A stretch of DNA of 64,000 bases. Origin: Lachnospiraceae bacterium. GTDB lineage: Bacteria; Bacillota; Clostridia; Lachnospirales; Lachnospiraceae. Position 1 is the first letter of the stretch, and every line of letters starts with the position of its first letter. Both the position numbers and the translations under genes were made by a program. The notes below the pieces were generated by a model that saw nothing but the letters and a program-made list of their open reading frames with translations, had not been told where the DNA came from and made no database searches. The DNA lies in assembly GCA_022483465.1 (NCBI GenBank), contig JAKVNF010000001.1, positions 1,054,001 to 1,118,000 on the forward strand. The letters run 5' to 3'. Below are positions 1-64,000 of the stretch, in pieces.

Positions 1-1182
1 CTCGTCAGCTTCATCATAACAGGCAAGTACATTCAGATGGATGAAACCACCTGGAGATCTATCTATGATGCTGAGAAGCCGGGAGAAAAGTCCTATATCT
101 GGCTGCTGATTACAAGTGAGCTGCGGGAAGGCCCCAAGGCTGCCGCATATTTCTTCAATCCCTCCAGGGCTGAGTCATTTCTGGATGGACTGTTTGCAGA
201 CTTTCTTCCGGATAAGGACGCGGATCGTTCGGATACCGCAGGCCAGACAACTCCGCCGGAACAGGAAACGGAGCCCGATCCTACGACAGTGACAGGAAAT
301 GCATCTGTCGTATGCAAGAACGACAAGTATGCTGCATATCCGGAACTGGAGCGCAAGTCTGAAGGAAAGATCGTGGTCTCATTCTGCCTTGCGCATCTGA
401 GAAGGCCGTTCTTTCTTGCCTGGCTTATTGTGAAGATGGCCTCAAAAGACCTCATGAAAACGGAGGAGGGCAGAAAACAGCTGGCACAGACCTGGGAATG
501 GAAAATCCTGCGCGAGATCAGCCTTGCCGAGAGCGAGGATACGAAGCTCAAGCGCCTGTCCGGAGAGGAGCGGGTTGCTGGAAGAATCAAAAACGTAAAG
601 CCGCACCTGGATCTGGCCTGGCAGTACGTCTGTGAGTATGAGGAGGCCTATCAGGCCTCGCTGCATGGTACTTCCTCTGATCCATCAAAACGAGTAACGA
701 TGACCGCGACGATGCGCAAGGCGATGAACTACTTTGAGGATTGCAAGAAAGGCGGTCACATCGACAGCTTCCTCTACGATTCTAACGTACCTGCGGACAA
801 CACTTACTGCGAAAGAAACATCCGTAGGATTGCTTTGCAAAGAAACAGCAGTCTCTTTTCGTATTCAGATGAAGGTGCCACCGACCGCATGATTGCGAAC
901 TCCATCGCAACAACAGCGGAATTGAATGATGCCGATCCGGAGTACTACTTCCAGTATCTCCTCATCGAGATACCCAAGCATCAGAGGCGGGGAGACAACC
1001 CAGATGAATATCTTCCAAAGATGATGTGCTGGTCTGAAGAATACAGGGCGTACGAAGCGAAGCAGCGAGAAGCCACACAGGCCGGGAAAGGTATCAGTTT
1101 TCAATCTGAGACAGAGCCCATCCTGGTAAATGGCCGGTGGATGCGAGATGGAAAGGTGGTCGGCCCATACCCGGCAGCATGA
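1..1182 (+). CDS. IS66-family transposase (TnpC), 3' part
   Basis: The reading frame is open from the first base of the window, so the gene begins upstream and only about the last 390 residues are seen. The early DETTW stretch matches the region of the first catalytic Asp of IS66 DDE transposases. A CLAHLRRPF segment and the late YCERNIRRIALQRNSSLFSYSDEGA segment with its catalytic Glu (positions about 805-880) are the family signature. The C-terminal tail (YYFQYLLIEIPKH) is also typical. IS66 transposases catalyse cut-and-paste or copy movement of their own element; the accessory tnpA and tnpB genes would lie off the left edge. No frameshift is visible, so this part may be functional. Confidence 0.9.
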   Translation, partial: LVSFIITGKYIQMDETTWRSIYDAEKPGEKSYIWLLITSELREGPKAAAYFFNPSRAESFLDGLFADFLPDKDADRSDTAGQTTPPEQETEPDPTTVTGNASVVCKNDKYAAYPELERKSEGKIVVSFCLAHLRRPFFLAWLIVKMASKDLMKTEEGRKQLAQTWEWKILREISLAESEDTKLKRLSGEERVAGRIKNVKPHLDLAWQYVCEYEEAYQASLHGTSSDPSKRVTMTATMRKAMNYFEDCKKGGHIDSFLYDSNVPADNTYCERNIRRIALQRNSSLFSYSDEGATDRMIANSIATTAELNDADPEYYFQYLLIEIPKHQRRGDNPDEYLPKMMCWSEEYRAYEAKQREATQAGKGISFQSETEPILVNGRWMRDGKVVGPYPAA

Positions 1183-1621
1183 TAACCTCCTGACAAACAG
1201 AACAACCCGAGTAGCCGACGTCTGCCGAACAGGCAGGCATCGGCCACTTGCAGTCGCATAAGTGAAACTGCAGAATTGACCGTCCGGCATGGTATTGTTC
1301 CCACCTGAGGAATCGCCATGCCGGACTTTCTTGTGTCTGGATCCATCGCTTCAGGGTGACAGGAGACTGGGACCCGGATGCCCAACCTATCCAGGTACAC
1401 GGAGACGCCCCATCACAACCGACGTACCTGCAGTCCAGATCCGAACCTGCGCAGTTCATTCCCAGGAGATGCGTAGGCCGAAAGCAATACATCTGCAAAG
1501 AGATTCACCTCCACTGTCAACCGCGAATCTCTGAAGTATTTGCGGTTTCAACTGGAACCCTCCCCCTTAATGATAACGCCTCACGCAGGTTTCGTCAGCG
1601 TACGCTGGTTGTTATGCTTAC
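1..1621 (+). mobile_element. IS66-like element, right part with proposed right end
   Basis: Downstream of the transposase stop lies about 440 bp of non-coding DNA. Read on the minus strand, a sequence starting GTAAGCATAACAACC begins at 1621 and runs into the element. IS66 inverted repeats characteristically start with GTAA, so 1621 is the best candidate for the right terminus. The left terminus is outside the window, so neither the inverted repeat nor the 8-bp target duplication (expected to match 1622-1629) can be checked here. Confidence 0.55.
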
Positions 1622-2052
1622 GCTTCTTTGCTCGTGTAGAATTCTTCATAGATGGTCTCCTTACCGTGTGTTGGATTGCGTCTCGATGGACGTCCTCCAT
1701 GGTAACAGAGGCCATTTTAATTTCCTATTGGCGATTTACTGAATTACAGGAATGCTTTCGTCTGGGCATGTTTTCACTCCGGGAACGGATTCCCGTCAGC
1801 AGGACTTTTGTCCGCCTTGCATGGACTCTACCCAATGAAGCGAAACGTCAGAGAGACGAAAAGTTAAACAGTTGATAACCACCGTCATTGCGGCAACACA
1901 CGGCTGCCCGCCTCTTGTGCAGCGGAAGGCAGCAGACAATCGCACCATCAAATCCAGCGGTCTGACACCAGGGGTTCCTCCGTTAAAGCGGCAGAATTCC
2001 AAATTTTGTCGGTTTTTTAATTGTTTTTTATCCGTGTCTGCGATAAGATTGC
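1622..2052. other. intergenic, no gene recognised
   Basis: About 430 bp between the proposed IS66 end and a terminator. Short frames exist on both strands, but none has a convincing ribosome site and recognisable protein. A 21-codon frame on the minus strand (ATG near 1650) has an AAGGAG upstream but runs into the IS66 end. It may be the stub of an interrupted gene. Confidence 0.4.
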
Positions 2053-2099
2053 AAGATACCTCGCATGTGGGGGACGGCCCCGGGGAGGTATCTTTTTTT
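2053..2099 (+). terminator. Rho-independent terminator
   Basis: AAGATACCTC (2053-2062) pairs with GAGGTATCTT (2085-2094) around a GC-rich inner palindrome and is followed by a run of T on the plus strand. It lies just upstream of the methyltransferase ribosome site, so it ends a transcript whose gene was probably displaced by the IS66 insertion. Confidence 0.75.
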
Positions 2100-2126
2100 G
2101 CCGGCAGAATTCGAAGGAGGACACAC

Positions 2127-2744
2127 TTGGAGGAGAGAAATCTGGAAGAAGAGACGCTTCGCTACTACGCGGAACACGCCGCGGACTTTGCGGCCGACAC
2201 CCTGGACGTCTCCTTTTCGGCCGTACAGAACCGGTTTCTCGCTCTGCTCCCCAGAGGGGGCCGGATTCTCGATTTTGGGTGCGGGGCCGGGCGGGACACC
2301 CGGGCGTTTCTTGCGCGGGGCTTTTTGGTCGATGCCGTCGACGGCTCCCCCGCCCTTGCCAAGATTGCATCGGCAAACACCGAGATCCCGGTCCGCTGCC
2401 TTCGCTTTCAGGAGCTATCCGCCGAAAAGCGCTATGACGGCATCTGGGCCTGTGCTTCCATTCTCCACGTCCCGATGGCTGCGCTCCCGGACGTCCTCTT
2501 TCGCATGTCCCGGGCCGCAAAACCTGGCGGCATCCTGTATGTCTCCTTCAAGTACGGGACCTTCTCGGGCCTTCGAAACGGTCGGTACTTCACGGATCTT
2601 AATGAGGCGGGACTCTCCCGCTTTCTTGCGGCGCGCCCGGAACTCTCTCTCGTGGAGGAGTGGGTCTCCGGGGATGCAAGGCCCGGGCGGGCGTCGGAGC
2701 GCTGGCTCAATGCCCTGCTTCGAAAGACGCCGTCGGATTGCTGA
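2127..2744 (+). CDS. SAM-dependent class I methyltransferase
   Basis: 205 residues from a TTG start at 2127, chosen because AAGGAGG lies 7 bases upstream (2114-2120); an upstream ATG in frame has no ribosome site and would read through the terminator. Motif I ILDFGCGAGRDT (about residue 50) is the S-adenosylmethionine loop. An acidic VDAVDGS follows as motif II, then GIWACASILHVP and a PGGILYVSFK post-motif. The layout matches small TehB/UbiE-like methyltransferases, cytosolic and of unknown acceptor. It stands alone, with its own terminator upstream and an extended -10-like TGTTATGAT for the next gene. The substrate cannot be inferred. Confidence 0.85.
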   Translation: MEERNLEEETLRYYAEHAADFAADTLDVSFSAVQNRFLALLPRGGRILDFGCGAGRDTRAFLARGFLVDAVDGSPALAKIASANTEIPVRCLRFQELSAEKRYDGIWACASILHVPMAALPDVLFRMSRAAKPGGILYVSFKYGTFSGLRNGRYFTDLNEAGLSRFLAARPELSLVEEWVSGDARPGRASERWLNALLRKTPSDC

Positions 2745-2824
2745 CGGTCCAACGGGCAGTTGGTTTTCTGCACCTGTTATGATACGCTGTATGAGCCGCG
2801 GGGAAACCGACGGCGGGAGGGAAG

Positions 2825-4051
2825 ATGAAAGCACAGCATCGCAACGAACTGGAACAGTTCATCACCGATATTCAGCTCGGGATGACAAGCAAAAAGGAAT
2901 TTCTCTCGAACCTGATCGATCAGGCCGAGAACTATGCGGCAGGGCAGGGGTACGACCCCGGCTCTCTGCTTTTGGACAACGACGTCTACTACCTGGCAAC
3001 ACTCTCGGTCAGTGATCTCCAGGCGCTGGGACAGATCTCCGGCACCCACGCGACCATTCTGACGACTTACAGCGGCGGCGCCGACGAGCAGGAAGGCTTC
3101 GTCGAAAGCGTACACGAGCACCCCGGGGTCGACTACGATGAAGTCTGCGGCTTCTTCAGCAGTTCCCCGAACCAGGGCGAGATGCAGATTGCCTGGGTAA
3201 TGCTGCGCCACACGCAGGACGGGCGGACTCTGGCAAGATATGAGGACAAGTGGATCCCCCACTTCAGCGTGGAGCCCCTGGATGACACGCCCATCAGCGT
3301 GCGCAACTGCGACATCTGCAGCCAGAGAAAGCAGTGTCCGAGCTACCTCGAGCGGGTCTCGGATGACCTGGCCAACGGCTACCCCCGCTCCGACATCGAG
3401 CTGACCAAGAAGCAGAAGAAGGACATGGCCTCCTCCACTGTGCTGCGGGATCTCGCCGAGACCCTCGGCGACCTGGAGGGCTCCTTCTCCGATGCGCGCT
3501 GGGAGGAGTTCAAGCAGAGCCGCAAAAAGCTCATCCAGCTGTGCGCTGCCTCTGACGGCGTGCTGACCTTCTCCGACAACCAGGAGGGCACCGACGCGAT
3601 TCTGCTCTCCTCGGATGCCAGCCACAACGGCTTCTGCATCCGCCAGCAGGGCAAATACCTGGAGCTGTGCCAGTACATGGAGTGCATCGACATCGAGGAT
3701 GCCTTTGATGCGGTGGAGGGCATGCTCAATGAGAACGCCCTGATCTTCCGCGTGGTGGGCAGAACAACCAATTGGCAGGACCTGATCCCCTTTGTCGCAA
3801 GCTACGCGGACCGGATGTCCACCGAGGCGACCCTGTACACGATTCCGCTCTCTCTGCGCCTGTCCATCAGCCGGCGCGGCCTCATCGGAAAGGATCGAAA
3901 TCTCCTGCCGGATGCGCTCCGGGAACTGCTCCCGCACATGAACAAGAAGGAGCAGGATAACGCCCTCGCCTTTGTCCAGGACCTGGCGGACGTGTTCGGC
4001 AAGACGAAGTTTCCCCGCATGGACGGCAGCTCCAACGCTTCCAACTCCTGA
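2825..4051 (+). CDS. hypothetical protein, 408 aa, Cys-containing
   Basis: Strong start: GGGAGGGAAG directly precedes the ATG. The protein is soluble and acidic, with no signal peptide or membrane segment. The N-terminal half (about 1-110) is followed by HEHPGVDYDEVCGFFSSSPNQGE. A Cys cluster NCDICSQRKQCPS lies near residue 160. A predicted helical, charged region follows (180-240), then a DGVLTFSDNQEGTDAILLSSD segment and a helical C-terminus. I do not recognise the family. The four-Cys spacing could bind a metal but is not a known finger. It is monocistronic, with a convergent MATE gene downstream across a shared terminator. Confidence 0.8.
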   Translation: MKAQHRNELEQFITDIQLGMTSKKEFLSNLIDQAENYAAGQGYDPGSLLLDNDVYYLATLSVSDLQALGQISGTHATILTTYSGGADEQEGFVESVHEHPGVDYDEVCGFFSSSPNQGEMQIAWVMLRHTQDGRTLARYEDKWIPHFSVEPLDDTPISVRNCDICSQRKQCPSYLERVSDDLANGYPRSDIELTKKQKKDMASSTVLRDLAETLGDLEGSFSDARWEEFKQSRKKLIQLCAASDGVLTFSDNQEGTDAILLSSDASHNGFCIRQQGKYLELCQYMECIDIEDAFDAVEGMLNENALIFRVVGRTTNWQDLIPFVASYADRMSTEATLYTIPLSLRLSISRRGLIGKDRNLLPDALRELLPHMNKKEQDNALAFVQDLADVFGKTKFPRMDGSSNASNS

Positions 4052-4070
4052 ATGAAATCCAGATAATAAC

Positions 4071-4112
4071 CAAGAGCGCGTGCTCTTCCATTGGGAAGAA
4101 CACGCGCTCTTG
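4071..4112. terminator. bidirectional terminator between convergent genes
   Basis: A 19-bp inverted repeat (4071-4089 with 4094-4112, one mismatch, loop ATTG) sits between the convergent genes ending at 4051 and 4138. T-rich DNA follows on the plus side. Confidence 0.8.
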
Positions 4113-4137
4113 CTTTGTCCTCTGATTTTTCTCGGCA

Positions 4138-5538
4138 CTACGCCGCAGCCCTTCTCCTTGCCGGCATCGGCTCTCCGTCCGGGGGAAGGCGGCGCAGGAA
4201 GGATACCACAAAGGGGATGGTCACCAGGCCTGTCAGCACGTCGCAGATGCCCTGGGAGAACTCCAGGCCGTTCAGGCCGAAGACCGCGCTGCACAGAAAC
4301 GCCGTCGGGATCAGGAGAACGCCCCGGCGCAGCGTCGCCAGAAAGGCGGAGGTTCCCGCCCGCCCGATGGACTGGAACATCATGTCGCCAAAGACCGACA
4401 GCGGGCTGAAGAGAAAGCCGATGCACTGGAACCGGAGCATCGGGGTGCCGACCCGGATCACCTCCGGGTCCTCCCGGAACAGCCTGATGATGCCCGGCGC
4501 AAAGGCAAAGGACAGCACGCCCAGCACCACCATAATGCCCTCCGCGAACTTCAGGGAGAACAAGAACCCGCCCCGCACGCGGCTGTACTTTCTCGCGCCG
4601 AAGTTGAAGGCCGAGACGGGCTGGAAGCCCTGGCCGATGCCGATCGTCACGCAGTTCAAAAACAGCACCACCCGGTTGACGATGGAGATCGCGGCCACCG
4701 CCGCATCGCCGTAGCCACCGGCCAGGTTGTTGAGCACCATCGTGGAGACGGCGGCCAGGCCCTGGCGCACCAGGGAGGGGATGCCGGTCAGGCAGATGTT
4801 TCGGATCACCGGGCCGTCCAGGGAGAAGTACCGGGGATGGAAGCTGCTCTTTGTCTTGCCCCGCAGGTAGGGGAGAATCAGGATGATGCAGCTGATGTAC
4901 TGGGTGACGGCGGTGGAGATGCCGGCCCCCTCGATGCCCATATGGAAGACCCGGATCAGCAGGGCGTCCCCGAAAATATTCAGCACGCCGCCGCTGGTCA
5001 GGCCGATCATTGCGTAGAAGGCGATGCCCTCATAGCGCAGGATGTTGTTCATGACGCAGGCGCTGGTCATCGCCGGGGCGGCAATCAGGATCCAGAACGC
5101 ATAGGTGCGGGCGTAGGGGAGAATCGTGGGGGTGCTCCCCAGAAGCCGCATCAGAGGGTCCATGAAGATAAGGCCCAGCACCAGCACCACAAGGCCCATG
5201 AAGATGGAGAGGTAAAAGGAAATGGCGCTGAAGTGCCTTGCGCTCTGCTCATTCCGCGCGCCCAGCTGCCGGGAGATGTTGCTGCCAGCCCCGTGTCCGA
5301 ACATGAACCCGAAGGCCTGCAGGATCGACATCAGACCGAAGACGACACCCGTGGCGCCGCTCGCCGAAGTCCCCAGGGAGGAGACAAAGTAGGTGTCGGC
5401 CATGTTGTAGAGATTGGTGACCAGCATGGAGACGATGGTCGGAGCGCAGAGCTGCCGGATGAGCGCTCCCACCGGGAGCTCGGTCATCCGCTTGTACTGC
5501 GCCTTGGTATCCATCTCCGCCGTCTTTTGATGCTGCAT
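4138..5538 (-). CDS. MATE-family multidrug/cation antiporter
   Basis: 466 residues, the usual length for the family, with about 12 hydrophobic segments and a start supported by AAGGAGG. The N-terminus reads ALIRQLCAPTIVSMLVTNLYNMADTYFVS, a typical MATE first helix. SLGTSASGATGVVFGLMSILQAFGFMFGHGAGSNISRQLG is the classic conserved loop and second helix, and the second half begins near LVRQGLAAVSTMVLNNLAGGYGDAAVAAISIVNRV. These proteins export cationic drugs or metabolites in exchange for Na+ or H+ at the cytoplasmic membrane. The gene lies 71 bp downstream of the large SseB/Sel1-like gene on the same strand, so co-transcription is possible. Substrate unknown. Confidence 0.9.
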   Translation of the reverse strand: MQHQKTAEMDTKAQYKRMTELPVGALIRQLCAPTIVSMLVTNLYNMADTYFVSSLGTSASGATGVVFGLMSILQAFGFMFGHGAGSNISRQLGARNEQSARHFSAISFYLSIFMGLVVLVLGLIFMDPLMRLLGSTPTILPYARTYAFWILIAAPAMTSACVMNNILRYEGIAFYAMIGLTSGGVLNIFGDALLIRVFHMGIEGAGISTAVTQYISCIILILPYLRGKTKSSFHPRYFSLDGPVIRNICLTGIPSLVRQGLAAVSTMVLNNLAGGYGDAAVAAISIVNRVVLFLNCVTIGIGQGFQPVSAFNFGARKYSRVRGGFLFSLKFAEGIMVVLGVLSFAFAPGIIRLFREDPEVIRVGTPMLRFQCIGFLFSPLSVFGDMMFQSIGRAGTSAFLATLRRGVLLIPTAFLCSAVFGLNGLEFSQGICDVLTGLVTIPFVVSFLRRLPPDGEPMPARRRAAA

Positions 5539-5609
5539 TGCATGCCTCCTTCTGCCGTCTCGGCAGCCAAGGGTTCATTCTACTGCGAAGCAGCACCTTT
5601 GGGCAACCG

Positions 5610-7751
5610 TCAGTGCAGGGTCTGTGCCCCGCTGTTCCCTTTCGCGGCCTGCGCGGCGCTGCGGCAGAGCCTTCGAAGGACCTGCCGCGCGTCGTTGTGC
5701 ATCCGGACGAGGGCGGCATAGGCCTCCCCCGCGGGCACAGGGTGGAGAAGCTCTGCCGCGGCGCCGGCGGCCGAGGCGGGGCATCCTACCTCTTTTGCGC
5801 GCTGCACAGCCTCCGAAAAGCTCTCCTCCAGGGCCGCCGCCTGCAGGCCGCGAAGAAGAGGTTCCTCCGAGCTCTCGAAAAGGGCGGGATCTGCGGCGTG
5901 CAGGGCGGCAAGAAGCGCCTCCCCGCGCGCGCCCTGCCGCGCAAGAACACCGAACCGGGCGAAGGCGTAAAGAAGCGCCTCCTCTCCGTCCAGGGACAGG
6001 GCCCTGGCCACAAGATCCGCCAGCGCTTCGACCTCCTCGAAAGAGCCCGCAAGATACGCGATCGGGGCGGCAAGGACGGGCGCCGGCACGGCGTTCTCCC
6101 CGTCACGCTTCCCAAAGGACCGGGTGATGGCCTCTTCCCGCTCTTTATCTGGCTTTCCCTCGCTCTGCAAAAGTCCCTCTGCCACCGCGAGCGCCCCCAA
6201 AAAGTCAGGGGCCGTCTCCCCCTCCGCCGCGGCGATGCCAACAAGCGGGAGGCCAAGTCTCTCCCGGAAGGGGCCGAAGTTCTGCCCGGTCACCTCCTGG
6301 ATGCGCTCCCTTCGGACAAAGACGTCGGTTCTGCCCTCCTCCCGGATGCGGTAGAACCGGTCCTCCTCCAGGATCTCCTGCACCGTCCCGCTGTGGGAAG
6401 TCCCCCGCCGGTCCAGAAACCGGACGGCATCCCCCTTCCGAAGGGGCAGGGCGCCGGGGTGGCAGGTCAGCTTTGCCTCCTCACAGAGGAGCATCGCAAA
6501 AAAGGCCTTCTCCGCATCCCGCCCGTTCCGGGCGCCGTAGAGGCCGGCCGCCTGCCGCAGGTACCCGACGGCCCGCGCCGGGTCCGCCCCGGTTCCCCTG
6601 CCGTAGAGAAGGCAAAGTCCCACCCGAATAAGCGCCCCGGGCCGCTCCTCCTCGCTCCCCGGCGCCTCATAGGTGCGCCGGAGGGCCTTCTGATAGAGGG
6701 AAAAGCCATTCTCCTCGCGAAAGCCGGGAAGCTCCCCCGAAAACGCCGCATCCCCCAGCGCCTTCCAGCAGCCGGGGTCGCCGGTCAGCGCCGCCCCCTG
6801 CCGGAACAGGGAGAGGGCCTTCTCCGGATCCTTTTTCCGAAGGAGTCTTGCAAAGCGGTAAAGGGCAGCGCCGTCTCCCCTCGCCGCGTCCGCTGCATAG
6901 CAGGCCTTGGCCCGGTTCTCATCCGCCTCGACCAGGTTCCCTGCCTCGTACCACTTCCCGAGCTCTAAGGAGGCGCCGGGGATGTCCCGGCGGCGCCCGA
7001 TCTGCAGCGCAAAGACCGCCTTGGACGAGAGTTCCCGGTCCCTTTCGTGCATCTTCGCCCAGGCCAGGGCCCCGGTATAGTCCCCGTTCTCCAGGAGCTG
7101 CTCCAGGGCATCCTCCCCGCCGTTGACCAAAAGGAGCTCCTCCCCGGTGATCCCATAGCGGGCAAAGAGCTGCGTCAAACGCGTCCTGGCATCCTGCCAG
7201 CTCTTTCCCGGGCCCTCGAGAAAGACCAGGGCCTCGTCAAGGCAGTGCTCCGCCTCCCTAGCAGGGAGCTTGCTGCAGAGCAGATGGAACTGCTGGATGA
7301 CAAACAGCACCCCCTCCTTGGCGGCGCCGGGGAGGGAGAGCAGAAGGCGCATGATCAACATCCGCTTGTCGAGGCCCTCGTAGACCTCCTCCGGATCCTC
7401 ACGGCGCCGGTCCCAGCGGGCAAGCATCGCCCGGATTCCGCCGGCGCTCAGGGCGGGTGCGCCGCCCCGGACCGGGTTGAACACCACCCCCCGGCAGCCC
7501 GGCAGTTCCAAAGTCAGCTCAAAGGCGTCCTGGAGGGTCACCTCGAAGAGGGTGTCCTTCGGCAGGTCCTTAAGCTGGCCTTTTGTGGTGAAAAGCGGCA
7601 GGAGCGGAATCGGCAGATCCGCCTCTGAGAAGCGCGGCAGCAGCAGGGTAAATTCGGAGAGGTTGTCGGCGACCAGGTCCACCAGGGCAATCTTGCCCGC
7701 ATCGTCGCCTGCCCGTCCGATTGCCTCCTCAAGGATCTTGATATCTTTCAT
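5610..7751 (-). CDS. large SseB-like / Sel1-repeat protein
   Basis: 713 residues, soluble, no signal peptide. Residues about 20-110 (ALVDLVADNLSEF, LPLFTTKGQL, FELTLELPGCRGVVFNPV) look like an SseB N-terminal domain. Residues about 250-430 hold Sel1/TPR-type repeats (GASLELGKWYEAGN, KACYAADAARGDGAALYRFARLL, IRVGLCLLYGRGTGADPARAVGYLRQAA). A short SH3-like beta segment follows (GDAVRFLDRRGTSHSGTVQEI), then a helical repeat region. Sel1 repeats usually scaffold protein contacts. The combination suggests an intracellular adaptor, but no enzymatic motif is seen. A MATE exporter follows on the same strand. The domain calls are by eye and the function is unknown. Confidence 0.75.
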   Translation of the reverse strand: MKDIKILEEAIGRAGDDAGKIALVDLVADNLSEFTLLLPRFSEADLPIPLLPLFTTKGQLKDLPKDTLFEVTLQDAFELTLELPGCRGVVFNPVRGGAPALSAGGIRAMLARWDRRREDPEEVYEGLDKRMLIMRLLLSLPGAAKEGVLFVIQQFHLLCSKLPAREAEHCLDEALVFLEGPGKSWQDARTRLTQLFARYGITGEELLLVNGGEDALEQLLENGDYTGALAWAKMHERDRELSSKAVFALQIGRRRDIPGASLELGKWYEAGNLVEADENRAKACYAADAARGDGAALYRFARLLRKKDPEKALSLFRQGAALTGDPGCWKALGDAAFSGELPGFREENGFSLYQKALRRTYEAPGSEEERPGALIRVGLCLLYGRGTGADPARAVGYLRQAAGLYGARNGRDAEKAFFAMLLCEEAKLTCHPGALPLRKGDAVRFLDRRGTSHSGTVQEILEEDRFYRIREEGRTDVFVRRERIQEVTGQNFGPFRERLGLPLVGIAAAEGETAPDFLGALAVAEGLLQSEGKPDKEREEAITRSFGKRDGENAVPAPVLAAPIAYLAGSFEEVEALADLVARALSLDGEEALLYAFARFGVLARQGARGEALLAALHAADPALFESSEEPLLRGLQAAALEESFSEAVQRAKEVGCPASAAGAAAELLHPVPAGEAYAALVRMHNDARQVLRRLCRSAAQAAKGNSGAQTLH

Positions 7752-7803
7752 CCTGCGTCTGCCTCCTTTGTTCTCCTAATTATACCGCGGGTCCCTCTCT
7801 TCG

Positions 7804-7850
7804 CAAAAACAGGCGGCGCACCGGGCCCTTAGCCCCGGCACACCGCCTGT
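7804..7850 (-). terminator. terminator of the ZIP gene
   Basis: On the minus strand ACAGGCGGTGTGCCGGGG (from 7850) pairs with CCGGTGCGCCGCCTGT, with G-U wobbles only on that strand, and runs into TTTTTG. It lies 27 bp past the ZIP stop codon. Confidence 0.85.
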
Positions 7851-7876
7851 GTCCGCACTGCATGGAACTGATGCCA

Positions 7877-8662
7877 TCACCCCAGTGCCACGTCCAGGAT
7901 CATCATCAGCGAGAAGCCCAGCGCAAAGGAGAGCACGCCGACGTTGGAATGGCTCCCGTGGGACATCTCCGGGATCAGCTCCTCCACCACGACATAGAGC
8001 ATGGCGCCCGCCGCAAAGCTGAGGAGGTACGGCATCACCGGAACCGCCAGCCCCGCAAACAGGAAGGTGAGCAGCGCCGCCGCGGGCTCCACCGCGCCGG
8101 AGGAAACGCCCATGACAAAGGCCTTTTCCTTGCCCTCTCCGTTTGCGTGGAGCGGCATCGAGATGATCGCCCCCTCGGGGAAGTTCTGGATCGCAATGCC
8201 CAGAGACAGCGCCGCGGCCGCCGAGGCGCCGATGCCGCTCCCGCCCAGGGCAAGGCCCGCATAGACTGCGCCCACCGCCATGCCCTCGGGGATGTTGTGG
8301 ATCTTCACCGCAAGGAGCATCAGGGTGGTGTTGCCCAGATGGGTCTTGGGTCCCTCGGGCTTATCCGCGAACTGGTGCAGGTGGGGTGTCAGCCGGTCCA
8401 GGGCCAGCAGGAACAGGATGCCGATCCAAAAGCCGACGGCCGCCGGCACAAAGGCCCAGACGCCCAGGGACGCGGACTCCTCCAGGGCGGGGTCCAGAAG
8501 GCTCCAGATCGAGGCCGCCACCATGACGCCCGCGGCAAAGCCGGTCAGCATCCGCTGCACCGCATCCCCCATCTCCCGCTTCATGAAGAAGACGCAGGCA
8601 GCGCCCAGGGAGGTCCCCAGAAAGGGGATCAGAAAGCCCGCCGCAAGGCTCCCGGCGCTCAT
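7877..8662 (-). CDS. ZIP-family metal transporter
   Basis: 261 residues with about eight hydrophobic segments and a start supported by GGGGGAGA. KIHNIPEGMAVGA in the central helix and LGIAIQNFPEGAIIS in the next are the two paired His/Asn-Pro-Glu-Gly motifs that form the binuclear metal site of ZIP (ZupT/GufA-like) carriers. The family moves Zn2+, Fe2+ or other divalent cations into the cytosol. It starts 15 bp after the stop of an Asp/Glu-rich protein of unknown role and shares its transcript, so the two may act in the same metal response. A strong terminator follows. Confidence 0.9.
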   Translation of the reverse strand: MSAGSLAAGFLIPFLGTSLGAACVFFMKREMGDAVQRMLTGFAAGVMVAASIWSLLDPALEESASLGVWAFVPAAVGFWIGILFLLALDRLTPHLHQFADKPEGPKTHLGNTTLMLLAVKIHNIPEGMAVGAVYAGLALGGSGIGASAAAALSLGIAIQNFPEGAIISMPLHANGEGKEKAFVMGVSSGAVEPAAALLTFLFAGLAVPVMPYLLSFAAGAMLYVVVEELIPEMSHGSHSNVGVLSFALGFSLMMILDVALG

Positions 8663-8677
8663 TGCTGTCTCCCCCGC

Positions 8678-9721
8678 TTACTCGTCATCCGGTTCATCAT
8701 CGTCATCCTCATCATCCTCTCCAAGATGTTGGAAGAACTCACTCCAGTTCACATCATCATCGTCGTCAAAATATCCGTTGTCCAGGAGAATTCCGACCAT
8801 GCCGAAGAACAGGATGTGGCGAATTTGGGGATCCTGCGCTGAATAATGCTGCATCAGCTCAAGATCTTCTTCAGCCATGATCTCCCTCATGAAACCATCC
8901 AGGAAGGTTTTCTCCAGGAGTTCGATCATTCGGGTCCGCTTGTCTCCCTGTCCGGGGAACATCAGGATCTTGCCCTCTCTGTCGGGAGAGACGTTCGCCA
9001 GGAAATACTCCACAAACTCCGGGGCCATTTCGGAAAGTGCCTGTTCTACATAGTCCCGCTCCTGCGTCGGAACTTCCGGGAGCATGTCCGATGAAAAGCA
9101 CCGATCCAGGCATCTTTTGACCCGTGCCCAGAGCACCTCATCTTCATCGTTACAATAATTTCCGGTATCATCGAATGCGCTCATGATCTCCATCCCGAGC
9201 TGCTCATCCTCATCGATGAGTGCATCCATTGCATTCTCTTCTGCCTCTTCCGCGGCAGCGAACAGGGAATCTACCTCAAAATCTTCCCAGTCCCTGTCCC
9301 AGGCATACTCCGGATCGTCCATGTCCAGATCTTCCGGGAATGCCCGGCAGGCATTCACAAATGCCTGTCCGACGGCCGGATATCCGGGTGCCAGGGGATC
9401 TGTCTTCCAATCCGGCGCCTTCCCATCCGCCAGAGAAAACGTACGCATCAGCTCGGCACCGAGCTGTCCCAACATCTCTACAAAAGGCCCCGGCAGGCTG
9501 TCGGTATCCAGATCCTCCGCAAGCAGATCGCTCGTCATACCCAGAATAACCGGTGCTTCCGGAAAGGTATCCGTAAAGAGCTCCTGCATAATCGCCACCA
9601 TGCCGTTTGATATACTCTCACTCGAAATTACCTCCGCAAGCTCGCTGCAGGCAAAGAGGAGCGTGGTGAGTTCCCCAATCTCCTTCACGCTCATTCCTCG
9701 GTACTGTCGTCTATTTGCCAT
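8678..9721 (-). CDS. hypothetical protein with poly-acidic C-terminal tail
   Basis: 347 residues, acidic throughout. The C-terminus ends in an almost uninterrupted Asp/Glu tract (GEDDEDDDDEPDDE), and an internal YFDDDDDVNW block precedes it. The body is predicted largely helical with several Leu-rich stretches and no signal peptide or membrane span. I do not recognise the family. It is the first gene of a two-gene operon with the ZIP transporter, 15 bp apart. Acidic tails can bind divalent cations or mask basic partners; here the neighbour suggests metal handling, which is inference only. The purine-rich stretch GCAGGAGACAGCAACG (minus strand) precedes the start. Confidence 0.75.
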   Translation of the reverse strand: MANRRQYRGMSVKEIGELTTLLFACSELAEVISSESISNGMVAIMQELFTDTFPEAPVILGMTSDLLAEDLDTDSLPGPFVEMLGQLGAELMRTFSLADGKAPDWKTDPLAPGYPAVGQAFVNACRAFPEDLDMDDPEYAWDRDWEDFEVDSLFAAAEEAEENAMDALIDEDEQLGMEIMSAFDDTGNYCNDEDEVLWARVKRCLDRCFSSDMLPEVPTQERDYVEQALSEMAPEFVEYFLANVSPDREGKILMFPGQGDKRTRMIELLEKTFLDGFMREIMAEEDLELMQHYSAQDPQIRHILFFGMVGILLDNGYFDDDDDVNWSEFFQHLGEDDEDDDDEPDDE

Positions 9722-9760
9722 CGTTGCTGTCTCCTTTTCTGGTCTGATTCAGATGCTGCG

Positions 9761-10129
9761 TTATTTCTCGGCGATGGCCTCAATCTCGCAGAGCGCACCG
9801 GCCGGGAGTGCCCGGACCGCGACGCAGCTGCGTGCGGGCTTGGAGGGGAAATAGTCCGCAAAGACTTCGTTGAAGGCCTGAAAATCCGCCATGTCGGCCA
9901 GAAAGCAGGTGGTCTTGACCACCTTCTCCGGACTGGTCCCCGCCGCGGCGAGGACCCGGGCGACGTTCTCGCAGGCCATCTTCGCCTGCGCCGTGATGCC
10001 CTCCTCCAGGGCGCCCGTTGCGGGATTCAGGCCGATCTGGCCGGAGGTCAGGACAAGACCTCCCGCCTCGTAGGCGTGGGAATAGGGTCCGATGGCTGCC
10101 GGCGCACTGTCTGCTTGAATCTGTCTCAT
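9761..10129 (-). CDS. ridA: RidA-family reactive intermediate deaminase
   Basis: 122 residues, the normal length. The start at 10129 (MRQIQADSAPAAIGPYSHA) is preferred over a further upstream ATG because AGGAGGAA precedes it and the family begins here. IGPYSHAYEAGGLVLTSGQIGLNP is the family signature. The catalytic Arg of SCVAVRALPAGALCEIEAIA and the terminal Glu are present. RidA proteins hydrolyse 2-aminoacrylate and other enamine/imine intermediates from PLP enzymes, protecting them from damage. The gene is on the same strand as, and 107 bp downstream of, the GGDEF-EAL gene, but a terminator separates them. Confidence 0.92.
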   Translation of the reverse strand: MRQIQADSAPAAIGPYSHAYEAGGLVLTSGQIGLNPATGALEEGITAQAKMACENVARVLAAAGTSPEKVVKTTCFLADMADFQAFNEVFADYFPSKPARSCVAVRALPAGALCEIEAIAEK

Positions 10130-10186
10130 ATGAAAGTTCCTCCTCTTTCTGATGACAGCATAGCAGAAGCGCGGGCCCGGTGCCAC

Positions 10187-10224
10187 AAAAAAAGCGCACC
10201 CGGACCGGATTCCGGCCAGTGCGC
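10187..10224 (-). terminator. terminator after the EAL gene
   Basis: On the minus strand a GC-rich hairpin closed by GCGCAC/GTGCGC (10224-10194) is followed by seven T. It lies just beyond the EAL stop codon and before the ridA ribosome site. Confidence 0.75.
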
Positions 10225-10236
10225 GCCATCTGCTGT

Positions 10237-12261
10237 TCAATGTGTCTGGATCTGCTCGAGCGGGGCCGGCTTTCCCAGGTAGTACCCCTGGGCCGCCCGG
10301 CAGCCCACCTGCCGGAGCAGCTCAAGCTCCTCACTGGTCTCCACGCCCTCGCAGAGGGTGGGCAGCTGCAGGGACTGGGCCATCCGCACGACGGCCTGCA
10401 GCAGGGCTGCGGCCCGCTTGCCGTCGCCGCTCTTCTTCTCCTCCGCATAGGCCCCCAGGAACCGGATATCGAGCTTGATCAGGTTCACATCCATGCTCTG
10501 GAGGGTTCCCAGGGAGGAGTACTCGCTGCCGAAGTCGTCCATCCACACCTGGAAGCCGCCCTCGTGGAAGCGCCGGATCTGCTCCCGGATGCGCTCCGGG
10601 GCCTCGGAGAAGGCGCTCTCCGTGATCTCCGCGATCAGAAGGTTGTGGGAAATCCCGTACCGGTCCGCGGTGCTGCGCACGTTCTCGTAGACATCCCCGT
10701 AGTCGAAGTCGTCCCGGCTGATGTTGAAGGAGACCGGGATCTTCCCCAGGCCCTTTCTGGCGCGCAGGGGCGCCTCCCGGCAGACCTGCTCCAGGATGTA
10801 CTGGTCCAAGAGGCCGATCAGGTGGTGCTGCTCCAGCACCGGGATAAACTCCGCGGGGGAGAGCAGGCCCCGTTCCGGGTCCTGCCAGCGGGCGAGGCAC
10901 TCAAACCCCGCCAGGGTTCTGCTCGCCATGTCGTAGAGCGGCTGATAGTACACCCGGATCCAGTGCTCCTTCATCGCCGTCTTGTAGTTGGTCAGCACAT
11001 AGGTCTGCTTCTGGTATTTCTCCTGGACGTCGGCATCGTAGTAGTTCCAGGCTTTTCTCGCGTTCTCCCGGATCTGACTGCAGGCAAGCCGCGCGTCGTC
11101 GCAGGCGCGGGAGATCTCCTCCTCGGTGGGCTGGGCCCCCAGGGCGCCGTGATAGATGCCCGCCTTGAGCTGCAGCACGCTCCCGGCGGCGTTTCTCTGC
11201 ACCTGCTCCGTCAGCTCCCGGAGCCGTTCGTCCAGCTCCCGGTCCCCGGCAAGGACCATGAAGTGGTCCTCCGAGATCCGGCAGACGTAGCCCTCCGGGA
11301 AGGTGTGCTTCAAGTCGTTGGCGGTCATCCGCAGGATCCGGTCCCCCTCCTGGATGCCGAACCTGGCGTTGTAGGCCTTCATGCCGTAGAAGTTGAAGTA
11401 GACAAAGGCCGGCTCGTCCCCGCTATTTTCGATGCGCCGGATCGTATCCGCCGCCTTTCTCCGAAAGGTGGAGAGATTGGGCAGTCCCGTCAGCACATCA
11501 CAGAACAGCCCGCTCCAGGGGTCGGACTGGATGCAGTAGACCTCCTGCCCGTCAAAGGTGCGGGAGATCACCCGCAGGATCAGCTCCTCGCCCTCCTCCC
11601 GCAGGCAGACCGCCTGGTTTCCCTTGCCGTCCAAGGCCGCGATCCTGCGCAGCATGCCGGGATCCTCCCAGCCAAGGAGCCACTCCGAGAGGGTCTCCCC
11701 GGTGTCGAAGTTCCGGACCGGCCTAAGGAGCTTTTGCATCGGCGCATTGCAGTAGAGGAGTTCTCCCGCCCGCTTCGTGATGACCAGCATCGCGAGATCG
11801 CTCTGGTCCAGAAAGCTGCGGAGCACGTTCTCGCTGCAGAGCTGGGAGAAGTCATAGGCCTTTGCCGCCTGGATGAGGTCCATGTAATCGATGATCGCAA
11901 TTCGGGTTCCATCGGCCAGGGTGTGATGATGGCCCACCGCGTGGATGAGGGAGCGGGTTTCCCGCCCGTACACCTTGTCCCGGTACACCACGTCATAGGT
12001 GCCCCCTTCGGTTGCGAAGCGCTTGGCCTCCGCACTGATGCGCGCCGCATCCTCCGGCGGAACATTTCGATACATGTTTGTGTCAAAGCGTTGAAGGAGA
12101 GCCGCCTTGTCCGGCTCATCCTTGTCGTGTGCCATGTCATACAGGCCATCCGAGATGCAGATGGTCCGCACTTTTCCCTCTATAAACCGATACACCGCGA
12201 TCGCATGCTCTGCATGCTCGATCCCGGTGCGCAGAATCTCCCAGTCTGTCATTGTCCACAC
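10237..12261 (-). CDS. PAS - degenerate GGDEF - EAL cyclic-di-GMP protein
   Basis: 674 residues, cytosolic. An N-terminal sensor region (1-130) is followed by a PAS-like segment (about 145-245, SFLDQSDLAMLVITKRAGELLYCN). A GGDEF domain follows (about 260-400) whose signature is RISEDHF instead of GGDEF, so cyclase activity is unlikely. The EAL domain (about 420-674) opens with ECLARW rather than EALARW. It keeps the metal and catalytic residues seen in active enzymes: Asn in VSFNISRDDF, Glu in AEITESAF, DD in WMDDFGS, Lys in LIKLDIRF, Glu in CEGVET and Gln in AAQGYYLGKP. It therefore probably hydrolyses c-di-GMP to pGpG. Its own terminator follows. Confidence 0.88.
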   Translation of the reverse strand: MWTMTDWEILRTGIEHAEHAIAVYRFIEGKVRTICISDGLYDMAHDKDEPDKAALLQRFDTNMYRNVPPEDAARISAEAKRFATEGGTYDVVYRDKVYGRETRSLIHAVGHHHTLADGTRIAIIDYMDLIQAAKAYDFSQLCSENVLRSFLDQSDLAMLVITKRAGELLYCNAPMQKLLRPVRNFDTGETLSEWLLGWEDPGMLRRIAALDGKGNQAVCLREEGEELILRVISRTFDGQEVYCIQSDPWSGLFCDVLTGLPNLSTFRRKAADTIRRIENSGDEPAFVYFNFYGMKAYNARFGIQEGDRILRMTANDLKHTFPEGYVCRISEDHFMVLAGDRELDERLRELTEQVQRNAAGSVLQLKAGIYHGALGAQPTEEEISRACDDARLACSQIRENARKAWNYYDADVQEKYQKQTYVLTNYKTAMKEHWIRVYYQPLYDMASRTLAGFECLARWQDPERGLLSPAEFIPVLEQHHLIGLLDQYILEQVCREAPLRARKGLGKIPVSFNISRDDFDYGDVYENVRSTADRYGISHNLLIAEITESAFSEAPERIREQIRRFHEGGFQVWMDDFGSEYSSLGTLQSMDVNLIKLDIRFLGAYAEEKKSGDGKRAAALLQAVVRMAQSLQLPTLCEGVETSEELELLRQVGCRAAQGYYLGKPAPLEQIQTH

Positions 12262-12503
12262 TCCCTGCTGTCAGGACCCCGCATCGGCTTTGGTCCAATC
12301 CGCTGTCCCATGGTGCCAGAGCTCCGCGCCGGTTCCCCAACTGCAGTGCCTGCCGGTCTCCCACCCTATCCAGGGGCGGGGAAAGCGTTGGCAGGGCATC
12401 TGTCTAGCACAGTATGATAAATATAACGCAGTCCCCGCCGGTTTGTACAGATCTTTTGACGATCCGCATCAAAACGCCCGGATCGTTACCGGTTTTTTCA
12501 TTT
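12262..12503. other. intergenic before IS1595
   Basis: About 240 bp without a gene. A possible hairpin (12458-12466 with 12479-12487) runs into a T-rich stretch on the plus strand; the IS1595 element landed in that T-rich stretch. Confidence 0.4.
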
Positions 12504-13717
12504 GGCGTTAGTAAGAAAACGGGTTGATAAGCAATAAGTGCATCTTGTAGTCATCAAATTGCAAGCAGATTGAGCTCCTTAACATCTCCATAATGGTGTA
12601 CCTTCTTGGGATTCCTGGATGCAAAGAGAGTTTCCGCAAGTTCCCCAATCGTTGTCCTCTGCCTGTACGCTGCCCTGAATACGAGGTTGTAACGGTTCAA
12701 ATACTTGGTGGCGACACCGCGATATTCGGTATATCGGCGCTTGATAAAAGAGTGAAGGTTGTTCACAGTGTTCAGATTGAAGAAACCTGCCGACTCCTTC
12801 TTCACATTCATGACCGTGATTCCCAGGATCTTGCCCAGCCTCGGATACACATTCATGCCGTCCGTCAGGAAAAGTGTGCCCTTCTGGACATGACCAGTAT
12901 AGATATCAACAACATTTGCACTGGAAGGCCTTGCCCGGTTCTCGGATTTCACGATCAGATCGCCAGTCTTGCGCTGTACTGCGGTGCAGATACAGATCTG
13001 CTCGTCTGAAAGGCCGCGTTTGGATGCGGGAGTGCCACGCTTGCGGGGCTTTCGACTGGCATCAGGGCCAAATTTCGTACCTTTTTTGGACTCCGGAACG
13101 TAGGTTTCATCCGCTTCCACGACATCTTCCACCGTGGCTGGCTGCTCCACCTGCATGTCCTCGAGAGCAAGCATGATCTTATGCCGCATGAAGAACAGAC
13201 TGCTATGGCTGATCTTGCATCCATGGCTGGCAAGTGACTTGACCGTCTTATCCAGAGAGGTCCCCCTGAGCGTCTCTTCCAGAACCTTGGTCCAGATCTC
13301 AGTACCAAAGTGTGAGCCTGAGAGCAAAGTGTTGCTCGTTGTAACAAATGACGTTCCACATTGCCTGCAGATGTATGCCTGTTTTCCATGTTTGTGTCCA
13401 TTCCTAACAACATGAGCATTGGAATGGCAGATCGGACAATCCAAACGGGGAGCAATCATCTTCTTCGGAGAAGAGGTTGCACTCTCATGGGAGAAGCCCT
13501 CCATGAGCTTGTTAACAAGAAGAATCAGGTCGTCCCTGGAAAGATCTCTGGCTTCGGTCAGTATGCGCTCAATGCAGCTCATAGTCTTGCCCTCCTGGCA
13601 AGACTATTGTAGTTCAAGTTAGAGAAGGCCGTTGTACAGCAGAATGTACAAAACGGCATATTTTATACTTCTGCTAAAATGCTTTGGAGCTTATCAACCC
13701 GTTTTCTTACTAACGCC
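12504..13717 (-). mobile_element. complete IS1595-family element (1214 bp)
   Basis: The 29 bases at 12504-12532 (start GGCGTTAGTAAGAAAACGGG) and 13689-13717 are perfect inverted repeats. The element is flanked on both sides by the 8-bp direct repeat TTTCATTT (12496-12503 and 13718-13725), the length expected for IS1595. The single transposase is intact. A hairpin (13628-13657, GCCGTT...AACGGC) lies upstream of the transposase inside the element. All visible parts needed for movement are present. Confidence 0.95.
12554..13582 (-). CDS. IS1595-family (ISXO2-like) transposase
   Basis: 342 residues. An N-terminal zinc ribbon (CPICHSNAHVVRNGHKHG...YICRQC, about 48-78) binds the ends. The catalytic core shows Asp in VVEADETYVPES, Asp in LTDGMNVYPRL and Asn in NTVNNLHSFIKRRYTEYRG, the D-D-N arrangement of this family. 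The frame is uninterrupted and lies between perfect inverted repeats, so the protein is probably active. It could also mobilise in trans the 308-bp element at 25297-25604, whose ends are nearly the same. Confidence 0.93.
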   Translation of the reverse strand: MSCIERILTEARDLSRDDLILLVNKLMEGFSHESATSSPKKMIAPRLDCPICHSNAHVVRNGHKHGKQAYICRQCGTSFVTTSNTLLSGSHFGTEIWTKVLEETLRGTSLDKTVKSLASHGCKISHSSLFFMRHKIMLALEDMQVEQPATVEDVVEADETYVPESKKGTKFGPDASRKPRKRGTPASKRGLSDEQICICTAVQRKTGDLIVKSENRARPSSANVVDIYTGHVQKGTLFLTDGMNVYPRLGKILGITVMNVKKESAGFFNLNTVNNLHSFIKRRYTEYRGVATKYLNRYNLVFRAAYRQRTTIGELAETLFASRNPKKVHHYGDVKELNLLAI

Positions 13718-13822
13718 TTTCATTTTTGCCAGTCAGGATGCGCCGGATCTGTCCCGTAAGAGGCTTCATCACCGAATCTGTCTCTCCCCCGCCGGGATTG
13801 ACCGATTTTGTTTCCGCGCATC

Positions 13823-13850
13823 AAAAAAAGCAGGACACCGTCCTGCTTCT
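13823..13850 (-). terminator. terminator downstream of the split AraC gene
   Basis: AGCAGGAC (13829-13836) pairs with GTCCTGCT (13840-13847); on the minus strand the stem is followed by seven T. The rest of 13718-13968 shows no gene. Confidence 0.8.
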
Positions 13851-14791
13851 GATCCCGGGCGGGAGGTTCCTTCGCCCCGCATTGTTAAGTTATTCGCTGG
13901 TTCGAATACTTTACGAGCCAGAACGATTGCTGTGGGAAGCATCGTCTTTCTCACCTCAGATCGGCTTCTCAGACTTTATTCTGTCTCCGGTACTCCCCCG
14001 GCGTCTTTCCGTACTGTCTTCGAAACATCTTGACAAAGTAGTTGGCATCCCCAATTCCGACAATCTGACTGATCTCCTGAATGTTCTTGTCAGAGGAGCC
14101 CAGCAGAAAAGCGGCCTTCTGCATCCGGAAACGGTTGAGGTATTCGATCGGCGTAATCCCATACTCTGTCCGAAAAACCTGGATCAGCTTCGTGCGGGAG
14201 GTCTCCAGATCAGCCGCCATCTCATCCAGACGGATTTTTCGGTAATACTCATGCTCCAGATAGTACAGGGCGCTTTGCGCCAGCGCGCTGTGCGCATGTT
14301 CGCTGTTTGCTGCCACGGCGCGGCAAATCGCAAGTACCATTTCCTCCTTTGCCTGCAGGATCCTGGAGACGGACTTTGCTGACATGACGATGCGCGTATT
14401 CTCCGTAGTGATACGGTCGACGAGAATGGGGGAAAGTCCCGCTTCCAGAGCAGCGATCCGGGCGCTCGTTCGCGTGATCGCAGCACCGATCCGCTCATTG
14501 TCTAGTGTTGTTCCAATCCGCTTCAGATAGGAGACATCCTGCTGCATGTTGTGCAGGTTGAGGAGTGCAGACCTCGCTCGTCCCCGCCGGATGTCTTCCA
14601 TAAAATGCTGCTCGTACTCATAGCGCTGCTGCAGCCTTCGGATGTAGTGGGCACGGCGACCCCCGCGGGAACTCTCTGTCTCCTCCGTTCCATCTGACTC
14701 GGACGCACTCTGTCGGACTTTCCGGATTTCCCGTTGTGCCGATTCTGGGTCACAGACCCGAATCAGCGTACGAATCACCTCCTCCATGCGT

Positions 14792-16952
14792 CATCTCTCA
14801 AGTTTTTTGGACTAATTTCGTAGATGGCTCTGCAGATTTTGGCTTATGATGCGACCCCGGTTTGGGGCCAGGCTTCTTTCTCAGACTGCCATCTTTGTTG
14901 TACTTGCTCCTGGTGCTGCCCGTTTGAACTCCTGGCTTTTTCCGGGGTGTTCCATCCTTGTTCACATCGGATCGCTTCGTTCCAGGTTTCACTCCAGGCT
15001 TCATGTGAATTACATTCCCATCAGCATCGTAGTTCTTGTGATGAGATCCCTTCTTCGGCCCCGGCTTACGATGCCGAAGAACAGGAGCCTTGCCGGCGAG
15101 CCGGTCGTTTTCGATCTTAACGGACTCATTCAGAAGTGCCAGTGCATCGGCGCCCAGACTGCTGAAGAGATCTGACACGATGTTCTTCTCTGCATGCGTG
15201 TAGGTGTAGAAATCATTGATCTTCTGCATCTCGAGAAGATCGACTTCACGGATCATCTGTGTCGTACTGCGGTCCAAAGTAAGAGAAGCACTTTCGATTT
15301 CATACCGCAATACCGCGGCAACAAATCCAACAAGAAACTTTGAGTATACGCCGTTTGTGTAGTAAATACGCGCAGTGCCATATCCAAGCTGGGTCTTCAC
15401 AAACATGAACTGCTTCTCAGACGCATTGCGCGCCACGTACTTATGATGGATCTCAGTCGGAGTCATCTTCTCAGAGCTGACGATTGCGTACAGGCCCTTA
15501 CTGTCAAGTGCGGCTTGCAGTCCCTTCCGGTTTATGACTGCTTTCTGTTCCTTTTCGCCGTGAATTGACTCCTCGGCAATGTCGATCATGGCCTCGTACT
15601 TCTTGGGAATCTTGGGGTTGAACTCTCCCTGCCGAATGCCGGCGTTCAGCTTATCCAGCATTTTGTAGAGAGAGTCGAGCAGGGTGCTGATCCGTTCTCC
15701 ACCGTTCTGATAATCGTAAAACAGAGTGATGGTATCCAGGTGCTTGTAGTTGGAAAACAGCTGTCCTTCCTGCTGCGCACTGAAAAGATGCGTCCCTTCC
15801 ACAAGATACTCCGCATTCAAACGGATTTTCGCGCCATACTCATTCGTGATATTGACGACACCATCCGGGCAGCCTTTGACCATGATGATATAGGGGAGAC
15901 AGAGGCTGTTCAGGTATCGAAGCGAGGGACCATCGCAGTATCCTCTGTCGAGTATGACTCCCCTCAGTTTAATCCCACATTCTGAGAGAAAATCGACAAC
16001 CTTTTTCAGTGCTTTGGCATCTACAATGCCGCCCTGGTACAGATCAAAAGTAACAGGCAGACCGCTCTCCGTAACCGCATATGTGAAGCTAACGATGTTT
16101 ACATTCTTACCGGACTTCGAGTTGCCCTTCTCTGCCAGTTCCACTCCCTGCGCTTTGCAGTCATCGTTAGAGCCATCGATGCAGAGCCAGACTTCTTCAA
16201 CACCCTCATTTTTGCACTGGATGGCCCAGTCCTTGCGGAACTGAAGAGCCTGTGCCTTTGACATTTGATGCTCAAAGAGGCTGGAATACCACGAATCACT
16301 CCGGGCGGTTTCAGAATACAGCATTTCGTCTTTCATGCTGTTTTCAAACGAAAAGGTAGAATCGGAGTGGTGACGGATCGAGAAAATCGCATAATCCATG
16401 ATCCCGTTTGCCACAGCAGGTCCGTATGTAGCATCCAAGAGATCCTTGATTCCGGTCTTCTGATTCAGCGCCTGGCACAAACTGAATAGTCCAATTCTCT
16501 TAGTTGTGGGCATGACGGTTTCACCGGTTACATTTTTCCACAGGTCTGGAAAGATTTCCCTGTACTGTGTTGTCGGGTGCATCATTTTCGGATCATCCAT
16601 GCACTGGTATCCGATGAGAGTCCTCTTGGGTTCTGCGTACCCCTTCTCCCGATTATAAGGAGCCGCTATGACATATTTGATGCGCGCTGGCTTGCCGTCT
16701 TTTTGCCTTTCAATAGTTACATGATCTTTTGGAATGGCTACTTTGTAGGTCCAAAATACTGCCATAATTATCTATTTATCCTCGATTTAGGTAAGATTAT
16801 TGTGGACTTACCTATATTGTAGCCAAATAGATAATTTAAGTCAAGCAAAACTGCCGATTTTTCCTTATTTTACCGGCACTTTTGCGGATAGCGAGTTAGT
16901 CCACAACGCCAGATGGCGGCTGAAATTAGTACCAAAATCTTGGAAGTTAACG
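14792..16952 (-). mobile_element. IS4-superfamily (IS1634-like) element in araC
   Basis: The element is bounded by the 9-bp direct repeat TCCATGCGT (14783-14791 and 16953-16961). Its ends form an imperfect inverted repeat: TCAAGTTTTTTGG-ACTAATTTC on the left against CCAAGATTTTGGTACTAATTTC read inward from the right. It encodes one 655-residue transposase. Confidence 0.85.
14798..16765 (-). CDS. IS4-superfamily transposase, 655 aa, with basic repeat tail
   Basis: Catalytic residues are visible as Asp in LCIDGSNDD (about 198), Asp in GVILDRGYCD (about 273) and the Y-x2-R-x3-E-x6-K box in KYVARNASEKQFMFVK (about 465), the DDE set of IS4/IS1634-type transposases. The last about 95 residues hold four imperfect repeats of the form RKPGPKKGSHHK / MKPGVKPGTKR / KKPGVQTGSTR / KKPGPKPGSHHK. 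These resemble AT-hook or histone-tail modules and probably add non-specific DNA binding. Length exceeds the usual 450-570 because of this tail. The stop lies 7 bp from the element end. The frame is intact, so it is probably active. Confidence 0.88.
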   Translation of the reverse strand: MAVFWTYKVAIPKDHVTIERQKDGKPARIKYVIAAPYNREKGYAEPKRTLIGYQCMDDPKMMHPTTQYREIFPDLWKNVTGETVMPTTKRIGLFSLCQALNQKTGIKDLLDATYGPAVANGIMDYAIFSIRHHSDSTFSFENSMKDEMLYSETARSDSWYSSLFEHQMSKAQALQFRKDWAIQCKNEGVEEVWLCIDGSNDDCKAQGVELAEKGNSKSGKNVNIVSFTYAVTESGLPVTFDLYQGGIVDAKALKKVVDFLSECGIKLRGVILDRGYCDGPSLRYLNSLCLPYIIMVKGCPDGVVNITNEYGAKIRLNAEYLVEGTHLFSAQQEGQLFSNYKHLDTITLFYDYQNGGERISTLLDSLYKMLDKLNAGIRQGEFNPKIPKKYEAMIDIAEESIHGEKEQKAVINRKGLQAALDSKGLYAIVSSEKMTPTEIHHKYVARNASEKQFMFVKTQLGYGTARIYYTNGVYSKFLVGFVAAVLRYEIESASLTLDRSTTQMIREVDLLEMQKINDFYTYTHAEKNIVSDLFSSLGADALALLNESVKIENDRLAGKAPVLRHRKPGPKKGSHHKNYDADGNVIHMKPGVKPGTKRSDVNKDGTPRKKPGVQTGSTRSKYNKDGSLRKKPGPKPGSHHKPKSAEPSTKLVQKT

Positions 16953-17532
16953 TCCATGCGTTCTTCCGGCACATCCGGGTAGGATTCCCGGTATGAGAGA
17001 AGGTCGTGAACACTCAGGTCCGAAATTTGGCGTTTTCTCAGGATATCTGCGGCGTCTCTGGTGGACAGCGGTGACGGGACGAAAGGTCCGAAAAGCAGCC
17101 AGCGGCCTTTCAGAGACACCAGTACGATTTCTATGTAAAAGGGATCCTGAACAAATGTGACCGCATCCGGCCGAGCAGTCCCACAGAGCGCGCACAGTCC
17201 GGAAGCGGAGAACAGCTGCTGGACCGGGTGCAGTTGATGCCGACTGGCAAACGCAGCAGTTTCCTGTTCTGCCTTGCCGGAAGACATGTCCAGTAGTTCC
17301 AGATGAAACAGCTCACAGACCAGCTGCAGGCTGGTATCCAGTGCATCCATAACACTGCCTTTCTGTTTCCTATGGGTAATGAGGTGTCAGGTTGTGTACT
17401 ATCATACTATTTCTCGCTCTATATTTCTATGTAGTGTCGTCTTTGCAATGGTATTCTCTGCGTATCGTGAAACAAACGGCTGCGGCAGGGGTGAAAAAGC
17501 CGGCCGCAGTCGGAGAGATTAGGAGGAATGCT

Positions 17533-18290
17533 ATGCATAATCATACAAATACCGACTGCGGGAAATATCAGAAACCGGGAGGAATTCATTTTGTCCCGGT
17601 ATGGAGGATCATCGGATTTTCCGGGGCAAATATGGCAGTCAATCTGTACATGGGACTGACGATGATCATGTCCTATTATCTGAACGGCTATGTCGGCATG
17701 GCGGTTGTTCTGGCCTCCAGCTTCTCGACACTCATGCGCCTGTGGGATGGTGTCACGGATCCGCTGGTGGGCTTTCTGGTTGATCGGTTCCGGGAGACAA
17801 CCAGAATGGGCAAGACGCGTCTTTGCCTGATCCTGGGCGGCACTCTGCTCTTCATCAACAGTTTTCTGATGTTCAACGTCACGGACCGGCTGCCGGAAGG
17901 CGCGCTGCGTCCCGTGTTCTTTATCATCTTCACACTGATCTACTACATCGGATACACATTTCTGAACATCAGCAACCACGTTGGCAATGTCTGCCTGACC
18001 AATGATCCGAAGCAGCGGCCGATTCTGTCGATTGTCGGAACGGTTCTGGTGCGAATCATGCGCGCTGTGATGCAGATTGTGGTAGCAGCTCTAGCTGTGA
18101 AGTACGGCTCGATGGCCAATGCGGAGCTTTTCCATGAATATTGGCTGATTGTCGCGCTGATCGCAACGGCAGGGATCGCAATCGCCTATATCTCCATCGC
18201 CCCCAAGGATATCCCGCAATTTTCAGAGACCAATCTGGCAAAGAAGCCGGACATCAAATTCTCGGATTATCTGGATGTCCTGACGCAAAT
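17533..18290 (+). pseudogene. GPH-family glycoside:cation symporter, 3' end lost
   Basis: The start at 17533 (MHNHTN) follows TAGGAGGAATGCT; the longer upstream frame has no ribosome site. About 250 residues remain, with six or so membrane segments and the family's hallmark loop RLWDGVTDPLVGFLVDRFRETTRMGKTRLCLILGG between helices 2 and 3. This subfamily imports glycosides, pentosides or hexuronides with Na+ or H+. At 18284-18293 the gene runs into the end of an IS element and gains a short foreign tail; roughly the last 200 residues are missing and are not found downstream. It was the divergent partner of the split AraC gene. Confidence 0.88.
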
Positions 18291-18326
18291 TTCCCGTAAA
18301 TCGGTAATTATTGTTTCGACTCGATT

Positions 18327-20177
18327 TTAAACTTCTTTGTCAGAAGCCTTTTTATGCTTCTTACCTTTGTCGGATCTTGGCTTCCTGGGCTTGGTATCCT
18401 TGCTTCCTTTCGGACGTCCTGGCTTCGCATGTTTAATCTTTGCTTCGCCGCGTGCCTCTCGCTCGAGCGTCTTCTTGTTTTTGGAACCTGGTTTTCTGCC
18501 ACGGTGTCCCTTCTCTTTGGGCTGTGACTTTGGCACAGTTCTGGTCAGGGAGCCGATCGGATTCGAACGGCTGTTATACTCCGAAGCGAAGTCGGACAGT
18601 GAATTCCGGTCGATGCCGAACTTCATGAGCAGTTCTTCCAACTCCTTCGATAGATCCTTAACCGGAAGGTATGATCCACCTTCACGAAGAATGAAGTGTA
18701 TCCGGTCCATCTTCTGGATCATCTCATTCGTAGCAAGAGAAAGATCTTTGCAGGCGTTAAGGATGCTCGCTCTGACACAGCTTGCAGCAAAGCAAATCAG
18801 GAACTTTGCATAGATGCTGCTTGTGAAGTGTATGCGGGTACTATCGAAGCCCTCTTGGGACTTTAGGATCCCGTACTGCACTTCTGATGCATCGCGGAGC
18901 CGGTACAGGTCAAATGCTTCCTGGGGACCATGGTTCTTGCCGGAAGCGAGAGAGAAGAAACCCTTGCCAAGCATGGATTTCTTCCATGCCTTGAAGTCAT
19001 AGGAAACAGCATAGCCGCCTGTATCTGTCTGCTCGACCTTGATGTATTTTTTGCAGGTCTTCGAGACACTTGGCACACGGCCTTCAGCGACAGCCAATTC
19101 GGCTTTTCGACCCTCTTTCCGGATCTCTCGGATTAGGCGTATCGACTGAATGGAGCTTGACGTACCATTGAAGTACAGGTTCATGAATGCTGTTTCCGGG
19201 TGATTGCGGAACAGCTGCTTTTCCCTGGCAATGCCAAAGATGCCATCATCGTCAACAATCCTGTCTGGTTCCCAGCGGATATCTTCGGAGCATTCCTCCA
19301 TCATCTGCTGGTGACCGTAGGTGTCGGATGGGACCATCATGATGTAATCTGTCTTGCTGTCAATGCATGCCTGTACAACATCATGAGTGCAGAAGCCACG
19401 GTCGATTAGAACGCCTTCAATCTCGATGCTGTATCCGTTGAAAAATGTCAGCACTTTCTGGAATGCTTTGCTGTCTACCTTACTGCCTTCATACACAAAA
19501 TATGTGATCGGCATGCCGGTCTTCACATCGACAGCATAGATGTAGCTGACAATGGTACCGCCGTTATGAGACTTATCCGCTCCATACTCACACAGGTCGG
19601 ATTCTCTGACCTCGCAGTCGTTATTGGAACCGTCGATAGAAATCCAAGCCTTGGTGATCCCCTGCTTCCTGCAGTGCTTCAGCCAGGCAACCTTGAAATC
19701 ACCTTCCTGCTGGTCTGTCATAAGGGAGCGGAACAGATCGGAGTACCAGGCATCACTGTAAGGCTTCCTTGAAAAGAGGACCTGATCCTGCGCAAACTCG
19801 CTGTACAGTTGTGTGATATCTGACTTGCTGTGCAGAGAGAACATCACGTAGTCCATGATGGCGTTTGCATGCAGCGGACCGTATACATCCGTCAGGATCG
19901 AGTAGATGCCATTCTGTGATGCAGCCCCAAGGGTCAGCATGTACAGACCTACTTTCACCTCGAAAGGGAGAGAATCCTTTGCACCATAATTCTGCAGCCA
20001 TTGGTCGCTGTATAGTGTGCGGTACGCTTCGTTCGGATACATGGTTGTATCTGAGGCAGCATGCCCAATCACCTTGCGATGACCGTCAATAATGACGAAT
20101 ACTCGGCCATCGTTGTGGTTGATATAAGCTTCTTTTGGTATCGGGACTTCTTTTTTATTCCAGTATATGTGGGACAT
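18327..20177 (-). CDS. IS4-superfamily transposase, 616 aa, with basic tail
   Basis: Related to the transposase at 14798 but clearly a different element. Catalytic Asp residues lie in WISIDGSNNDCEV and GVLIDRGFCTHD, and the Glu box in YRLRDASEVQYGILKS. The C-terminal about 70 residues are rich in Lys/Arg/Gly/Pro (GHRGRKPGSKNKK, AKPGRPKGSKD, KPRKPRSDKGKKHKK), an AT-hook-like tail parallel to that in the first element. The frame is uninterrupted and inside matching inverted repeats, so the element may be mobile. Confidence 0.87.
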   Translation of the reverse strand: MSHIYWNKKEVPIPKEAYINHNDGRVFVIIDGHRKVIGHAASDTTMYPNEAYRTLYSDQWLQNYGAKDSLPFEVKVGLYMLTLGAASQNGIYSILTDVYGPLHANAIMDYVMFSLHSKSDITQLYSEFAQDQVLFSRKPYSDAWYSDLFRSLMTDQQEGDFKVAWLKHCRKQGITKAWISIDGSNNDCEVRESDLCEYGADKSHNGGTIVSYIYAVDVKTGMPITYFVYEGSKVDSKAFQKVLTFFNGYSIEIEGVLIDRGFCTHDVVQACIDSKTDYIMMVPSDTYGHQQMMEECSEDIRWEPDRIVDDDGIFGIAREKQLFRNHPETAFMNLYFNGTSSSIQSIRLIREIRKEGRKAELAVAEGRVPSVSKTCKKYIKVEQTDTGGYAVSYDFKAWKKSMLGKGFFSLASGKNHGPQEAFDLYRLRDASEVQYGILKSQEGFDSTRIHFTSSIYAKFLICFAASCVRASILNACKDLSLATNEMIQKMDRIHFILREGGSYLPVKDLSKELEELLMKFGIDRNSLSDFASEYNSRSNPIGSLTRTVPKSQPKEKGHRGRKPGSKNKKTLEREARGEAKIKHAKPGRPKGSKDTKPRKPRSDKGKKHKKASDKEV

Positions 20178-20252
20178 TTATAATAGCCTCAATATAGATT
20201 ACCGATAGGTCATCTATATTATAGACAATTATAAATATAAAATCAATAGGCT

Positions 20253-20294
20253 GATGTCCGAAAAACGCCTTGATTTCAAGGGGTTTTCGACATC
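20253..20294 (-). repeat. long hairpin upstream of the transposase
   Basis: GATGTCCGAAAAACGCCTTGA (20253-20273) pairs with CAAGGGGTTTTCGACATC (20277-20294), leaving a very short loop. It lies between the element end and the transposase start. Such structures in IS elements can block transposase translation from transcripts entering from outside; that role is inferred. Confidence 0.6.
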
Positions 20295-20354
20295 ATCGTA
20301 GAGCGATGAAGGCTAAATCCAATGGTCTATTACCGATCTACGGGTAATTTGCGG

Positions 20355-20676
20355 TAGGAACAAACGGGATATATTTATCGAACTTGCGCTTGGGAACCTG
20401 AGTTGGATCCCAATGCTTATGGAGAACATAGATTATGAAGTTTTCCAGATGTGCAATGTCGCTGTTGATGGTACGGTCGCTCAGATTTTTTGTAGCTTTA
20501 AGCCGGTCAAAAAAGGCGCGTATTTCGCCCCATTCAAAACTGGCAGGATCCTTATGAAGCTGAGTATCGAAGTAGTCCAGAAACTGGGTAATTGTAGATG
20601 CATACTGATCACGAGTGTGTGGTGACAGGTTCCTGCAATCAAGCATCTTTTTGAATTGAGCAAGGTAATCGTCCAT
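20355..20676 (-). pseudogene. tyrosine recombinase (integrase) N-terminal fragment
   Basis: The start at 20676 (MDDYLAQFKKML) follows GCAGGAGGCTTTACC. About 107 residues remain, covering the SAM-like core-binding domain (NLSPHTRDQYASTITQFLDYF, then FFDRLKATKNLSDRTINSDIAHLENF). The catalytic domain with the Arg-His-Arg-Tyr set is missing because the IS element ends at 20354. A second, related fragment with the same leader occurs at 37747. The intact gene would be a phage/XerC-type integrase, possibly the companion recombinase of a larger element. Confidence 0.8.
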
Positions 20677-20790
20677 GGTAAAGCCTCCTGCATGAGTAAA
20701 TTTGCTGGCAGAAAGCAAACCCGACAGGAGGATATGCCATTGTTGGTAATGATCGAGTGTGGTAATATAAACCCCGGCAGTTCTTCTGCG

Positions 20791-20922
20791 CTGGGTTTGT
20801 TTTGTGTCGTAACTTAACTTTACCACAGCCATCAAGGGCTGCTTTTTTTGATGCAGCGAAAATGTAAATCTTTAGCCGAAGACTTGAGGTAGCAACGCCG
20901 CCGCGAAGCGGCTTAGTACAAT
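20791..20922 (-). repeat. conserved leader/terminus upstream of integrase fragment 1
   Basis: This stretch is conserved with 37882-38013. Shared blocks are CTGGGTTTGTTTTG, then CTTAACT-TACCACAGC-ATCAAG-GCTGCTTTTT, and at the far end the palindrome GCCGCCGCGAAGCGGC (20897-20912) followed by TTAGTACAAT. The unrelated sequence beyond this point (mgtC here, an ABC operon there) suggests it is one end of a mobile element. The subterminal hairpin recalls IS91-type ends, but no transposase is left to confirm it. Confidence 0.6.
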
Positions 20923-20960
20923 AGAGAAGGCGGCCTGCGGCCGCCGGAAAGGGGACGGAC

Positions 20961-21638
20961 ATGTTTGCGTTTTCCCAGTGGAATGCGGTTTCCATCGCGG
21001 CCCGGATCGCCTCGGCGATGCTCCTGGGCACCGTCATCGGTCTCGATCGGAGCGCCAAGCGCCGGGTCGCCGGCGTCAAGACCAACGCCGTGGTCTGCCT
21101 GGGCTCTGCCCTCGTCATGCTGACGGCCCAGTACATCACCCTCGCCTACCCGGGGGAGAGCGATGTGACCCGGTTCGGGGCCCAGGTCATCAGCGGAGTC
21201 GGCTTTCTGGGGGTCGGCACGATCCTCGTCACCGGCCACAAGGTGCGGGGCCTGACCACGGCGGCGAGCCTCTGGACCTGCGCCTGCATCGGCCTTGCGG
21301 CCGGGGCGGGGTTCCTCGCGGGCGCCTACCTGGCCACCGCCTGCATCCTGGTGGCCCTGCACCTTCTCCCGAAGCTCGAGGCCATCGCCTTCCGCCACAG
21401 CCGCTGCCTGTGCGTGCTGGTGGAGTTTCGGGACGGCAAGAGTCTGGATCTCTTTCTCGCCCACCTGGCGTCCCGCAAGATCCTGGTGGACAGCATGGAC
21501 CTCTACAGCGACAGGAAGCGGGACATCCCGGTCATCGCCGAGCTCGTGCTGAAGCTCCCGGGCCCCGCCGGGGACGGCAGGACCTGGGTGTCGGAATTTC
21601 ATCAGGTTTCCGGTGTGGAGTCCGTGGAGATCTTCTGA
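20961..21638 (+). CDS. MgtC/SapB-family membrane protein
   Basis: 225 residues. Start follows GGAAAGGGGACGGAC. Four to five hydrophobic segments occupy the first about 140 residues. The family core is plain: ARIASAMLLGTVIGLDRSAKRRVAGVKTNAVVCLGSALVMLTAQYI, then RFGAQVISGVGFLGVGTILVTGHKVRGLTTAASLWTCACIGLAAGAG. A C-terminal cytosolic ACT-like domain follows. MgtC proteins support Mg2+ homeostasis and can inhibit the F-ATPase. The gene starts 39 bp from a mobile-element end, so its promoter may be borrowed or damaged. The P-loop kinase follows 27 bp downstream on the same strand. Confidence 0.88.
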   Translation: MFAFSQWNAVSIAARIASAMLLGTVIGLDRSAKRRVAGVKTNAVVCLGSALVMLTAQYITLAYPGESDVTRFGAQVISGVGFLGVGTILVTGHKVRGLTTAASLWTCACIGLAAGAGFLAGAYLATACILVALHLLPKLEAIAFRHSRCLCVLVEFRDGKSLDLFLAHLASRKILVDSMDLYSDRKRDIPVIAELVLKLPGPAGDGRTWVSEFHQVSGVESVEIF

Positions 21639-21665
21639 AGTGACAAGATGGGGAAAGGAGTGCAC

Positions 21666-22544
21666 GTGGCAGATTCATGCGTGACATTTGATGCGATGGT
21701 GAACGGCCTGCCGGTCCATGCGATCTACCCGGAGGAGGCCCTGCAGCAAGTGCTGCTGCCGCTTCTTCGGCAGCTGACCGCGCTCTGGAAAAAGAAGGGA
21801 TCGCGGCTTGTCGTCTTTCTCGCGGCGCCCCCCGGCGCGGGAAAGTCGACCCTCGCCGCCTTTCTCGAGGACCTCTCCGGGAAGACCCCCGGCGTCCATC
21901 CCCTGCAGGCGGTGGGCCTTGACGGCTTTCACTATCCCAATGCCTGGCTGGACACTCACACCACCCGGCGGGATGGAAAGGAGGTGCTCCTTCGCACCAT
22001 CAAGGGCGCCGCAGAGACCTTTGACGTGGACGCGCTGCAGAGAAAGCTTGCGGCACTCCGTGCGGGGAACGTGCGCTTTCCCATCTACGACCGGCGCCTC
22101 CACGACGTGGTCCCGGAGGCGCTTCCCGTCACCGGGGACATCGTGCTGCTCGAGGGGAACTGGCTTCTTCTTGCCGACCCCCGCTGGGGAGTCATCGCCC
22201 CCTTTGCGGACTTTTCGGTCCTCATCCTCTGCGAGGAGGCACTGGTCCGGGAGCGCCTCATCGGGCGCAAGGTCCAGGGCGGCCTCACCCGGGAGCAGGC
22301 CGAGGCATTCTATCAAGACAGCGATGCAAAAAACGTGCACCGGGTGCTCACCCAGTCCCGGGAGGCGGATCTGACCCTGGTCCTTTCCGGGGACGGGTCT
22401 CTCACCCCGGTGCCCGAAAAGAAGGAGGGACGCAGACCCCAGGATCCTGCACCTTCTGCTGCAGTGCAGCAGAGCGCCCCGAACCGGGGCAGAAAAGCAG
22501 CAGACCGCCGAGACCATCTGCCGGATGGCAGCGCTATTGTTTGA
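21666..22544 (+). CDS. P-loop nucleoside/fructose kinase-like protein
   Basis: 292 residues from the GTG at 21666, chosen because AAGGAG lies 5 bases upstream; the ATG at 21648 has no ribosome site. The Walker A motif is FLAAPPGAGKSTLAAFLEDL (about 55). GLDGFHYPNAWLD and a later DIVLLEGNWLLL match the uridine-kinase/pantothenate-kinase-like family that includes FrcK-type sugar kinases. ERLIGRKVQGGLTREQAEAFYQDSDAKN is the lid and Arg-rich region. It should phosphorylate a small hydroxyl substrate in the cytosol; which one is unclear. The last about 40 residues are low-complexity and not part of the fold. It probably shares a transcript with mgtC. Confidence 0.82.
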   Translation: MADSCVTFDAMVNGLPVHAIYPEEALQQVLLPLLRQLTALWKKKGSRLVVFLAAPPGAGKSTLAAFLEDLSGKTPGVHPLQAVGLDGFHYPNAWLDTHTTRRDGKEVLLRTIKGAAETFDVDALQRKLAALRAGNVRFPIYDRRLHDVVPEALPVTGDIVLLEGNWLLLADPRWGVIAPFADFSVLILCEEALVRERLIGRKVQGGLTREQAEAFYQDSDAKNVHRVLTQSREADLTLVLSGDGSLTPVPEKKEGRRPQDPAPSAAVQQSAPNRGRKAADRRDHLPDGSAIV

Positions 22545-22573
22545 CGCGCCCGGGAAAAATGAGCAGGAAAAAG

Positions 22574-22604
22574 GGGCCCGGGACAGCTCTTGTGCCCCGG
22601 GCCC
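22574..22604 (+). terminator. hairpin after the kinase gene
   Basis: GGGCCCGGG (22574-22582) pairs with CCCGGGCCC (22596-22604), 30 bp after the stop. The T-run is weak, but A-rich DNA precedes it, so it could also act on the minus strand. Confidence 0.6.
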
Positions 22605-22729
22605 TGATCCTTGCTCTCCCTCACAGGGAGAGATCTGCAGTCTCTCCGCCATTGGAGAAAACCCTGCTTCTGTCAGCATGCGCAGGGAGACCGATGCCGG
22701 TACAAACTGCTTTCCATCCCCCACGCCCG

Positions 22730-22782
22730 CAAGAAAGAAAAAGGCAGAGACGCGATCCAACCTTGGATTCCGCCTCTGCCGT
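22730..22782 (-). terminator. terminator of the 38-residue gene
   Basis: On the minus strand GGCAGAGGCG (from 22780) pairs with CGTCTCTGCC and is followed by TTTTTCTTTCTTG. It lies about 30 bp past the small gene's stop. Confidence 0.78.
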
Positions 22783-22811
22783 ATGCTGCATGTCTTGGTG
22801 TGCCGACGGAC

Positions 22812-22928
22812 TCAGTCGTCCGTCTTCTTTCCGCCGCCGATCATCTGATGCCCTGTGATCAGGGTCATCACCATGCCGATCAGCGCAACCATTGCCCAAA
22901 ACCGGTGCTGCTCCAGGATGTCCTTCAT
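22812..22928 (-). CDS. 38-residue putative single-span membrane protein
   Basis: The sequence begins MKDILEQHRFWAMVALIG, continues with MVMTLITGHQMIGGG and ends KKTDD. GGGAGGCATACG precedes the ATG and a good terminator follows the stop, so the unit has its own complete expression signals. A hydrophobic stretch of about 18 residues (WAMVALIGMVMTLITG) flanked by charged ends fits a small single-pass membrane protein. No family is recognised. It is too short for most automatic callers. Confidence 0.6.
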   Translation of the reverse strand: MKDILEQHRFWAMVALIGMVMTLITGHQMIGGGKKTDD

Positions 22929-23335
22929 CGTATGCCTCCCAGCACTTTTCTGTCTGCGTTAGGGCTATTTTACCAAAGGCGAGCCCGCTTTGCTCGGACA
23001 GTTTCCGGCTAGTCCGTCTATTTTCTGCTTATTTCGTTCGGATTTGCTGAGCTATTTGATAGTTTCAGGCCGGTTCCCGCCTCATCTCTCCCGGACGTGC
23101 TTTCCCGTCATGTGCGCCGGGACGAGCTTCAGGACAAGAACCCTTGTCAGGGTCTGCCGGATTTCCTCCTCCACTGCCGCATCGTCCTGGTAGTAGCGCT
23201 GTCCGATCCGGCGAAGCCAGGTCTCCTTCTCCTCCAGATCCTCCACCTTCTGAAGCGTGCCAAAGACCGTGACGCTGTCAAACTCCCGCCACCACTGGCC
23301 CTCCTCCTGCTGCGGGTCGGAGACGACGGTGAACT

Positions 23336-23531
23336 ACCCGCAGTTAAAACTGCGGGCTTCGGTGGTTTTTCCACCTCATTTGAGTTGCCTTCAACGGTGT
23401 CTTATACACAGATGGCTGTGATGCGCCGGAAATCTGAGGCCTAGCCCCATCCGAACCGGATGGTTGGTGCGCCGTTGCTTCTCTATTCACCGCTTTCGCG
23501 GGCAGTCACGGCGATTGATGTTTCTATATGG
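23336..23531 (-). ncRNA. possible omega RNA region of the IS605 element
   Basis: The roughly 195 bases between the tnpB stop and the right-end hairpin are structured (CGGTTCGGATGG, CCACCTC/GAGGTGG and the terminal hairpin). In this element group the TnpB guide RNA derives from exactly this region, its 3' guide being the flanking DNA (here starting CACCGTCGTC). The assignment rests on position only. Confidence 0.4.
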
Positions 23532-24708
23532 TTATGCGGCTTGCTCTTGATGATAAAGCCGCAGACCTTCCTCTTTGATGTTGATTGCTGCCTGCCAGTC
23601 GCGATCGATGATATTGCCGCAGACAGGGCAGACATACAATCGATCACTTAGCGTCAGATCATCTTTTTGGGAACCGCAATGGCAGCATGTTTTGGATGAT
23701 GCATACCATTGATCGATTTTGACAAGTGTATGTCCGAAACGCTTGCATTTGTATTCCAGCATGCGTGTAAACATGCCCCAGCCTACATCCATAACAGATT
23801 TGCCAAGATGAAGGCTTTGCGCCATGGCATGCATGTTCAGGTCTTCAATGCAGATCACGTCATAATGATATGCGAGGTTATAGGACAGTTTGTCCAGAAA
23901 ATCCCGCCTTTGTGCCGCTATTTTTTCATGCAGCTTTGCGATTCTGCGCTTCTGACGCTCGTAGCGCTTTGATCCACGTTTCATACCCGACAGCACATGC
24001 TGAAGTTTTGCAAGTTTCTCTTCCTGCTGACGATAAAACCGTGGAAACTCTGCAGTGTCACCATTGCTGTCCACATACAAGTGCTCCAATGACATGTCCA
24101 ATCCGATGGCACGGATACCTTGGTTATCAGTATGCGTGTTTGCAGATGGAGCAGCTTTTGGTTCCTTGTATTCGTACTTGAGTGATACGAAAAATCTCCC
24201 GTTGCGGTCCATGGAGATGGTGGCTGATTTGAGAACGCCGCCTTTTTTGATTTTGCGGTGCAACTTCAGCTTGATGAGCGTTTTCAGCTTTGGAAGTTTC
24301 AACAACCCGGAGCTTTCATCATAGGTAAGATTGGAGTGTCCTCCATTGCTGACAACGTTTGTTGTGTAGGATTGCGCTTCGTGCTTGCTATGAAAGCGAG
24401 GCATTTTGGCTCTTCCTTCGTAGAAATTGGCCCACGACTGTTCGTATTCGAGCTGAGCATTTGCGAGTGCAAGCGAGTCAGCCTGCTTAAGCCACGGGCA
24501 CTCTTCCTGGTCTTTATAATCCGCAGGAGTGTTGTGAAGGTGTATCCCCATTTCGTTGTACATGAACAGGTCATCTTCCAGCATGCGGTTTTTGAGCCAC
24601 CGTTTGGCGCCAAAATTGAAACGAATAAAGCTGCGCTGATCGGCGGTAGGAACAATTTCGTCTTTATAGCAGATGTAGTAAACGTCTGTATCCCTAAATC
24701 GCAAGTTT

Positions 24709-26746
24709 TTATACTAGCAGCTTGATCTCAGTTGCCTGGTTGATTGCCTCGTCCTCTGTGAGGCCAACCTTGGAGACCAGTTCCTTCTGAATCCTGCTCA
24801 TCGCATAGGACGGATACCAACTGCCATCAGACTGCAGTTCCACCTTATACTTGTTTAGCTCCATCATCTCGAAGGCGATGGTTGCACTGGTCTTATCGTG
24901 AAGCACTTCCCTCAAATCCCATGTCAGCGTGGCAAAGAGAATGCTTGCGATAAAGGCCGTGAACATCTTCCCCCGATATGTCTCGATGGAGTGGGTGTAT
25001 GTGACCGACAGATCAAAGTGCCGCTTGATGGATTCGAAGACGTGCTCCACAACATCACGTCGCCGGATAATCCGGATTGCCTCGGATGCCGTCATTTCAG
25101 TATCACTGACGAGAACAAAGAATCCGGCACGATCGACCATCGTCTGGATCATTTCAGTGTCCTCCAGGATGGTGAAGTTCTTCCCTGTTTCTGGATCGGC
25201 CTTTTTAACGACAATGATCCCTTTTGGAGCGTAGTCCTGCGCCATCTTTTCCGTGTAGCGTTTTCTCTTGGATGCCTCATTGAAGTAATAGGAAATGGCG
25301 TTAGTTAAGAAACGGGTTGATAAGCGATCGCCTAGCATGAGACCACTAATACCTCACTTTGAGCTCGAGCTGGGTACACTCCTATCCGTGCTGTGTTGCA
25401 TCATGTAACAAAGCATCACCTAGATTGCCTAAACACATACACTCACTTGCCGAGTATGTGACTATAAATAACAAGATAGGCATTATGCGGAGAAGAAAAG
25501 AGCTCCAAATGGGGATTCTATATCTTCATCGGACATTATCGCGTCGAGAGTTCACCATGGAGGTTGTGGTATGGAACCCATCAACCCGGTTCTTTACTAA
25601 CGCCTAGGAAATAGTGCTCCTTATGGACTGTTCCTCATCAAATTCCCGGGAGTGATCAAAGAAGAGGTAGGCAAAGCAAGCCTTTCCAGCCACTGTTACC
25701 GGGTACCGCTTTCCAAATACGTTGGGCTCCGTCGTCAGGTATTTCTGCTTTCCGCGGATCTCCGCTCCATGATCTTTGATGAGCGCATCTACCCAGTTGA
25801 CATTGTCTGGACAGAGGACACCATATTCCAGATCCTTTACTTTCCGGAGGGCTTTGATGATGTCCTCTGAAAAGTATCCTCGATCGAACATTGCGAACAG
25901 CTTTTGATATCCTGCATCCACGATCTTTTTCAATGAGAAGGACGTCTGCACCTTATCCAGGAGAGAACCGTCGTAGTGCTCATACCACATAGGAATGCCG
26001 GTCTCTTCATCCACAAACATAGCCGTGTTAATGATCTTCAGGCCAAAATCGGTCTTGGATTTTCCGAACTCTGCAAGATCTTCATTCTCGGACTGGGTGT
26101 TTTGATTGGTGGAGTCAAAGGCAATGACCCGATTGCTGTCCTTTCGGGGAAATCGTTTCTCGTATTCTTCCCGGAAAATCCGGAAGAACACATTGATATT
26201 TCCCTCATCTGACCCGATCAGACGGTATAGGCCGCTGACTTCACTGTCGTCGATGACACGATCCAGACCGCAGTAGTGATCAAAACACCAACCGGGAAAC
26301 AGCTGGGCAGTTGAACTTTCCGCAACAATGGAGTAGACGGCCAATGCAATGATTTTCCGCTCATATTCAGGGTAGACCCGTGTCAGAGCGGTATAGCATC
26401 CGGATTGCTCTGCGGCCGCCTTTAGAACCAGGTACGGTCCAAAGGAGAGCTTCGAATCCGTTTTGCCGGCAGCTTTACGGGCCTTTGTGCCGAAGGTGTC
26501 CTTCAGTCGGTTCACCTCAGCATCGATGGGACCGAAGAACTGCTCATAGTTCTTGTTTGGATGCATATGAGAGCGATCGCCATCGACAATTTTTCCGATT
26601 GAGATCCGTTTGTCGACAGGACGCCGCTTCTCAGAGTCCCAATGATACTCTGTGGCGAGCAAGACATAACCCGTGGTGAGGATATGGATAGTTCCCTTGT
26701 CGCTTGATTTCGGAGTTTTAACGAGTACATCTGTATTGCTGTACAT
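24709..26746 (-). pseudogene. IS1634-like transposase gene, split by a MITE
   Basis: Parts 26746-25605 and 25288-24709 join, after removing the 308-bp insert and one TAGGAAAT repeat, to 1722 bp or 574 codons; the junction reads EEQSIRSTISYYFNEASKRK. The restored 573-residue DDE transposase has Asp in VIAFDSTNQNTQ, Asp in LFAMFDRGYFSED and, in the distal part, the Glu box RRRDVVEHVFESIKRHF. The separation of the third catalytic residue from the first two means the element cannot move by itself. Confidence 0.9.
25297..25604. mobile_element. 308-bp MITE with IS1595-type ends
   Basis: Bounded by the 8-bp direct repeat TAGGAAAT (25289-25296 and 25605-25612). The left end GGCGTTAGTTAAGAAACGGG and, inward from the right, GGCGTTAGTAAAGAACCGGG closely match the 29-bp ends of the intact IS1595 element at 12504-13717, including the 8-bp duplication length. 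The interior has no credible gene and does not resemble the IS1595 interior. It is a non-autonomous element probably moved in trans by that transposase. Confidence 0.9.
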
Positions 26747-26945
26747 GGCCGCCCTCTAAATTGCTAGTAAAATATCTATCAGTTATTATACTAGCATTTT
26801 ACAGAGGTTACAATGTCGTTTTATGCCCTATTTCCAACGTCTATTGACATTTTAATGGAGTCATCCCGGGACGCCTAGTAAAAAACTTTGCGATTTTGGG
26901 CTGTATTTGATGATTTTGGTTTGTTCTTCTTTTTGACAGCCATAA

Positions 26946-27356
26946 TCAATACGCCTTGCTCTGACGCTCAATGTATCTGCGGATGGTTTCTTCGGAAACA
27001 TCGCCTACGGTTTCAACGTAGTACGAATGATTCCAAAGCTGCCCTCTCCACAAATGGTTTCTTAACTCCGGATGCCTTTCAAATAGCATGCGGCCCGAAA
27101 TGCCCTTCATGTATTTGACCAGATTTGTGATCGACAGCTTCGGAGGTGCAGACACGAAGCAATGTACATGGTCAGCAGTGCCGACTTCGCATTCGTGGAT
27201 GGTGAACCCCTTATCCTTGGCGACGGAAAGCAGAATAGCTTTCAGGTCCTTCTCAATTTCTGGGGTTAATACCTTCTGTCGGTACTTGACGCACCATACC
27301 ACATGGTAATTGATATTGCACACGCATGTGCGGTAATGCACGAGGTTTGTTTTCAT
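26946..27356 (-). CDS. tnpA: IS200/IS605 TnpA, Y1 HUH transposase
   Basis: 136 residues, normal length. HUH is seen in ADHVHCFVSAPPKLS (His-Val-His variant of the metal-binding pair), and the catalytic Tyr in LWNHSYYVETVGDVSEETIRRYIERQ near the C-terminus. The N-terminus CVCNINYHVVWCVKYRQKVL is family-typical. It cuts and joins single-stranded ends at the subterminal hairpins. The frame is intact, so the element could still excise or insert during replication if its two ends are recognised at the present 4.17-kb spacing. Confidence 0.93.
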   Translation of the reverse strand: MKTNLVHYRTCVCNINYHVVWCVKYRQKVLTPEIEKDLKAILLSVAKDKGFTIHECEVGTADHVHCFVSAPPKLSITNLVKYMKGISGRMLFERHPELRNHLWRGQLWNHSYYVETVGDVSEETIRRYIERQSKAY

Positions 27357-27845
27357 ACCTATAGTTTAGCAGATATATAGCGGTATGTGTATAATCTATT
27401 TATAAAATCTTGTTGTAAGCTAAGAGATGCGTTGCAGCCGAGGAAGCGGGCTCGCTTTCATCTCGGCAATTGAATTGCCGAGAATTCCCGCTCGCAATCT
27501 TAAAGCACGCCCTCGGGTCGCGGCGCACCGCATCCGCCTTCTGCCCCTCTGCCGCCCCGTGGAAGTAGAGGGCGCTGCTCTCTTTGTCAAACGCAAAGCT
27601 GACGGGCACCGCATAGGGCATCCCATCCTCCAGCGACAGGGCAAGGGTGCCAAAGCGCGCCTCTTCCAGGACCCTGCGGCAGGCCTCCCCGGAGATCTCC
27701 TGTTTTGCTCTTCTCATTTCCCGATACATAGACATGTCTGTCTCCTCTCTCTTCTTTTCGCCCATTGTGCCAGGCTGCCGGCCCTGCGACAACCGGTGCG
27801 GCCCGGCAGCACGAACGAAATTTAACTTTCCTGTCGGTTTTCGCG

Positions 27846-27874
27846 TTGATGGCATCACATAAGTAACGTATAAT
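27846..27874 (+). promoter_or_regulatory. sigma-70-type promoter of the c-di-GMP gene
   Basis: TTGATG (27846-27851), a 17-bp spacer and TATAAT (27869-27874) lie 77 bp upstream of the start codon at 27951. Confidence 0.75.
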
Positions 27875-27950
27875 AAAAAGAAAGTTGTTGTTTTTGATTC
27901 AATGCCGCAGAATCTGTTGTTTCCGGTTCTGCAGCGGGGGGATCTTCATC

Positions 27951-30944
27951 ATGAGTGATCAGTCCTCGGGCATCTATGTCATCGATGCCGACTACAATAT
28001 CGTTTCCTTCAACCAGACCTGCGGAGAGCTGTACCCGCAGCTGGTGCGGGGCAGGAAGTGCTACCGCTGCCTGATGGGCCTGGACGAGCCCTGCCCGCCC
28101 TGCCCGGTGGCGAACAAGATCCGGGGCCCTCAGACCTATCTGGACCCCCTGCGGGGCATCTATGAGACCGTGGACGCCGTGGACATGGTGCTCGAGAACG
28201 GCGCCCCGGGCCATGCCCTGGTCATGAGCACCGTGGGGGAGAGCGCGGCGATCTCGGCCCGGCTCCCCCGGACCCGGGATGAGCTGAACCGGCTCCTCGA
28301 GCAGGAGTACTTCGACAAGCTGACGGAGGGGTACTCCCGCAAGGGCTTTATCCGGCAGACCGAGACCCTCTTTGGCCGGGTCCGGAAGACGGACTACGCG
28401 GTGGTTGTCTTTGACATCCGCAACTTCAAGGCGGTCAACGACATCTTCGGGATCGAGGGCGGGGACCAGGTCCTGAAGTACGTCTTCTCGCAGCTCCAGT
28501 CCAGCTGGCTCCACCCGGTGGTGTCCGCCAGGATCGAGTCCGACTGGTTTCTCTTTCTCGTCAACCGCAGCCGGCTCGGGGAGGGGAGCCTGGACGCCCT
28601 CCTGAACCTGGAGTGGACCCACGACACCCGGGTCGTGCCGCTGCACCTTCGCTGCGGGATCTACTACGTGGAGGATGCCACCTCCGACGTCTCCAACATG
28701 GTCGAGTGGGCGATCCTCGCCCGGGAGTTCGCCAGGCGTGAGTCCTACGGCGGGATCGCCGTGTTCAACGCCAACATGCGCCGCTCCTACGTGGACCACG
28801 CAAAGATCCTCTCCGCCTTCACGGGGAGCGTGAAGAACGGGGACTTTCAGGTGTACTACCAGCCGATCGTGCGGGCCCGGGACGGCAGGCCCTGCGGCGC
28901 CGAGGCGCTGGTTCGCTGGAACCACCCGGAGCTCGGCTTTCTCTCCCCGGCGGTCTTCATCCCGATCCTGGAAAAGGGCGGGATGATCTCCCGGCTCGAT
29001 CGGACCGTCCTCTCCCACGTCTTCGACGTGCAGGAGGCCCAAAAGAGCAGGGGACGGTTCCGGGTTCCGATCTCGGTGAACCTCTCCCGGCTGGACTTCT
29101 ACGACGACCAGCTCATCAGCGACATCTTCCGACTCGCCCAGCAGCATCCCAGCACCGCGGGCTCTGTCAACTTTGAGGTGACGGAGACCTCCGTGTCGGT
29201 GCTGCAGAAGAACTGCTCGTACCTGCTCGAGCAGCTCCGCCAGGGCGGCGCCAAGATCCTCCTCGATGACTTCGGCAGCGGCTTCTCCTCCCTGTCCATG
29301 ATCGGGGACTACTCCTTCGACGTCATCAAGATCGACAAGGCCTTCATCGACCAGGTCGAGGCCAAGGAGACGGTGCGGGCCATCATCACCTCCACCATCG
29401 ACATGTGCCACGAGATCGGCCTGCAGGTCGTCGCCGAGGGGGTGGAGAACGAGGCGCAGCTTGCCTTCCTGCGCGAGCGCCACTGCGACTACATCCAGGG
29501 GTACTACTTTGCAAAACCCATGCCGGAGGAGGCCTTTCTCGCCTACCTGGAGGCGGCGGGGAACCTGCCGGACACCGCCCCCGAGACATGCCCTGCTCCC
29601 CGCCCCGAGGTCACCCTGGAAGACCTCCTCGATCTCACCGACCACGATGACCAGTTCATCCAGGTCTGCTGCCCGGAGGACTACACCATGGTCTTTGCCA
29701 ACGAGAAGACTCTGGCGATCTCCGGCCACCCGGAGCGCCCCTACCAGGGGGAGAAGTGCTACCAGTACATGCTGGGGCTGGACGCCCCCTGCGGCCACTG
29801 TCCGATGAAGAAGATGGGGACGGCCACCGAGAAGAGCATCGAGGTGGATGACGGGGCCCACGTCTTCTCCCTAAAGGCCCGGTTCACGAACTGGAACGGG
29901 AGGCGGGTCTTCATCGAGTACGGCCGGGACGTGACCGACACCCGGATCGCAAGGGACCGGTACGCCCGGCAGATCCAGTCCATCATCGAGAACATTCCCG
30001 AGGGGCAGGGCGTCTTCCACATGGACCTGACCGCCGACCGGTGGCTGAGCTCCCAGGGCATCGCCCAGAACGCCCGGAACATGCAGCACGTGCGGGACGT
30101 GGACACCCTGATCCACCGCATCGCCTCCTTTGTGCCGGACGCCGCGGGCCAGCAGGAATTCGAGAAGATCTTCAGCCGGACGGCGCAGCTTGCCTCCCAC
30201 GCAAAGGGCCAGCACCAGATCGTGCACGAGACCCGCTCCTACTACGACGACCACTCGATCCGCTGGTCCAGGATCACCGCCCAGATGATCGACAACCCGA
30301 ACAACGGCCACATCGAGAGCATCCTCTACGGCGTGGACATCTCCCGGGAGCGGGCCCGGGTGGAGGAGCTCGAGCGGGAGCGGGTAAAGACCCTGCAGGA
30401 GAAGGAGGCGCTGCAGAAGGAGGTGGCAGTCGCCTGGGGCCTCTACTCCCAGGCGGACCGGGACCGGCGCTACGACTGCCTGACCGGGTTAAACAGCCGG
30501 CTCGACCTCCTTGACAAAATCCGGATCTCTGGCAAGCCCGGCGCGGAGCCGGTCACGGCGGTCCTTCTTCTGGACCTCGACGACTTCAAGCACATCAACG
30601 ACACCTACGGCCACCCGGCCGGGGACCAGTGTCTTCGCGCCATCGGCCGCGCGATCCGGGAATTCGGGGAGGAGGAGCACATCACCTTCTACCGCTTCGG
30701 CGGGGAGGAGGTCGTCGGCATCACCGGGGAGCGGGACTTTGACGGGCCCCGCACCGCGGCAGGCCTCCTTGCCAGGGTGCGGGAGACGAAGATCGCCCTG
30801 CCAGGGCAGGGGAGCATCTCTCTCACCGCCTCCCTCGGCTACACCACGAAGGTCTGCGACTGCCAGCAGATGATCCAGACCGCGGACCAGGCCATGTACG
30901 CCGCAAAGCGCCGGGGCAAGGACCAGTCCGCCTGCCTTGACTGA
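27951..30944 (+). CDS. PAS-GGDEF-EAL-PAS-PAS-GGDEF c-di-GMP protein
   Basis: 997 residues from the ATG at 27951 (GGGGGATCTTCATC upstream; an earlier in-frame ATG at 27885 lacks a site). Order: PAS-like domain with CYRCLMGLDEPCPPCP (about 35-55), degenerate GGDEF (about 115-270, RIESDWFLF in place of the signature), EAL (about 280-530), second Cys-type PAS (about 570-660, CYQYMLGLDAPCGHCP), third PAS-like region, coiled coil (about 800-835) and a second GGDEF. EAL catalytic residues are all present (EALVRW, SVNLSR, TETSV, LLDDFG, VIKID, AEGVEN, QGYYFAKP). The last GGDEF reads FGGEEVVG, with Val replacing Phe but both acidic residues kept. It may be bifunctional, with the paired CxxC PAS domains sensing redox or a metal. 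Monocistronic. Confidence 0.88.
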   Translation: MSDQSSGIYVIDADYNIVSFNQTCGELYPQLVRGRKCYRCLMGLDEPCPPCPVANKIRGPQTYLDPLRGIYETVDAVDMVLENGAPGHALVMSTVGESAAISARLPRTRDELNRLLEQEYFDKLTEGYSRKGFIRQTETLFGRVRKTDYAVVVFDIRNFKAVNDIFGIEGGDQVLKYVFSQLQSSWLHPVVSARIESDWFLFLVNRSRLGEGSLDALLNLEWTHDTRVVPLHLRCGIYYVEDATSDVSNMVEWAILAREFARRESYGGIAVFNANMRRSYVDHAKILSAFTGSVKNGDFQVYYQPIVRARDGRPCGAEALVRWNHPELGFLSPAVFIPILEKGGMISRLDRTVLSHVFDVQEAQKSRGRFRVPISVNLSRLDFYDDQLISDIFRLAQQHPSTAGSVNFEVTETSVSVLQKNCSYLLEQLRQGGAKILLDDFGSGFSSLSMIGDYSFDVIKIDKAFIDQVEAKETVRAIITSTIDMCHEIGLQVVAEGVENEAQLAFLRERHCDYIQGYYFAKPMPEEAFLAYLEAAGNLPDTAPETCPAPRPEVTLEDLLDLTDHDDQFIQVCCPEDYTMVFANEKTLAISGHPERPYQGEKCYQYMLGLDAPCGHCPMKKMGTATEKSIEVDDGAHVFSLKARFTNWNGRRVFIEYGRDVTDTRIARDRYARQIQSIIENIPEGQGVFHMDLTADRWLSSQGIAQNARNMQHVRDVDTLIHRIASFVPDAAGQQEFEKIFSRTAQLASHAKGQHQIVHETRSYYDDHSIRWSRITAQMIDNPNNGHIESILYGVDISRERARVEELERERVKTLQEKEALQKEVAVAWGLYSQADRDRRYDCLTGLNSRLDLLDKIRISGKPGAEPVTAVLLLDLDDFKHINDTYGHPAGDQCLRAIGRAIREFGEEEHITFYRFGGEEVVGITGERDFDGPRTAAGLLARVRETKIALPGQGSISLTASLGYTTKVCDCQQMIQTADQAMYAAKRRGKDQSACLD

Positions 30945-30947
30945 AAC

Positions 30948-30985
30948 AAATCGCTCCGGGAAAGATTTCCCGGAGCGATTTTTGA
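30948..30985 (+). terminator. terminator between convergent genes
   Basis: AAATCGCTCCGGGAAA pairs with TTTCCCGGAGCGATTT and is followed by further T; the symmetric A/T flanks let it work on both strands, ending this gene and gabT. Confidence 0.88.
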
Positions 30986-31001
30986 TACCAAAATTTCTGC
31001 T

Positions 31002-32366
31002 TTACGCCTGCAGGGCTTCCTGCAGGGCGGCCTCGAAGATTCGAAGACCCTCCTTTGCCTGCGCATCGGTCATGACCAGCGGCGCCAGGAAGCGGATCAC
31101 GTTCCCGTCGGTGCCCGCATTCTCCATGAGAAGGCCCTTCTGCAGGGCGGCCTGGATCAGCCGCGACACCAAGGCGCCGTCGGGCTCCTTGGTCACCGGG
31201 TCCTTGACGAACTCGACGCCGATCATGGCGCCGAGGCCGCGCACATCGCCGATGCAGGGATACTTTGCCTGCAGGTCGGTGAAGCCCTTGCGCATCAGCT
31301 CTCCCAGGTGCCTTGCCTTGGCCGGGAAGTCCTCCTCGTCGTAGACCTTCATCGCCGCGATGCCCGCCGCGCAGGAGACGGGGTTGCCGCAGTAGGTGCC
31401 GCCGATGACGCCCGCCGGGACACTGTCCATGATCGCGGCGCTGGCCGTGATCGCGGACAGCGGCATGCCGCCCGCGATGGACTTGGCGGTGGTCACGATG
31501 TCCGGGGCGCAGCCCGCATCGGCCCAGTACTCGGAGGCAAAGTATTTTCCGGTCCGGCAGTTGCCGCACTGCACCTCATCGGCGATGAGCAGGATCCCGT
31601 TGTCGTCGCAGATCCTGCGTACTGCCTTCACCCACTCGATGGGAGCCGGGATGAAGCCGCCCTCGCCCTGCAGGGGCTCGACGATCATGCAGGCGATCTC
31701 ATTGGCCGGAGCGCCCTCGTCGAAGACCCGGTTCAGCTCATCGATGTAGAACCGGATGGCCTCCTCCTCGGAATATCCCTTGGGCGCCCGGTACAGGTAC
31801 GGATAGGGCGCGCGGTAGATCGAGGCCGGGAACGGACCCATGCCCCGGGCGTAGGACTTCTTTGCGGTCAGGGCCATGGTCAGGTTGGTTCTGCCGTGGA
31901 AGGCGCCGGTGAAGCAGATCACGCCCTCGCGCTTGGTGTAGGCCTTGGCGACCTTGATTGCGTTCTCATCGCACTCCGCACCGGAGTTGGCAAAGAAGGT
32001 CTTCTTCTTGGCGCCGCGGCAGGGGACATGCCGGTTGAGGCCCTCCGCCAGGGTGACGTAGCCGTCGTGGACGTAGACGTTGAGGATGCCGTGGAGGAAC
32101 TTCTCCGCCTGCTCCTTGACGGCCGCGACCAACTCCGGCTGGGAGTAGCCGATGTTCAGCACGCCGACGCCGCCGATCCAGTCGAGGAATTTGTTCCCGT
32201 CCAGGTCCTCAAACATCGCACCCTCACCCCGCTTGAGGCAGATCGGGTAGGCGGTCCCGTCCAGGGCCTTGGGCACCGCCGCATCCCAGCGCGCCAGAAG
32301 GGCCTTCGACGCCGGCCCCGGCACAGAACCTGTGACAATCTTCGGCAGCTCATCCTTGAAAGACAT
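31002..32366 (-). CDS. gabT: 4-aminobutyrate aminotransferase-like class III PLP enzyme
   Basis: 454 residues from 32366 (MSFKDELPKIV), preceded by GAAGGAGGATATCAG; a longer frame lacks a site. Class III aminotransferase marks: GGVGVLNIGYSQPELVAAV, SGAECDENAIKVAKAYT, FTGAFHGRT, LLIADEVQCGNCRTGKYF (the PLP-ring Asp) and TTAKSIAGGMPLSA with the Schiff-base Lys. The family transfers the amino group of 4-aminobutyrate, or of similar omega-amino acids, to 2-oxoglutarate. A PucR-type regulator lies divergently upstream, the usual arrangement for catabolic amino-acid genes, but an ISAzo13 element now separates them. The exact amine substrate is not certain. Confidence 0.88.
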   Translation of the reverse strand: MSFKDELPKIVTGSVPGPASKALLARWDAAVPKALDGTAYPICLKRGEGAMFEDLDGNKFLDWIGGVGVLNIGYSQPELVAAVKEQAEKFLHGILNVYVHDGYVTLAEGLNRHVPCRGAKKKTFFANSGAECDENAIKVAKAYTKREGVICFTGAFHGRTNLTMALTAKKSYARGMGPFPASIYRAPYPYLYRAPKGYSEEEAIRFYIDELNRVFDEGAPANEIACMIVEPLQGEGGFIPAPIEWVKAVRRICDDNGILLIADEVQCGNCRTGKYFASEYWADAGCAPDIVTTAKSIAGGMPLSAITASAAIMDSVPAGVIGGTYCGNPVSCAAGIAAMKVYDEEDFPAKARHLGELMRKGFTDLQAKYPCIGDVRGLGAMIGVEFVKDPVTKEPDGALVSRLIQAALQKGLLMENAGTDGNVIRFLAPLVMTDAQAKEGLRIFEAALQEALQA

Positions 32367-32416
32367 CTGATATCCTCCTTCGTCCCGAATCCGCTCGGGC
32401 CATGCATGCAAAATGC

Positions 32417-32457
32417 AAAAAGGCGCCGCAGCAGGGCTTCTCCCCGCTGCAGCACCT
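32417..32457 (-). terminator. intrinsic terminator in the gabT leader
   Basis: On the minus strand GGTGCTGCAGCGGGG (32456-32442) pairs, using G-U wobbles, with the complement at 32436-32422 and is followed by TTTTT. It lies about 50 bp upstream of the gabT start, either as a leader attenuator or as the end of an incoming transcript. Confidence 0.7.
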
Positions 32458-32527
32458 TTGCGCTTCCGTTCTTTACCTGCATTCATTATAGGGAGCCACG
32501 CATCCCAAGTCTTTGTGCGCTATTCCA

Positions 32528-33933
32528 AAGTTAGGAACTGTAACGAAACAAGTACTTCAAGTTTTGTGAGGACGAATGATGTAATTCCAATAGCCAAGGG
32601 GCTCGCATCGTTCAAGACAAATGGAATCCATTTCCTCGTCGCTAACCTTACGCTTCAATTCGTAATGGTTTTCATCAACCTTGCAGATTACCTTGAGACC
32701 TTTGTTTATCGTTGTTGAGGAAATAAGGCTCACTATCGTTTCAATATCGATCAACGGCTTGCTCTGCCAATTCTTTGAGATATAGCAGAAAAGACGATGC
32801 TCAACCTTGTTCCATTTGGATGTACCAGATGGATAATGCGATATGTGTAGTTCAAGGCCGGTATAATCCGCGATCTGTTGCAGTTCGTACTTCCACAACC
32901 GCACGCGCACGCCATTGCTTCCACCGCTGTCTGCGGTAATGTACAGTTTTTTTGCATCGGGGAAAGTATTCTTTCCTACAGCTTCCCACCAGCGGAGTAT
33001 GCTTTCTGATGCGAATTCGGCAGTATCGTGGTCTGTTCCAAGGTTAACAAAACCAGTGTTATCGTTCACAACGTAGATGCCATATGGTGCGACCTTTCCC
33101 AGTCCTTCAATGGCAAAGTCATGATCCAAAACCTTCCTGGGATCCCTGGATTTTCGGTATTCCTGACCGTTATTCTTGAAATTGCCAACCAGCTCTTTCT
33201 TCTTGGTGTCGACTGAAATAACCGGTTGATTCTCATTCAAAAAAGATGCTGACTTGTTGTTGATAAATTCAAACTGTGCGTTCCGATCGGGGTGCTGCTC
33301 ACCCAGCTGGAGGCTCTTCTGATTCTGCTGCTTGCTATACCCCAGCTGATCCAATACATCGCTTACGATGTTCTGACTGATCTTTACATTGTGATCTGTA
33401 TTGACTTGCTCTGCGATTTTGCGAAGACTCATCGTAGTCCAGCGCAGTACCTTTGTTGGCACCCCATATGTACTGTTATCGATGATTTCCTCGATCCACT
33501 TCGGCAAATCCGGATTCTTTGAGACAGCACTCTTTCTTCCGCCTCCTGGTTTTCTGAGGCGCGGAGCACCATTTGGCTTGACACTGTCCGTCTTCTTAGT
33601 GGCATCGGATACTTTGGCAGCTGCCTTCACTTCGGATGCACCGGCTGCGATAGTTGTGCGTGACTTGCCTGTCATATCCTTGACAGTTTCAATTCCACCA
33701 TAACCGATTGCATTTGCGATGATACCTACAAAGATGCGTTTTTGCTTCTCATTGAGGTAAGGCATCATTTCGGTACTTATCTTTGTGACGAATTCTTTGG
33801 TCTCGGGACTGACTGGCATAGTACACCTCCTGACCAAAGTATATGATATATGTCACGAAATAACAAGGGTATTTGTTATTGATTCTCGGTCGAAACAACC
33901 AGTTTATTTCATGGCTATTCCTTAGTTGTGCTC
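32528..33933 (-). mobile_element. ISAzo13-family element between gabT and its regulator
   Basis: The transposase gene is flanked by imperfect inverted ends (left TTAGGAACTGTAACGAAACAA; inward from the right CTAAGGAATAGCCATGAAAT). The edges are approximate and no clear target duplication was found. Confidence 0.65.
32557..33819 (-). CDS. ISAzo13-family transposase
   Basis: 420 residues from the ATG at 33819 (MPVSPETKEF), chosen because TCAGGAGGTGTACT precedes it; a start 6 codons earlier is possible. Family marks are GGGRKS in a linker, SVDTKKKELVGNFKNNG (first Asp), YITADSGGSNGVRVRLWK (second Asp) and ISHYPSGTSKWNKVEHRLFCYISKNW (Glu). The frame is intact, so it is probably active. Its base composition is lower in GC than gabT and the regulator on either side. 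Confidence 0.9.
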   Translation of the reverse strand: MPVSPETKEFVTKISTEMMPYLNEKQKRIFVGIIANAIGYGGIETVKDMTGKSRTTIAAGASEVKAAAKVSDATKKTDSVKPNGAPRLRKPGGGRKSAVSKNPDLPKWIEEIIDNSTYGVPTKVLRWTTMSLRKIAEQVNTDHNVKISQNIVSDVLDQLGYSKQQNQKSLQLGEQHPDRNAQFEFINNKSASFLNENQPVISVDTKKKELVGNFKNNGQEYRKSRDPRKVLDHDFAIEGLGKVAPYGIYVVNDNTGFVNLGTDHDTAEFASESILRWWEAVGKNTFPDAKKLYITADSGGSNGVRVRLWKYELQQIADYTGLELHISHYPSGTSKWNKVEHRLFCYISKNWQSKPLIDIETIVSLISSTTINKGLKVICKVDENHYELKRKVSDEEMDSICLERCEPLGYWNYIIRPHKT

Positions 33934-33987
33934 CATCCCAGAACCTGCCATGGTACTTCCTCCCTAGTGCGCGAAAGGAGGCGGCAG

Positions 33988-35216
33988 ATGGAAGTTGAGC
34001 TCGCAGATCTTCTGCAGGAGTTTCCCGACACCGGGATGAAGCTGATCGCCGGAAAGGAGGGGCTCTCCCGGCGGGTGTCCTGGGTTCACGTGACGGAGAC
34101 CCTGTACATGGCCGACTTTTGAAGGGCGGGGAGCTGATCTTTGCCACCGGCGTCGGCATCCACAGCGGGGAGGACTTTCTTACATTCCTCGATGCCCTCT
34201 CCTCCCATCACGCGACGGGCCTTTGCATCGACACCGGCGCCTACATGCCGGGCATCCCCCAAAAGGTCCTGGACTACTGCAACAACCGGTCCTTTCCGCT
34301 CTTTCTCCTGCCCCGGGAGGTCTCCTTCGAATCCCTGATCCGCCCGATGTCCCAGTACCTGATCGAGGCGGGGCTCCAGTCGAGCAGTGTCAGTGCAGCG
34401 CTGCGCACCGCGATCCTCGCACCGGCAAGAACAGCGTCCTGTCTTCCGCTCCTTCTTGGGAGCGGCTTTGACGGGGAGGGGGACTACCAGGTTCTTGTCC
34501 TCTCGGCAGAGGGCTTTTCGAGGGCGCCGGAGCAGGAGCGGCTCCTTCGCGCCGCGGGCCACGCCCTGCAGAACGCCTTCCGGCCCTGCTCGGTCTTTCC
34601 CATGGAGGAGCGCCTCGCGGTGGTCCTTGGCGTCACAGACAGCGCCCCGGATGCGGGAGAGCGGGCAGGGACGCTCTTGCAGGAGGGGACCTCGTCCCTC
34701 CGCTCCCCCTCTTCGCCCCTCTTTCTTGGCGCGGGACCTGCGGTGCACGGCGTCGGGCGCCTCTTTGCAAGCTATCGGCGGGCGCTTGCCGTCTGCCGGC
34801 TCTTTTTGGAGATCCCGGAGGAGGCGCCGCTACGCGCCTTCTGCGAGGACACCCTGGGACCGCTCTATGCCTACGACCGGGAAAAGCACTCCCAGCTCGC
34901 CCCGGTCCTTCGCCGCTACCTGGAGGAGAACGGGAGCGTGACGAAAACCGCCGCCGCGTTCTTTGTCCACCGCAACACCATCTCCTACGAGCTGGGCCGG
35001 GCCGGCGAGATCCTGGGGCGGGACCTCTCCCGGCTCGACACAAGGGTTCTTCTCCTTCTATGCGGGGGACCTCTTGTCCGGGACATAAAAAACTGCCCGC
35101 ACCCCTTGGGATGCGGACAGCTGATAAGAGGAACCCAGTTGGTTACTCCTTCCCGGTTTCTTCCTTTTTGTTCTCGTCCTTCTTTGCGGGGAAGAGCTTC
35201 GTCAGCAGCATCATGA
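33988..35216 (+). pseudogene. PucR/CdaR-type regulator, frameshifted
   Basis: Starts at 33988 after AAAGGAGGCGGCAG. The first frame covers the start of the PucR N-terminal domain (GMKLIAGKEGLSRRVSWVHVTETLYMADF) and stops at 34122; the continuation KGGELIFATGVGIHSGEDFL is in the next frame. Restoring one C (GACTTTCTGAAG) would rejoin them as ADFLKGGELIFATG. The C-terminal helix-turn-helix (GSVTKTAAAFFVHRNTISYELGRAGEILG) is intact. The distal frame runs to 35216 over oadG; a second one-base shift near 35058 would instead give the more normal end YAGDLLSGT at 35088. It would have controlled the divergent gabT. Confidence 0.85.
35085..35122 (-). terminator. terminator of the oadB-oadG operon
   Basis: On the minus strand CTGTCCGCATCC (35122 leftward) pairs, with U-G wobbles, with GGTGCGGGCAG and is followed by TTTTTTATG, about 20 bp past the oadG stop. 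Confidence 0.85.
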
Positions 35217-35301
35217 TCAGCATAAGCACCACCGCCACGGAAAAGATCCCCAGCATACCAAGTCCCATCACGCGAAGGGACGCAAGAAAATTCAAAGACA
35301 T
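35143..35301 (-). CDS. oadG: sodium-pump decarboxylase gamma subunit (OadG-like), 52 aa
   Basis: Begins MSLNFLASLRVMGLGMLGIF, continues with SVAVVLMLIMMLLTKLF and ends in a charged PAKKDENKKEETGKE tail. CGGGAGGATCGA precedes the ATG. One membrane span with an N-terminal GLGMLGIFSV and a hydrophilic C-tail is the OadG pattern; this small subunit anchors the alpha subunit to the membrane beta subunit. It lies 64 bp after oadB and is followed by a terminator. It is overlapped on the other strand by the spurious extension of the broken pucR. Confidence 0.82.
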   Translation of the reverse strand: MSLNFLASLRVMGLGMLGIFSVAVVLMLIMMLLTKLFPAKKDENKKEETGKE

Positions 35302-35365
35302 TCGATCCTCCCGGCCGCTGTGCGGCCTTTGTTGTGATTTTGTTTTTTCCCGACCCTATTTCTTC

Positions 35366-36502
35366 TCATACCAGCGGCACCAGGCTCAGGATGATGCCGC
35401 CTGCGATGACCGAGGCCACCTGGCCGGAGACATTGACGCCGGTCGCCTGCATGATGAGCACGTTGGTGGGATCCTCCTCCAGGGCCATCTTGGTGATGAC
35501 TCGGGCGGACATCGGGAAGGCCGAGATGCCGCAGGCGCCGATCATCGGGTTGATCTTTTTCTTGAGGAACAGGTTCATGATCTTGGCAAAGAGCACGCCG
35601 CCCACGGTGTCAAAGATGAAGGCGACAAGGCCCAGAAGCAGGATGAAGATCGTGCGGATGTTCAGGAAATCGTCTACCCGCATCTGGGAGGCCACGGTGA
35701 TGCCCAGCATCAGGGTGATCAGGTTGGCCAGGGTCCCCTGGGCGGTCTCGGAGAGGGAGTCCAGAACGCCGCACTCGCGGATCAGGTTGCCGAACATCAG
35801 AAAGCCCACCAGGGCGACGGAGCTGGGGGCGATGATACCGGCGACCACGGTGATGCAGATCGGGAAGAGGATCTTCGCGGTCTTGGAGACCGAGCGGGGG
35901 TTGTAATCCATGTGGATGCAGCGCTCCTTCTTCGTGGTCACCAGGCGGATCGCCGGGGGCTGGATGATGGGCACCAGGGCCATGTAAGAGTAGGCCGCCA
36001 CGATGATGGCGCCCAGGTAGTTGGAGTGGTAGTAGTTGGCGACAAAGATGGAAGTGGGACCGTCGGCGGCGCCGATGATGCCGACCGAGGCCGCATCCTG
36101 CAGGGAGAAGCCAAACAGCGTCGCCAGGCTCAGCGTAAAGAAGATGCCGAACTGGGCGGCCGCGCCAAACAGCATCATCTGCGGATTGGCAAGAAGCGGC
36201 GTAAAGTCGATCATGGCCCCGATGCCGATAAAGAGCAGCAGCAGAAAGATCTCATTGGCAATGCCGGCGTCGAAGAGGACGTCCAGAGGGCCCTCGGTCA
36301 GGACCCCGTTGAGGGTCTGGGTGACCGCCCCGGAATTGGGCAGGTTAACCAGGATGGCGCCAAAGCCCATCGGGACCAAGAGCGATGGCTCCATCTTCTT
36401 GACGATGCCCAGGTAGATGAGAATGCCGCCGATGACCCACATGATGATCATCTGTGGGGTGATGGCGGCGGCATTCCCGTAGAGACTCAGGATTTCACTC
36501 AT
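35366..36502 (-). CDS. oadB: sodium-translocating decarboxylase beta subunit
   Basis: 378 residues from 36502 (MSEILSLYGN), preceded by CGGAGGTACTGCAAGTC. About nine hydrophobic segments. LLLLFIGIGAMIDFTPLLANP contains the conserved Asp in the transport path, and SVGIIGAADGPTSIFVANYY and GNLIRECGVLDSLSETAQGTLANLITLMLGITVASQM are family signatures. The beta subunit couples decarboxylation of carboxybiotin (from oxaloacetate, methylmalonyl-CoA or glutaconyl-CoA) to Na+ export. The carboxyltransferase and biotin subunits are not in this window, so the substrate is undetermined. Only the beta and gamma subunits are here. Confidence 0.88.
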   Translation of the reverse strand: MSEILSLYGNAAAITPQMIIMWVIGGILIYLGIVKKMEPSLLVPMGFGAILVNLPNSGAVTQTLNGVLTEGPLDVLFDAGIANEIFLLLLFIGIGAMIDFTPLLANPQMMLFGAAAQFGIFFTLSLATLFGFSLQDAASVGIIGAADGPTSIFVANYYHSNYLGAIIVAAYSYMALVPIIQPPAIRLVTTKKERCIHMDYNPRSVSKTAKILFPICITVVAGIIAPSSVALVGFLMFGNLIRECGVLDSLSETAQGTLANLITLMLGITVASQMRVDDFLNIRTIFILLLGLVAFIFDTVGGVLFAKIMNLFLKKKINPMIGACGISAFPMSARVITKMALEEDPTNVLIMQATGVNVSGQVASVIAGGIILSLVPLV

Positions 36503-36759
36503 GACTTGCAGTACCTCCGTTTGAAAAGTGCGCGGCGGAAGGGTACAAAAAAGGCCTTTACCGCCGCAGGTTTGCGACGATAAAAGTCTTGCTGCCGGTA
36601 CTGCTGCCATACCTGGCGCATGCGGGCAGGACTCCTGCCGTGATGACGCACGCCCCCGCAGCACGAAAGCGTGCTGCCAGCTACTCCCTTTTATGTTGTT
36701 TCTACTATACGGGAGTTGTTTCCCATTTACAACCGGAATTTTGCATTTTCCGGTGCTTC
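36503..36759 (-). other. oadB leader/intergenic region
   Basis: About 257 bp without a gene. On the minus strand it holds a compact hairpin GCAGCACG-CTTT-CGTGCTGC (36657-36677) and a looser GCGGCGG/CCGCCGC pairing around a T-run near 36545. These could be a structured leader, but nothing identifies a known riboswitch. Confidence 0.4.
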
Positions 36760-36879
36760 TCACCTTGGCGGGAGCTTGCTGCGGATGTCCTGCAGCCAGT
36801 CCAGGGCGGCGAGCAGGGTCTCGTCCTTCTTGGCGAAGTGGAACCGGATCAGCTGGCCCACCGACTCATGGAAAAAGCT
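36760..36879 (-). pseudogene. C-terminal fragment of a class I/II aminotransferase
   Basis: The frame reads SFFHESVGQLIRFHFAKKDE, then TLLAALDWLQDIRSKLPPR and a stop. The RFHFAKKDETL-type end is typical of methionine/aromatic aminotransferases of the YbdL/PatB kind. No start or catalytic part is found upstream. A remnant only. Confidence 0.6.
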
Positions 36880-37146
36880 CGAGTCCACTCCCGCACGATT
36901 GCCCGCTGCAGGGGATGGGCGGTGCCAGACCGCAGTGCAAACGCCCAGTCTGCCTGGATCGGCAGCTCACCCTCGTACCATGGTTTGTTAAATATCCATC
37001 GCAGGTGCTGAAAATAGTTCCGATTTGGTACATCACGGTGTACAACGTTTTCCCAAAGGATATGATACGATACCGATGCAGGGGACAGCATCAGACCTGC
37101 CTGCACGTGCTGTCACACAAAGAGCTCTTCTCTTGAGGAGGCGCGT
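36880..37146. other. intergenic remnant DNA
   Basis: No gene recognised; possible further aminotransferase debris at the left side. TATGATACGATACC near 37062 may serve as a -10 region for the short frame that follows. Confidence 0.3.
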
Positions 37147-37281
37147 ATGGCGTACAAGCATGTGAATCCCGAAAACGAGTACCTCTTCCGCTATCGGGCT
37201 GTCTGTCCGAGGCACGCTGTCACCTTTGAGCTTGCTGTCAATGAGGACACCAGACGCCGCCTGTTTGCCCTGACTCACTAA
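37147..37281 (+). pseudogene. 44-residue N-terminal fragment cut by an IS605-type end
   Basis: Start follows GAGGAGGCGCGT. The product begins MAYKHVNPENEYLFRYRAVC and ends RRLFALTH, where the stop codon TAA is the first part of CACTAACCCCACGG, the edge of an IS200/IS605-like right end. The 5' signals look native, so this is the front of a longer host gene now lost. Family not recognised. Confidence 0.5.
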
Positions 37282-37530
37282 CCCCACGGCAAGCCGTGGG
37301 AGTTGTGTGACAACGCAGCCCCATCGGCCTAACGTGAGGACTGCAGCACCATCGCAGTCCTGAGTGAGTAGCTTCACGCCTGTCCAAAAACCTTCGGGTT
37401 GCGGACGGCTACGTTATCAGCAAATTCGGCAGATCAGTTCCGGCTTGTCTGCTCGTGAACACAGGCACCAGTGGATGCTCTCACAAGTCCACTGCTCTGC
37501 GGTGTGTCACTAAACATTTCTGAGGGATGA
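37279..37530. mobile_element. IS200/IS605 right-end remnant
   Basis: CCCACGGC-AA-GCCGTGGG (37283-37300) is a terminal hairpin of the type found at IS605 right ends and is flanked by CACTAA. The following about 200 bp (ACGCAGCCCCATCGGCCTAACG and on) has the look of the structured 3' region of such elements. No transposase sequence follows; the remnant joins an integrase fragment near 37530. Confidence 0.5.
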
Positions 37531-37531
37531 T

Positions 37532-37747
37532 ACTGTTGATGGTGCGATCAGAGAGATGTCGATTTTCCTGGAAATAGTCTAGAAAAGTACGGATCTCATG
37601 CCATTCGAAATTCGCAGGATCCTTGTTAAGCTTGTCACTGTAGTAATTCAAAAATCTTCCGATAGTAATACAATACTGATTCTGCGTATGGATTGTCAGA
37701 TTCCTACATCGAAGCATTTCTCTGAATTCGGAAAAATAGTCGCTCAT
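37532..37747 (-). pseudogene. tyrosine recombinase N-terminal fragment, copy 2
   Basis: Starts at 37747 (MSDYFSEFREMLRCRNLTIHTQNQY) after CAGGAGGCTTTACC, the same leader as the fragment at 20676. The two proteins align through NLTIHTQNQYCITIGRFLNYY and FQENRHLSDRTINS, then this one departs into unrelated sequence where the IS605-like remnant begins. About 72 residues of the core-binding domain remain; no catalytic part. Confidence 0.75.
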
Positions 37748-37881
37748 GGTAAAGCCTCCTGTGAGATAAATTTCGGCAAAAAGCAAACCTGTGAACTCAG
37801 GAAGCAGCCTCGAAAAATCGGAAGAGCAATGTCATTGTCGATATGAGACGCGTATGTTAAGATAGCAGTGGCAGCTTTCTG

Positions 37882-38013
37882 TGCTGGGTTTGTTTTGAGT
37901 CGCGTCTTAACTATACCACAGCTATCAAGGCTGCTTTTTCTATGCGAAAAAACCGTAAAGCGTCAGAGAACGCCTTACGGTTTAAATGCCGCCGCGGAGC
38001 GGCTTAGTACAAT
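37882..38013 (-). repeat. conserved leader/terminus upstream of integrase fragment 2
   Basis: Second copy of the arrangement at 20791-20922: CTGGGTTTGTTTTG, ACCACAGC-ATCAAG-GCTGC, an inner hairpin (CCGTAAAGCGTC...GCCTTACGG), then GCCGCCGCGGAGCGGC (37988-38003) and TTAGTACAAT (38004-38013). Confidence 0.6.
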
Positions 38014-38438
38014 GGTATGTTTTGCTCTGCTTCAGACCGATTCACGCTGTGATGCCACGGCATCCTGCGCCGATTGAAGATCTTCTCAAGTTTGATACAG
38101 AGAAAGGCTTCTTTCTGAATATGGCCTGCTGTCTGTGTGCTCCAGGGTTCCGAATTTCCAACGGCAGGCTGCGCGGCACGGCTCTCATCTGTTCAGCTGG
38201 CATGCCGGGCACAGCGCCAGCCGCCCTTTTCCCATCCCGGTTTTCCCCGTCTGTGCAGATGCTGTGCAGATTTCTGAGGTTGATTCGAAAAAGGTTTTCC
38301 TCTGCACTTTTGTGTGCTAAACTGTCCGCAACGGACATGCAAGGATGTGTGGGGCCGGTTTCGGCTTCCATGCATCTTTTTGTTTCAGGCGGGAGTGCTT
38401 CTTGTCAGAGTGCTCCCCTGCCAAGAAGGAGGATTGTT
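38014..38438 (+). other. leader of the peptide transporter operon
   Basis: About 425 bp with no convincing gene; weak frames on both strands lack ribosome sites. It must hold the promoter of the ABC operon, but no clear -35/-10 pair with correct spacing was found. Confidence 0.4.
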
Positions 38439-40151
38439 ATGAAAAAGCATGCAGTGCTCATCCTGCTGTGCGCGGCGCTGGGCAGCGGCCTTCTCGCGGG
38501 CTGCGGCTCCTCTGCGGGCAGCTCCACTTCCACCAGCTCTTCCGGTTCGTCCGCCTCTGCCGAGGCGGCCACCGGCACCTCCACGGAGGCCGCCGGCGAG
38601 ACCCTGGGCGATGCCAACATCGACACCACCACGTTCCTGAAGTTTGCTGACGACAACCCGAACATCGTGGACCCGCAGTGCACCTCGGACTACTACACCA
38701 TCCCGATGAACTGCTTCGACCGCCTGCTTGAGGTGAAGGTAAACGATGACGGGACGAGTGAGATCGTTCCGTCCCTTGCCAAGAGCTATGAGGTCTCCGA
38801 TGACGGTCTGACCTACACCTTCCATCTGAATGAGGGTGTCAAGTACTCCAACGGTGCAGATCTCACCTCTTCCGACGTGCTCTACACCTTCAACCGGCTC
38901 CTCACCTACCCGAAGGCCGTCAACAACGACATCGCCGAGGGCATCAAGGGTGCGGACCAGGTCGAGAACGGGGAGGCTTCCTCCCTGGAGGACGTGGGCG
39001 GCTTTACCACCATCGATGACCTGGACTTCTCCATCACCCTCTCCCAGCCCAACGCCTCCTTCCTGGCGCAGCTGACCGTGCCGGGCGCCTCCATCCTAGA
39101 TGAGGACACCACCGAGGCCGCCGGCGACCAGTTCGGCATCGACCCCTCCGTCACGATCGGCACCGGCCCCTTCATCTTCAGCTCCTGGACCTTCAACTCC
39201 GAGCTGATTCTGACCGCCAACAAGAACTGCTGGTCCGGCGCCCCCGCCTGCGACGGCCTCGACATCAAGGTTGTCCCGGACGAGGAGACCCAGCGCATGA
39301 TGTTTGAGAACGGCGAGCTGGACATCCTGGATCTGGACAACACCCCGAGCCAGGCGGACTACTTTTTAGGCAGCGACAAGTACAAGGATGAGATCATCGA
39401 GGGACCGCGTGTCGGCATCTACTACATCTCCCTCAATGAGGACATCGAGCCCATGGGCAATGTGGAGGTCCGCAAGGCCATGCAGGAGTCCCTGGACCGC
39501 CAGTCCATCCTGGACGCCCTCTACGGCGGCCGCGGCCAGCTCGAGAACGGCATCCTGCCCCACGGTCTGGTGGGATACAACGAGAACCTGCCGGAGATCC
39601 CCTACGATGTGGAGGATGCCAAGAAGCTCCTGGCGGATGCGGGCTATGCCAACGGCTTTGACCTGGAGCTGGATGTCTCCTCGGATGATAGCCAGACCTC
39701 CCAGGATCTGATGCAGATCGTGGCCTCCATGTGGGGCGAGATCGGCATCAACTGCACGATCAACACGATGGATGACGCAACCCTCCAGGACACCAAGCAC
39801 GCCGGAGAGCTCTCCTGCTACTCCTCCAGCTGGTCTGCAGACTACAATGATCCGGACAACTTCATGTACACCTTCTTCGGAGACGCGGCCAACGCCAAGT
39901 TCCGGAGCCTGAACTACAAGAACACCGACGCCATGGCCCGCGTCACCGCGGCCCGGGCGATCACGGATCCCGACAAGCGCATTGCCGAGTACCAGGATCT
40001 CGAGAAGACCATCATTCAGGACGACGCCGCCTGGGTGCCGCTGTTCTCCAAGGAGCACCTGTACGTGGTCAGCCCCGCGGTCTCCGGCTTCAAGGTCTCC
40101 TGGAACGGCTGGTCCAACAACTACTACCACAACGTGTCTGTGACACGGTAA
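38439..40151 (+). CDS. peptide ABC transporter substrate-binding lipoprotein
   Basis: 570 residues. Start follows AAGAAGGAGG. The signal peptide MKKHAVLILLCAALGSGLLAGCGSS ends in the lipobox LLAGC, so Cys22 is lipidated and the protein faces outside. A Ser/Thr/Ala linker (to about 50) leads into the SBP family 5 fold: FDRLLEVK, LAKSYEVSDDGLTYTFHLNEGVKYSNGADLTSSDVLYTFNRLL, later VRKAMQESLDRQSI and ADAGYANGFDLELDVSSD. It captures di- or oligopeptides (or nickel/opine-type ligands) and hands them to the permeases. It is first in a five-gene operon, separated from the permease by a hairpin that may keep this gene more highly expressed. Confidence 0.92.
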   Translation: MKKHAVLILLCAALGSGLLAGCGSSAGSSTSTSSSGSSASAEAATGTSTEAAGETLGDANIDTTTFLKFADDNPNIVDPQCTSDYYTIPMNCFDRLLEVKVNDDGTSEIVPSLAKSYEVSDDGLTYTFHLNEGVKYSNGADLTSSDVLYTFNRLLTYPKAVNNDIAEGIKGADQVENGEASSLEDVGGFTTIDDLDFSITLSQPNASFLAQLTVPGASILDEDTTEAAGDQFGIDPSVTIGTGPFIFSSWTFNSELILTANKNCWSGAPACDGLDIKVVPDEETQRMMFENGELDILDLDNTPSQADYFLGSDKYKDEIIEGPRVGIYYISLNEDIEPMGNVEVRKAMQESLDRQSILDALYGGRGQLENGILPHGLVGYNENLPEIPYDVEDAKKLLADAGYANGFDLELDVSSDDSQTSQDLMQIVASMWGEIGINCTINTMDDATLQDTKHAGELSCYSSSWSADYNDPDNFMYTFFGDAANAKFRSLNYKNTDAMARVTAARAITDPDKRIAEYQDLEKTIIQDDAAWVPLFSKEHLYVVSPAVSGFKVSWNGWSNNYYHNVSVTR

Positions 40152-40190
40152 GATTTCGGATTCGGGGCTTCCTTTCCGGATCTTTGCAGC

Positions 40191-40238
40191 ATACAGCGGG
40201 GAGAGTGCAATGGGTGCATGCTTCCCGCTGTATCTTTC
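40191..40238 (+). terminator. hairpin between binding protein and permease genes
   Basis: ATACAGCGGG (40191-40200) pairs with CCCGCTGTAT (40224-40233), followed by CTTTCTTCT. Probably a partial terminator or 3' stabiliser that lowers downstream expression relative to the binding protein. Confidence 0.65.
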
Positions 40239-40312
40239 TTCTCCGCCGCGCCGAACCTGTGCTATGATGAATTTCAGTTTTCGACAGCACTGCACTAAAG
40301 AGGTAAAACAAA

Positions 40313-41233
40313 GTGGCAAAAAAGATCATCAACCGGGTACTGGTCTCCATCCCGGTGCTCATCGGCGTCATCTTCATCATCTATGTGATGCTCAACATCA
40401 TCCCCGGCAACCCCATCGAGGTCATGATGGCGGAGCACGCCCGCCAGGACGTCATCGACCGAATCAGCGCCTACTACGGGCTGGACAAGCCCGTCTGGGA
40501 GCAGTTTTTGATCTACATGAAAAACCTGCTGCACGGGGACCTGGGGGTGTCCTACAAGCTGAACCGCTCGGTCAACAGTCTGATCGCGGACGCCTTCCCC
40601 TACACCTTAAAGCTCGCCATCGCGGCGGCGATCGTCTCCTGGCTCATCGGCATCCCTGCCGGGATCCTCTCCGCAATCCATGAGAACACCATCGTCGACC
40701 GGCTGTTCATGGGCTTCTCGCTCCTGGGCGTCTCGATGCCGGTGTTCTGGGCCGCCCTCATCTTTCAGTACATCTTCGCCTACCGGCTGGCATGGGTTCC
40801 GGTCTCCGGCGCGGACACCTGGCAGTCCTACATCCTGCCCGCCATCGTGCTGGGCTGGAGCAGCGCGGGCACCATCGCCCGGCTGACCAGGTCCAACCTG
40901 CTGGAGGTCCTCGAGGAGGACTACATCCGGACTGCCTGGGCCAAGGGCCTCTCCCAGGCCGGGGTGATCCTGCACCACGCCTTCAAGAATGCCCTGCTCC
41001 CCGTCATCACGATGATGGCAATCCAGGTGGCATCGCTCCTCTCCGGCGCGGTGATCACCGAGACCGTCTTCGCGATCCCCGGCATCGGGCGGCTGGCCGT
41101 CGATGCGATCACCAACCGCGACATGCCGCTTTTGCAGGGCACCGTCATCTTCACCACGATCCTGATCATCGCGGGCAACCTGATTGCCGACATCCTGTAC
41201 TCGGTGATCGACCCCCGGATCCGGGAGAAGTGA
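40313..41233 (+). CDS. dppB: peptide ABC transporter permease (DppB-like)
   Basis: 306 residues from a GTG start preceded by AAAGAGGT. Six membrane segments. The N-terminus IINRVLVSIPVLIGVIFIIYVMLNIIPGNP and the conserved EAA loop (RTAWAKGLSQAGVILHHAFKNALLPVITMM) are those of DppB/OppB. It forms the membrane channel with the next permease. The gene order SBP-B-C-D-F is the standard dipeptide operon. Confidence 0.93.
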   Translation: MAKKIINRVLVSIPVLIGVIFIIYVMLNIIPGNPIEVMMAEHARQDVIDRISAYYGLDKPVWEQFLIYMKNLLHGDLGVSYKLNRSVNSLIADAFPYTLKLAIAAAIVSWLIGIPAGILSAIHENTIVDRLFMGFSLLGVSMPVFWAALIFQYIFAYRLAWVPVSGADTWQSYILPAIVLGWSSAGTIARLTRSNLLEVLEEDYIRTAWAKGLSQAGVILHHAFKNALLPVITMMAIQVASLLSGAVITETVFAIPGIGRLAVDAITNRDMPLLQGTVIFTTILIIAGNLIADILYSVIDPRIREK

Positions 41234-41288
41234 GCCCCGCCGCCTGCAGACCAACGAAGTTTTCGATTCACACGATAGAGGTACCAAC

Positions 41289-42290
41289 TTGAGCGATTTG
41301 AAGCATTTCAGACCGGACACCGCCTTCGGCGGCAAGAATGAAAAGCGGGATCTGACCTCCTCCGCCAAAAAAGCACAGGACCCGGACGCCAAGCTCTCGG
41401 CAAAGGACAAAAAGCGCATCCAGCTCGCCGCGGACCTGGGCGAGGCCGAGACCGGCTGGGACAAGTTTAAGATTCTCTGCAGTGAGAACAAGCTGGCGGC
41501 CGCCTCTGCGGTCATCATCCTGGTGATCGCCCTGATGGCGATCTTCGCCCCGGTGGTGGCACCCTATGACCCCACCAAGCAGGACCTTCTGCACCGGCTC
41601 GAGGGCATGAGCGCAGCGCACATCTTCGGCACCGACCAGCTCGGGCGCGACGTCTTCTCACGGATGATCTACGGCGCCCGGGTCTCCCTTGTCATCGGCC
41701 TTCTGCCGACCTTCCTCTCCCTGGCTTTGGGCACGGTTCTTGGCCTCATCAGCGGGTATCTTGGCAAGGCGGCGGACTTTGTGATCATGCGGCTTGCGGA
41801 CATCACGATGGCCTTCCCGTCTCTGCTCCTTGCGATGGTCGTCATGTACACGCTGGGCGCCGGCATCGTCAACATCTTCCTGGCCCTGACCTTTGTCTCC
41901 TGGGCGGGCACTGCCCGGGTCATCCGCTCCCAGACCCTCTCCCTCCGGGAGATGGAGTACATCGAGGCGGCAAGGAGCATGGGCGTCTCCAAGTGGCGGA
42001 TCATGTTTCAGCACATCCTGCCGAACTGCCTTCCCAACCTGATCGTCCTGTTCACGCTGAACATCCCCGGCTCGATCCTCTCGGAGTCCTCCCTGAGCTT
42101 TCTGGGCATCGGTGCCCAGCCCCCGATGACCAGCTGGGGCCTCATGGTCTCCGACGGCAAGCAGTACCTGTTCACCGACCCGGTGGTGGCCATCGCCCCG
42201 GGTGTTGCGATCCTGATCCTGGCGCTCGCCTTCAACTTCCTGGGCGACGGCGTGCGGGATGTGCTGGATCCATACCTGAACAAGCAGTGA
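41289..42290 (+). CDS. dppC: peptide ABC transporter permease (DppC-like)
   Basis: 333 residues from a TTG start; the upstream site is GAGGTACCAAC. An extended cytosolic N-terminus of about 75 residues precedes six membrane segments. [29 protein letters not shown] and the EAA loop [28 protein letters not shown] identify DppC/OppC. It pairs with DppB. The ATPase gene follows after 10 bp. Confidence 0.93.
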
Positions 42291-42300
42291 GGAGGCAGCT

Positions 42301-43302
42301 ATGAGCGAAGCAAACACCCTGGAAATCCGCCATCTGCGGACCGTATTCCACACGAGAAAGGGAGATCTTGCCGCGGTCAACGACGTCTCCCTCACGGTGC
42401 CCAAGGGAAAGATCGTGGGCATTGTCGGCGAGTCCGGCTGCGGCAAGAGCATGACCGCGATGAGCGTCATGCAGCTTGTCAGAAAGCCCGGCGAGATCGA
42501 GTCGGGACAGATCCTGTTTCGGGGCGAGGACCTGCTGCAGAAGACCCCCGGCGAGATGCAGAAGATCCGGGGCGACCGCATCAGTATGATCTTCCAGGAG
42601 CCCATGACCAGCCTGAACCCGGTCTACACCGTGGGCCACCAGGTGGAGGAGGCCCTGCGGATCCATGAGCACCTGTCGAAGGAGGAACTCCACCGCCGGG
42701 CGGTGGAGATCTTCGAGGCCGTCGGCATCCCGGAGGCGGAAGAGCGGCTCAAGTCCTATCCCCACCAGCTCTCCGGCGGCCTGCGCCAGCGCGTCATGAT
42801 CGGCATGGCGATGATCTGCAAGCCGGATCTTCTGATCGCCGATGAGCCCACCACGGCCCTCGACGTCACGATCGAGGCCCAGATCCTCGCCCTGATGAAA
42901 AAGCTTAGGGACGAGAACGGCACCTCCATTCTCCTCATCACCCACAACATGGGCGTCGTCGCCAAGATGTGCGACTTCGTCTACGTCATGTATGCGGGCC
43001 GGGTGATGGAGCAGGCCGAGGTGTTCGAGCTGTTTCGAAATGTCCAGCACCCCTACACCGCAGGACTCCTCCAGTCCATCCCCCGGATCGACCACGTGGT
43101 GGACCGGCTCTACACGATCCCGGGCGTGGTGCCGAACCTCCTGCACCTGCCCGCAGGCTGCGGGTTCTGCACAAGATGCCGGTACGCACAGGACCGCTGC
43201 TACGAAGAGCTCCCGGAACTGCGCGAGATCGCGCCGGGCCACTTCATCCGCTGTTTTTCCACCAACCAGGAGCTTTCGGGAAAGGAGGAGAGCCATGCCT
43301 GA
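42301..43302 (+). CDS. dppD: peptide ABC transporter ATPase (DppD-like)
   Basis: 333 residues, GGAGGCAGCT upstream. Walker [11 protein letters not shown] (about 45), Q-loop [11 protein letters not shown], signature [12 protein letters not shown], Walker [13 protein letters not shown] and switch His in LLITHNMG. The C-terminal oligopeptide extension has the Cys motif [14 protein letters not shown], which can bind an iron-sulfur cluster in this family. It overlaps the next gene by 8 bp. Confidence 0.94.
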
Positions 43303-44272
43303 ATCCAGCAAAAACGTCCTGCTGCAGGCGTCACACCTCGTCAAGGAATTCCCGGTGGAGGGCGGCAAAAAGGGCTCCGCGGTGCACGCGGTATCAGATG
43401 TGAGCCTTACCCTCTTCGAGGGCGAGACCCTGGCCCTCGTCGGGGAGTCGGGCTGCGGCAAGTCGACCCTCGGGCGGCTTCTGATCCGCCTCCTGCCCCC
43501 GACCTCGGGCACGGTGACCTACGACGGGACGGACATCCTCGCCCTGAAGGAGCGGGACTTTGCCCCCTACCGCCGGCAGATGCAGATCATCTTTCAGGAC
43601 CCCTACGCCTCTCTGGACCCCCGGATGAACGTAACGCAGATCATCGAGGAGCCCCTGCGCGCCAACGGGGTGGGAAAGACGAAGGCGGAGCGCCAGGAAA
43701 AGGTCTTTGAACTCATGGACCTTGTCGGCATCCCCAGGGAGTACGCAAAGCGCTATCCCCACCAGTTCTCCGGCGGACAGCGCCAGCGGATCGGCATCGC
43801 TAGGGCGATCGCGCTGAACCCGAAGCTGGTCGTCTGCGACGAGCCGGTCTCCGCCCTCGACGTCTCGATCCAGGCCCAGGTCTTGAACCTTCTTCGGGAT
43901 CTGCAGCAGCAAAAGCACATGACCTACCTGTTCATCTCCCACGACCTCTCGGTGGTGCGGCACATCTCCGATCGGGTGGCGGTCATGTTTCTTGGCAAGA
44001 TCTGCGAGGTGGGTCCCACGAAGGACCTGTACGAGCATCCGCTCCACCCCTACACCAAGTTCCTGCTGGCCTCCGTGCCGAACCCGGATCCCACCAAGCG
44101 GGACGAGAACGAGGTGCTCCTTACGGGCGACATCCCAAGTCCCGTGAACCCGCCCTCTGGCTGCCGCTTCCGCACCCGCTGCCCCTTTGCGGATGCGAAA
44201 TGCGCCGAGGAGGAACCCGCCATGCAGGAAGTGGGGGAGCGCCGCTTTGCCTGCCACCACCCGCTGACGTGA
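43295..44272 (+). CDS. dppF: peptide ABC transporter ATPase (DppF-like)
   Basis: 325 residues from the ATG at 43295 (MPESSKNV), which follows AAAGGAGGAG; a longer frame starts within dppD without a site. Walker [29 protein letters not shown], signature [16 protein letters not shown], Walker [13 protein letters not shown] and His switch [12 protein letters not shown]. The C-terminal Cys box is [14 protein letters not shown]. Forms the ATPase pair with DppD. The operon ends at a terminator 40 bp further on. Confidence 0.94.
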
Positions 44273-44309
44273 GCGGTCCACAAAATAAAACCATCACAAG
44301 TACAAAAAC

Positions 44310-44350
44310 AGACCGGAAGCGGCAGGAATTCCTGCCGTCTCCGGTCTTTT
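44310..44350 (+). terminator. terminator of the peptide transporter operon
   Basis: AGACCGGA-AGC-GGCAGGAATTCCTGCC-GTC-TCCGGTCT forms a two-part stem followed by TTTTG. Nearly the same sequence ends the lacI-type gene at 48200. Confidence 0.88.
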
Positions 44351-44369
44351 GTGGTGGTGTTTTGCTTTC

Positions 44370-45677
44370 TTACCCCGCAAAGGAGTGCAAAAGGTTTGGA
44401 ACCTGCACGCGGAGCGCATTGACGGTCATGAATACCGCAAAGACGTAGCAGATCGTCATCGAGATCTGCAGGACTCTCGGCGGCCGGATCCCGGAGAAGA
44501 GCTCTTTCTTCCACAGGATCAGCACCATGAACAGCCCGGCCACCGGAGTTGCGATGGAGGTCGCCACATTTGCCATGAAGATGAGCTGGGTCGGTGAGCC
44601 GCCGTAGAGGAAGCAGACGATGGTTGCGATGGCAAGGCAGACAAAGCAGAGGGTTTTGACCTGCTTGGAGTCCAGGGCCGTCTCCCGGTTTCGGCCCGCC
44701 TGCAGCAGGACGACACCTCTCTGGGTGTTGCCAAGGAGGGAGGAGAAGCCCGCGCCGATGATCGCGATGCCCATGATGACGGGGGCCGCATTCCCGAGGA
44801 AGGGGCGGAGGAGATCGCCGAGCTGGGCCGGCGCCTTGATCGCAATTCCCTGGGGATGCAGGACAATGGCCCCGACCAGCACGATCGCGCCGGAGATGAG
44901 GACCACCGTCACGATGTGGGCGATGGCATCCGCCCGCATCGTCCCGTTGAAGAGATCCTCCTTCTTCCACTTCTTCTCCACCCCGAGATAGGTCCCGTAA
45001 ATGCCCGCGGTCACGGCGGCATTGGTGCTGACATAGCCGAGGGCTGTGGTCAGGGACCCCTCCGGGAACTGCCAATTGACCATCCCCTTCCCGAACTCGC
45101 CCCAGGCGGGGCCACCGGTGGCGGCGAGGGTCGCGTAAAAGCAGACGATCATCGCGAAGATGCAGAGCATGATCATCTTTTCGACCTTCGAGTAGACCCC
45201 CTTGGCCATGTAGCAGAGGACCAGGATGCCCAGCATGATGGCGGCGCCGATCCGCCAGTCAAAGCCGAAGATCAGGTTCATGCCGGCGCCGGTTCCCGTC
45301 ACATTTCCGAGGGTGAAGAAGAAACAGGAGAGAAACAGCGCAATGCCGCAGAAGGAGGAGGCAACGCCCCCGTAGTAGTGCCGGATCGCATGCAGGATCG
45401 GGAGCCCCGTCATGCAGGTGACCCAGTAGGAGGACATGGTGAAGGTGATGCCCATCGCGATGATGGGAATGAGGAGCCACATCAGCTGATACCCGTAATT
45501 GGCCCCCATCATGGCGGAGGTGGTGATGTTGCCGGGACCGATGACAATGCCGGTCAGGATGATACCGGGCCCGATCTTCTTCAGGAGGGCGCCGAATGGG
45601 AGCCGCTTGACCGCCGCGGGATCAAATCCCATCCGCTCCTGCACGGATTTCGTCAGATCCAAATGTTCGTAGTTCAT
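44370..45677 (-). CDS. Nramp-fold transporter lacking the metal-binding motifs
   Basis: 435 residues, about 11 membrane segments, Nramp family. KKIGPGIILTGIVIGPGNITTSAMMGANYGYQLMWLLI corresponds to helix 1, but the usual DPGN reads GPGN, so the metal-ligand Asp is missing. The helix 6 region (TNAAVTAGIYGTYLGVEKKW) has no MPHN motif either. The protein therefore probably does not carry Mn2+/Fe2+ in the usual way. It lies 87 bp downstream of a DapA-like aldolase in the same LacI-controlled unit, which suggests uptake of the aldolase substrate or of a Mg-like ion; this is inference. A hairpin separates the two genes. Confidence 0.8.
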   Translation of the reverse strand: MNYEHLDLTKSVQERMGFDPAAVKRLPFGALLKKIGPGIILTGIVIGPGNITTSAMMGANYGYQLMWLLIPIIAMGITFTMSSYWVTCMTGLPILHAIRHYYGGVASSFCGIALFLSCFFFTLGNVTGTGAGMNLIFGFDWRIGAAIMLGILVLCYMAKGVYSKVEKMIMLCIFAMIVCFYATLAATGGPAWGEFGKGMVNWQFPEGSLTTALGYVSTNAAVTAGIYGTYLGVEKKWKKEDLFNGTMRADAIAHIVTVVLISGAIVLVGAIVLHPQGIAIKAPAQLGDLLRPFLGNAAPVIMGIAIIGAGFSSLLGNTQRGVVLLQAGRNRETALDSKQVKTLCFVCLAIATIVCFLYGGSPTQLIFMANVATSIATPVAGLFMVLILWKKELFSGIRPPRVLQISMTICYVFAVFMTVNALRVQVPNLLHSFAG

Positions 45678-45708
45678 AGTCTGTCCCCTGTATTCCCCTT
45701 AGATTGGC

Positions 45709-45741
45709 AAAAGAGAGCACAAGCCTGTGCCTATGCTCTCT
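45709..45741 (-). terminator. hairpin between the aldolase and Nramp genes
   Basis: AGAGAGCA and TGCTCTCT (45734-45741 with 45712-45719) close a 14-base loop and are followed on the minus strand by TTTG; probably a weak or regulated terminator. Confidence 0.6.
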
Positions 45742-45764
45742 CCCGCCCTGCTGAAAATGCCGGA

Positions 45765-46736
45765 TTACTGATACTGCGTCATGTCGACCTTCGGAAGGCC
45801 GGACTCCTTCAGGCCCTTGGCCACCCAGTCGATCTGGTCCTGATCGAGCGGAAGAACCGGTCTTCTCATCAGGGCAGAGGTGAAGATGCCGCGCTGCCTC
45901 AGGGCTTCCTTCAGCCGTGCATGGGCCTCACCGGAGGGCTGGCCGCCGCCGTAGATCGCCTGGCTGATCGGATAGATCCGATTGGAGGCATCCTGGGCCT
46001 CCTTCAGGGTGTGCTGATCCGGGTGGGAGAAGACATCCCAGGCGGAGGTGATCAGCTCCGGCACACAGCCGGCAAAGCCGATCAGCGCGCCGTCCATGCC
46101 CGGGAACCAGGAGACGCACAGGGTCTCGTCATGGCAGGTGATCAGGGCCAGATCCGGACAGGTCTTCCGCAGGTAGCGGACGTCATGCTCGTAGATCGGC
46201 GTCACACGGGTTCCCATCTTCACGCACTTCACGTGCGGGATCTCCTTGTACATCTTCTCCAGGGTCTCCACGGGATAGAAGGCCTTGGAGGTTGCCGGAT
46301 ACAGGTGAATGATGATGTCGATGTCCGCGCCGTCTGCCACATCCTTGACAAACTCAAAGGGGGCATTCGGATTCATGCCAAAGCGCAGCCACATGTGGGG
46401 CGGCATCAGGAGAATGCCGTCTGCGCCGGCCTCCTTCGCATCCTTCGCATCCTCGATGGCGCCTGCCGTGTTCTCGCAGTTGACGCCCGAGATGATGGTC
46501 ATGATGTCGCCGCACTCCTCGGCGCAGATCTCCACGACCCGCTTTCTCTCCTCCCGGGTCAGTCCGGTGATCTCTCCGGTGTGGCCGTTGCAGACCAGGC
46601 CCTTCATCCCCTTGTCGTAGAAGCTCTTGATCCAACGAAGATAGGCGCGAAACTCGGGCTCATTGATGGAGCCGTCCTCGTGCATCGGAACAGCAACTGC
46701 CGGGAAAATGGTCTTAAAGGTAACTTCTTTTGCCAT
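45765..46736 (-). CDS. dihydrodipicolinate synthase-family aldolase
   Basis: 323 residues from 46736 (MAKEVTFKTIFPAVAVPMH), preceded by CAAAGGAGATCATC. DapA/NanA-type TIM barrel: GLVCNGHTGEITGLTREERKRVVEI carries the GxxGE substrate motif, IIHLYPATSKAF the Tyr, and HVKCVKMGTRV the Schiff-base Lys. The C-terminal helix bundle with ALRQRGIFTSALMRRPVLPLDQDQID is longer than in biosynthetic DapA. The family cleaves or forms 2-keto acids (for example keto-deoxy sugar acids or hydroxyproline products); biosynthetic lysine function is unlikely in this regulated setting. It is first gene of a two-gene unit with the Nramp-fold transporter, under an identifiable promoter and operator. Confidence 0.87.
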   Translation of the reverse strand: MAKEVTFKTIFPAVAVPMHEDGSINEPEFRAYLRWIKSFYDKGMKGLVCNGHTGEITGLTREERKRVVEICAEECGDIMTIISGVNCENTAGAIEDAKDAKEAGADGILLMPPHMWLRFGMNPNAPFEFVKDVADGADIDIIIHLYPATSKAFYPVETLEKMYKEIPHVKCVKMGTRVTPIYEHDVRYLRKTCPDLALITCHDETLCVSWFPGMDGALIGFAGCVPELITSAWDVFSHPDQHTLKEAQDASNRIYPISQAIYGGGQPSGEAHARLKEALRQRGIFTSALMRRPVLPLDQDQIDWVAKGLKESGLPKVDMTQYQ

Positions 46737-46863
46737 GATGATCTCCTTTGTACTCTCTTGGATCGGTGATCCGGCGGGGCGGTGCGCCCGCATTCCGGAA
46801 GCGTTTTGTCGTGTGTTGTGTGTCATGCAACGGGCGGGCTCTGCAGTGCCCCTTCCCTCATCT

Positions 46864-46875
46864 GCAAACGTTTGC
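46864..46875. promoter_or_regulatory. LacI-type operator O1
   Basis: Perfect palindrome GCAAACGTTTGC with the central CG typical of LacI/GalR operators. It lies about +10 to +21 relative to the predicted aldolase transcription start, so a bound repressor would block elongation. Confidence 0.8.
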
Positions 46876-46891
46876 TTTGTTTCATGACTGC

Positions 46892-46920
46892 GTTATACCA
46901 GTCCCCGGATTTCCCGTCAA
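46892..46920 (-). promoter_or_regulatory. promoter of the aldolase-Nramp unit
   Basis: Minus strand TTGACG (46920-46915), 17-bp spacer, TATAAC (46897-46892). It is a near-consensus sigma-70-type promoter upstream of operator O1. Confidence 0.82.
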
Positions 46921-47077
46921 CGAATTCGGCCCTCTCTGCAAATTGTTGCAGGTCGTCTGCATGTTTTTGCATAGAGTGTCCGATTTTTACAGCTTTTTCC
47001 ATCTAATTTTGTGCATGATTTCCCGAATTTTTCGCTGTTACCCGGGGCGGCGTCGCATTTTTCGGCGCCGGGCAGAT

Positions 47078-47114
47078 GCAAACGATTGTATTAAACTGCC
47101 GGAAACGCTACAAT
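47078..47114 (+). promoter_or_regulatory. promoter and second operator of the lacI-type gene
   Basis: TTGTAT (47086-47091), 17-bp spacer, TACAAT (47109-47114). The operator-like GCAAACGATTGT (47078-47089) overlaps the -35 box, which suggests negative autoregulation and possible looping to O1 about 215 bp away. Confidence 0.75.
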
Positions 47115-47161
47115 GAAGGGAGAAAACAGAGGCGTTTCGGAAACCGGACGAAGGAGGAGCT

Positions 47162-48160
47162 ATGGCAACACTCAAAGATGTGGCAAAACTGGCCCACGTG
47201 GATGTCAGCACGGTGTCCCGCGCGCTCAACAACAGCGCCTATGTCCACCCGGACACCAAGGCGCGCATCATGAAGGCCGTCAAGGAGCTGAGCTACGAGC
47301 CGAACATCCTGGCCCGGGGTCTTCGGCAGGGAAAGCGGGAGACCCTCGGCGTGATCCTCCCGAAGCTCTCCTATTCGATCTTTGCGGAGGTGGCCTCCGG
47401 GATCGAATCCCAGGCAAGAAAGCACGGCTACGTAACGCTGGTGAGCAACACGGGAAATGACAAGGACACCGAAAAGCTGGTGCTGAACCGCCTGCGGAGC
47501 GGCTTCATCGATGCGCTGATCATCGCGGGGACCGGCGAGAACACCCGGCTGATCCGCTCCATCTCTGAGGAGGGGATGCCGGTGGTGCAGGTGATCCGGG
47601 ACAGTGATCCCCTGATCAGCAGTGTGGTTGTCGACTACGACGACGTGGGGTACCGGAGCGTCCAGCTCCTCGCGAAGAAGGGGTGCCGGCACATCGGTCT
47701 GATCAACGGCTCCATGAAGATCCGGCCCTATGCGGAGCGCTACCGCGGATACCGGCGGGGGATCCGGGAATTCGGCCTGCCGGAGATCACCGCAGAGCGC
47801 GAATCCCTCCAGCGCGGCATCCAGTACGGATACGACTGCGCCCTCCAGCTCATCGACGAGAACTGCGAGCTCGACGGGATCCTGGCCGTCACGGACACCC
47901 AGGCCATCGGGGCCATGCGGGCGCTGCACGACAACGACCTGTCTGTGCCGGGACAGGTGCGTCTTTTGAGCATGACCGGACACCAGATCGGCGGTATGCT
48001 GACGCCCTCTCTCACCTCCATGGAGCTGCCCGCCTTTGAGATCGGGGAGCGGGCCACGGACATGGCGCTGCAGATGATCGAGGCGGGGAGTGACAAAAAG
48101 CCCGCGGTGCAGCGCCTCTCCTTCCACGCCGAGCTGGTGGAGCGGGAATCCACGCAGTGA
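47162..48160 (+). CDS. LacI-family transcriptional repressor
   Basis: 332 residues, start preceded by GAAGGAGGAGCT. Helix-turn-helix at the N-terminus (ATLKDVAKLAHVDVSTVSRALNNS) followed by the hinge helix NILARGLRQGKRETLGVILPKLS, then a periplasmic-binding-protein-like sensor core. DTQAIGAMRALHDNDLSVPGQVRLLSMTG and SLTSMELPAFEIGERATDMALQMI are typical of the second lobe. The effector is probably a sugar acid or its metabolite. It is divergent from the aldolase-transporter unit; both promoters carry matching operators. Ends at a strong terminator. Confidence 0.92.
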   Translation: MATLKDVAKLAHVDVSTVSRALNNSAYVHPDTKARIMKAVKELSYEPNILARGLRQGKRETLGVILPKLSYSIFAEVASGIESQARKHGYVTLVSNTGNDKDTEKLVLNRLRSGFIDALIIAGTGENTRLIRSISEEGMPVVQVIRDSDPLISSVVVDYDDVGYRSVQLLAKKGCRHIGLINGSMKIRPYAERYRGYRRGIREFGLPEITAERESLQRGIQYGYDCALQLIDENCELDGILAVTDTQAIGAMRALHDNDLSVPGQVRLLSMTGHQIGGMLTPSLTSMELPAFEIGERATDMALQMIEAGSDKKPAVQRLSFHAELVERESTQ

Positions 48161-48199
48161 CTACGCTTTCCCTGCCGGCAGATCCTGCACACAAAAAGA

Positions 48200-48241
48200 C
48201 AGACCGGAAGCGGCAGAAATTGCCGTCTCCGGTCTGTTTTG
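48200..48241 (+). terminator. terminator of the lacI-type gene
   Basis: AGACCGGA-AGC-GGCA-GAAAT-TGCC-GTC-TCCGGTCT then GTTTTG. It differs from the terminator at 44310 only in the inner loop. Confidence 0.88.
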
Positions 48242-48261
48242 TTCTATGTGTGAAAACTTGT

Positions 48262-48590
48262 TTACTGCTGGCTGCCGTAGCAGAGGGCGAGTTTTTCGAA
48301 GAAGTCGTCCATGGTGAGGCGCCAGTCGATGCCGTCACAGACCCGGATGGCCCTGCTGTCGGGTTGGGGCCGTAGGTCATGTCGTCCAGGATGCGGGGTG
48401 CCCGCTCCTCGTGATAGCGCTTCTCCAAAAGCACCGACACCGTCGGCTGGTCCCCGATGGACCAGATCTCCCCGTGGGGGAACTCGGTCCGGATCGGAAG
48501 GCTGCCGTAGAAATCGCTGACGGCAAACATCTTGTCGGTTTCTCGATTTGCCAGCATATAGATCGGAGCGTTTTTCAGGCTCCGTGCCGG
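48262..48590 (-). pseudogene. fragment of an unknown gene with a one-base deletion
   Basis: A readable frame begins near 48590 (SLKNAPIYMLANRETDKMF) without a good ribosome site and runs as AVSDFYGSLPIRTEFPHGEIW. After YGPNP near 48361 the frame shifts; restoring one G gives PDSRAIRVCDGIDWRLTMDD and the natural end YGSQQ at 48262. Its front meets the tail of the truncated rhamnosidase gene, so both genes seem to have lost DNA at the same junction. Family not recognised. Confidence 0.5.
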
Positions 48591-50629
48591 GCGAACTCGT
48601 ACAGGGGCAGGGCCGACCAGGCGTGGCAGTCCGAGCGGGGATCGTAGGGCGTCTCCGGGAAGGTGGTGCAGTGGAGGTCCAAAAACTTCTGCCAGGGCGC
48701 CCAGAGCGCGTCAGTCCTGTCATAGAGTCCCACCTGCTCCAGGGCGCGGAACAGATAGAACTTCTGCGAGAAGGAGCACTGGACCAGGGTATCATCGGCA
48801 AGGACGCGCTCCATGAGACCGCGCGCCTTCTCCCCGCTTACAAGGCCCGTCAGCACCGCAAAGATCTGGGTGTGCTGGGAGAACTCCTCTGTGGCAGGGC
48901 CCTCCTGGTAAAGACCGCGTGATGCATCAAAACAGGTTCTCTCCACGGCGGCAAGGATCTGCCCACATGTCTTGGTCAGCTCCTCAGCGAGATCCGCCCT
49001 GCCGTAGCGGGGCAGGATCCTTGCAAAGCTCTGGGCTGCATAGACAAACTGGAGGTTCTGCAGGGCAGAAGCCCCGTCCCGGACTGCGGTGGGCACGCCG
49101 AAGTGCCCGTCCCACTCCCGGGTCCAGTCGGCAAAGTCCCAGTATCCCCGGGGCGCAAGGAGCCCGTCCGGGGTCTTTTTGGCAAGAAAGCTCTCCAGAA
49201 TCCGCTCCCCCGCGGGGATGTAGGGGCGCATCGCCTCGATGTCCCCGGTCTCCAGGATGTAGTCCTCCAGCATCAGGACAAAGTAGAGCGAGAACCCGGG
49301 GATCACCTGGGGCACCCGGGAGGGATTCCTCGACTGGATCAAGCCGTCCGGGCGCAGAGACGCGGCAAGCAGATCGATCGCATGCCGCGGCAGCCGCACG
49401 TCGTCCGAGCAGGCATAGGTGAACAGGATCTCGAGCCTCGTGTCGCAGGCGTACTGGAGCTGCTCGTAGTAGGGGCAGTCCTCGAAGGTGTCGTGGGAGC
49501 AGAGCTGGAGCGTCCGAAGGGCCGTATCGTAGAGCTTCTCCTTTGCAGGGTCCGAAAAGGCGGGGCGCTTTGTGTTTTCGATCGGATAGGCGGTCTCCAC
49601 GAAGCTTTGCGGCAGGATGGCAAGGGGCGCATCTTTGGTCTCCACCGCGACCTCCACAAAGCGGAAGGTGCGGAACCGGAAGGGCTCGTAGATCTCCTCC
49701 CCGCCCCCGCAGACATAGCTGTCGTGGACGCCGAGGATCACGCCGGTGGTATCGTCCCGCACGCCCTTATAGCGGGTTCCGTCCGGGCGGACCTTGAAGT
49801 AACTCTCCGCATAGGTGAGGGTGACCTCTGCACCCGCGCCGCCCGAAAAGCCGATGCGGAAGAAGGCCGTGGTCAGGCCCCCGGCGTCGAGCACAAAGCG
49901 CTCCTTCGTGTGGGCGGGAATTTCCCGCTTCTCCCAACCGGGGAAGGTCTTCTCCCGCCGGTATAAAAGCGGAATCGGCCGGTCCTGGAAGACCTTTCCC
50001 TGCAGATCCCCATAGGGGTCCCAGGGGTAGGGCTGCACGATGGCAGCGGGCAGGGTCTTTGCAAGGTCCCAGGCAGCGCCGGCAAAGGGATTTTCCAAAG
50101 CTTTCTTCCCATCCACGCACTCGGTGGCGCCGACAAGGAAGATCTCATCCGCGTTGAACGAGGCAGCCTGGTCCACAAAGATGTGCCAGCTCGCGGGATC
50201 GGCAAGGTCGGTTGTTCCGATCCTCCCCACCATCATGATCGCCGGGCCGTCATCGTCGCCGTAGCAGTAATTCGGCCCCTCCTGGGTCCGGTCCTCCGGG
50301 TGCTCCGGATAGGAGAAGACTTGAAACAGGAGTTTGTTGGTCCCCGGGACAAGGTAGGGCGCAAGGTCCAGCGCATCCACGTAGGAGATCTCCTTCTCCC
50401 CCCGGCAGGGCCCGAAGAGAACCTCCGTCCCGTTCACGAAAAACTTGTACTGACTCCGTCCGGAGAGGCGCACCGGGCACCTTTCCGGCACCTCGTCCAG
50501 GTCGGCCAGAAGGCCGAACCACAACACGCAGATGCGGTTTTTCGGGTCAAGGCCTGCTGCCTTCTGGTCCTTAGCCGAAAGGCCCAGGAAATGCTCCTTC
50601 TCCACAGGAAATGGGAATGCTTCTGCCAT
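48575..50629 (-). CDS. GH78-type alpha-L-rhamnosidase, C-terminus truncated
   Basis: 684 residues, start preceded by GGGAGGAAAAG. N-terminal beta domains (about 1-330) include a carbohydrate-binding region (YKFFVNGTEVLFGPCRG, VDALDLAPYLVPGTNKLLFQVF). The (alpha/alpha)6 catalytic domain follows with DTFEDCPYYEQLQYACDTRLEILFTYACSDD and DGLLAPRGYWDFADWTREWDGHFG. No signal peptide, so it acts inside the cell on imported rhamnosides. The chain stops just after DPRSDCHAWSALPLYEFARHGA; family members normally continue for a further beta-sandwich of roughly 70 or more residues. It was probably the last gene of the glycan operon, now separated from it by the IS110 element. Confidence 0.83.
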   Translation of the reverse strand: MAEAFPFPVEKEHFLGLSAKDQKAAGLDPKNRICVLWFGLLADLDEVPERCPVRLSGRSQYKFFVNGTEVLFGPCRGEKEISYVDALDLAPYLVPGTNKLLFQVFSYPEHPEDRTQEGPNYCYGDDDGPAIMMVGRIGTTDLADPASWHIFVDQAASFNADEIFLVGATECVDGKKALENPFAGAAWDLAKTLPAAIVQPYPWDPYGDLQGKVFQDRPIPLLYRREKTFPGWEKREIPAHTKERFVLDAGGLTTAFFRIGFSGGAGAEVTLTYAESYFKVRPDGTRYKGVRDDTTGVILGVHDSYVCGGGEEIYEPFRFRTFRFVEVAVETKDAPLAILPQSFVETAYPIENTKRPAFSDPAKEKLYDTALRTLQLCSHDTFEDCPYYEQLQYACDTRLEILFTYACSDDVRLPRHAIDLLAASLRPDGLIQSRNPSRVPQVIPGFSLYFVLMLEDYILETGDIEAMRPYIPAGERILESFLAKKTPDGLLAPRGYWDFADWTREWDGHFGVPTAVRDGASALQNLQFVYAAQSFARILPRYGRADLAEELTKTCGQILAAVERTCFDASRGLYQEGPATEEFSQHTQIFAVLTGLVSGEKARGLMERVLADDTLVQCSFSQKFYLFRALEQVGLYDRTDALWAPWQKFLDLHCTTFPETPYDPRSDCHAWSALPLYEFARHGA

Positions 50630-51202
50630 CTTTTCCTCCCTATATAGTCAAGTGCTTTTTCCTAAGATATAAAGGTTTTTTGATATAGTTTACATTAGAT
50701 ACCATAAAGAAGAATAAGCTGAGGTATGGATAATCCTCTGCATCAAATGCGGATATAGGTATTTTAGGGTACACGGAATAGAACGTCTCTTTTCTCCGTT
50801 CTAAAGGCCATGTATAAGCCCCTTCGATCCTATGGCGGCTGAACCTCCCATGTCTACCGGGATCAGGAGTTTTACCTCCCGTCCTATACTTCCTTCGTCC
50901 CGCCTGTCCATACCCGGGTGCCAGCTAAGCTCCTTTGCAGGATCTACGTCCTATGGAAAAAATATCTGCCGGCTACGGCTCATTCTTTTTGTAATACCAG
51001 ATCTCTGTCCCTGTAGTTCCGTGGCGGCACCTTTCGGCGGACGTTCACCCGACACGTTCTCCAGTTCCAGTCTTCTCGTGACTGGATCCCGATGCCAGGT
51101 TTGAATCTGACACCCGGATCCAGCCACGAACTACATTTAGCTGTTCACTACGCTGCTTGTTCCTGCTGCTGTATACCGATCAACTTCTTGTTTGTCATAC
51201 AC
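50630..51202. other. non-coding flank of the IS110 element
   Basis: About 570 bp with no gene. The composition changes near 50640 from GC-rich host DNA to more AT-rich DNA, consistent with being part of the mobile element. In the IS1111 subgroup the bridge RNA is encoded downstream of the recombinase, which would place it here; I cannot define its ends. Confidence 0.35.
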
Positions 51203-52489
51203 TCATGCCGCATCCTTCCCGTACCAGGTGATGTCTCTGAGCATCTTGTTCTCATCAAACGTTATGCCATGTGCGAGCACCCCATAGAAGATACGGATCA
51301 GTTTACAGCTCACCGCTATCACGGCCTGCATCTTCTTCAACGGATTTTCACTCCTTGTTATCAGGTGCTGGTAGATCTCCGCAAATGCCTCATTGTGAGC
51401 TATCACACTGACCCCCGCCAGATACATGGTGTAACGCAGACGTTTCCGTCCTCTGTGACTGATGTGGTGTTCTCCGACGTGCTTACAGGATTCATCATTG
51501 ACGATGGACAATCCTGCCAGCTTCTGGATCTGTTTTGCATTGTCGAAGCGGGTAAGATCGCCTATCTCCGCCACGAAGCCCAGTGTTGTCTTAAAACCCA
51601 CGCCCTTGATCTCCTGAAGTTTGTCAGCGTTTGGTACCTGCTTTAGCAGTTCCGCAGCTTCCGTCTCAAGTTCCATCCTGCGCTCGCTGAGACACTCAAA
51701 ATCCTCAATTAAATGCCGTATCTCCAGTGTTGCTGATTTGGGAGCACGCTGCATTCCTACTGTGCATTTGGCGGCCTCTACAAGCTCTTTTGCCTTCTTC
51801 ATTCCGACACCGCGAAGCTTTGCTTCACGCCAGATCTTATTCACGCCTTCCTCACCAAGTTTGAGGATATCAGCAGGAAGAGGTGCCACTTTAAGAATAA
51901 GCATCGCGCTTTTCCGCGTATAATCTGAGAAAGCGTCTTTGAAGTTTGGAAAGTAGATGGCAAACCATCGAGCAATCTGATTCTTTTTGCAGGTCATTTC
52001 TTCAGTTGCATTCTCGATGAGGATGTTAAAACTTCGCAACTCTGCATATACACCATCCGGAAGGTAGGGCTTCTGATACCTGCCCTCTATGACCAGACCA
52101 GCGATGACCTTGGGGTCTTTCCTGTCGTTCTTAGCAGGACTGTTATCATCCAACTCTTTGGATTTCTTGACATGCATCGGATTGACGATAACAACGTGAT
52201 ACCCCTTGAATTCAAGTGCAATCATCAGGTTGAACCAGTAATGGCCTGTAGGCTCCATTCCCAGGTAAACGTCTTTTTTGTGGTATTTCGCCTTCAGATC
52301 CTCGATCAGCCCGATGATCTGATCAAATCCCTCCTGATTGTTTTCGAACTTGAAGGGCTTCTTCGAGAGTTCAATCTTTCGATCAGTGAAAAACCTGATG
52401 AAATGATACTCACTGCCGATATCAATTCCGCCAACAAGAGTTTCCGAATCAATAGCTTCGATTTTGTCGTTCTGTGTGTTATGATTCAC
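51203..52489 (-). CDS. IS110-family recombinase
   Basis: 428 residues from a GTG preceded by AAAGAGGTATCAA. The N-terminal RuvC-like DEDD domain shows Asp in GGIDIGSEYHFIRF (about 20), Glu in VYLGMEPTGHYW (about 80) and Asp residues in NDRKDPKVIAGL (about 120). The C-terminal Tnp20 domain (about 285-380, LQEIKGVGFKTTLGFVAEIGDLTRFDNAKQIQKLAGLSIVNDES...HRGRKRLRYTMYLA) carries the candidate catalytic Ser. Such enzymes insert site-specifically, guided by a bridge RNA from the element's flank. The frame is intact. It separates the rhamnosidase gene from the other glycan genes. Confidence 0.92.
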   Translation of the reverse strand: MNHNTQNDKIEAIDSETLVGGIDIGSEYHFIRFFTDRKIELSKKPFKFENNQEGFDQIIGLIEDLKAKYHKKDVYLGMEPTGHYWFNLMIALEFKGYHVVIVNPMHVKKSKELDDNSPAKNDRKDPKVIAGLVIEGRYQKPYLPDGVYAELRSFNILIENATEEMTCKKNQIARWFAIYFPNFKDAFSDYTRKSAMLILKVAPLPADILKLGEEGVNKIWREAKLRGVGMKKAKELVEAAKCTVGMQRAPKSATLEIRHLIEDFECLSERRMELETEAAELLKQVPNADKLQEIKGVGFKTTLGFVAEIGDLTRFDNAKQIQKLAGLSIVNDESCKHVGEHHISHRGRKRLRYTMYLAGVSVIAHNEAFAEIYQHLITRSENPLKKMQAVIAVSCKLIRIFYGVLAHGITFDENKMLRDITWYGKDAA

Positions 52490-52630
52490 TTGATACCTCT
52501 TTCGTAATGTATTGGATTGCTAACTGGTGGTCAGCGATCTTTATATTACCGTGAGGTATCTTTTTTTATCAACCTTCTTTCTTCCGATCGGCTACACTTA
52601 GGATCTTACAGGAAGCTCCTATCCTGTACT

Positions 52631-54229
52631 TCACTCTGCGTGCTCCCAGGCGAGAAGAAGCATGCCCTCTTTTCCCGGGAGGGAGACCTGCGTCCTGCCC
52701 GACGCGCCGCGAGAAAGCAGGGTGTCTGTCATCTCCCAGGTGTCCACGAGGCGGATGTCGTACTTCCTATCCCCGGGCAGATTTAAGAATGCGATGCAGG
52801 GGCAGTTGTGTGCAAAATACTGCAGGAAGACCTGCTCCCCCACGTGCCCCGCGCAGAGGCGGTTCCCGTCGAGAAAGCCTGCAAACTGCTCCTTTGGCAT
52901 GCGCGCAACCTGCCGCATGACCTCCGGGACCTCGGCCGCGCGGGCCGGATCCTGCATCTTCTCCAGGAGCTTCTCCTGGTCCATGGACGCATCCAGGGGA
53001 TCCGGCTCGGGATCACCGGGCAGGCTTTCCATCAGCGCGCGCAAAAAGGCGATGCGCCGAGGTGCCTCCCCGTGGAGCGTGCCGCCCTTGGCCCACCAGA
53101 GGATCGGGTCCGCCCCGGTCTTTCCGGAAAACCAAGCCTTGGCCTCCTCCCTTGTGAGGAAGGTCTCCCCGTGGGTTGCGTAGCCGCCAAGGACCGACGT
53201 CGTCCAGAAGCGGTGCAGAAGCTCCCGGGCCGTGATATTCCCCCAGTTGTAGGGGAGATTTCCCTCATAGGCGCACTCGTCGAAGAGGACCGGCTTGTGA
53301 TACCGCTCCTGATAGAGGGGCGTGCGCATGACCGCGCTGCTCTGCAGGCAGACGTGGGTGGTCGAGGGGTCCGAGAAGTCCCACTCGGTGATGCACTGGT
53401 GATTCGAGAGAAGGTGCCCGTAGGGGTCCTCCCTGCGAAGGAGGGCGGCAAAGTCCTTCCACCAGCTCCTGTCAAAGCGGTCCATCAGGTCGTACTCGTT
53501 GGCAAGGCTCCACCAGAGATTCGGGAAGGCGCAGAGCCGCCTTGCCGCATAGGAGAGGTAGGCAAGGCACTGGTTCTTTGTCATCGCGGCAAAGCCCCAG
53601 TGGTCATAGGGGTGGAACAGGATGAGATCCGCCTGGATGCCCAGCTGCCGAAGGCGCACAAGGTTTTTCTCCAGCATGTCCCACCAGCCATCGTCCGGAG
53701 CGGCAAAGTCAAAGCTTCCGTCCTCATTTCTTGCAAAGGGGAAGCGCTCCGGCTCCTCGTGGTTGAAGTCGTAGTACTTCGGGAAGAGGCAGAGCCGGAT
53801 CTTGTTGAAAGGGGAAGCTGCCAGCGTCCTATAGGTGGTTTCAAGGAGCGTCTGCCGCTGGTGGATCATCCCGTAGATCGTCGTCCCGACGCTGAAAAAC
53901 CGCGTCCCGTCCTCATAGGCAAGGTGGATGCCCTTTGCCTGCACCATGCCGTGCCGGCCGGGGTCCGCCGGCGCCACCTGGCAGGTCTCCTGAACCGGAT
54001 CCCCGCCGGGGACCTGGAACCGGACGGTCAGCGTCCCGGGCGCCTTGGGGTAATAGCGGATCGTGTAGCGGCCCGCGCCGCGGTAAAAGCCCTCCGCCTC
54101 TGTCGTCTGCGTGGTGCCGTCTTCTTTTGTGAGCACAAAGGTGCCGGGGAAGCTGACCCCGATGGGGGCGCTCTCTGGCACGGCTCCGTTCACGTTCCAC
54201 TCTGCTGTCTCATACTGTCTCAGGTTCAA
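52631..54229 (-). CDS. intracellular glycoside hydrolase (DUF5060/DUF4038/DUF5605)
   Basis: 532 residues, no signal peptide. An N-terminal Ig-like DUF5060 domain (about 1-90) is followed by a TIM-barrel DUF4038-type domain (about 100-400) and a small C-terminal DUF5605 domain (about 455-532). Candidate acid/base and nucleophile are the Glu residues in NLWWSLANEYDLMD and KPVLFDECAYEGNLPYNWG. Related barrels (GH140 group) cleave apiose side chains of rhamnogalacturonan-II; the sugar here is not known. It is 18 bp downstream of a broken paralogue on the same strand and belongs to the glycan operon. Confidence 0.82.
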   Translation of the reverse strand: MNLRQYETAEWNVNGAVPESAPIGVSFPGTFVLTKEDGTTQTTEAEGFYRGAGRYTIRYYPKAPGTLTVRFQVPGGDPVQETCQVAPADPGRHGMVQAKGIHLAYEDGTRFFSVGTTIYGMIHQRQTLLETTYRTLAASPFNKIRLCLFPKYYDFNHEEPERFPFARNEDGSFDFAAPDDGWWDMLEKNLVRLRQLGIQADLILFHPYDHWGFAAMTKNQCLAYLSYAARRLCAFPNLWWSLANEYDLMDRFDRSWWKDFAALLRREDPYGHLLSNHQCITEWDFSDPSTTHVCLQSSAVMRTPLYQERYHKPVLFDECAYEGNLPYNWGNITARELLHRFWTTSVLGGYATHGETFLTREEAKAWFSGKTGADPILWWAKGGTLHGEAPRRIAFLRALMESLPGDPEPDPLDASMDQEKLLEKMQDPARAAEVPEVMRQVARMPKEQFAGFLDGNRLCAGHVGEQVFLQYFAHNCPCIAFLNLPGDRKYDIRLVDTWEMTDTLLSRGASGRTQVSLPGKEGMLLLAWEHAE

Positions 54230-54247
54230 TGCTCGTTCTCCCTTCTG

Positions 54248-55784
54248 TCATTCCCTGACGGCAGGCACCAGGATATCCGGTGTCCCGGGAAGGGGTACGC
54301 TGATCTTCCCGGATGCGTGCTGCATGCAGCGGACTTCTCTCATCTGCCAGGTGTCCAGCACCCGAACGGTGTAGGCGGCGTTCCCGGGGAGGGAAAGCCG
54401 GCAGGAGGAGGGCTGATGCGCGCCAAAGTAGCGAAGATAGGCAAGATCCTCTGCCTGCCCTGCGATATCCCGGGCGCTGTCCTCAAAATCATGGTAGTCG
54501 CTGTCGGACATCGCGGCAAGGTCCCGCTGCACATCGGTCATCTTGCGCGCCTCCTCCGGGTCCAGGAGGCGCCTTTGCAGGACTTCCCGGTCATTGTCAT
54601 GGTCCAGCGGGCAGGGGTCGATGGGTCCCGAAAGGGACTCCAGGATGGTTTTGAGGTACGCGATCCGGGAAACAGCCTCGCCCCGGAGGGTCCCACCCTT
54701 GGCCCACCAGAGAACGGCGTCTGCGCCGCCGTCATCCGGCACCCCCCCCGCATCCTTTGGGGCAAGGAGGGTCTCCCCGTAGGAGACAAAGCCCCCCAGC
54801 ACATATCCCGTCCAGATGCGGCGCATCAGCTCGCGGCCGGTGAGATCTCCCCAGGCATAGGGGAGATCCCCCTCATATCCGCACTCGTCCACCACCACCG
54901 GCTTCCGGAAGCGGCGCCGGTAGGAGGGAATGCGGAAGGTGCGGATTGTCTGCAGGCACACGTGGGTCGTGTCCGGATTCTTGAAGTTCCACTCCGTGAT
55001 GCAGTGGTGATTGGAGAGAAGGTGCCCATAGGGTTCTCCCGGTGCAGGAGCGCCGCAAAGTCCGGCCACCAGGGCCTTTCAGAGTGGGTTACTCGTTGGC
55101 AAGGCTCCAACAGAGGTTCGGAAAGGCAGAGAGCCGCCTTGCCGCATAGGAGAGCGTGTCCTCACACTCCTTTTGGGTCATCGCGGCAAAGCCCCAGTGG
55201 TCATAGGGGTGGAACAGGATGAGATCCGCCTGGATGCCAAGATCCAAAAGGCGCCGGATCGTCTCCTCCAGCCGGCTTCAGAAGGCCTCATCCGGCATGG
55301 AGAAGTCAAAGCGCCCGTCCTGCCCCCGCACAAAGGGGAAGTGCTGCGGCTCCTCCCGGTTGTAGAAAAAGTACTCGGGAAAGAGGCAAAAGCGCACCTT
55401 GTGAAAGGGGGATGCGGCAAGCGACCGGAGAGTCTCTTCCAGAAGGTCCCGGGTCTGGTGCACCATGGCATAGGCGGGCGTCCCGACGGGGAGAAACCTT
55501 GTCCCATCCTCGAAGACAAAGGAGGTCCCCGAAGCCTTTGCCATGCCGTGGCGTCCCGTTGAAGCCGGGAGCACCTCCTCCCTGCCGGAAAGAAGGGCGC
55601 CCTTGGCGATAAGGGATGATGGCTTGGCCTCATAGGTCAGGGTGCCGCACGCCTCCGGCAGGAAGCGCACGCAGAAGGTGCCGGCTCCCCGGCAAAAGCC
55701 CTGCACCCGCTTTTTCGTCACCGCTTTATCCCGCTGCGCTGGCGTAAAGTTGGCACACAGGAATGCTGACTTCAAAGCACTCAT
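54248..55784 (-). pseudogene. decayed paralogue of the DUF5060/DUF4038/DUF5605 hydrolase
   Basis: The start ATG at 55784 overlaps the GH3 stop as ATGA, a translationally coupled arrangement. The frame follows the sibling as far as FDFSMPDEAF, where TGA (55278-55280) replaces the expected Trp codon. Beyond it the same frame continues SRLEETIRRLLDLGIQADLILF to NLCWSLANE, then another stop near 55088, and at least two frame changes before YGHLLSNHHCITEWNFKNPD at about 55040. The distal part (54248-55030) is open. Multiple lesions mean no enzyme is made. Confidence 0.88.
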
Positions 55785-58297
55785 ACTGCCGTGCCATCTG
55801 CTTCTCCCTCTCCGGAGACCTCTGTGATCCGGGCTTTCGCAAAGAACGCCCGATCCCGGCCCGCAATCACCTGGTCCTTCGTCACAAAATAGTTCCCCTG
55901 GAGTCGGATGTCCTCCGAGCTCGATCCCACGAGGACGCGGACCTCTCCGTGCTCGGTGAGAAAGCTCCCGTCAGGCTGCGCAAAGGCAAGCTGCGAGGGT
56001 GTGACCTCGAAGGCGACCTCCTTTTTCTCCCCGGGGCGAAGCGCCACCCGGGCAAAGCCGGCAAGCTCCATGACCGGTCGGGTACTGGAGGCAAAGACGT
56101 CTTTGAGATAGAGCTGCACGGTCTCCGTGCCGAAAGTCTCTCCGGTGTTCTCCACCGTGAACCGGACCGTGACCTGCTCCACTGGGCCCACCTTCTCCGG
56201 GGAGACCACAAGCCCCTCATAGGCAAACGTTGTGTAGGAGAGCCCCTGCCCGAAGTAGTAGCGCGGGCGGTGGGACATGTTGACATAGTCCGGAAAGCCC
56301 ACGGAGCTTCCCTGGTGCCAGCAGGATCCGTTCGAGTGGTTGTAGTAAACCGGGATCTGTCCGGCGCTCCTTGCGGTCGTCACCGGCATCTTTCCGGAGG
56401 GGTTCACAATGCCCCGCAGGATCCGGGAGACGGCCTCTGCGCCAAACTTTGCGGGGCTCCAGGCCTCCAGGATCGCATCGAGGGTCCGATCCGCCACATC
56501 GCTCGAGATCGGCCTGCCGTCGAAGTGGACACCGACCAGGGGCTTTCCGAGTGCCTTCACCTTCTCCAGGAAGGCGTCCTGGGCCGCCGGCAGGTTGATG
56601 TCGGTGGAGTCGACACCCTCTGCCATGGAGGCGATGGAGCAGGTGCCGTGCTTTCCGCCGAGGGTCAGGATCACCACATCCGCGTCTTGGCAGGCTTCCA
56701 GGGCAGCGGCAAAGCCGCTCTGGTCGTCCCCCGCGATGTAGTACCCGTGGGACCAGGTGATGACCGCATCCGGAAGGTCCTCCCGGAGCACCTCCACCAG
56801 GTTTTTGCAGTCCGGCGCGATGGTCTTTAAGACGGCGTCGAACTCCGGGGTCTCATCGAGCTGGATCTGGGTGCCGGGCACCTTCTCGTAGTTGCCGCCA
56901 AGCTGGCCGCTCTCCCCGACGCCTGCCGTGGAGTTGACCGCGGCGACCGCCCCCTCTGCCATGGAGAGGTGGGTGTATCCCCCGAACATGTCCCTGGCAT
57001 TTGCCGCATGGGGGCCGATCACGGCGATCCGAAGGCCCTTGCCCGTAAAGTGCGCGGGGTCCGCGCCGTTTCCGAGGCTCTTTGCCAGCGGCAGGATGCC
57101 GTCGTTTTTCAAAAGCACCATGGACTCCTCTGCCGACTGCAGGGAGAGGGCATCCGCCTCCTTATCGTTGAAGGCCCGGGCAAGGGTCTCCCCCTCCTCG
57201 GCAAAGGGATGCTCAAACAGCCCCATCCGGAACTTGGCCTCGAGGATGTTTTCCACCGCCCGGTCGAGGGCCTGCATGGCAGGGCTGTCCTTTCCCTGCA
57301 CGTCGAGAAGTTCCCGGAATTCTTTGCTTCCAAAGACCTCCCCGTCCGGGAGCTCGCAGTCCATGCCGCAGATCAGGCTCTGAAGTCCCGCCTCGGCAGC
57401 GGTCTCCCCGACGCACTGGACGCCGTGGATGTTTCCCACTGCGCCGTAGTCGGAGATCACGCACCCGGAAAAGCCCATCTTCTCCCGCAGCAGGTCATGC
57501 AGGATCTTCTTCGATGCGGAGGACGGCTCCCCGGCGATGCTGTTGTAGCAGGGCATCACGCCGCGCAGGTTGGAGAGACGGATCGCCGCCTGAAAGGGCT
57601 TGCCATAGATCTCCAAAAGCAGTGCGTCCCCAGCATCCGTGTTGGCGCCGTGAATGCCGCCCTGGGAGCCGTGGAAGCCGAGGAAGTGCTTGGCGCAGGC
57701 GTCAGCATGGCGGCCCGCCGCCTCGGTCTCCTGAATGCCCGCGGTGAAGGCAGCTCCCATCGCGCTGGCCAGGGTCGGATCCTCCCCATAGGGTTCCCCC
57801 TGCCGCCCCATCCTGGAATCCCGGGAGATGTCGAGGACCGGCGCCAGGATCTCGGTGATACCCGCGGTCAGCTCCTGGGCCGCGACCTTCTGTGCGATCT
57901 TCTTCTCCAGCACCGGGTCAAAGGAGGCACCCCGGGCGATGCCGGCGGGGTAGTTGGTGGAGTCCTGGATGAAGGGACCGCAGATGCCCTCCATGTGGAA
58001 GGTGGCGGGGATGTGGTGGGGGCTCTTCTCCATGATCTTCTTCTGGAGGTCCCGCTGGAACTGCGCGCACTCCTTTGTCGTTTTCATCTGCCGCTCAAAG
58101 AGCGTGGAGACATGGCCGATGCCATACGCATAGCACTGCTCGTAGGCCGTTTTCCGCTCCGGGGTTGCCTCGGCAAGCGCTTGGGGAAATCCCCACATGC
58201 CCCGCACCTGGGCGAGCTTTTCCTCCAGGGAGAGTTCCCCAAGGAGCGCCTCGGCGCGCTCTCTCGGCGTAAGATTCGTGTTTTCGTATGCCTTCAT
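55781..58297 (-). CDS. bglX: GH3-family beta-glucosidase/beta-xylosidase
   Basis: 838 residues from 58297 (MKAYENTNLTPRERAEALLG), preceded by CGGAGGATGGCA; an earlier in-frame ATG lacks a site. N-terminal barrel: EAL-GELSLEEKLAQVRG, DISRDSRMGRQGEPYGEDPTLASAMG, CAKHFLGFHGSQGG and the nucleophile Asp in SGCVISDYGAVGNIHGV. The C-terminal alpha/beta sandwich carries SAEESMVLLKNDGILPLA, and a fibronectin-like domain ends the protein. No signal peptide, so it hydrolyses imported beta-linked disaccharides. Its stop overlaps the start of the next (broken) gene by 4 bp. The esterase gene is 85 bp upstream on the same strand. Confidence 0.9.
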   Translation of the reverse strand: MKAYENTNLTPRERAEALLGELSLEEKLAQVRGMWGFPQALAEATPERKTAYEQCYAYGIGHVSTLFERQMKTTKECAQFQRDLQKKIMEKSPHHIPATFHMEGICGPFIQDSTNYPAGIARGASFDPVLEKKIAQKVAAQELTAGITEILAPVLDISRDSRMGRQGEPYGEDPTLASAMGAAFTAGIQETEAAGRHADACAKHFLGFHGSQGGIHGANTDAGDALLLEIYGKPFQAAIRLSNLRGVMPCYNSIAGEPSSASKKILHDLLREKMGFSGCVISDYGAVGNIHGVQCVGETAAEAGLQSLICGMDCELPDGEVFGSKEFRELLDVQGKDSPAMQALDRAVENILEAKFRMGLFEHPFAEEGETLARAFNDKEADALSLQSAEESMVLLKNDGILPLAKSLGNGADPAHFTGKGLRIAVIGPHAANARDMFGGYTHLSMAEGAVAAVNSTAGVGESGQLGGNYEKVPGTQIQLDETPEFDAVLKTIAPDCKNLVEVLREDLPDAVITWSHGYYIAGDDQSGFAAALEACQDADVVILTLGGKHGTCSIASMAEGVDSTDINLPAAQDAFLEKVKALGKPLVGVHFDGRPISSDVADRTLDAILEAWSPAKFGAEAVSRILRGIVNPSGKMPVTTARSAGQIPVYYNHSNGSCWHQGSSVGFPDYVNMSHRPRYYFGQGLSYTTFAYEGLVVSPEKVGPVEQVTVRFTVENTGETFGTETVQLYLKDVFASSTRPVMELAGFARVALRPGEKKEVAFEVTPSQLAFAQPDGSFLTEHGEVRVLVGSSSEDIRLQGNYFVTKDQVIAGRDRAFFAKARITEVSGEGEADGTAV

Positions 58298-58382
58298 TGC
58301 CATCCTCCGTTTCCGCAGCTGGACTGTGCTGATGTTTTCTTTGCCCGGTGTGGACAACGTGCTCCGCCTTCCAGGTCTTTTG

Positions 58383-60458
58383 TTATTCCTCTACGATGAC
58401 GCGCACCCGCGCCAGGTTTCGGATCCTGGTGAAGGGATCCTTCGGATTTCCATCCCGCTGGGACATGACGCGCACCGCGGCAAAGTGGGTGCCGGGCGTC
58501 TCATAGCAGTGGGTCACCCGGGACTGGGCGGCGCCGCCCTCCATCACCTGGAGCGCTCCCTCCACCGGGAAATAGGTGGCATTTGCGTTGACATCCGCCT
58601 CCGGATCCTCCGAGAAGTCAAAGGCAAGCGAGGTGACCGCACCAGCCCCATCGGGGACCTGTGCCCTGGCCGTAAAGGTGATGGGCTCTCCCACCTTTGC
58701 GTGGACGCAGCTGCTCTCCTTCTCGTTTCTTGCCGTGTACCCGGTCATTTCGACCACCGGCTGCATGCCGCGGCGCTCCTTTGCACTCTGGGGGACCTGG
58801 ATCTGTCCCTTCTCATAGGTGTAATTCGTCGCGGGAAGCGGCTCTTTTCCCTGCTCCACCCAGGCGGTCAGATCCAGGAGGATCTGGTAGAGCTGTCCCA
58901 GGTAGTTGGTGATGTAGGGAGTCTCCAGGCCGTTGGTGTCCCCGTGGAGGGCGCGGTCAAAGTAGTAGAGGCGGAATGCCGCCCCGTTGCCTGCCCGCTC
59001 CACGGTCTGCCGGTACCAGTCCCCGCACCAGGGGGTGGTCGACTCATCCATCAGGCACTGGGAGACGATGACCTTGCCCTGGATCTGTCCGTCCTGCACC
59101 GTCCCGGTGCCGGTGAAGGAGTATCCCATCACCTCGTCCCGCTGGGGGATCTTCTCCTGCCGGATCTCATCCCAGGCGTGGAAGGCCGGATCGTCCGGCA
59201 CCTGATGGCGGTAGTAGCTCTGCACCGCCAGGTAGTCGGAGTTGTCAAAGTGGACAAGGTCCCCGGGCGCTGCCTTCTGCAGCGTCTCCCGGATGTCCTT
59301 TTCCGAGACCCCAAAGGAGGGCGCAATCAGGGCGCAGTTTCCGACAAAGTGTGCCAGCTGAATCGGCGCGCGGCCGGCGGCATCGCCGTCCCGGAAGGTG
59401 ATCTGGGTGCCGTCCGTATAGCCATCCTCCGGCACCGGGACATGGTCGAGCTCGACCCAGCAGCCCTCTGCGCTGCTGAGGAGCTTGTGCCAGGCATCGT
59501 CCACGCCATTCTCCCCCTTGGGCGCGCTCTTTGCGCCGGAGGCATCCGGCACATGGATCCGCACCACTTTGGCATCAAAGAGGACCCGGTCCCGCTTTGT
59601 GGACAGGATGCCCGAATAGCCCTCATACCCGGGCTTTGTCCAGAAGTCGGTAAAGTACGAGGGATCCTTTCCCTTCACGCCGGGAAGCAGCACCGGGAGC
59701 GAGCCGGCATCGAACTTTCCGTGGGCCTCGAGGAACCAGGCCCGGGGCGGAAAGCCCATCTGGGTCAGCTCATGCAGGCCCTCCTGCTGCTCTTTGGAAA
59801 GGCCCTGCATGGGATCGCCGCTGCCGCCCGCGTCCAGCGCGTCCACGATGGTGCCGAAGGCGCCGCGCAGAAGCCGCTCGCCCTGCACGTGCATGCAGAT
59901 CGTGTTGGGAAGGGAGGCCGGGGAGCCGATGACATAGGGGGCTGCCCCGTCCCAGGCATCGGTATTCTCGATGCAGGCCATGGCCTTGTATCCGCCGCCG
60001 CTGCCGCCGTAGACATAGCCGTAGGGCCTCTTGTCCGTGCCGTAGTAGCGCATGGCGATCTGTCTGCCGTACTCGGCGGCCGCCGCACTGGTCTTCCAGA
60101 CCAGGGTGTCATCTTTCTTTGCGCCGAAGGCACTGGAAGAGGCCATGTTGCTCTCGACCTCATAGTAGCCGTGCACCAGGGCGAACAGAATCCGGTCCTT
60201 CTCCCCGGTCAGCCCCATCGAGGCATCCTCCTCGTCCGGCCCCGGGAACGGGCTCAGATACTGCAGAAAGTGGCCGCCGTAGTTCTCCTTTTTCGGAAGG
60301 CAGAGTATGAATTTCAGTGCCGTGCCGGCGCAGTGGGCGTGCACGTAGTGATAGGGGACAGCCGTCCCGTCCGGCAGGCTTCTGGTTCTCTCCTCTTCCC
60401 GGTCCAGCACAACCTCCCGATAGACCGGATCCTCCAGCACGTGATAGATCTTTTTCAT
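58383..60458 (-). CDS. tannase/feruloyl-esterase-like alpha/beta hydrolase
   Basis: 691 residues from 60458 (MKKIYHVLEDPVYREVVL), preceded by GCAGAGGAGGCGCAA. YGYVYGGSGGGYKAMACIENTDAWDGAAPYVIGSP contains the nucleophile-elbow Ser (GGSGGG). A long insertion follows, and HVPVPEDGYTDG and the late YYFDRALHGDTNGLETPYITNYLGQLYQIL may hold the acid and His. Domain order resembles tannase and feruloyl esterases, which remove aromatic or acetyl esters from plant glycans. No signal peptide is seen, so it is probably intracellular. It is the first gene of the minus-strand operon, divergent from the AraC gene across about 255 bp that should hold both promoters. Family assignment is moderate. Confidence 0.68.
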   Translation of the reverse strand: MKKIYHVLEDPVYREVVLDREEERTRSLPDGTAVPYHYVHAHCAGTALKFILCLPKKENYGGHFLQYLSPFPGPDEEDASMGLTGEKDRILFALVHGYYEVESNMASSSAFGAKKDDTLVWKTSAAAAEYGRQIAMRYYGTDKRPYGYVYGGSGGGYKAMACIENTDAWDGAAPYVIGSPASLPNTICMHVQGERLLRGAFGTIVDALDAGGSGDPMQGLSKEQQEGLHELTQMGFPPRAWFLEAHGKFDAGSLPVLLPGVKGKDPSYFTDFWTKPGYEGYSGILSTKRDRVLFDAKVVRIHVPDASGAKSAPKGENGVDDAWHKLLSSAEGCWVELDHVPVPEDGYTDGTQITFRDGDAAGRAPIQLAHFVGNCALIAPSFGVSEKDIRETLQKAAPGDLVHFDNSDYLAVQSYYRHQVPDDPAFHAWDEIRQEKIPQRDEVMGYSFTGTGTVQDGQIQGKVIVSQCLMDESTTPWCGDWYRQTVERAGNGAAFRLYYFDRALHGDTNGLETPYITNYLGQLYQILLDLTAWVEQGKEPLPATNYTYEKGQIQVPQSAKERRGMQPVVEMTGYTARNEKESSCVHAKVGEPITFTARAQVPDGAGAVTSLAFDFSEDPEADVNANATYFPVEGALQVMEGGAAQSRVTHCYETPGTHFAAVRVMSQRDGNPKDPFTRIRNLARVRVIVEE

Positions 60459-60713
60459 TTGCGCCTCCTCTGCTTTTCCGCACAAGTTCCTGCTTTTTCT
60501 CTATCATAAAAAAAGGAACCCGGAACGCGTATGTCCGGATTCGCCAGGATCGGTACGATTTCGCTCTCTTTGGTTTGGAAGGGAATGGGTTTTGCTCCTT
60601 CCCTTTATTTCTGCATTCCGCACTTTTGTCGTGTTTCTGCACTTTCTGCCTGTTCGTTTTCTGTCCCTTCTGCTAGACTGAACAGAGGGGCAGCTGTCCC
60701 CGGGAGGGCACAC

Positions 60714-61910
60714 ATGTATTCGAAAAAGGTCCTGGAGAATCTCACAAACATGGCCATGGCGGGGATCCTGGCCACTGACAGCACAGGCAGGGTTCTCTTT
60801 GGCGGCAGCCCCTCCGAACCCCTCTACCGCAAGGCGGATCTTCGGCAGCTCCTCATCGTGAAGCGGCGCGGGCAGGACTTCCCCGCCCTTTTGTATGAGG
60901 AGCCGGGGATCTTCTGGGCCAGCTTCTTTGACGGGGACTGCTATTACCTCTCCGGCCCCGTCAGCACCGTGCATCTGGACCTCCTCGCCCAGCACCGGTT
61001 CTACCGCAAGTACAACATCCCGGCCCCCGAGGAGCGCAAGCTCTCCTACCTGCCGCTGAACCGGTACCTCTCCACCGTCGCCGTCATCGCGGCGGTCCTC
61101 GAGGGAAACCGGGAGCTGGACGTGGGGGCGCTGCTTGCCGGGAACGGGATTGCCGCGCCCAAAGAGGAGGAGGCTTCCGCCCAAAATGCGCAGCTGCCGG
61201 ACCCGGAGCAGACGGAAGGGTACCACCACACCTACCGGGATGAGAAAATCCTGGCGGACTACGTGCAGAAGGGGGATTTGGACGGCGCCCTGGCCTACAA
61301 CAAGATGATGCTCGAGAACGCGGGGCGCGTCGCGGGAAAGAGCGCCCTCCAGCCCTACAACATGGCCGTCATCGCGATCACCCTGAACACCCGGGCGGCG
61401 CTGGAGGCGGGGGTGTCCCCGGACCGGGCCTACGGCCTGAGTGACTACTACCTGCAGCAGCTCGACCCCTCCCTTCCCGCCCTGGAGCAGCAGCGGCTCG
61501 TCCGAAGCGAGCTCACCGAGATCGTGAAGATGTGCCAGGAGCTCAATGCCAGAAGGAACTACTCCAACTACGTGGAGGCCGCAAAGTCCTACGTCGCCCG
61601 GCACTACCGGGAGAAGGTCTCCATCGAGACCGTGGCGGAGGGGCTTGGCATCAGCACCGGCTACCTCTCCCGGCTCTTCCACAGCCAGGAGGGCCTTCCC
61701 TTTCAGCGCTATGTCGTCCGGTTCCGGGTGGAGCGCGCCGCCAACCTGCTGAAGTTCTCCGACTCCTCCCTGGCGGAGATCGGCTCCTACGTGGGCTTTC
61801 CCTCCCAGAGCTACTTCACCGAGCGCTTTCGGCAGGAGATGGGGCTGACTCCCAGGGAATACCGGAACCGCTACCAGCCGGCGGAATTCAAAAACAGGTC
61901 CGGACAGTGA
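60714..61910 (+). CDS. AraC-family regulator of the glycan locus
   Basis: 398 residues from 60714 (MYSKKVLENLTNM), preceded by CGGGAGGGCACAC. The N-terminal about 290 residues form a sensing region without a cupin signature. The C-terminal AraC domain (about 295-395) has KVSIETVAEGLGISTGYLSRLFHSQEG and ADSSLAEIGSYVGFPSQSYFTERFRQEMGLTPREYRNRY-type helices (here SDSSLAEIGSYVGF). It has the same overall plan as the IS-split AraC protein at 13969-17350; both sit beside a GPH symporter. It probably activates the divergent esterase-GH3-DUF5605 operon and possibly the convergent symporter. Confidence 0.9.
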   Translation: MYSKKVLENLTNMAMAGILATDSTGRVLFGGSPSEPLYRKADLRQLLIVKRRGQDFPALLYEEPGIFWASFFDGDCYYLSGPVSTVHLDLLAQHRFYRKYNIPAPEERKLSYLPLNRYLSTVAVIAAVLEGNRELDVGALLAGNGIAAPKEEEASAQNAQLPDPEQTEGYHHTYRDEKILADYVQKGDLDGALAYNKMMLENAGRVAGKSALQPYNMAVIAITLNTRAALEAGVSPDRAYGLSDYYLQQLDPSLPALEQQRLVRSELTEIVKMCQELNARRNYSNYVEAAKSYVARHYREKVSIETVAEGLGISTGYLSRLFHSQEGLPFQRYVVRFRVERAANLLKFSDSSLAEIGSYVGFPSQSYFTERFRQEMGLTPREYRNRYQPAEFKNRSGQ

Positions 61911-61924
61911 TCTGCCCGGACCTG
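61890..61924 (-). terminator. terminator of the GPH symporter, inside the araC end
   Basis: CAGGTCCGGACAG (61895-61907) pairs with CTGCCCGGACCTG (61912-61924), one mismatch, loop TGAT; on the minus strand five T follow. The stop codon of the plus-strand AraC gene lies in the loop, so both convergent genes share it. Confidence 0.85.
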
Positions 61925-61928
61925 CCGC

Positions 61929-63329
61929 TTACTCCGCCGCTTCCTGTGCGGAAATCCTGTCGTTCTCGGCGATGATCCCGGGGAGCTTCTCCTCCAGGTC
62001 ATACCGCCACATGAAGACGACCATGACCGCGAAGATCACGATCGGGATGTAGATGTTGAGAATGTTGACCGCGTTCGTCACGCTTTGCGTCAGCTCGCCG
62101 GTCTCGGTGTAGGTGTCATATCCGCCCGCCGCCAGGATCCAGCCGATGGCGGAGGCGCCGATGCCGGAGCCGATCTTGCCGATGAAGGAGTTGGAGGCGT
62201 TGGTCATGCCGGTGATCCGCACGCCGTACTGCTGCATGTTGACCTCGGAGGTGTTGAGCACCATGGCGGGCAGGACGGAGATCAGCGGGATCGTCGCAAA
62301 GGTGATGATCGCATTGGTGACCAGAAACAGCACCGTGTTGGACGGCGCCAGAAGGCGCAGGAGCGCTCCCACAAGGCCGATGACCGCCGCATACTTTGCG
62401 GTCTTGGCAAGGCCGAACTTCTTGATGATGGAGCCCACCAGGATAAAGGCGATGATGGAGGGAATCAGGTTGACGGTGTTGACCGTGGAGTAGAAGCCCG
62501 GGTCACCGGCGACGGTCTGGGCGTAGTAGATCGGCGCCGCCATGACCACCGCGTAGACCACGTTCATGCATACGCCGAAGACCGTGATCGCCACCCAGTA
62601 CTTGTTGTGCACAAGAATCGCAAGTCCCTTTGCGATTGAGATCTCCGACTCCTTGGCAGCCGCCTCCTCGGAGTCGTGGTAGATCTCCTTCGATCCGCGG
62701 AAAGCAATGAACAGGCCGATGCCGGAGAGCACGGCGAGGACCGAGGCGAGGATGATCCAGGCCCTCTGGTCATCGCCAAGGGCGGTGGTGATCGGGATCA
62801 GACCGATGCCAAGGCCCACGCCGATGGCGTAGCCCACCGCGGAGCGGTAGGTTCCCATCTTGCCCTTCTCCTCCGAGCTCCTGGTCTTGTAGGCCATCAT
62901 CGTGTAGTAGGGAACCGCGGTGGCCGTGTAGACGATGGCGGAGGCAAAGACGTTCGTCAAAAAGGCGTAGACGTAGCGGAAGTTTCCGGCGCCAGCCGGG
63001 ACGGTGAACAGAAGGACCACCGCCAGCATAGCGGGGACCATCATCCACAACAGCCACGGTCTTGCCTTGCCGTACTTCGTGTTGGTCTTGTCGACGATCT
63101 TGCCCATGAAGAGATCGGTGACCGCATCGATGATCTTGGCTGCGAGCAGGACGGAGGCGACGGTGGCCGCCGCCATGCCGACCTTATTGGTGTAGAAATA
63201 GGTCATCTGCCCGGCCATGCAGCTGATCGAGTTCAGCGCGATCTGTCCCACCGCGTCCATCACGTAGTCCTTCGGGCGCAGGTGCTTCTGCATTCCCGCA
63301 GCGTCAAGTCCCAGTTCCTTTGTTCCCAT
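61929..63329 (-). CDS. GPH-family glycoside:cation symporter
   Basis: 466 residues, about 12 membrane segments, start preceded by GGGAGGAAAC. The signature loop reads KIIDAVTDLFMGKIVDKTNTKYGKARPWLLWMM, as in MelB/XylP-type sugar symporters, and the helix 4-5 region has SAIVYTATAVPYYTMMAYKTRSSEEKGKMGTYRSAVGYAIG. It imports a glycoside, probably a rhamnose- or xylose-containing product, with Na+ or H+. Convergent with the AraC gene (18-bp gap) and followed upstream by an esterase in the same orientation 42 bp away, so those two are likely co-transcribed. Confidence 0.92.
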   Translation of the reverse strand: MGTKELGLDAAGMQKHLRPKDYVMDAVGQIALNSISCMAGQMTYFYTNKVGMAAATVASVLLAAKIIDAVTDLFMGKIVDKTNTKYGKARPWLLWMMVPAMLAVVLLFTVPAGAGNFRYVYAFLTNVFASAIVYTATAVPYYTMMAYKTRSSEEKGKMGTYRSAVGYAIGVGLGIGLIPITTALGDDQRAWIILASVLAVLSGIGLFIAFRGSKEIYHDSEEAAAKESEISIAKGLAILVHNKYWVAITVFGVCMNVVYAVVMAAPIYYAQTVAGDPGFYSTVNTVNLIPSIIAFILVGSIIKKFGLAKTAKYAAVIGLVGALLRLLAPSNTVLFLVTNAIITFATIPLISVLPAMVLNTSEVNMQQYGVRITGMTNASNSFIGKIGSGIGASAIGWILAAGGYDTYTETGELTQSVTNAVNILNIYIPIVIFAVMVVFMWRYDLEEKLPGIIAENDRISAQEAAE

Positions 63330-63371
63330 GTTTCCTCCCTATCCGTATCCGGTGTTTGGTTTCTTCTCCAA

Positions 63372-64000
63372 TCAGTTCTTCAAAAAGTCTGCGATCTCCT
63401 GCACCGCCTCGTCCGTTTCCGGGCAGGGGAACAGGATAAAGCTGTGAAACATTCCCTCATAGGCTTTGCGCCTGCAGTCAACGCCCGCCTTTTTGGCGAG
63501 ATCAAAGAGGTGCTCCGCATCGTCAAAGAGGACCTCGTTCGTGCCGCCCAGGATCTGAAGCTTCGGAAATCCGGCAAAATCCGCGTACTGCGCTGCGGCG
63601 TAGGGATCGGTCTCGTCCTCTTTGGTAAAGTAGTTGGCCTTGGAGTCCTTCCCGATCATCGGATCGATCGCATCCCGCTCCTCTCTCGAGGGGTAGTCTC
63701 CCCGCAGGTTGATGACCGGGGAGAAGACGCTGACCTTTGCGGGGACCGCCATGCCGTGGTCCTTGCGATAGCAGGTGGTGGTCAGGCACAGGGAAGCACC
63801 TGCGGACTCGCCGAACAGGAGGATGTCCTCCGGCGCATATCCCTTTGCCATCAGCCAGTCAAAGGCGGCCGAGCAGTCCTGCAGGGCTGCCGGGTGCATC
63901 GCCTCCGGCCACTGCCGGTAGGACACGGCAAAGGCGTCCGTTCCGAGGGCCGCGGCGATCTTGGCGCAGGTCCAGCGCCTGGACTCGACAGAGCCCGTCT
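63372..64000 (-). CDS. alpha/beta hydrolase (acetyl-esterase type), 5' part off the edge
   Basis: The frame is open to the window end, so the start is missing. Seen: SVESRRWTCAKIAAALGTDAF, SYRQWPEAMHPAALQDCSAAFDWL, nucleophile elbow LLFGESAGASLCL, the acid in LFDDAEHLFDLAKKAG and the His in YEGMFHSFILFPCPETDEAV. This is the hormone-sensitive-lipase/BD-FAE-like esterase pattern. Next to the GPH symporter it may deacylate imported oligosaccharides. An internal GTG at 63926 is not the likely start. Confidence 0.87.
   Translation of the reverse strand, partial: TGSVESRRWTCAKIAAALGTDAFAVSYRQWPEAMHPAALQDCSAAFDWLMAKGYAPEDILLFGESAGASLCLTTTCYRKDHGMAVPAKVSVFSPVINLRGDYPSREERDAIDPMIGKDSKANYFTKEDETDPYAAAQYADFAGFPKLQILGGTNEVLFDDAEHLFDLAKKAGVDCRRKAYEGMFHSFILFPCPETDEAVQEIADFLKN

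Follow-up and report, generated by a model that had tools for sequence, protein, structure and literature searches.

The divergent LacI/aldolase/Nramp-fold unit that occupies positions 44370-47161 of the window (the whole 64,000-nucleotide stretch of Lachnospiraceae bacterium DNA analyzed here) is probably a two-gene uptake-and-cleavage system for a hydroxy-2-oxo acid, where neither the substrate nor transport itself is proven. In the proposed mechanism, the Nramp-fold protein would import the acid and Lys173 of the aldolase would form a Schiff base with it, yielding pyruvate and an aldehyde or second keto acid, as inferred from the enzyme family and the conserved lysine. The LacI-family protein would repress the aldolase and transporter genes as well as lacI itself, with release on binding of the acid or a product, an inference for which operator-like sites are seen in the DNA. 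The strongest evidence, and the new observation, is the exchange of the carrier within the aldolase and LacI unit.

Gene layout and control region

Gene calls and Pfam matches (Table 1) confirm the earlier note's description of a LacI-family regulator, a DapA-like aldolase and an Nramp-fold protein as one unit. The regulator carries both the LacI HTH and the periplasmic-binding-protein-like domain, meeting the test for its family. The aldolase has a Shine-Dalgarno sequence (AAAGGAG) and lies 87 bp from the transporter and 425 bp from the divergent lacI. A rhamnosidase gene adjoins lacI.

Table 1. Features of the unit and its flanks, in window coordinates
Feature	Position	Strand	Detail
Stable hairpin flanked by T-rich stretches, putative terminator in both directions	44305..44350	.	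z -5.75 and -5.80
Nramp-related transporter (PF01566)	44370..45677	-	435 aa; Pfam Nramp 168.2 bits, cut-off 29.8
DapA-like class I aldolase (PF00701)	45765..46736	-	323 aa; Pfam DHDPS 107 bits
Perfect palindrome GCAAACGTTTGC, putative LacI-family operator	46864..46875	.	16 bases downstream of aldolase -10
Putative aldolase-transporter promoter TTGACG-17-TATAAC	46892..46920	-	10/12
Second operator-like site GCAAACGATTGT	47078..47089	+	overlaps putative lacI -35
Weak putative lacI promoter TTGTAT-17-TACAAT	47086..47114	+	8/12
LacI-family regulator, divergent	47162..48160	+	PF00356 65.6 bits, PF13377 95.4 bits

Near-consensus promoters had been claimed in both directions, a description that holds on the aldolase side, whereas the lacI side reaches only 8/12. 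The aldolase-side match was equalled in 32/500 shuffles, and a stricter promoter scan listed neither promoter. Both operator-like sites, GCAAACGTTTGC and GCAAACGATTGT, lie exactly where they had been placed before. Their matches alone are not rare in 64 kb, where three matches with at most one mismatch occur at two places against 1.8 expected, and three or more occur in 26/100 shuffles. The sites gain weight from their placement and their conservation across loci. A position just downstream of the -10 element is a usual place for a repressor, and the best GCAAACGTTTGC match by the aldolase start has at most two mismatches in 35/45 loci versus 7/1350 mononucleotide shuffles. Three of 48 loci were left out of this survey for want of sufficient upstream DNA; distances vary, ORF starts were called mechanically, and mononucleotide shuffles served as controls for operators and promoters alike. 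At the other end, the hairpin (approximately -31 kcal/mol) divides the unit from a convergent ABC operon and is not listed by a consensus terminator scan.

Inspection of the aldolase places it in the DHDPS/N-acetylneuraminate lyase family (YagE and others), with which it shares the family match, the GxTGE loop and the Schiff-base Lys173, aligned to the family lysine and present in 21/21 aldolases. The DHDPS tyrosines are replaced (H114/M115, H144), where the proton-relay Thr/Tyr/Tyr and the Arg, which we take to be T44, Y107, Y133 and R138 in E. coli DHDPS, align with H52, M115, H144 and T149; the relay tyrosines thus give way to His/Met. Residues G51, H52, G54, E55, H114, W116, R118, Y146, K173, R177 and T200-E204 are invariant in 21/21 aldolases across all transporter types. 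No curated NCBIfam cut-off is reached: TIGR00674 (dapA) scores 82.5 bits against 206.15, nanA 74.8 against 382 and PRK04147 83.1 against 281. Sialic acid was given little weight as a substrate on account of the nanA score alone. A role as biosynthetic DapA was rejected on the loss of the tyrosines and on two further PF00701 genes of the same genome that score better (Pfam 295 and 196 bits). Class I aldolases, which act through a Schiff-base lysine, work without metal; since this lysine is kept, family knowledge indicates that the enzyme should need none, and supply of a metal cofactor to the aldolase was likewise rejected.

A transporter clade without the metal-site residues

The AlphaFold2 model of the transporter (mean pLDDT 86.8) has a LeuT-type fold close to solved Nramps and meets the test for family membership, with EleNRMT (7qia, TMt 0.89) as the best PDB match and DraNramp entries at TMt 0.75-0.88. 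Canonical Nramp/MntH proteins (E. coli, D. radiodurans) share this fold with its TM1 and TM6 breaks; they differ in having DPGN, MPH and the TM3 Glu, all three of which are missing here. GPGN stands at residues 47-50, and the TM6 stretch STNAAVTAGIYG, which carries STNAAVTAG, aligns to E. coli MntH GATIMPHVIYLH without an MPH. This alignment agrees with the earlier note, which had reported GPGN in place of DPGN and no MPHN.

These replacements extend to the whole clade of PF01566 to which the transporter belongs (62 proteins, FastTree support 1.0). The metal-site Asp is Gly in 61/62 proteins and a gap in the remaining, truncated one, and the TM1 motif reads GPG[N/A/S/V] in 61/62. In all 62, the TM6 metal-site Met is Ala/Ser and the His is Thr/Asn, such that the place of MPH reads A/S-V/I/L-T/N, and the TM3 Glu (DraNramp E134) is Asn. 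The aligned ligand positions therefore hold no acidic residue. Standard DPGN/MPHN within the same clade had been named as an observation that would refute the proposal; DPGN/MPH occurs in 0/62 sampled members.

EleNRMT, a Mg2+ transporter, is the best PDB match in sequence as well as in fold and also lacks the canonical motif. Its relatives differ from the window clade in having D-A-x-x in TM1, mostly x-P-W in TM6 and a TM3 Glu/Asp kept in 11/12, and 5/11 of their loci share a neighbor cluster, represented by a protein with MgtE_N and CBS domains. The NRMT-like and window clades separate in the tree with support of 1.0 each, where EleNRMT itself is not included. Each clade is supported; the branching order among clades is weak (0.417 for the window clade and its sister).

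Gene linkage and carrier exchange

Inspection of clade loci reveals an aldolase directly upstream on the same strand in 48/52, compared with 1/100 other Nramp-family loci (Fisher p ~1e-33, shared ancestry ignored) and 0/31 canonical ones. LacI is found in 46/52 versus 0/100 (0/31 canonical). Two of the four loci without an adjacent aldolase are contig ends, a third has its aldolase in a tandem unit at a distance of ~7 kb, and the fourth has a TRAP importer in front, followed by a contig end. The earlier note would have been refuted by a transporter clade unlinked to aldolases; linkage is instead near total. Besides the aldolase and LacI, no gene family is repeated in more than ~9/52 neighborhoods. 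The contig scan used peptide patterns of the window protein and recovers near relatives only (52-80% identity). Neighbor ORFs were called mechanically and clustered by blastp single linkage, and loci shorter than 7 kb, among them the 4-kb ones from relatives in the same genus, do not enter the neighbor counts.

In contrast to the constant aldolase and LacI, the carrier itself varies: elsewhere, the place of the Nramp protein is taken by MFS carriers, TAXI-TRAP importers or sodium:solute symporters (SSS). Searches by aldolase rather than by transporter yielded ten loci, four among 348 phylum genomes, one among 291 and five among 398, leaving out three matches in genomes already Nramp-positive (the own genome, G066 and G061). 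Four carry TAXI-TRAP, four MFS and two Nramp, and none of the ten is without a carrier in the same cluster. Plasmid loci pair the unit with SSS in L. plantarum (2), TAXI-TRAP in Paenisporosarcina and MFS in Priestia (2). The aldolases of Shouchella (Nramp) and Priestia (MFS) are 92% identical and their LacIs 79%. On a tree of 66 aldolases, the carrier type switches at least 10 times by a Fitch count, which varies with the chosen root. Within the 52 Nramp loci, MFS and SSS relatives are each found in none and TAXI-TRAP in two. In L051 and L066, a TAXI-TRAP adjoins the Nramp gene, and the two carriers may have distinct jobs.

Adjacency merely through an inherited gene block, without joint function, would draw on the predominance of Firmicutes loci, which makes the counts non-independent. 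We consider it highly improbable, as the carrier is exchanged while the aldolase and LacI stay, order and strand of aldolase and transporter are the same in 48/48 loci, and the unit also occurs in Veillonella, Acidaminococcus, Bacilli and a Spirochaetaceae MAG.

The exchange also bears on what is carried. Because organic-acid importers fill the slot in relatives, the Nramp-fold protein probably imports the aldolase's substrate and not a metal. The earlier note had left open whether it moves this substrate or a different cation; the MFS/TAXI-TRAP/SSS swaps, the class I aldolase and the absence of an acidic ligand residue favor the former. A carrier of Mn2+, Mg2+ or a monovalent cation that supplies or balances an ion for the running aldolase pathway remains an unlikely alternative. 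It would fit the Nramp fold, the top match to EleNRMT, a reported increase in cell Mn through B. subtilis YcsG/MntG (PMC10448178) and a reported contribution of A. baumannii MumT to Mn uptake (PMC5050338). It does not fit the loss of Asp, Met, His and TM3 Glu, a lysine aldolase without metal need by family chemistry, or solute carriers in the same unit. A single-query search also found MntR in 0/52 clade loci, versus an MntR-like gene near 6/31 canonical loci.

Gene pairing alone gives no direction of transport, and no transport or binding data exist for the transporter; a product exporter beside the aldolase would also fit. We regard it as rather improbable that the transporter imports an aldolase precursor, exports a product (an aldehyde-derived acid) or exchanges substrate for product, given that TAXI-TRAP systems with binding proteins occupy the same slot and LacI control suits substrate induction. 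TRAP systems are importers.

For import of the aldolase's own substrate, the most likely compound is a 2-keto-3-deoxy or 4-hydroxy-2-oxo carboxylic acid that enters the cell in this form, given that no further gene family recurs in more than ~9/52 neighborhoods. A dicarboxylate, e.g. 4-hydroxy-2-oxoglutarate, is a guess, and the coupling ion cannot be read from sequence. A plant KDO or rhamnogalacturonan substrate, prompted by the rhamnosidase, was dropped: its relatives occur in 0/52 clade loci, and the unit is present in Veillonella and Acidaminococcus, which are poor sugar users. Neighbors at two exchanged loci (MFS then ATP-PEPCK in L205; TRAP then an oxaloacetate-decarboxylase-type alpha chain in L209) were too few for substrate inference.

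Related systems and significance

The pairing has parallels with known operons. The sugar-acid operons xynABC and yagEF likewise join a DapA-like aldolase with a carrier (MFS) and a local repressor (PMC12445098); they include a dehydratase, which the window unit lacks, and their carrier has a different fold. PxpT of Corynebacterium glutamicum and YcsG (MntG) similarly combine an Nramp-family carrier, an organic-acid catabolic enzyme and a local regulator, the partner being 5-oxoprolinase instead of an aldolase. In-frame deletion of pxpT, which encodes a distant family member, is reported to abolish growth on 5-oxoproline, and supplying pxpT by itself is enough to bring growth back (PMC13274462). 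The clade beside PxpABC (51 proteins) has GPGF/GPAF and GGTVGGYITF, motifs that differ from those of the window clade, and PxpA occurs in 43/46 GPGF-clade loci versus 0/52 window-clade loci. PxpT and YcsG probably belong to a clade other than the window's; their placement in the GPGF clade is inferred from operon content alone. A GPGF protein queried against PDB sequences gave no match.

By structure the transporter belongs to the Nramp family; on the same probable explanation, it would function as an organic-anion carrier of the APC superfamily. A broader proposal, which we hold only tentatively, is that all "G-motif" Nramp-related proteins (Gly for the metal-site Asp) are organic-anion carriers, the GPGF clade for 5-oxoproline, the window clade for hydroxy-2-oxo acids and others perhaps for hydantoin-type lactams or uronic-acid products. 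On that view, Nramps would have acquired metal transport later, starting from an organic-solute APC carrier, and the Mn changes reported for YcsG/MntG and MumT would be indirect or a side activity.

No paper on an Nramp and DapA-like aldolase pairing was among the literature matches listed. A 2026 preprint describes Nramp-related groups besides the NRMT-like and MntG groups as entirely uncharacterized (PMC12873925); two proteins of such groups, encoded by haloarchaeal plasmids, carry metal-transporter annotations. The window clade offers a clean case: its enzyme partner is defined, operator-like sites are present and carriers have been swapped in nature, which puts the substrate question within reach of simple genetics. 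If the uptake-and-cleavage explanation is true, the label "divalent metal transporter" would be wrong for many proteins of gut Firmicutes, and the clade would provide an organic-solute outgroup for tracing how metal selectivity evolved in this medically important family.

An aldolase-linked clade that lacks the metal site

A genome scan with the window transporter returned 63 loci (52-80% identity), which by record title fall mostly in Lachnospiraceae and other Clostridia and also in Streptococcus, Veillonella, Acidaminococcus, Enterococcus, Trichococcus, Shouchella, Marinococcus and a Spirochaetaceae MAG. To these were added 99 regions from PF01566 matches (Bacilli, the window's phylum and genomes of loci already in the set) and 8 named stretches from plasmids or E. 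coli K-12, and the 181 distinct proteins were aligned and placed on a FastTree tree. Inspection of the tree reveals canonical DPGN/MPH (n=36, support 1.0), NRMT-like (n=12, 1.0), GPGT/VVPYN (n=13, 0.987), GPGF/GGTVGGY (n=51, 1.0) and GAGD (n=3, 1.0) groups, together with the window clade (n=62, 1.0). Three sister-like proteins do not form a clade, one protein lies outside all groups, and the branching order among groups is weakly resolved.

At the metal and proton positions taken from MntH/DraNramp, the window clade has Gly in place of the metal-site Asp in 61/62 proteins (the remaining one is truncated), Ala/Ser and Thr/Asn at the remaining metal positions, and Asn at the TM3 Glu position in 62/62. 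The absence of metal motifs described for the window transporter in the earlier note thus extends across the clade, where no sampled relative has standard DPGN/MPH. The AlphaFold2 model of the window transporter is confident and LeuT-type, with breaks at GPGN (TM1) and STNA (TM6); its closest PDB structure is the Mg2+ transporter EleNRMT, followed by DraNramp.

Within the unit, 87 bp separate the aldolase from the transporter that follows it on the minus strand, and a 425-bp gap divides the aldolase from the divergent lacI. A search of the source genome found no second Nramp-family gene; two further DHDPS-family genes there have family scores above that of the unit's aldolase. Both operator-like sites lie where the earlier note had placed them. 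Operator-like sites are conserved across loci, with at most 2 mismatches in 35/45 upstream regions versus 7/1350 shuffles. The earlier note's claim of near-consensus promoters in both directions stands for the aldolase side (10/12) but not for the weak lacI side (8/12), and a stricter promoter scan listed neither. Beside the unit lie a rhamnosidase-like gene, with relatives in 0/52 window-clade loci, and an ABC operon, with permease relatives in 2/52.

Features of the unit and of compared loci
Feature	Locus	Coordinates	Strand	Domains or setting
Aldolase gene, 323 aa	Window	46736-45765	-	Pfam DHDPS, 107 bits
Transporter gene, 435 aa	Window	45677-44370	-	Pfam Nramp, 168 bits
LacI-family gene	Window	47162-48160	divergent	Pfam LacI and periplasmic-binding-protein domains
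Alpha-L-rhamnosidase-like gene	Window	48575-50629	convergent with lacI	
Oligopeptide-type ABC operon	Window	40313-44272		
Small glyoxalase/VOC-like gene	L041	9405-9725		
Small glyoxalase/VOC-like gene	L051	5362-5691		
Small glyoxalase/VOC-like gene	L064	378-710		
Small glyoxalase/VOC-like gene	L028	5172-5489		
Small glyoxalase/VOC-like gene	L213	10710-11102		
TAXI-TRAP importer adjoining Nramp relative	L051	183-10450		with LacI genes
TAXI-TRAP importer adjoining Nramp relative	L066	324-6145		with LacI genes
ATP-PEPCK gene	L205	10610-12382		after carrier
Oxaloacetate-decarboxylase-type alpha chain gene	L209	3406-4815		after carrier
Representative NRMT-like neighbour	L192	8183-9463		MgtE_N, CBS and PRC domains
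GPGT-type Nramp relative with following genes	L198	5971-10838		Haloferax mediterranei pHME505; hydantoinase/oxoprolinase A and B genes directly follow
GPGT-type Nramp and CT_C_D (PxpB-like) gene	L006	1486-3580		window's genus; after GPGT-type Nramp
Sister-like GPGS relative with flanking genes	L197	4114-12118		Haladaptatus plasmid; between sulfatase and heparinase-like protein plus Gfo/Idh genes

Linkage was counted only at loci of at least 7 kb, with the aldolase scored within 5 kb and ORFs called mechanically. The association with an aldolase proposed from the window alone holds for the clade, with an aldolase at 48/52 loci versus 0/31 canonical loci; in every one of the 48 it precedes the transporter and shares its strand (gaps of 3-699 bp). 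Under the same limits none was found near NRMT-like (0/11), GPGT (0/5), sister-like (0/3), GAGD (0/3) or ungrouped (0/1) transporters, and one near GPGF-clade transporters (1/46). LacI occurs at 46/52 window-clade loci versus 0/100 other Nramp-family loci. Two loci without a counted aldolase, L019 and L040, begin <400 bases upstream of the transporter, and 48 aa of an aldolase remain visible at the edge of L040. At L051 the aldolase lies ~7 kb upstream, with a TAXI-TRAP and another LacI beside it; at L066, which has none, a TAXI-TRAP precedes the transporter and the contig then ends. These two loci, the only ones of the 52 where TAXI/TRAP relatives were found, possibly represent a two-carrier arrangement.

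Exchange of the carrier

Searching by aldolase rather than by transporter is the sharpest test. Near relatives of the aldolase occur in 4/348 phylum genomes, 1/291 genomes and 5/398 Bacilli, omitting the source genome and two genomes known to have the Nramp (G066, G061). All ten units have a carrier in the same cluster: TAXI-TRAP in four (L206, L207, L208, L209), MFS in four (L205, L221, L222, L223) and window-clade Nramp in two (L224, L225). In some, lacI stands between aldolase and carrier, and at L208 the TRAP begins ~1.3 kb from the aldolase. Plasmid records extend the series, with a sodium:solute symporter (SSS) beside LacI and an aldolase of 64-65% identity in L. plantarum (2 records), TAXI-TRAP in Paenisporosarcina and MFS in Priestia (2 of 6 records read); remoter aldolases from Novosphingobium, Klebsiella and Acinetobacter, at 32-40%, likewise adjoin SSS or MFS carriers. 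MFS and SSS relatives are found at 0/52 window-clade loci.

The carrier type changes at least 10 times on the aldolase tree (66 sequences). Units of Shouchella (Nramp) and P. filamentosa (MFS) differ in carrier, whereas their aldolases are 92% and their LacIs 79% identical. For three MFS proteins the top model was aromatic acid/H+ symport, below its cut-off; SSS proteins also scored under model cut-offs, and two binding proteins of the TAXI type exceeded theirs, as did one fused permease. Reported TAXI substrates include alpha-ketoglutarate and glutamate (PMC11574862).

Aside from ORFs overlapping aldolase, lacI or transporter, no neighbour cluster occurs in more than 7/52 window-clade loci. 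The commonest (7 members; 9/52 loci by tblastn) encodes a 110-aa protein, mostly directly after lacI or the transporter. Among five scanned, Pfam Glyoxalase/VOC was clear in one (39.6 bits), at cut-off in one and slightly below in another, and two had no Pfam match. An annotated VOC-family gene directly follows the MFS gene in both Priestia records with the unit, and the VOC-like gene thereby links the Nramp and MFS versions. In L205 and L209, genes after the carrier hint at oxaloacetate near the pathway.

Neighbours of other Nramp-family clades

GPGF-clade transporters neighbour PxpA (43/46), PxpC (41/46) and PxpB (40/46); a D-glutamate cyclase-like gene also occurs in 21/46 loci of this GPGF/GPAF, GGTVGGYITF clade (L098-L146 and others). 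NRMT-like loci have an MgtE_N/CBS-type neighbour cluster in 5/11, compatible with a Mg2+ role, and canonical loci an MntR-like cluster in 6/31, whose Paracoccus member is annotated mntR. These neighbours agree with what each clade is reported or expected to do, so genomic context is a fair indicator of substrate within the Nramp family. GPGT-type Nramp is present in own-genus relatives of the window, and the haloarchaeal GPGT-type protein of L198 carries a metal transporter annotation. The setting of the L197 relative suggests a polysaccharide-derived acid as substrate.

A proposed organic-acid route

Lys173 and G51 H52 G54 E55 are invariant in 21/21 aldolases across all transporter types. The positions we take to be the DHDPS relay, from E. 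coli numbering, hold His52, Met115, His144 and Thr149 in the unit's aldolase. Because Lys173 is kept and the relay residues are replaced, the enzyme is, by sequence, a predicted class I aldolase/lyase of unknown specificity and not DHDPS. Going by the chemistry of its family, it needs no metal ion, and with that the simplest explanation for pairing it with a metal importer falls away.

The gene arrangement, its conservation, the metal-site loss, the repeated transporter exchange and the conserved operator-like sites are direct observations. By inference, without transport data, an acid would enter through the Nramp-fold carrier and derepress LacI, and the aldolase would cleave it to pyruvate and a second carbonyl product. 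The VOC-like protein may handle this product, which its presence hints is either a reactive aldehyde or a compound requiring isomerisation. In APC amino-acid carriers the carboxylate is held by backbone amides, and by analogy the neutral glycine-containing breaks in TM1 and TM6 could bind a carboxylate in that way.

Counting against an organic acid, and for manganese, are reports on two Nramp relatives. In B. subtilis, a role as Mn importer is reported for YcsG, whose overexpression raised cell Mn, and a strain mutated in ycsG, mntH and mntA together could be made only with an extra ycsG copy (PMC10448178); MumT of A. baumannii is likewise reported to import Mn (PMC5050338). On the other side, PxpT, 50% identical to YcsG, is required for growth on 5-oxoproline by clean deletion and single-gene rescue, although its authors did not exclude metal transport (PMC13274462). 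Judged by operon content, YcsG and PxpT are probably members of the GPGF clade. Since their sequences and that of MumT were not compared here, all three bear on the window clade by analogy only.

In Cellier 2023, PF01566 outgroups are treated as 'orphan' and as NRMT types (PMC10606218). A 2026 preprint names Nramp-related groups, 'NRMT-like' and 'G-motif 3' being two of them, and describes every other group as uncharacterised (PMC12873925). Among the papers listed by our literature search, none is on pairing of an Nramp relative with an aldolase. The fold family is already known and the organic-acid role has one strong precedent; an Nramp clade that is linked to an aldolase and shows such transporter swaps appears not to have been described. 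For the wider family, the PxpABC linkage of the GPGF clade bears on the dispute over MntG versus a 5-oxoproline carrier.
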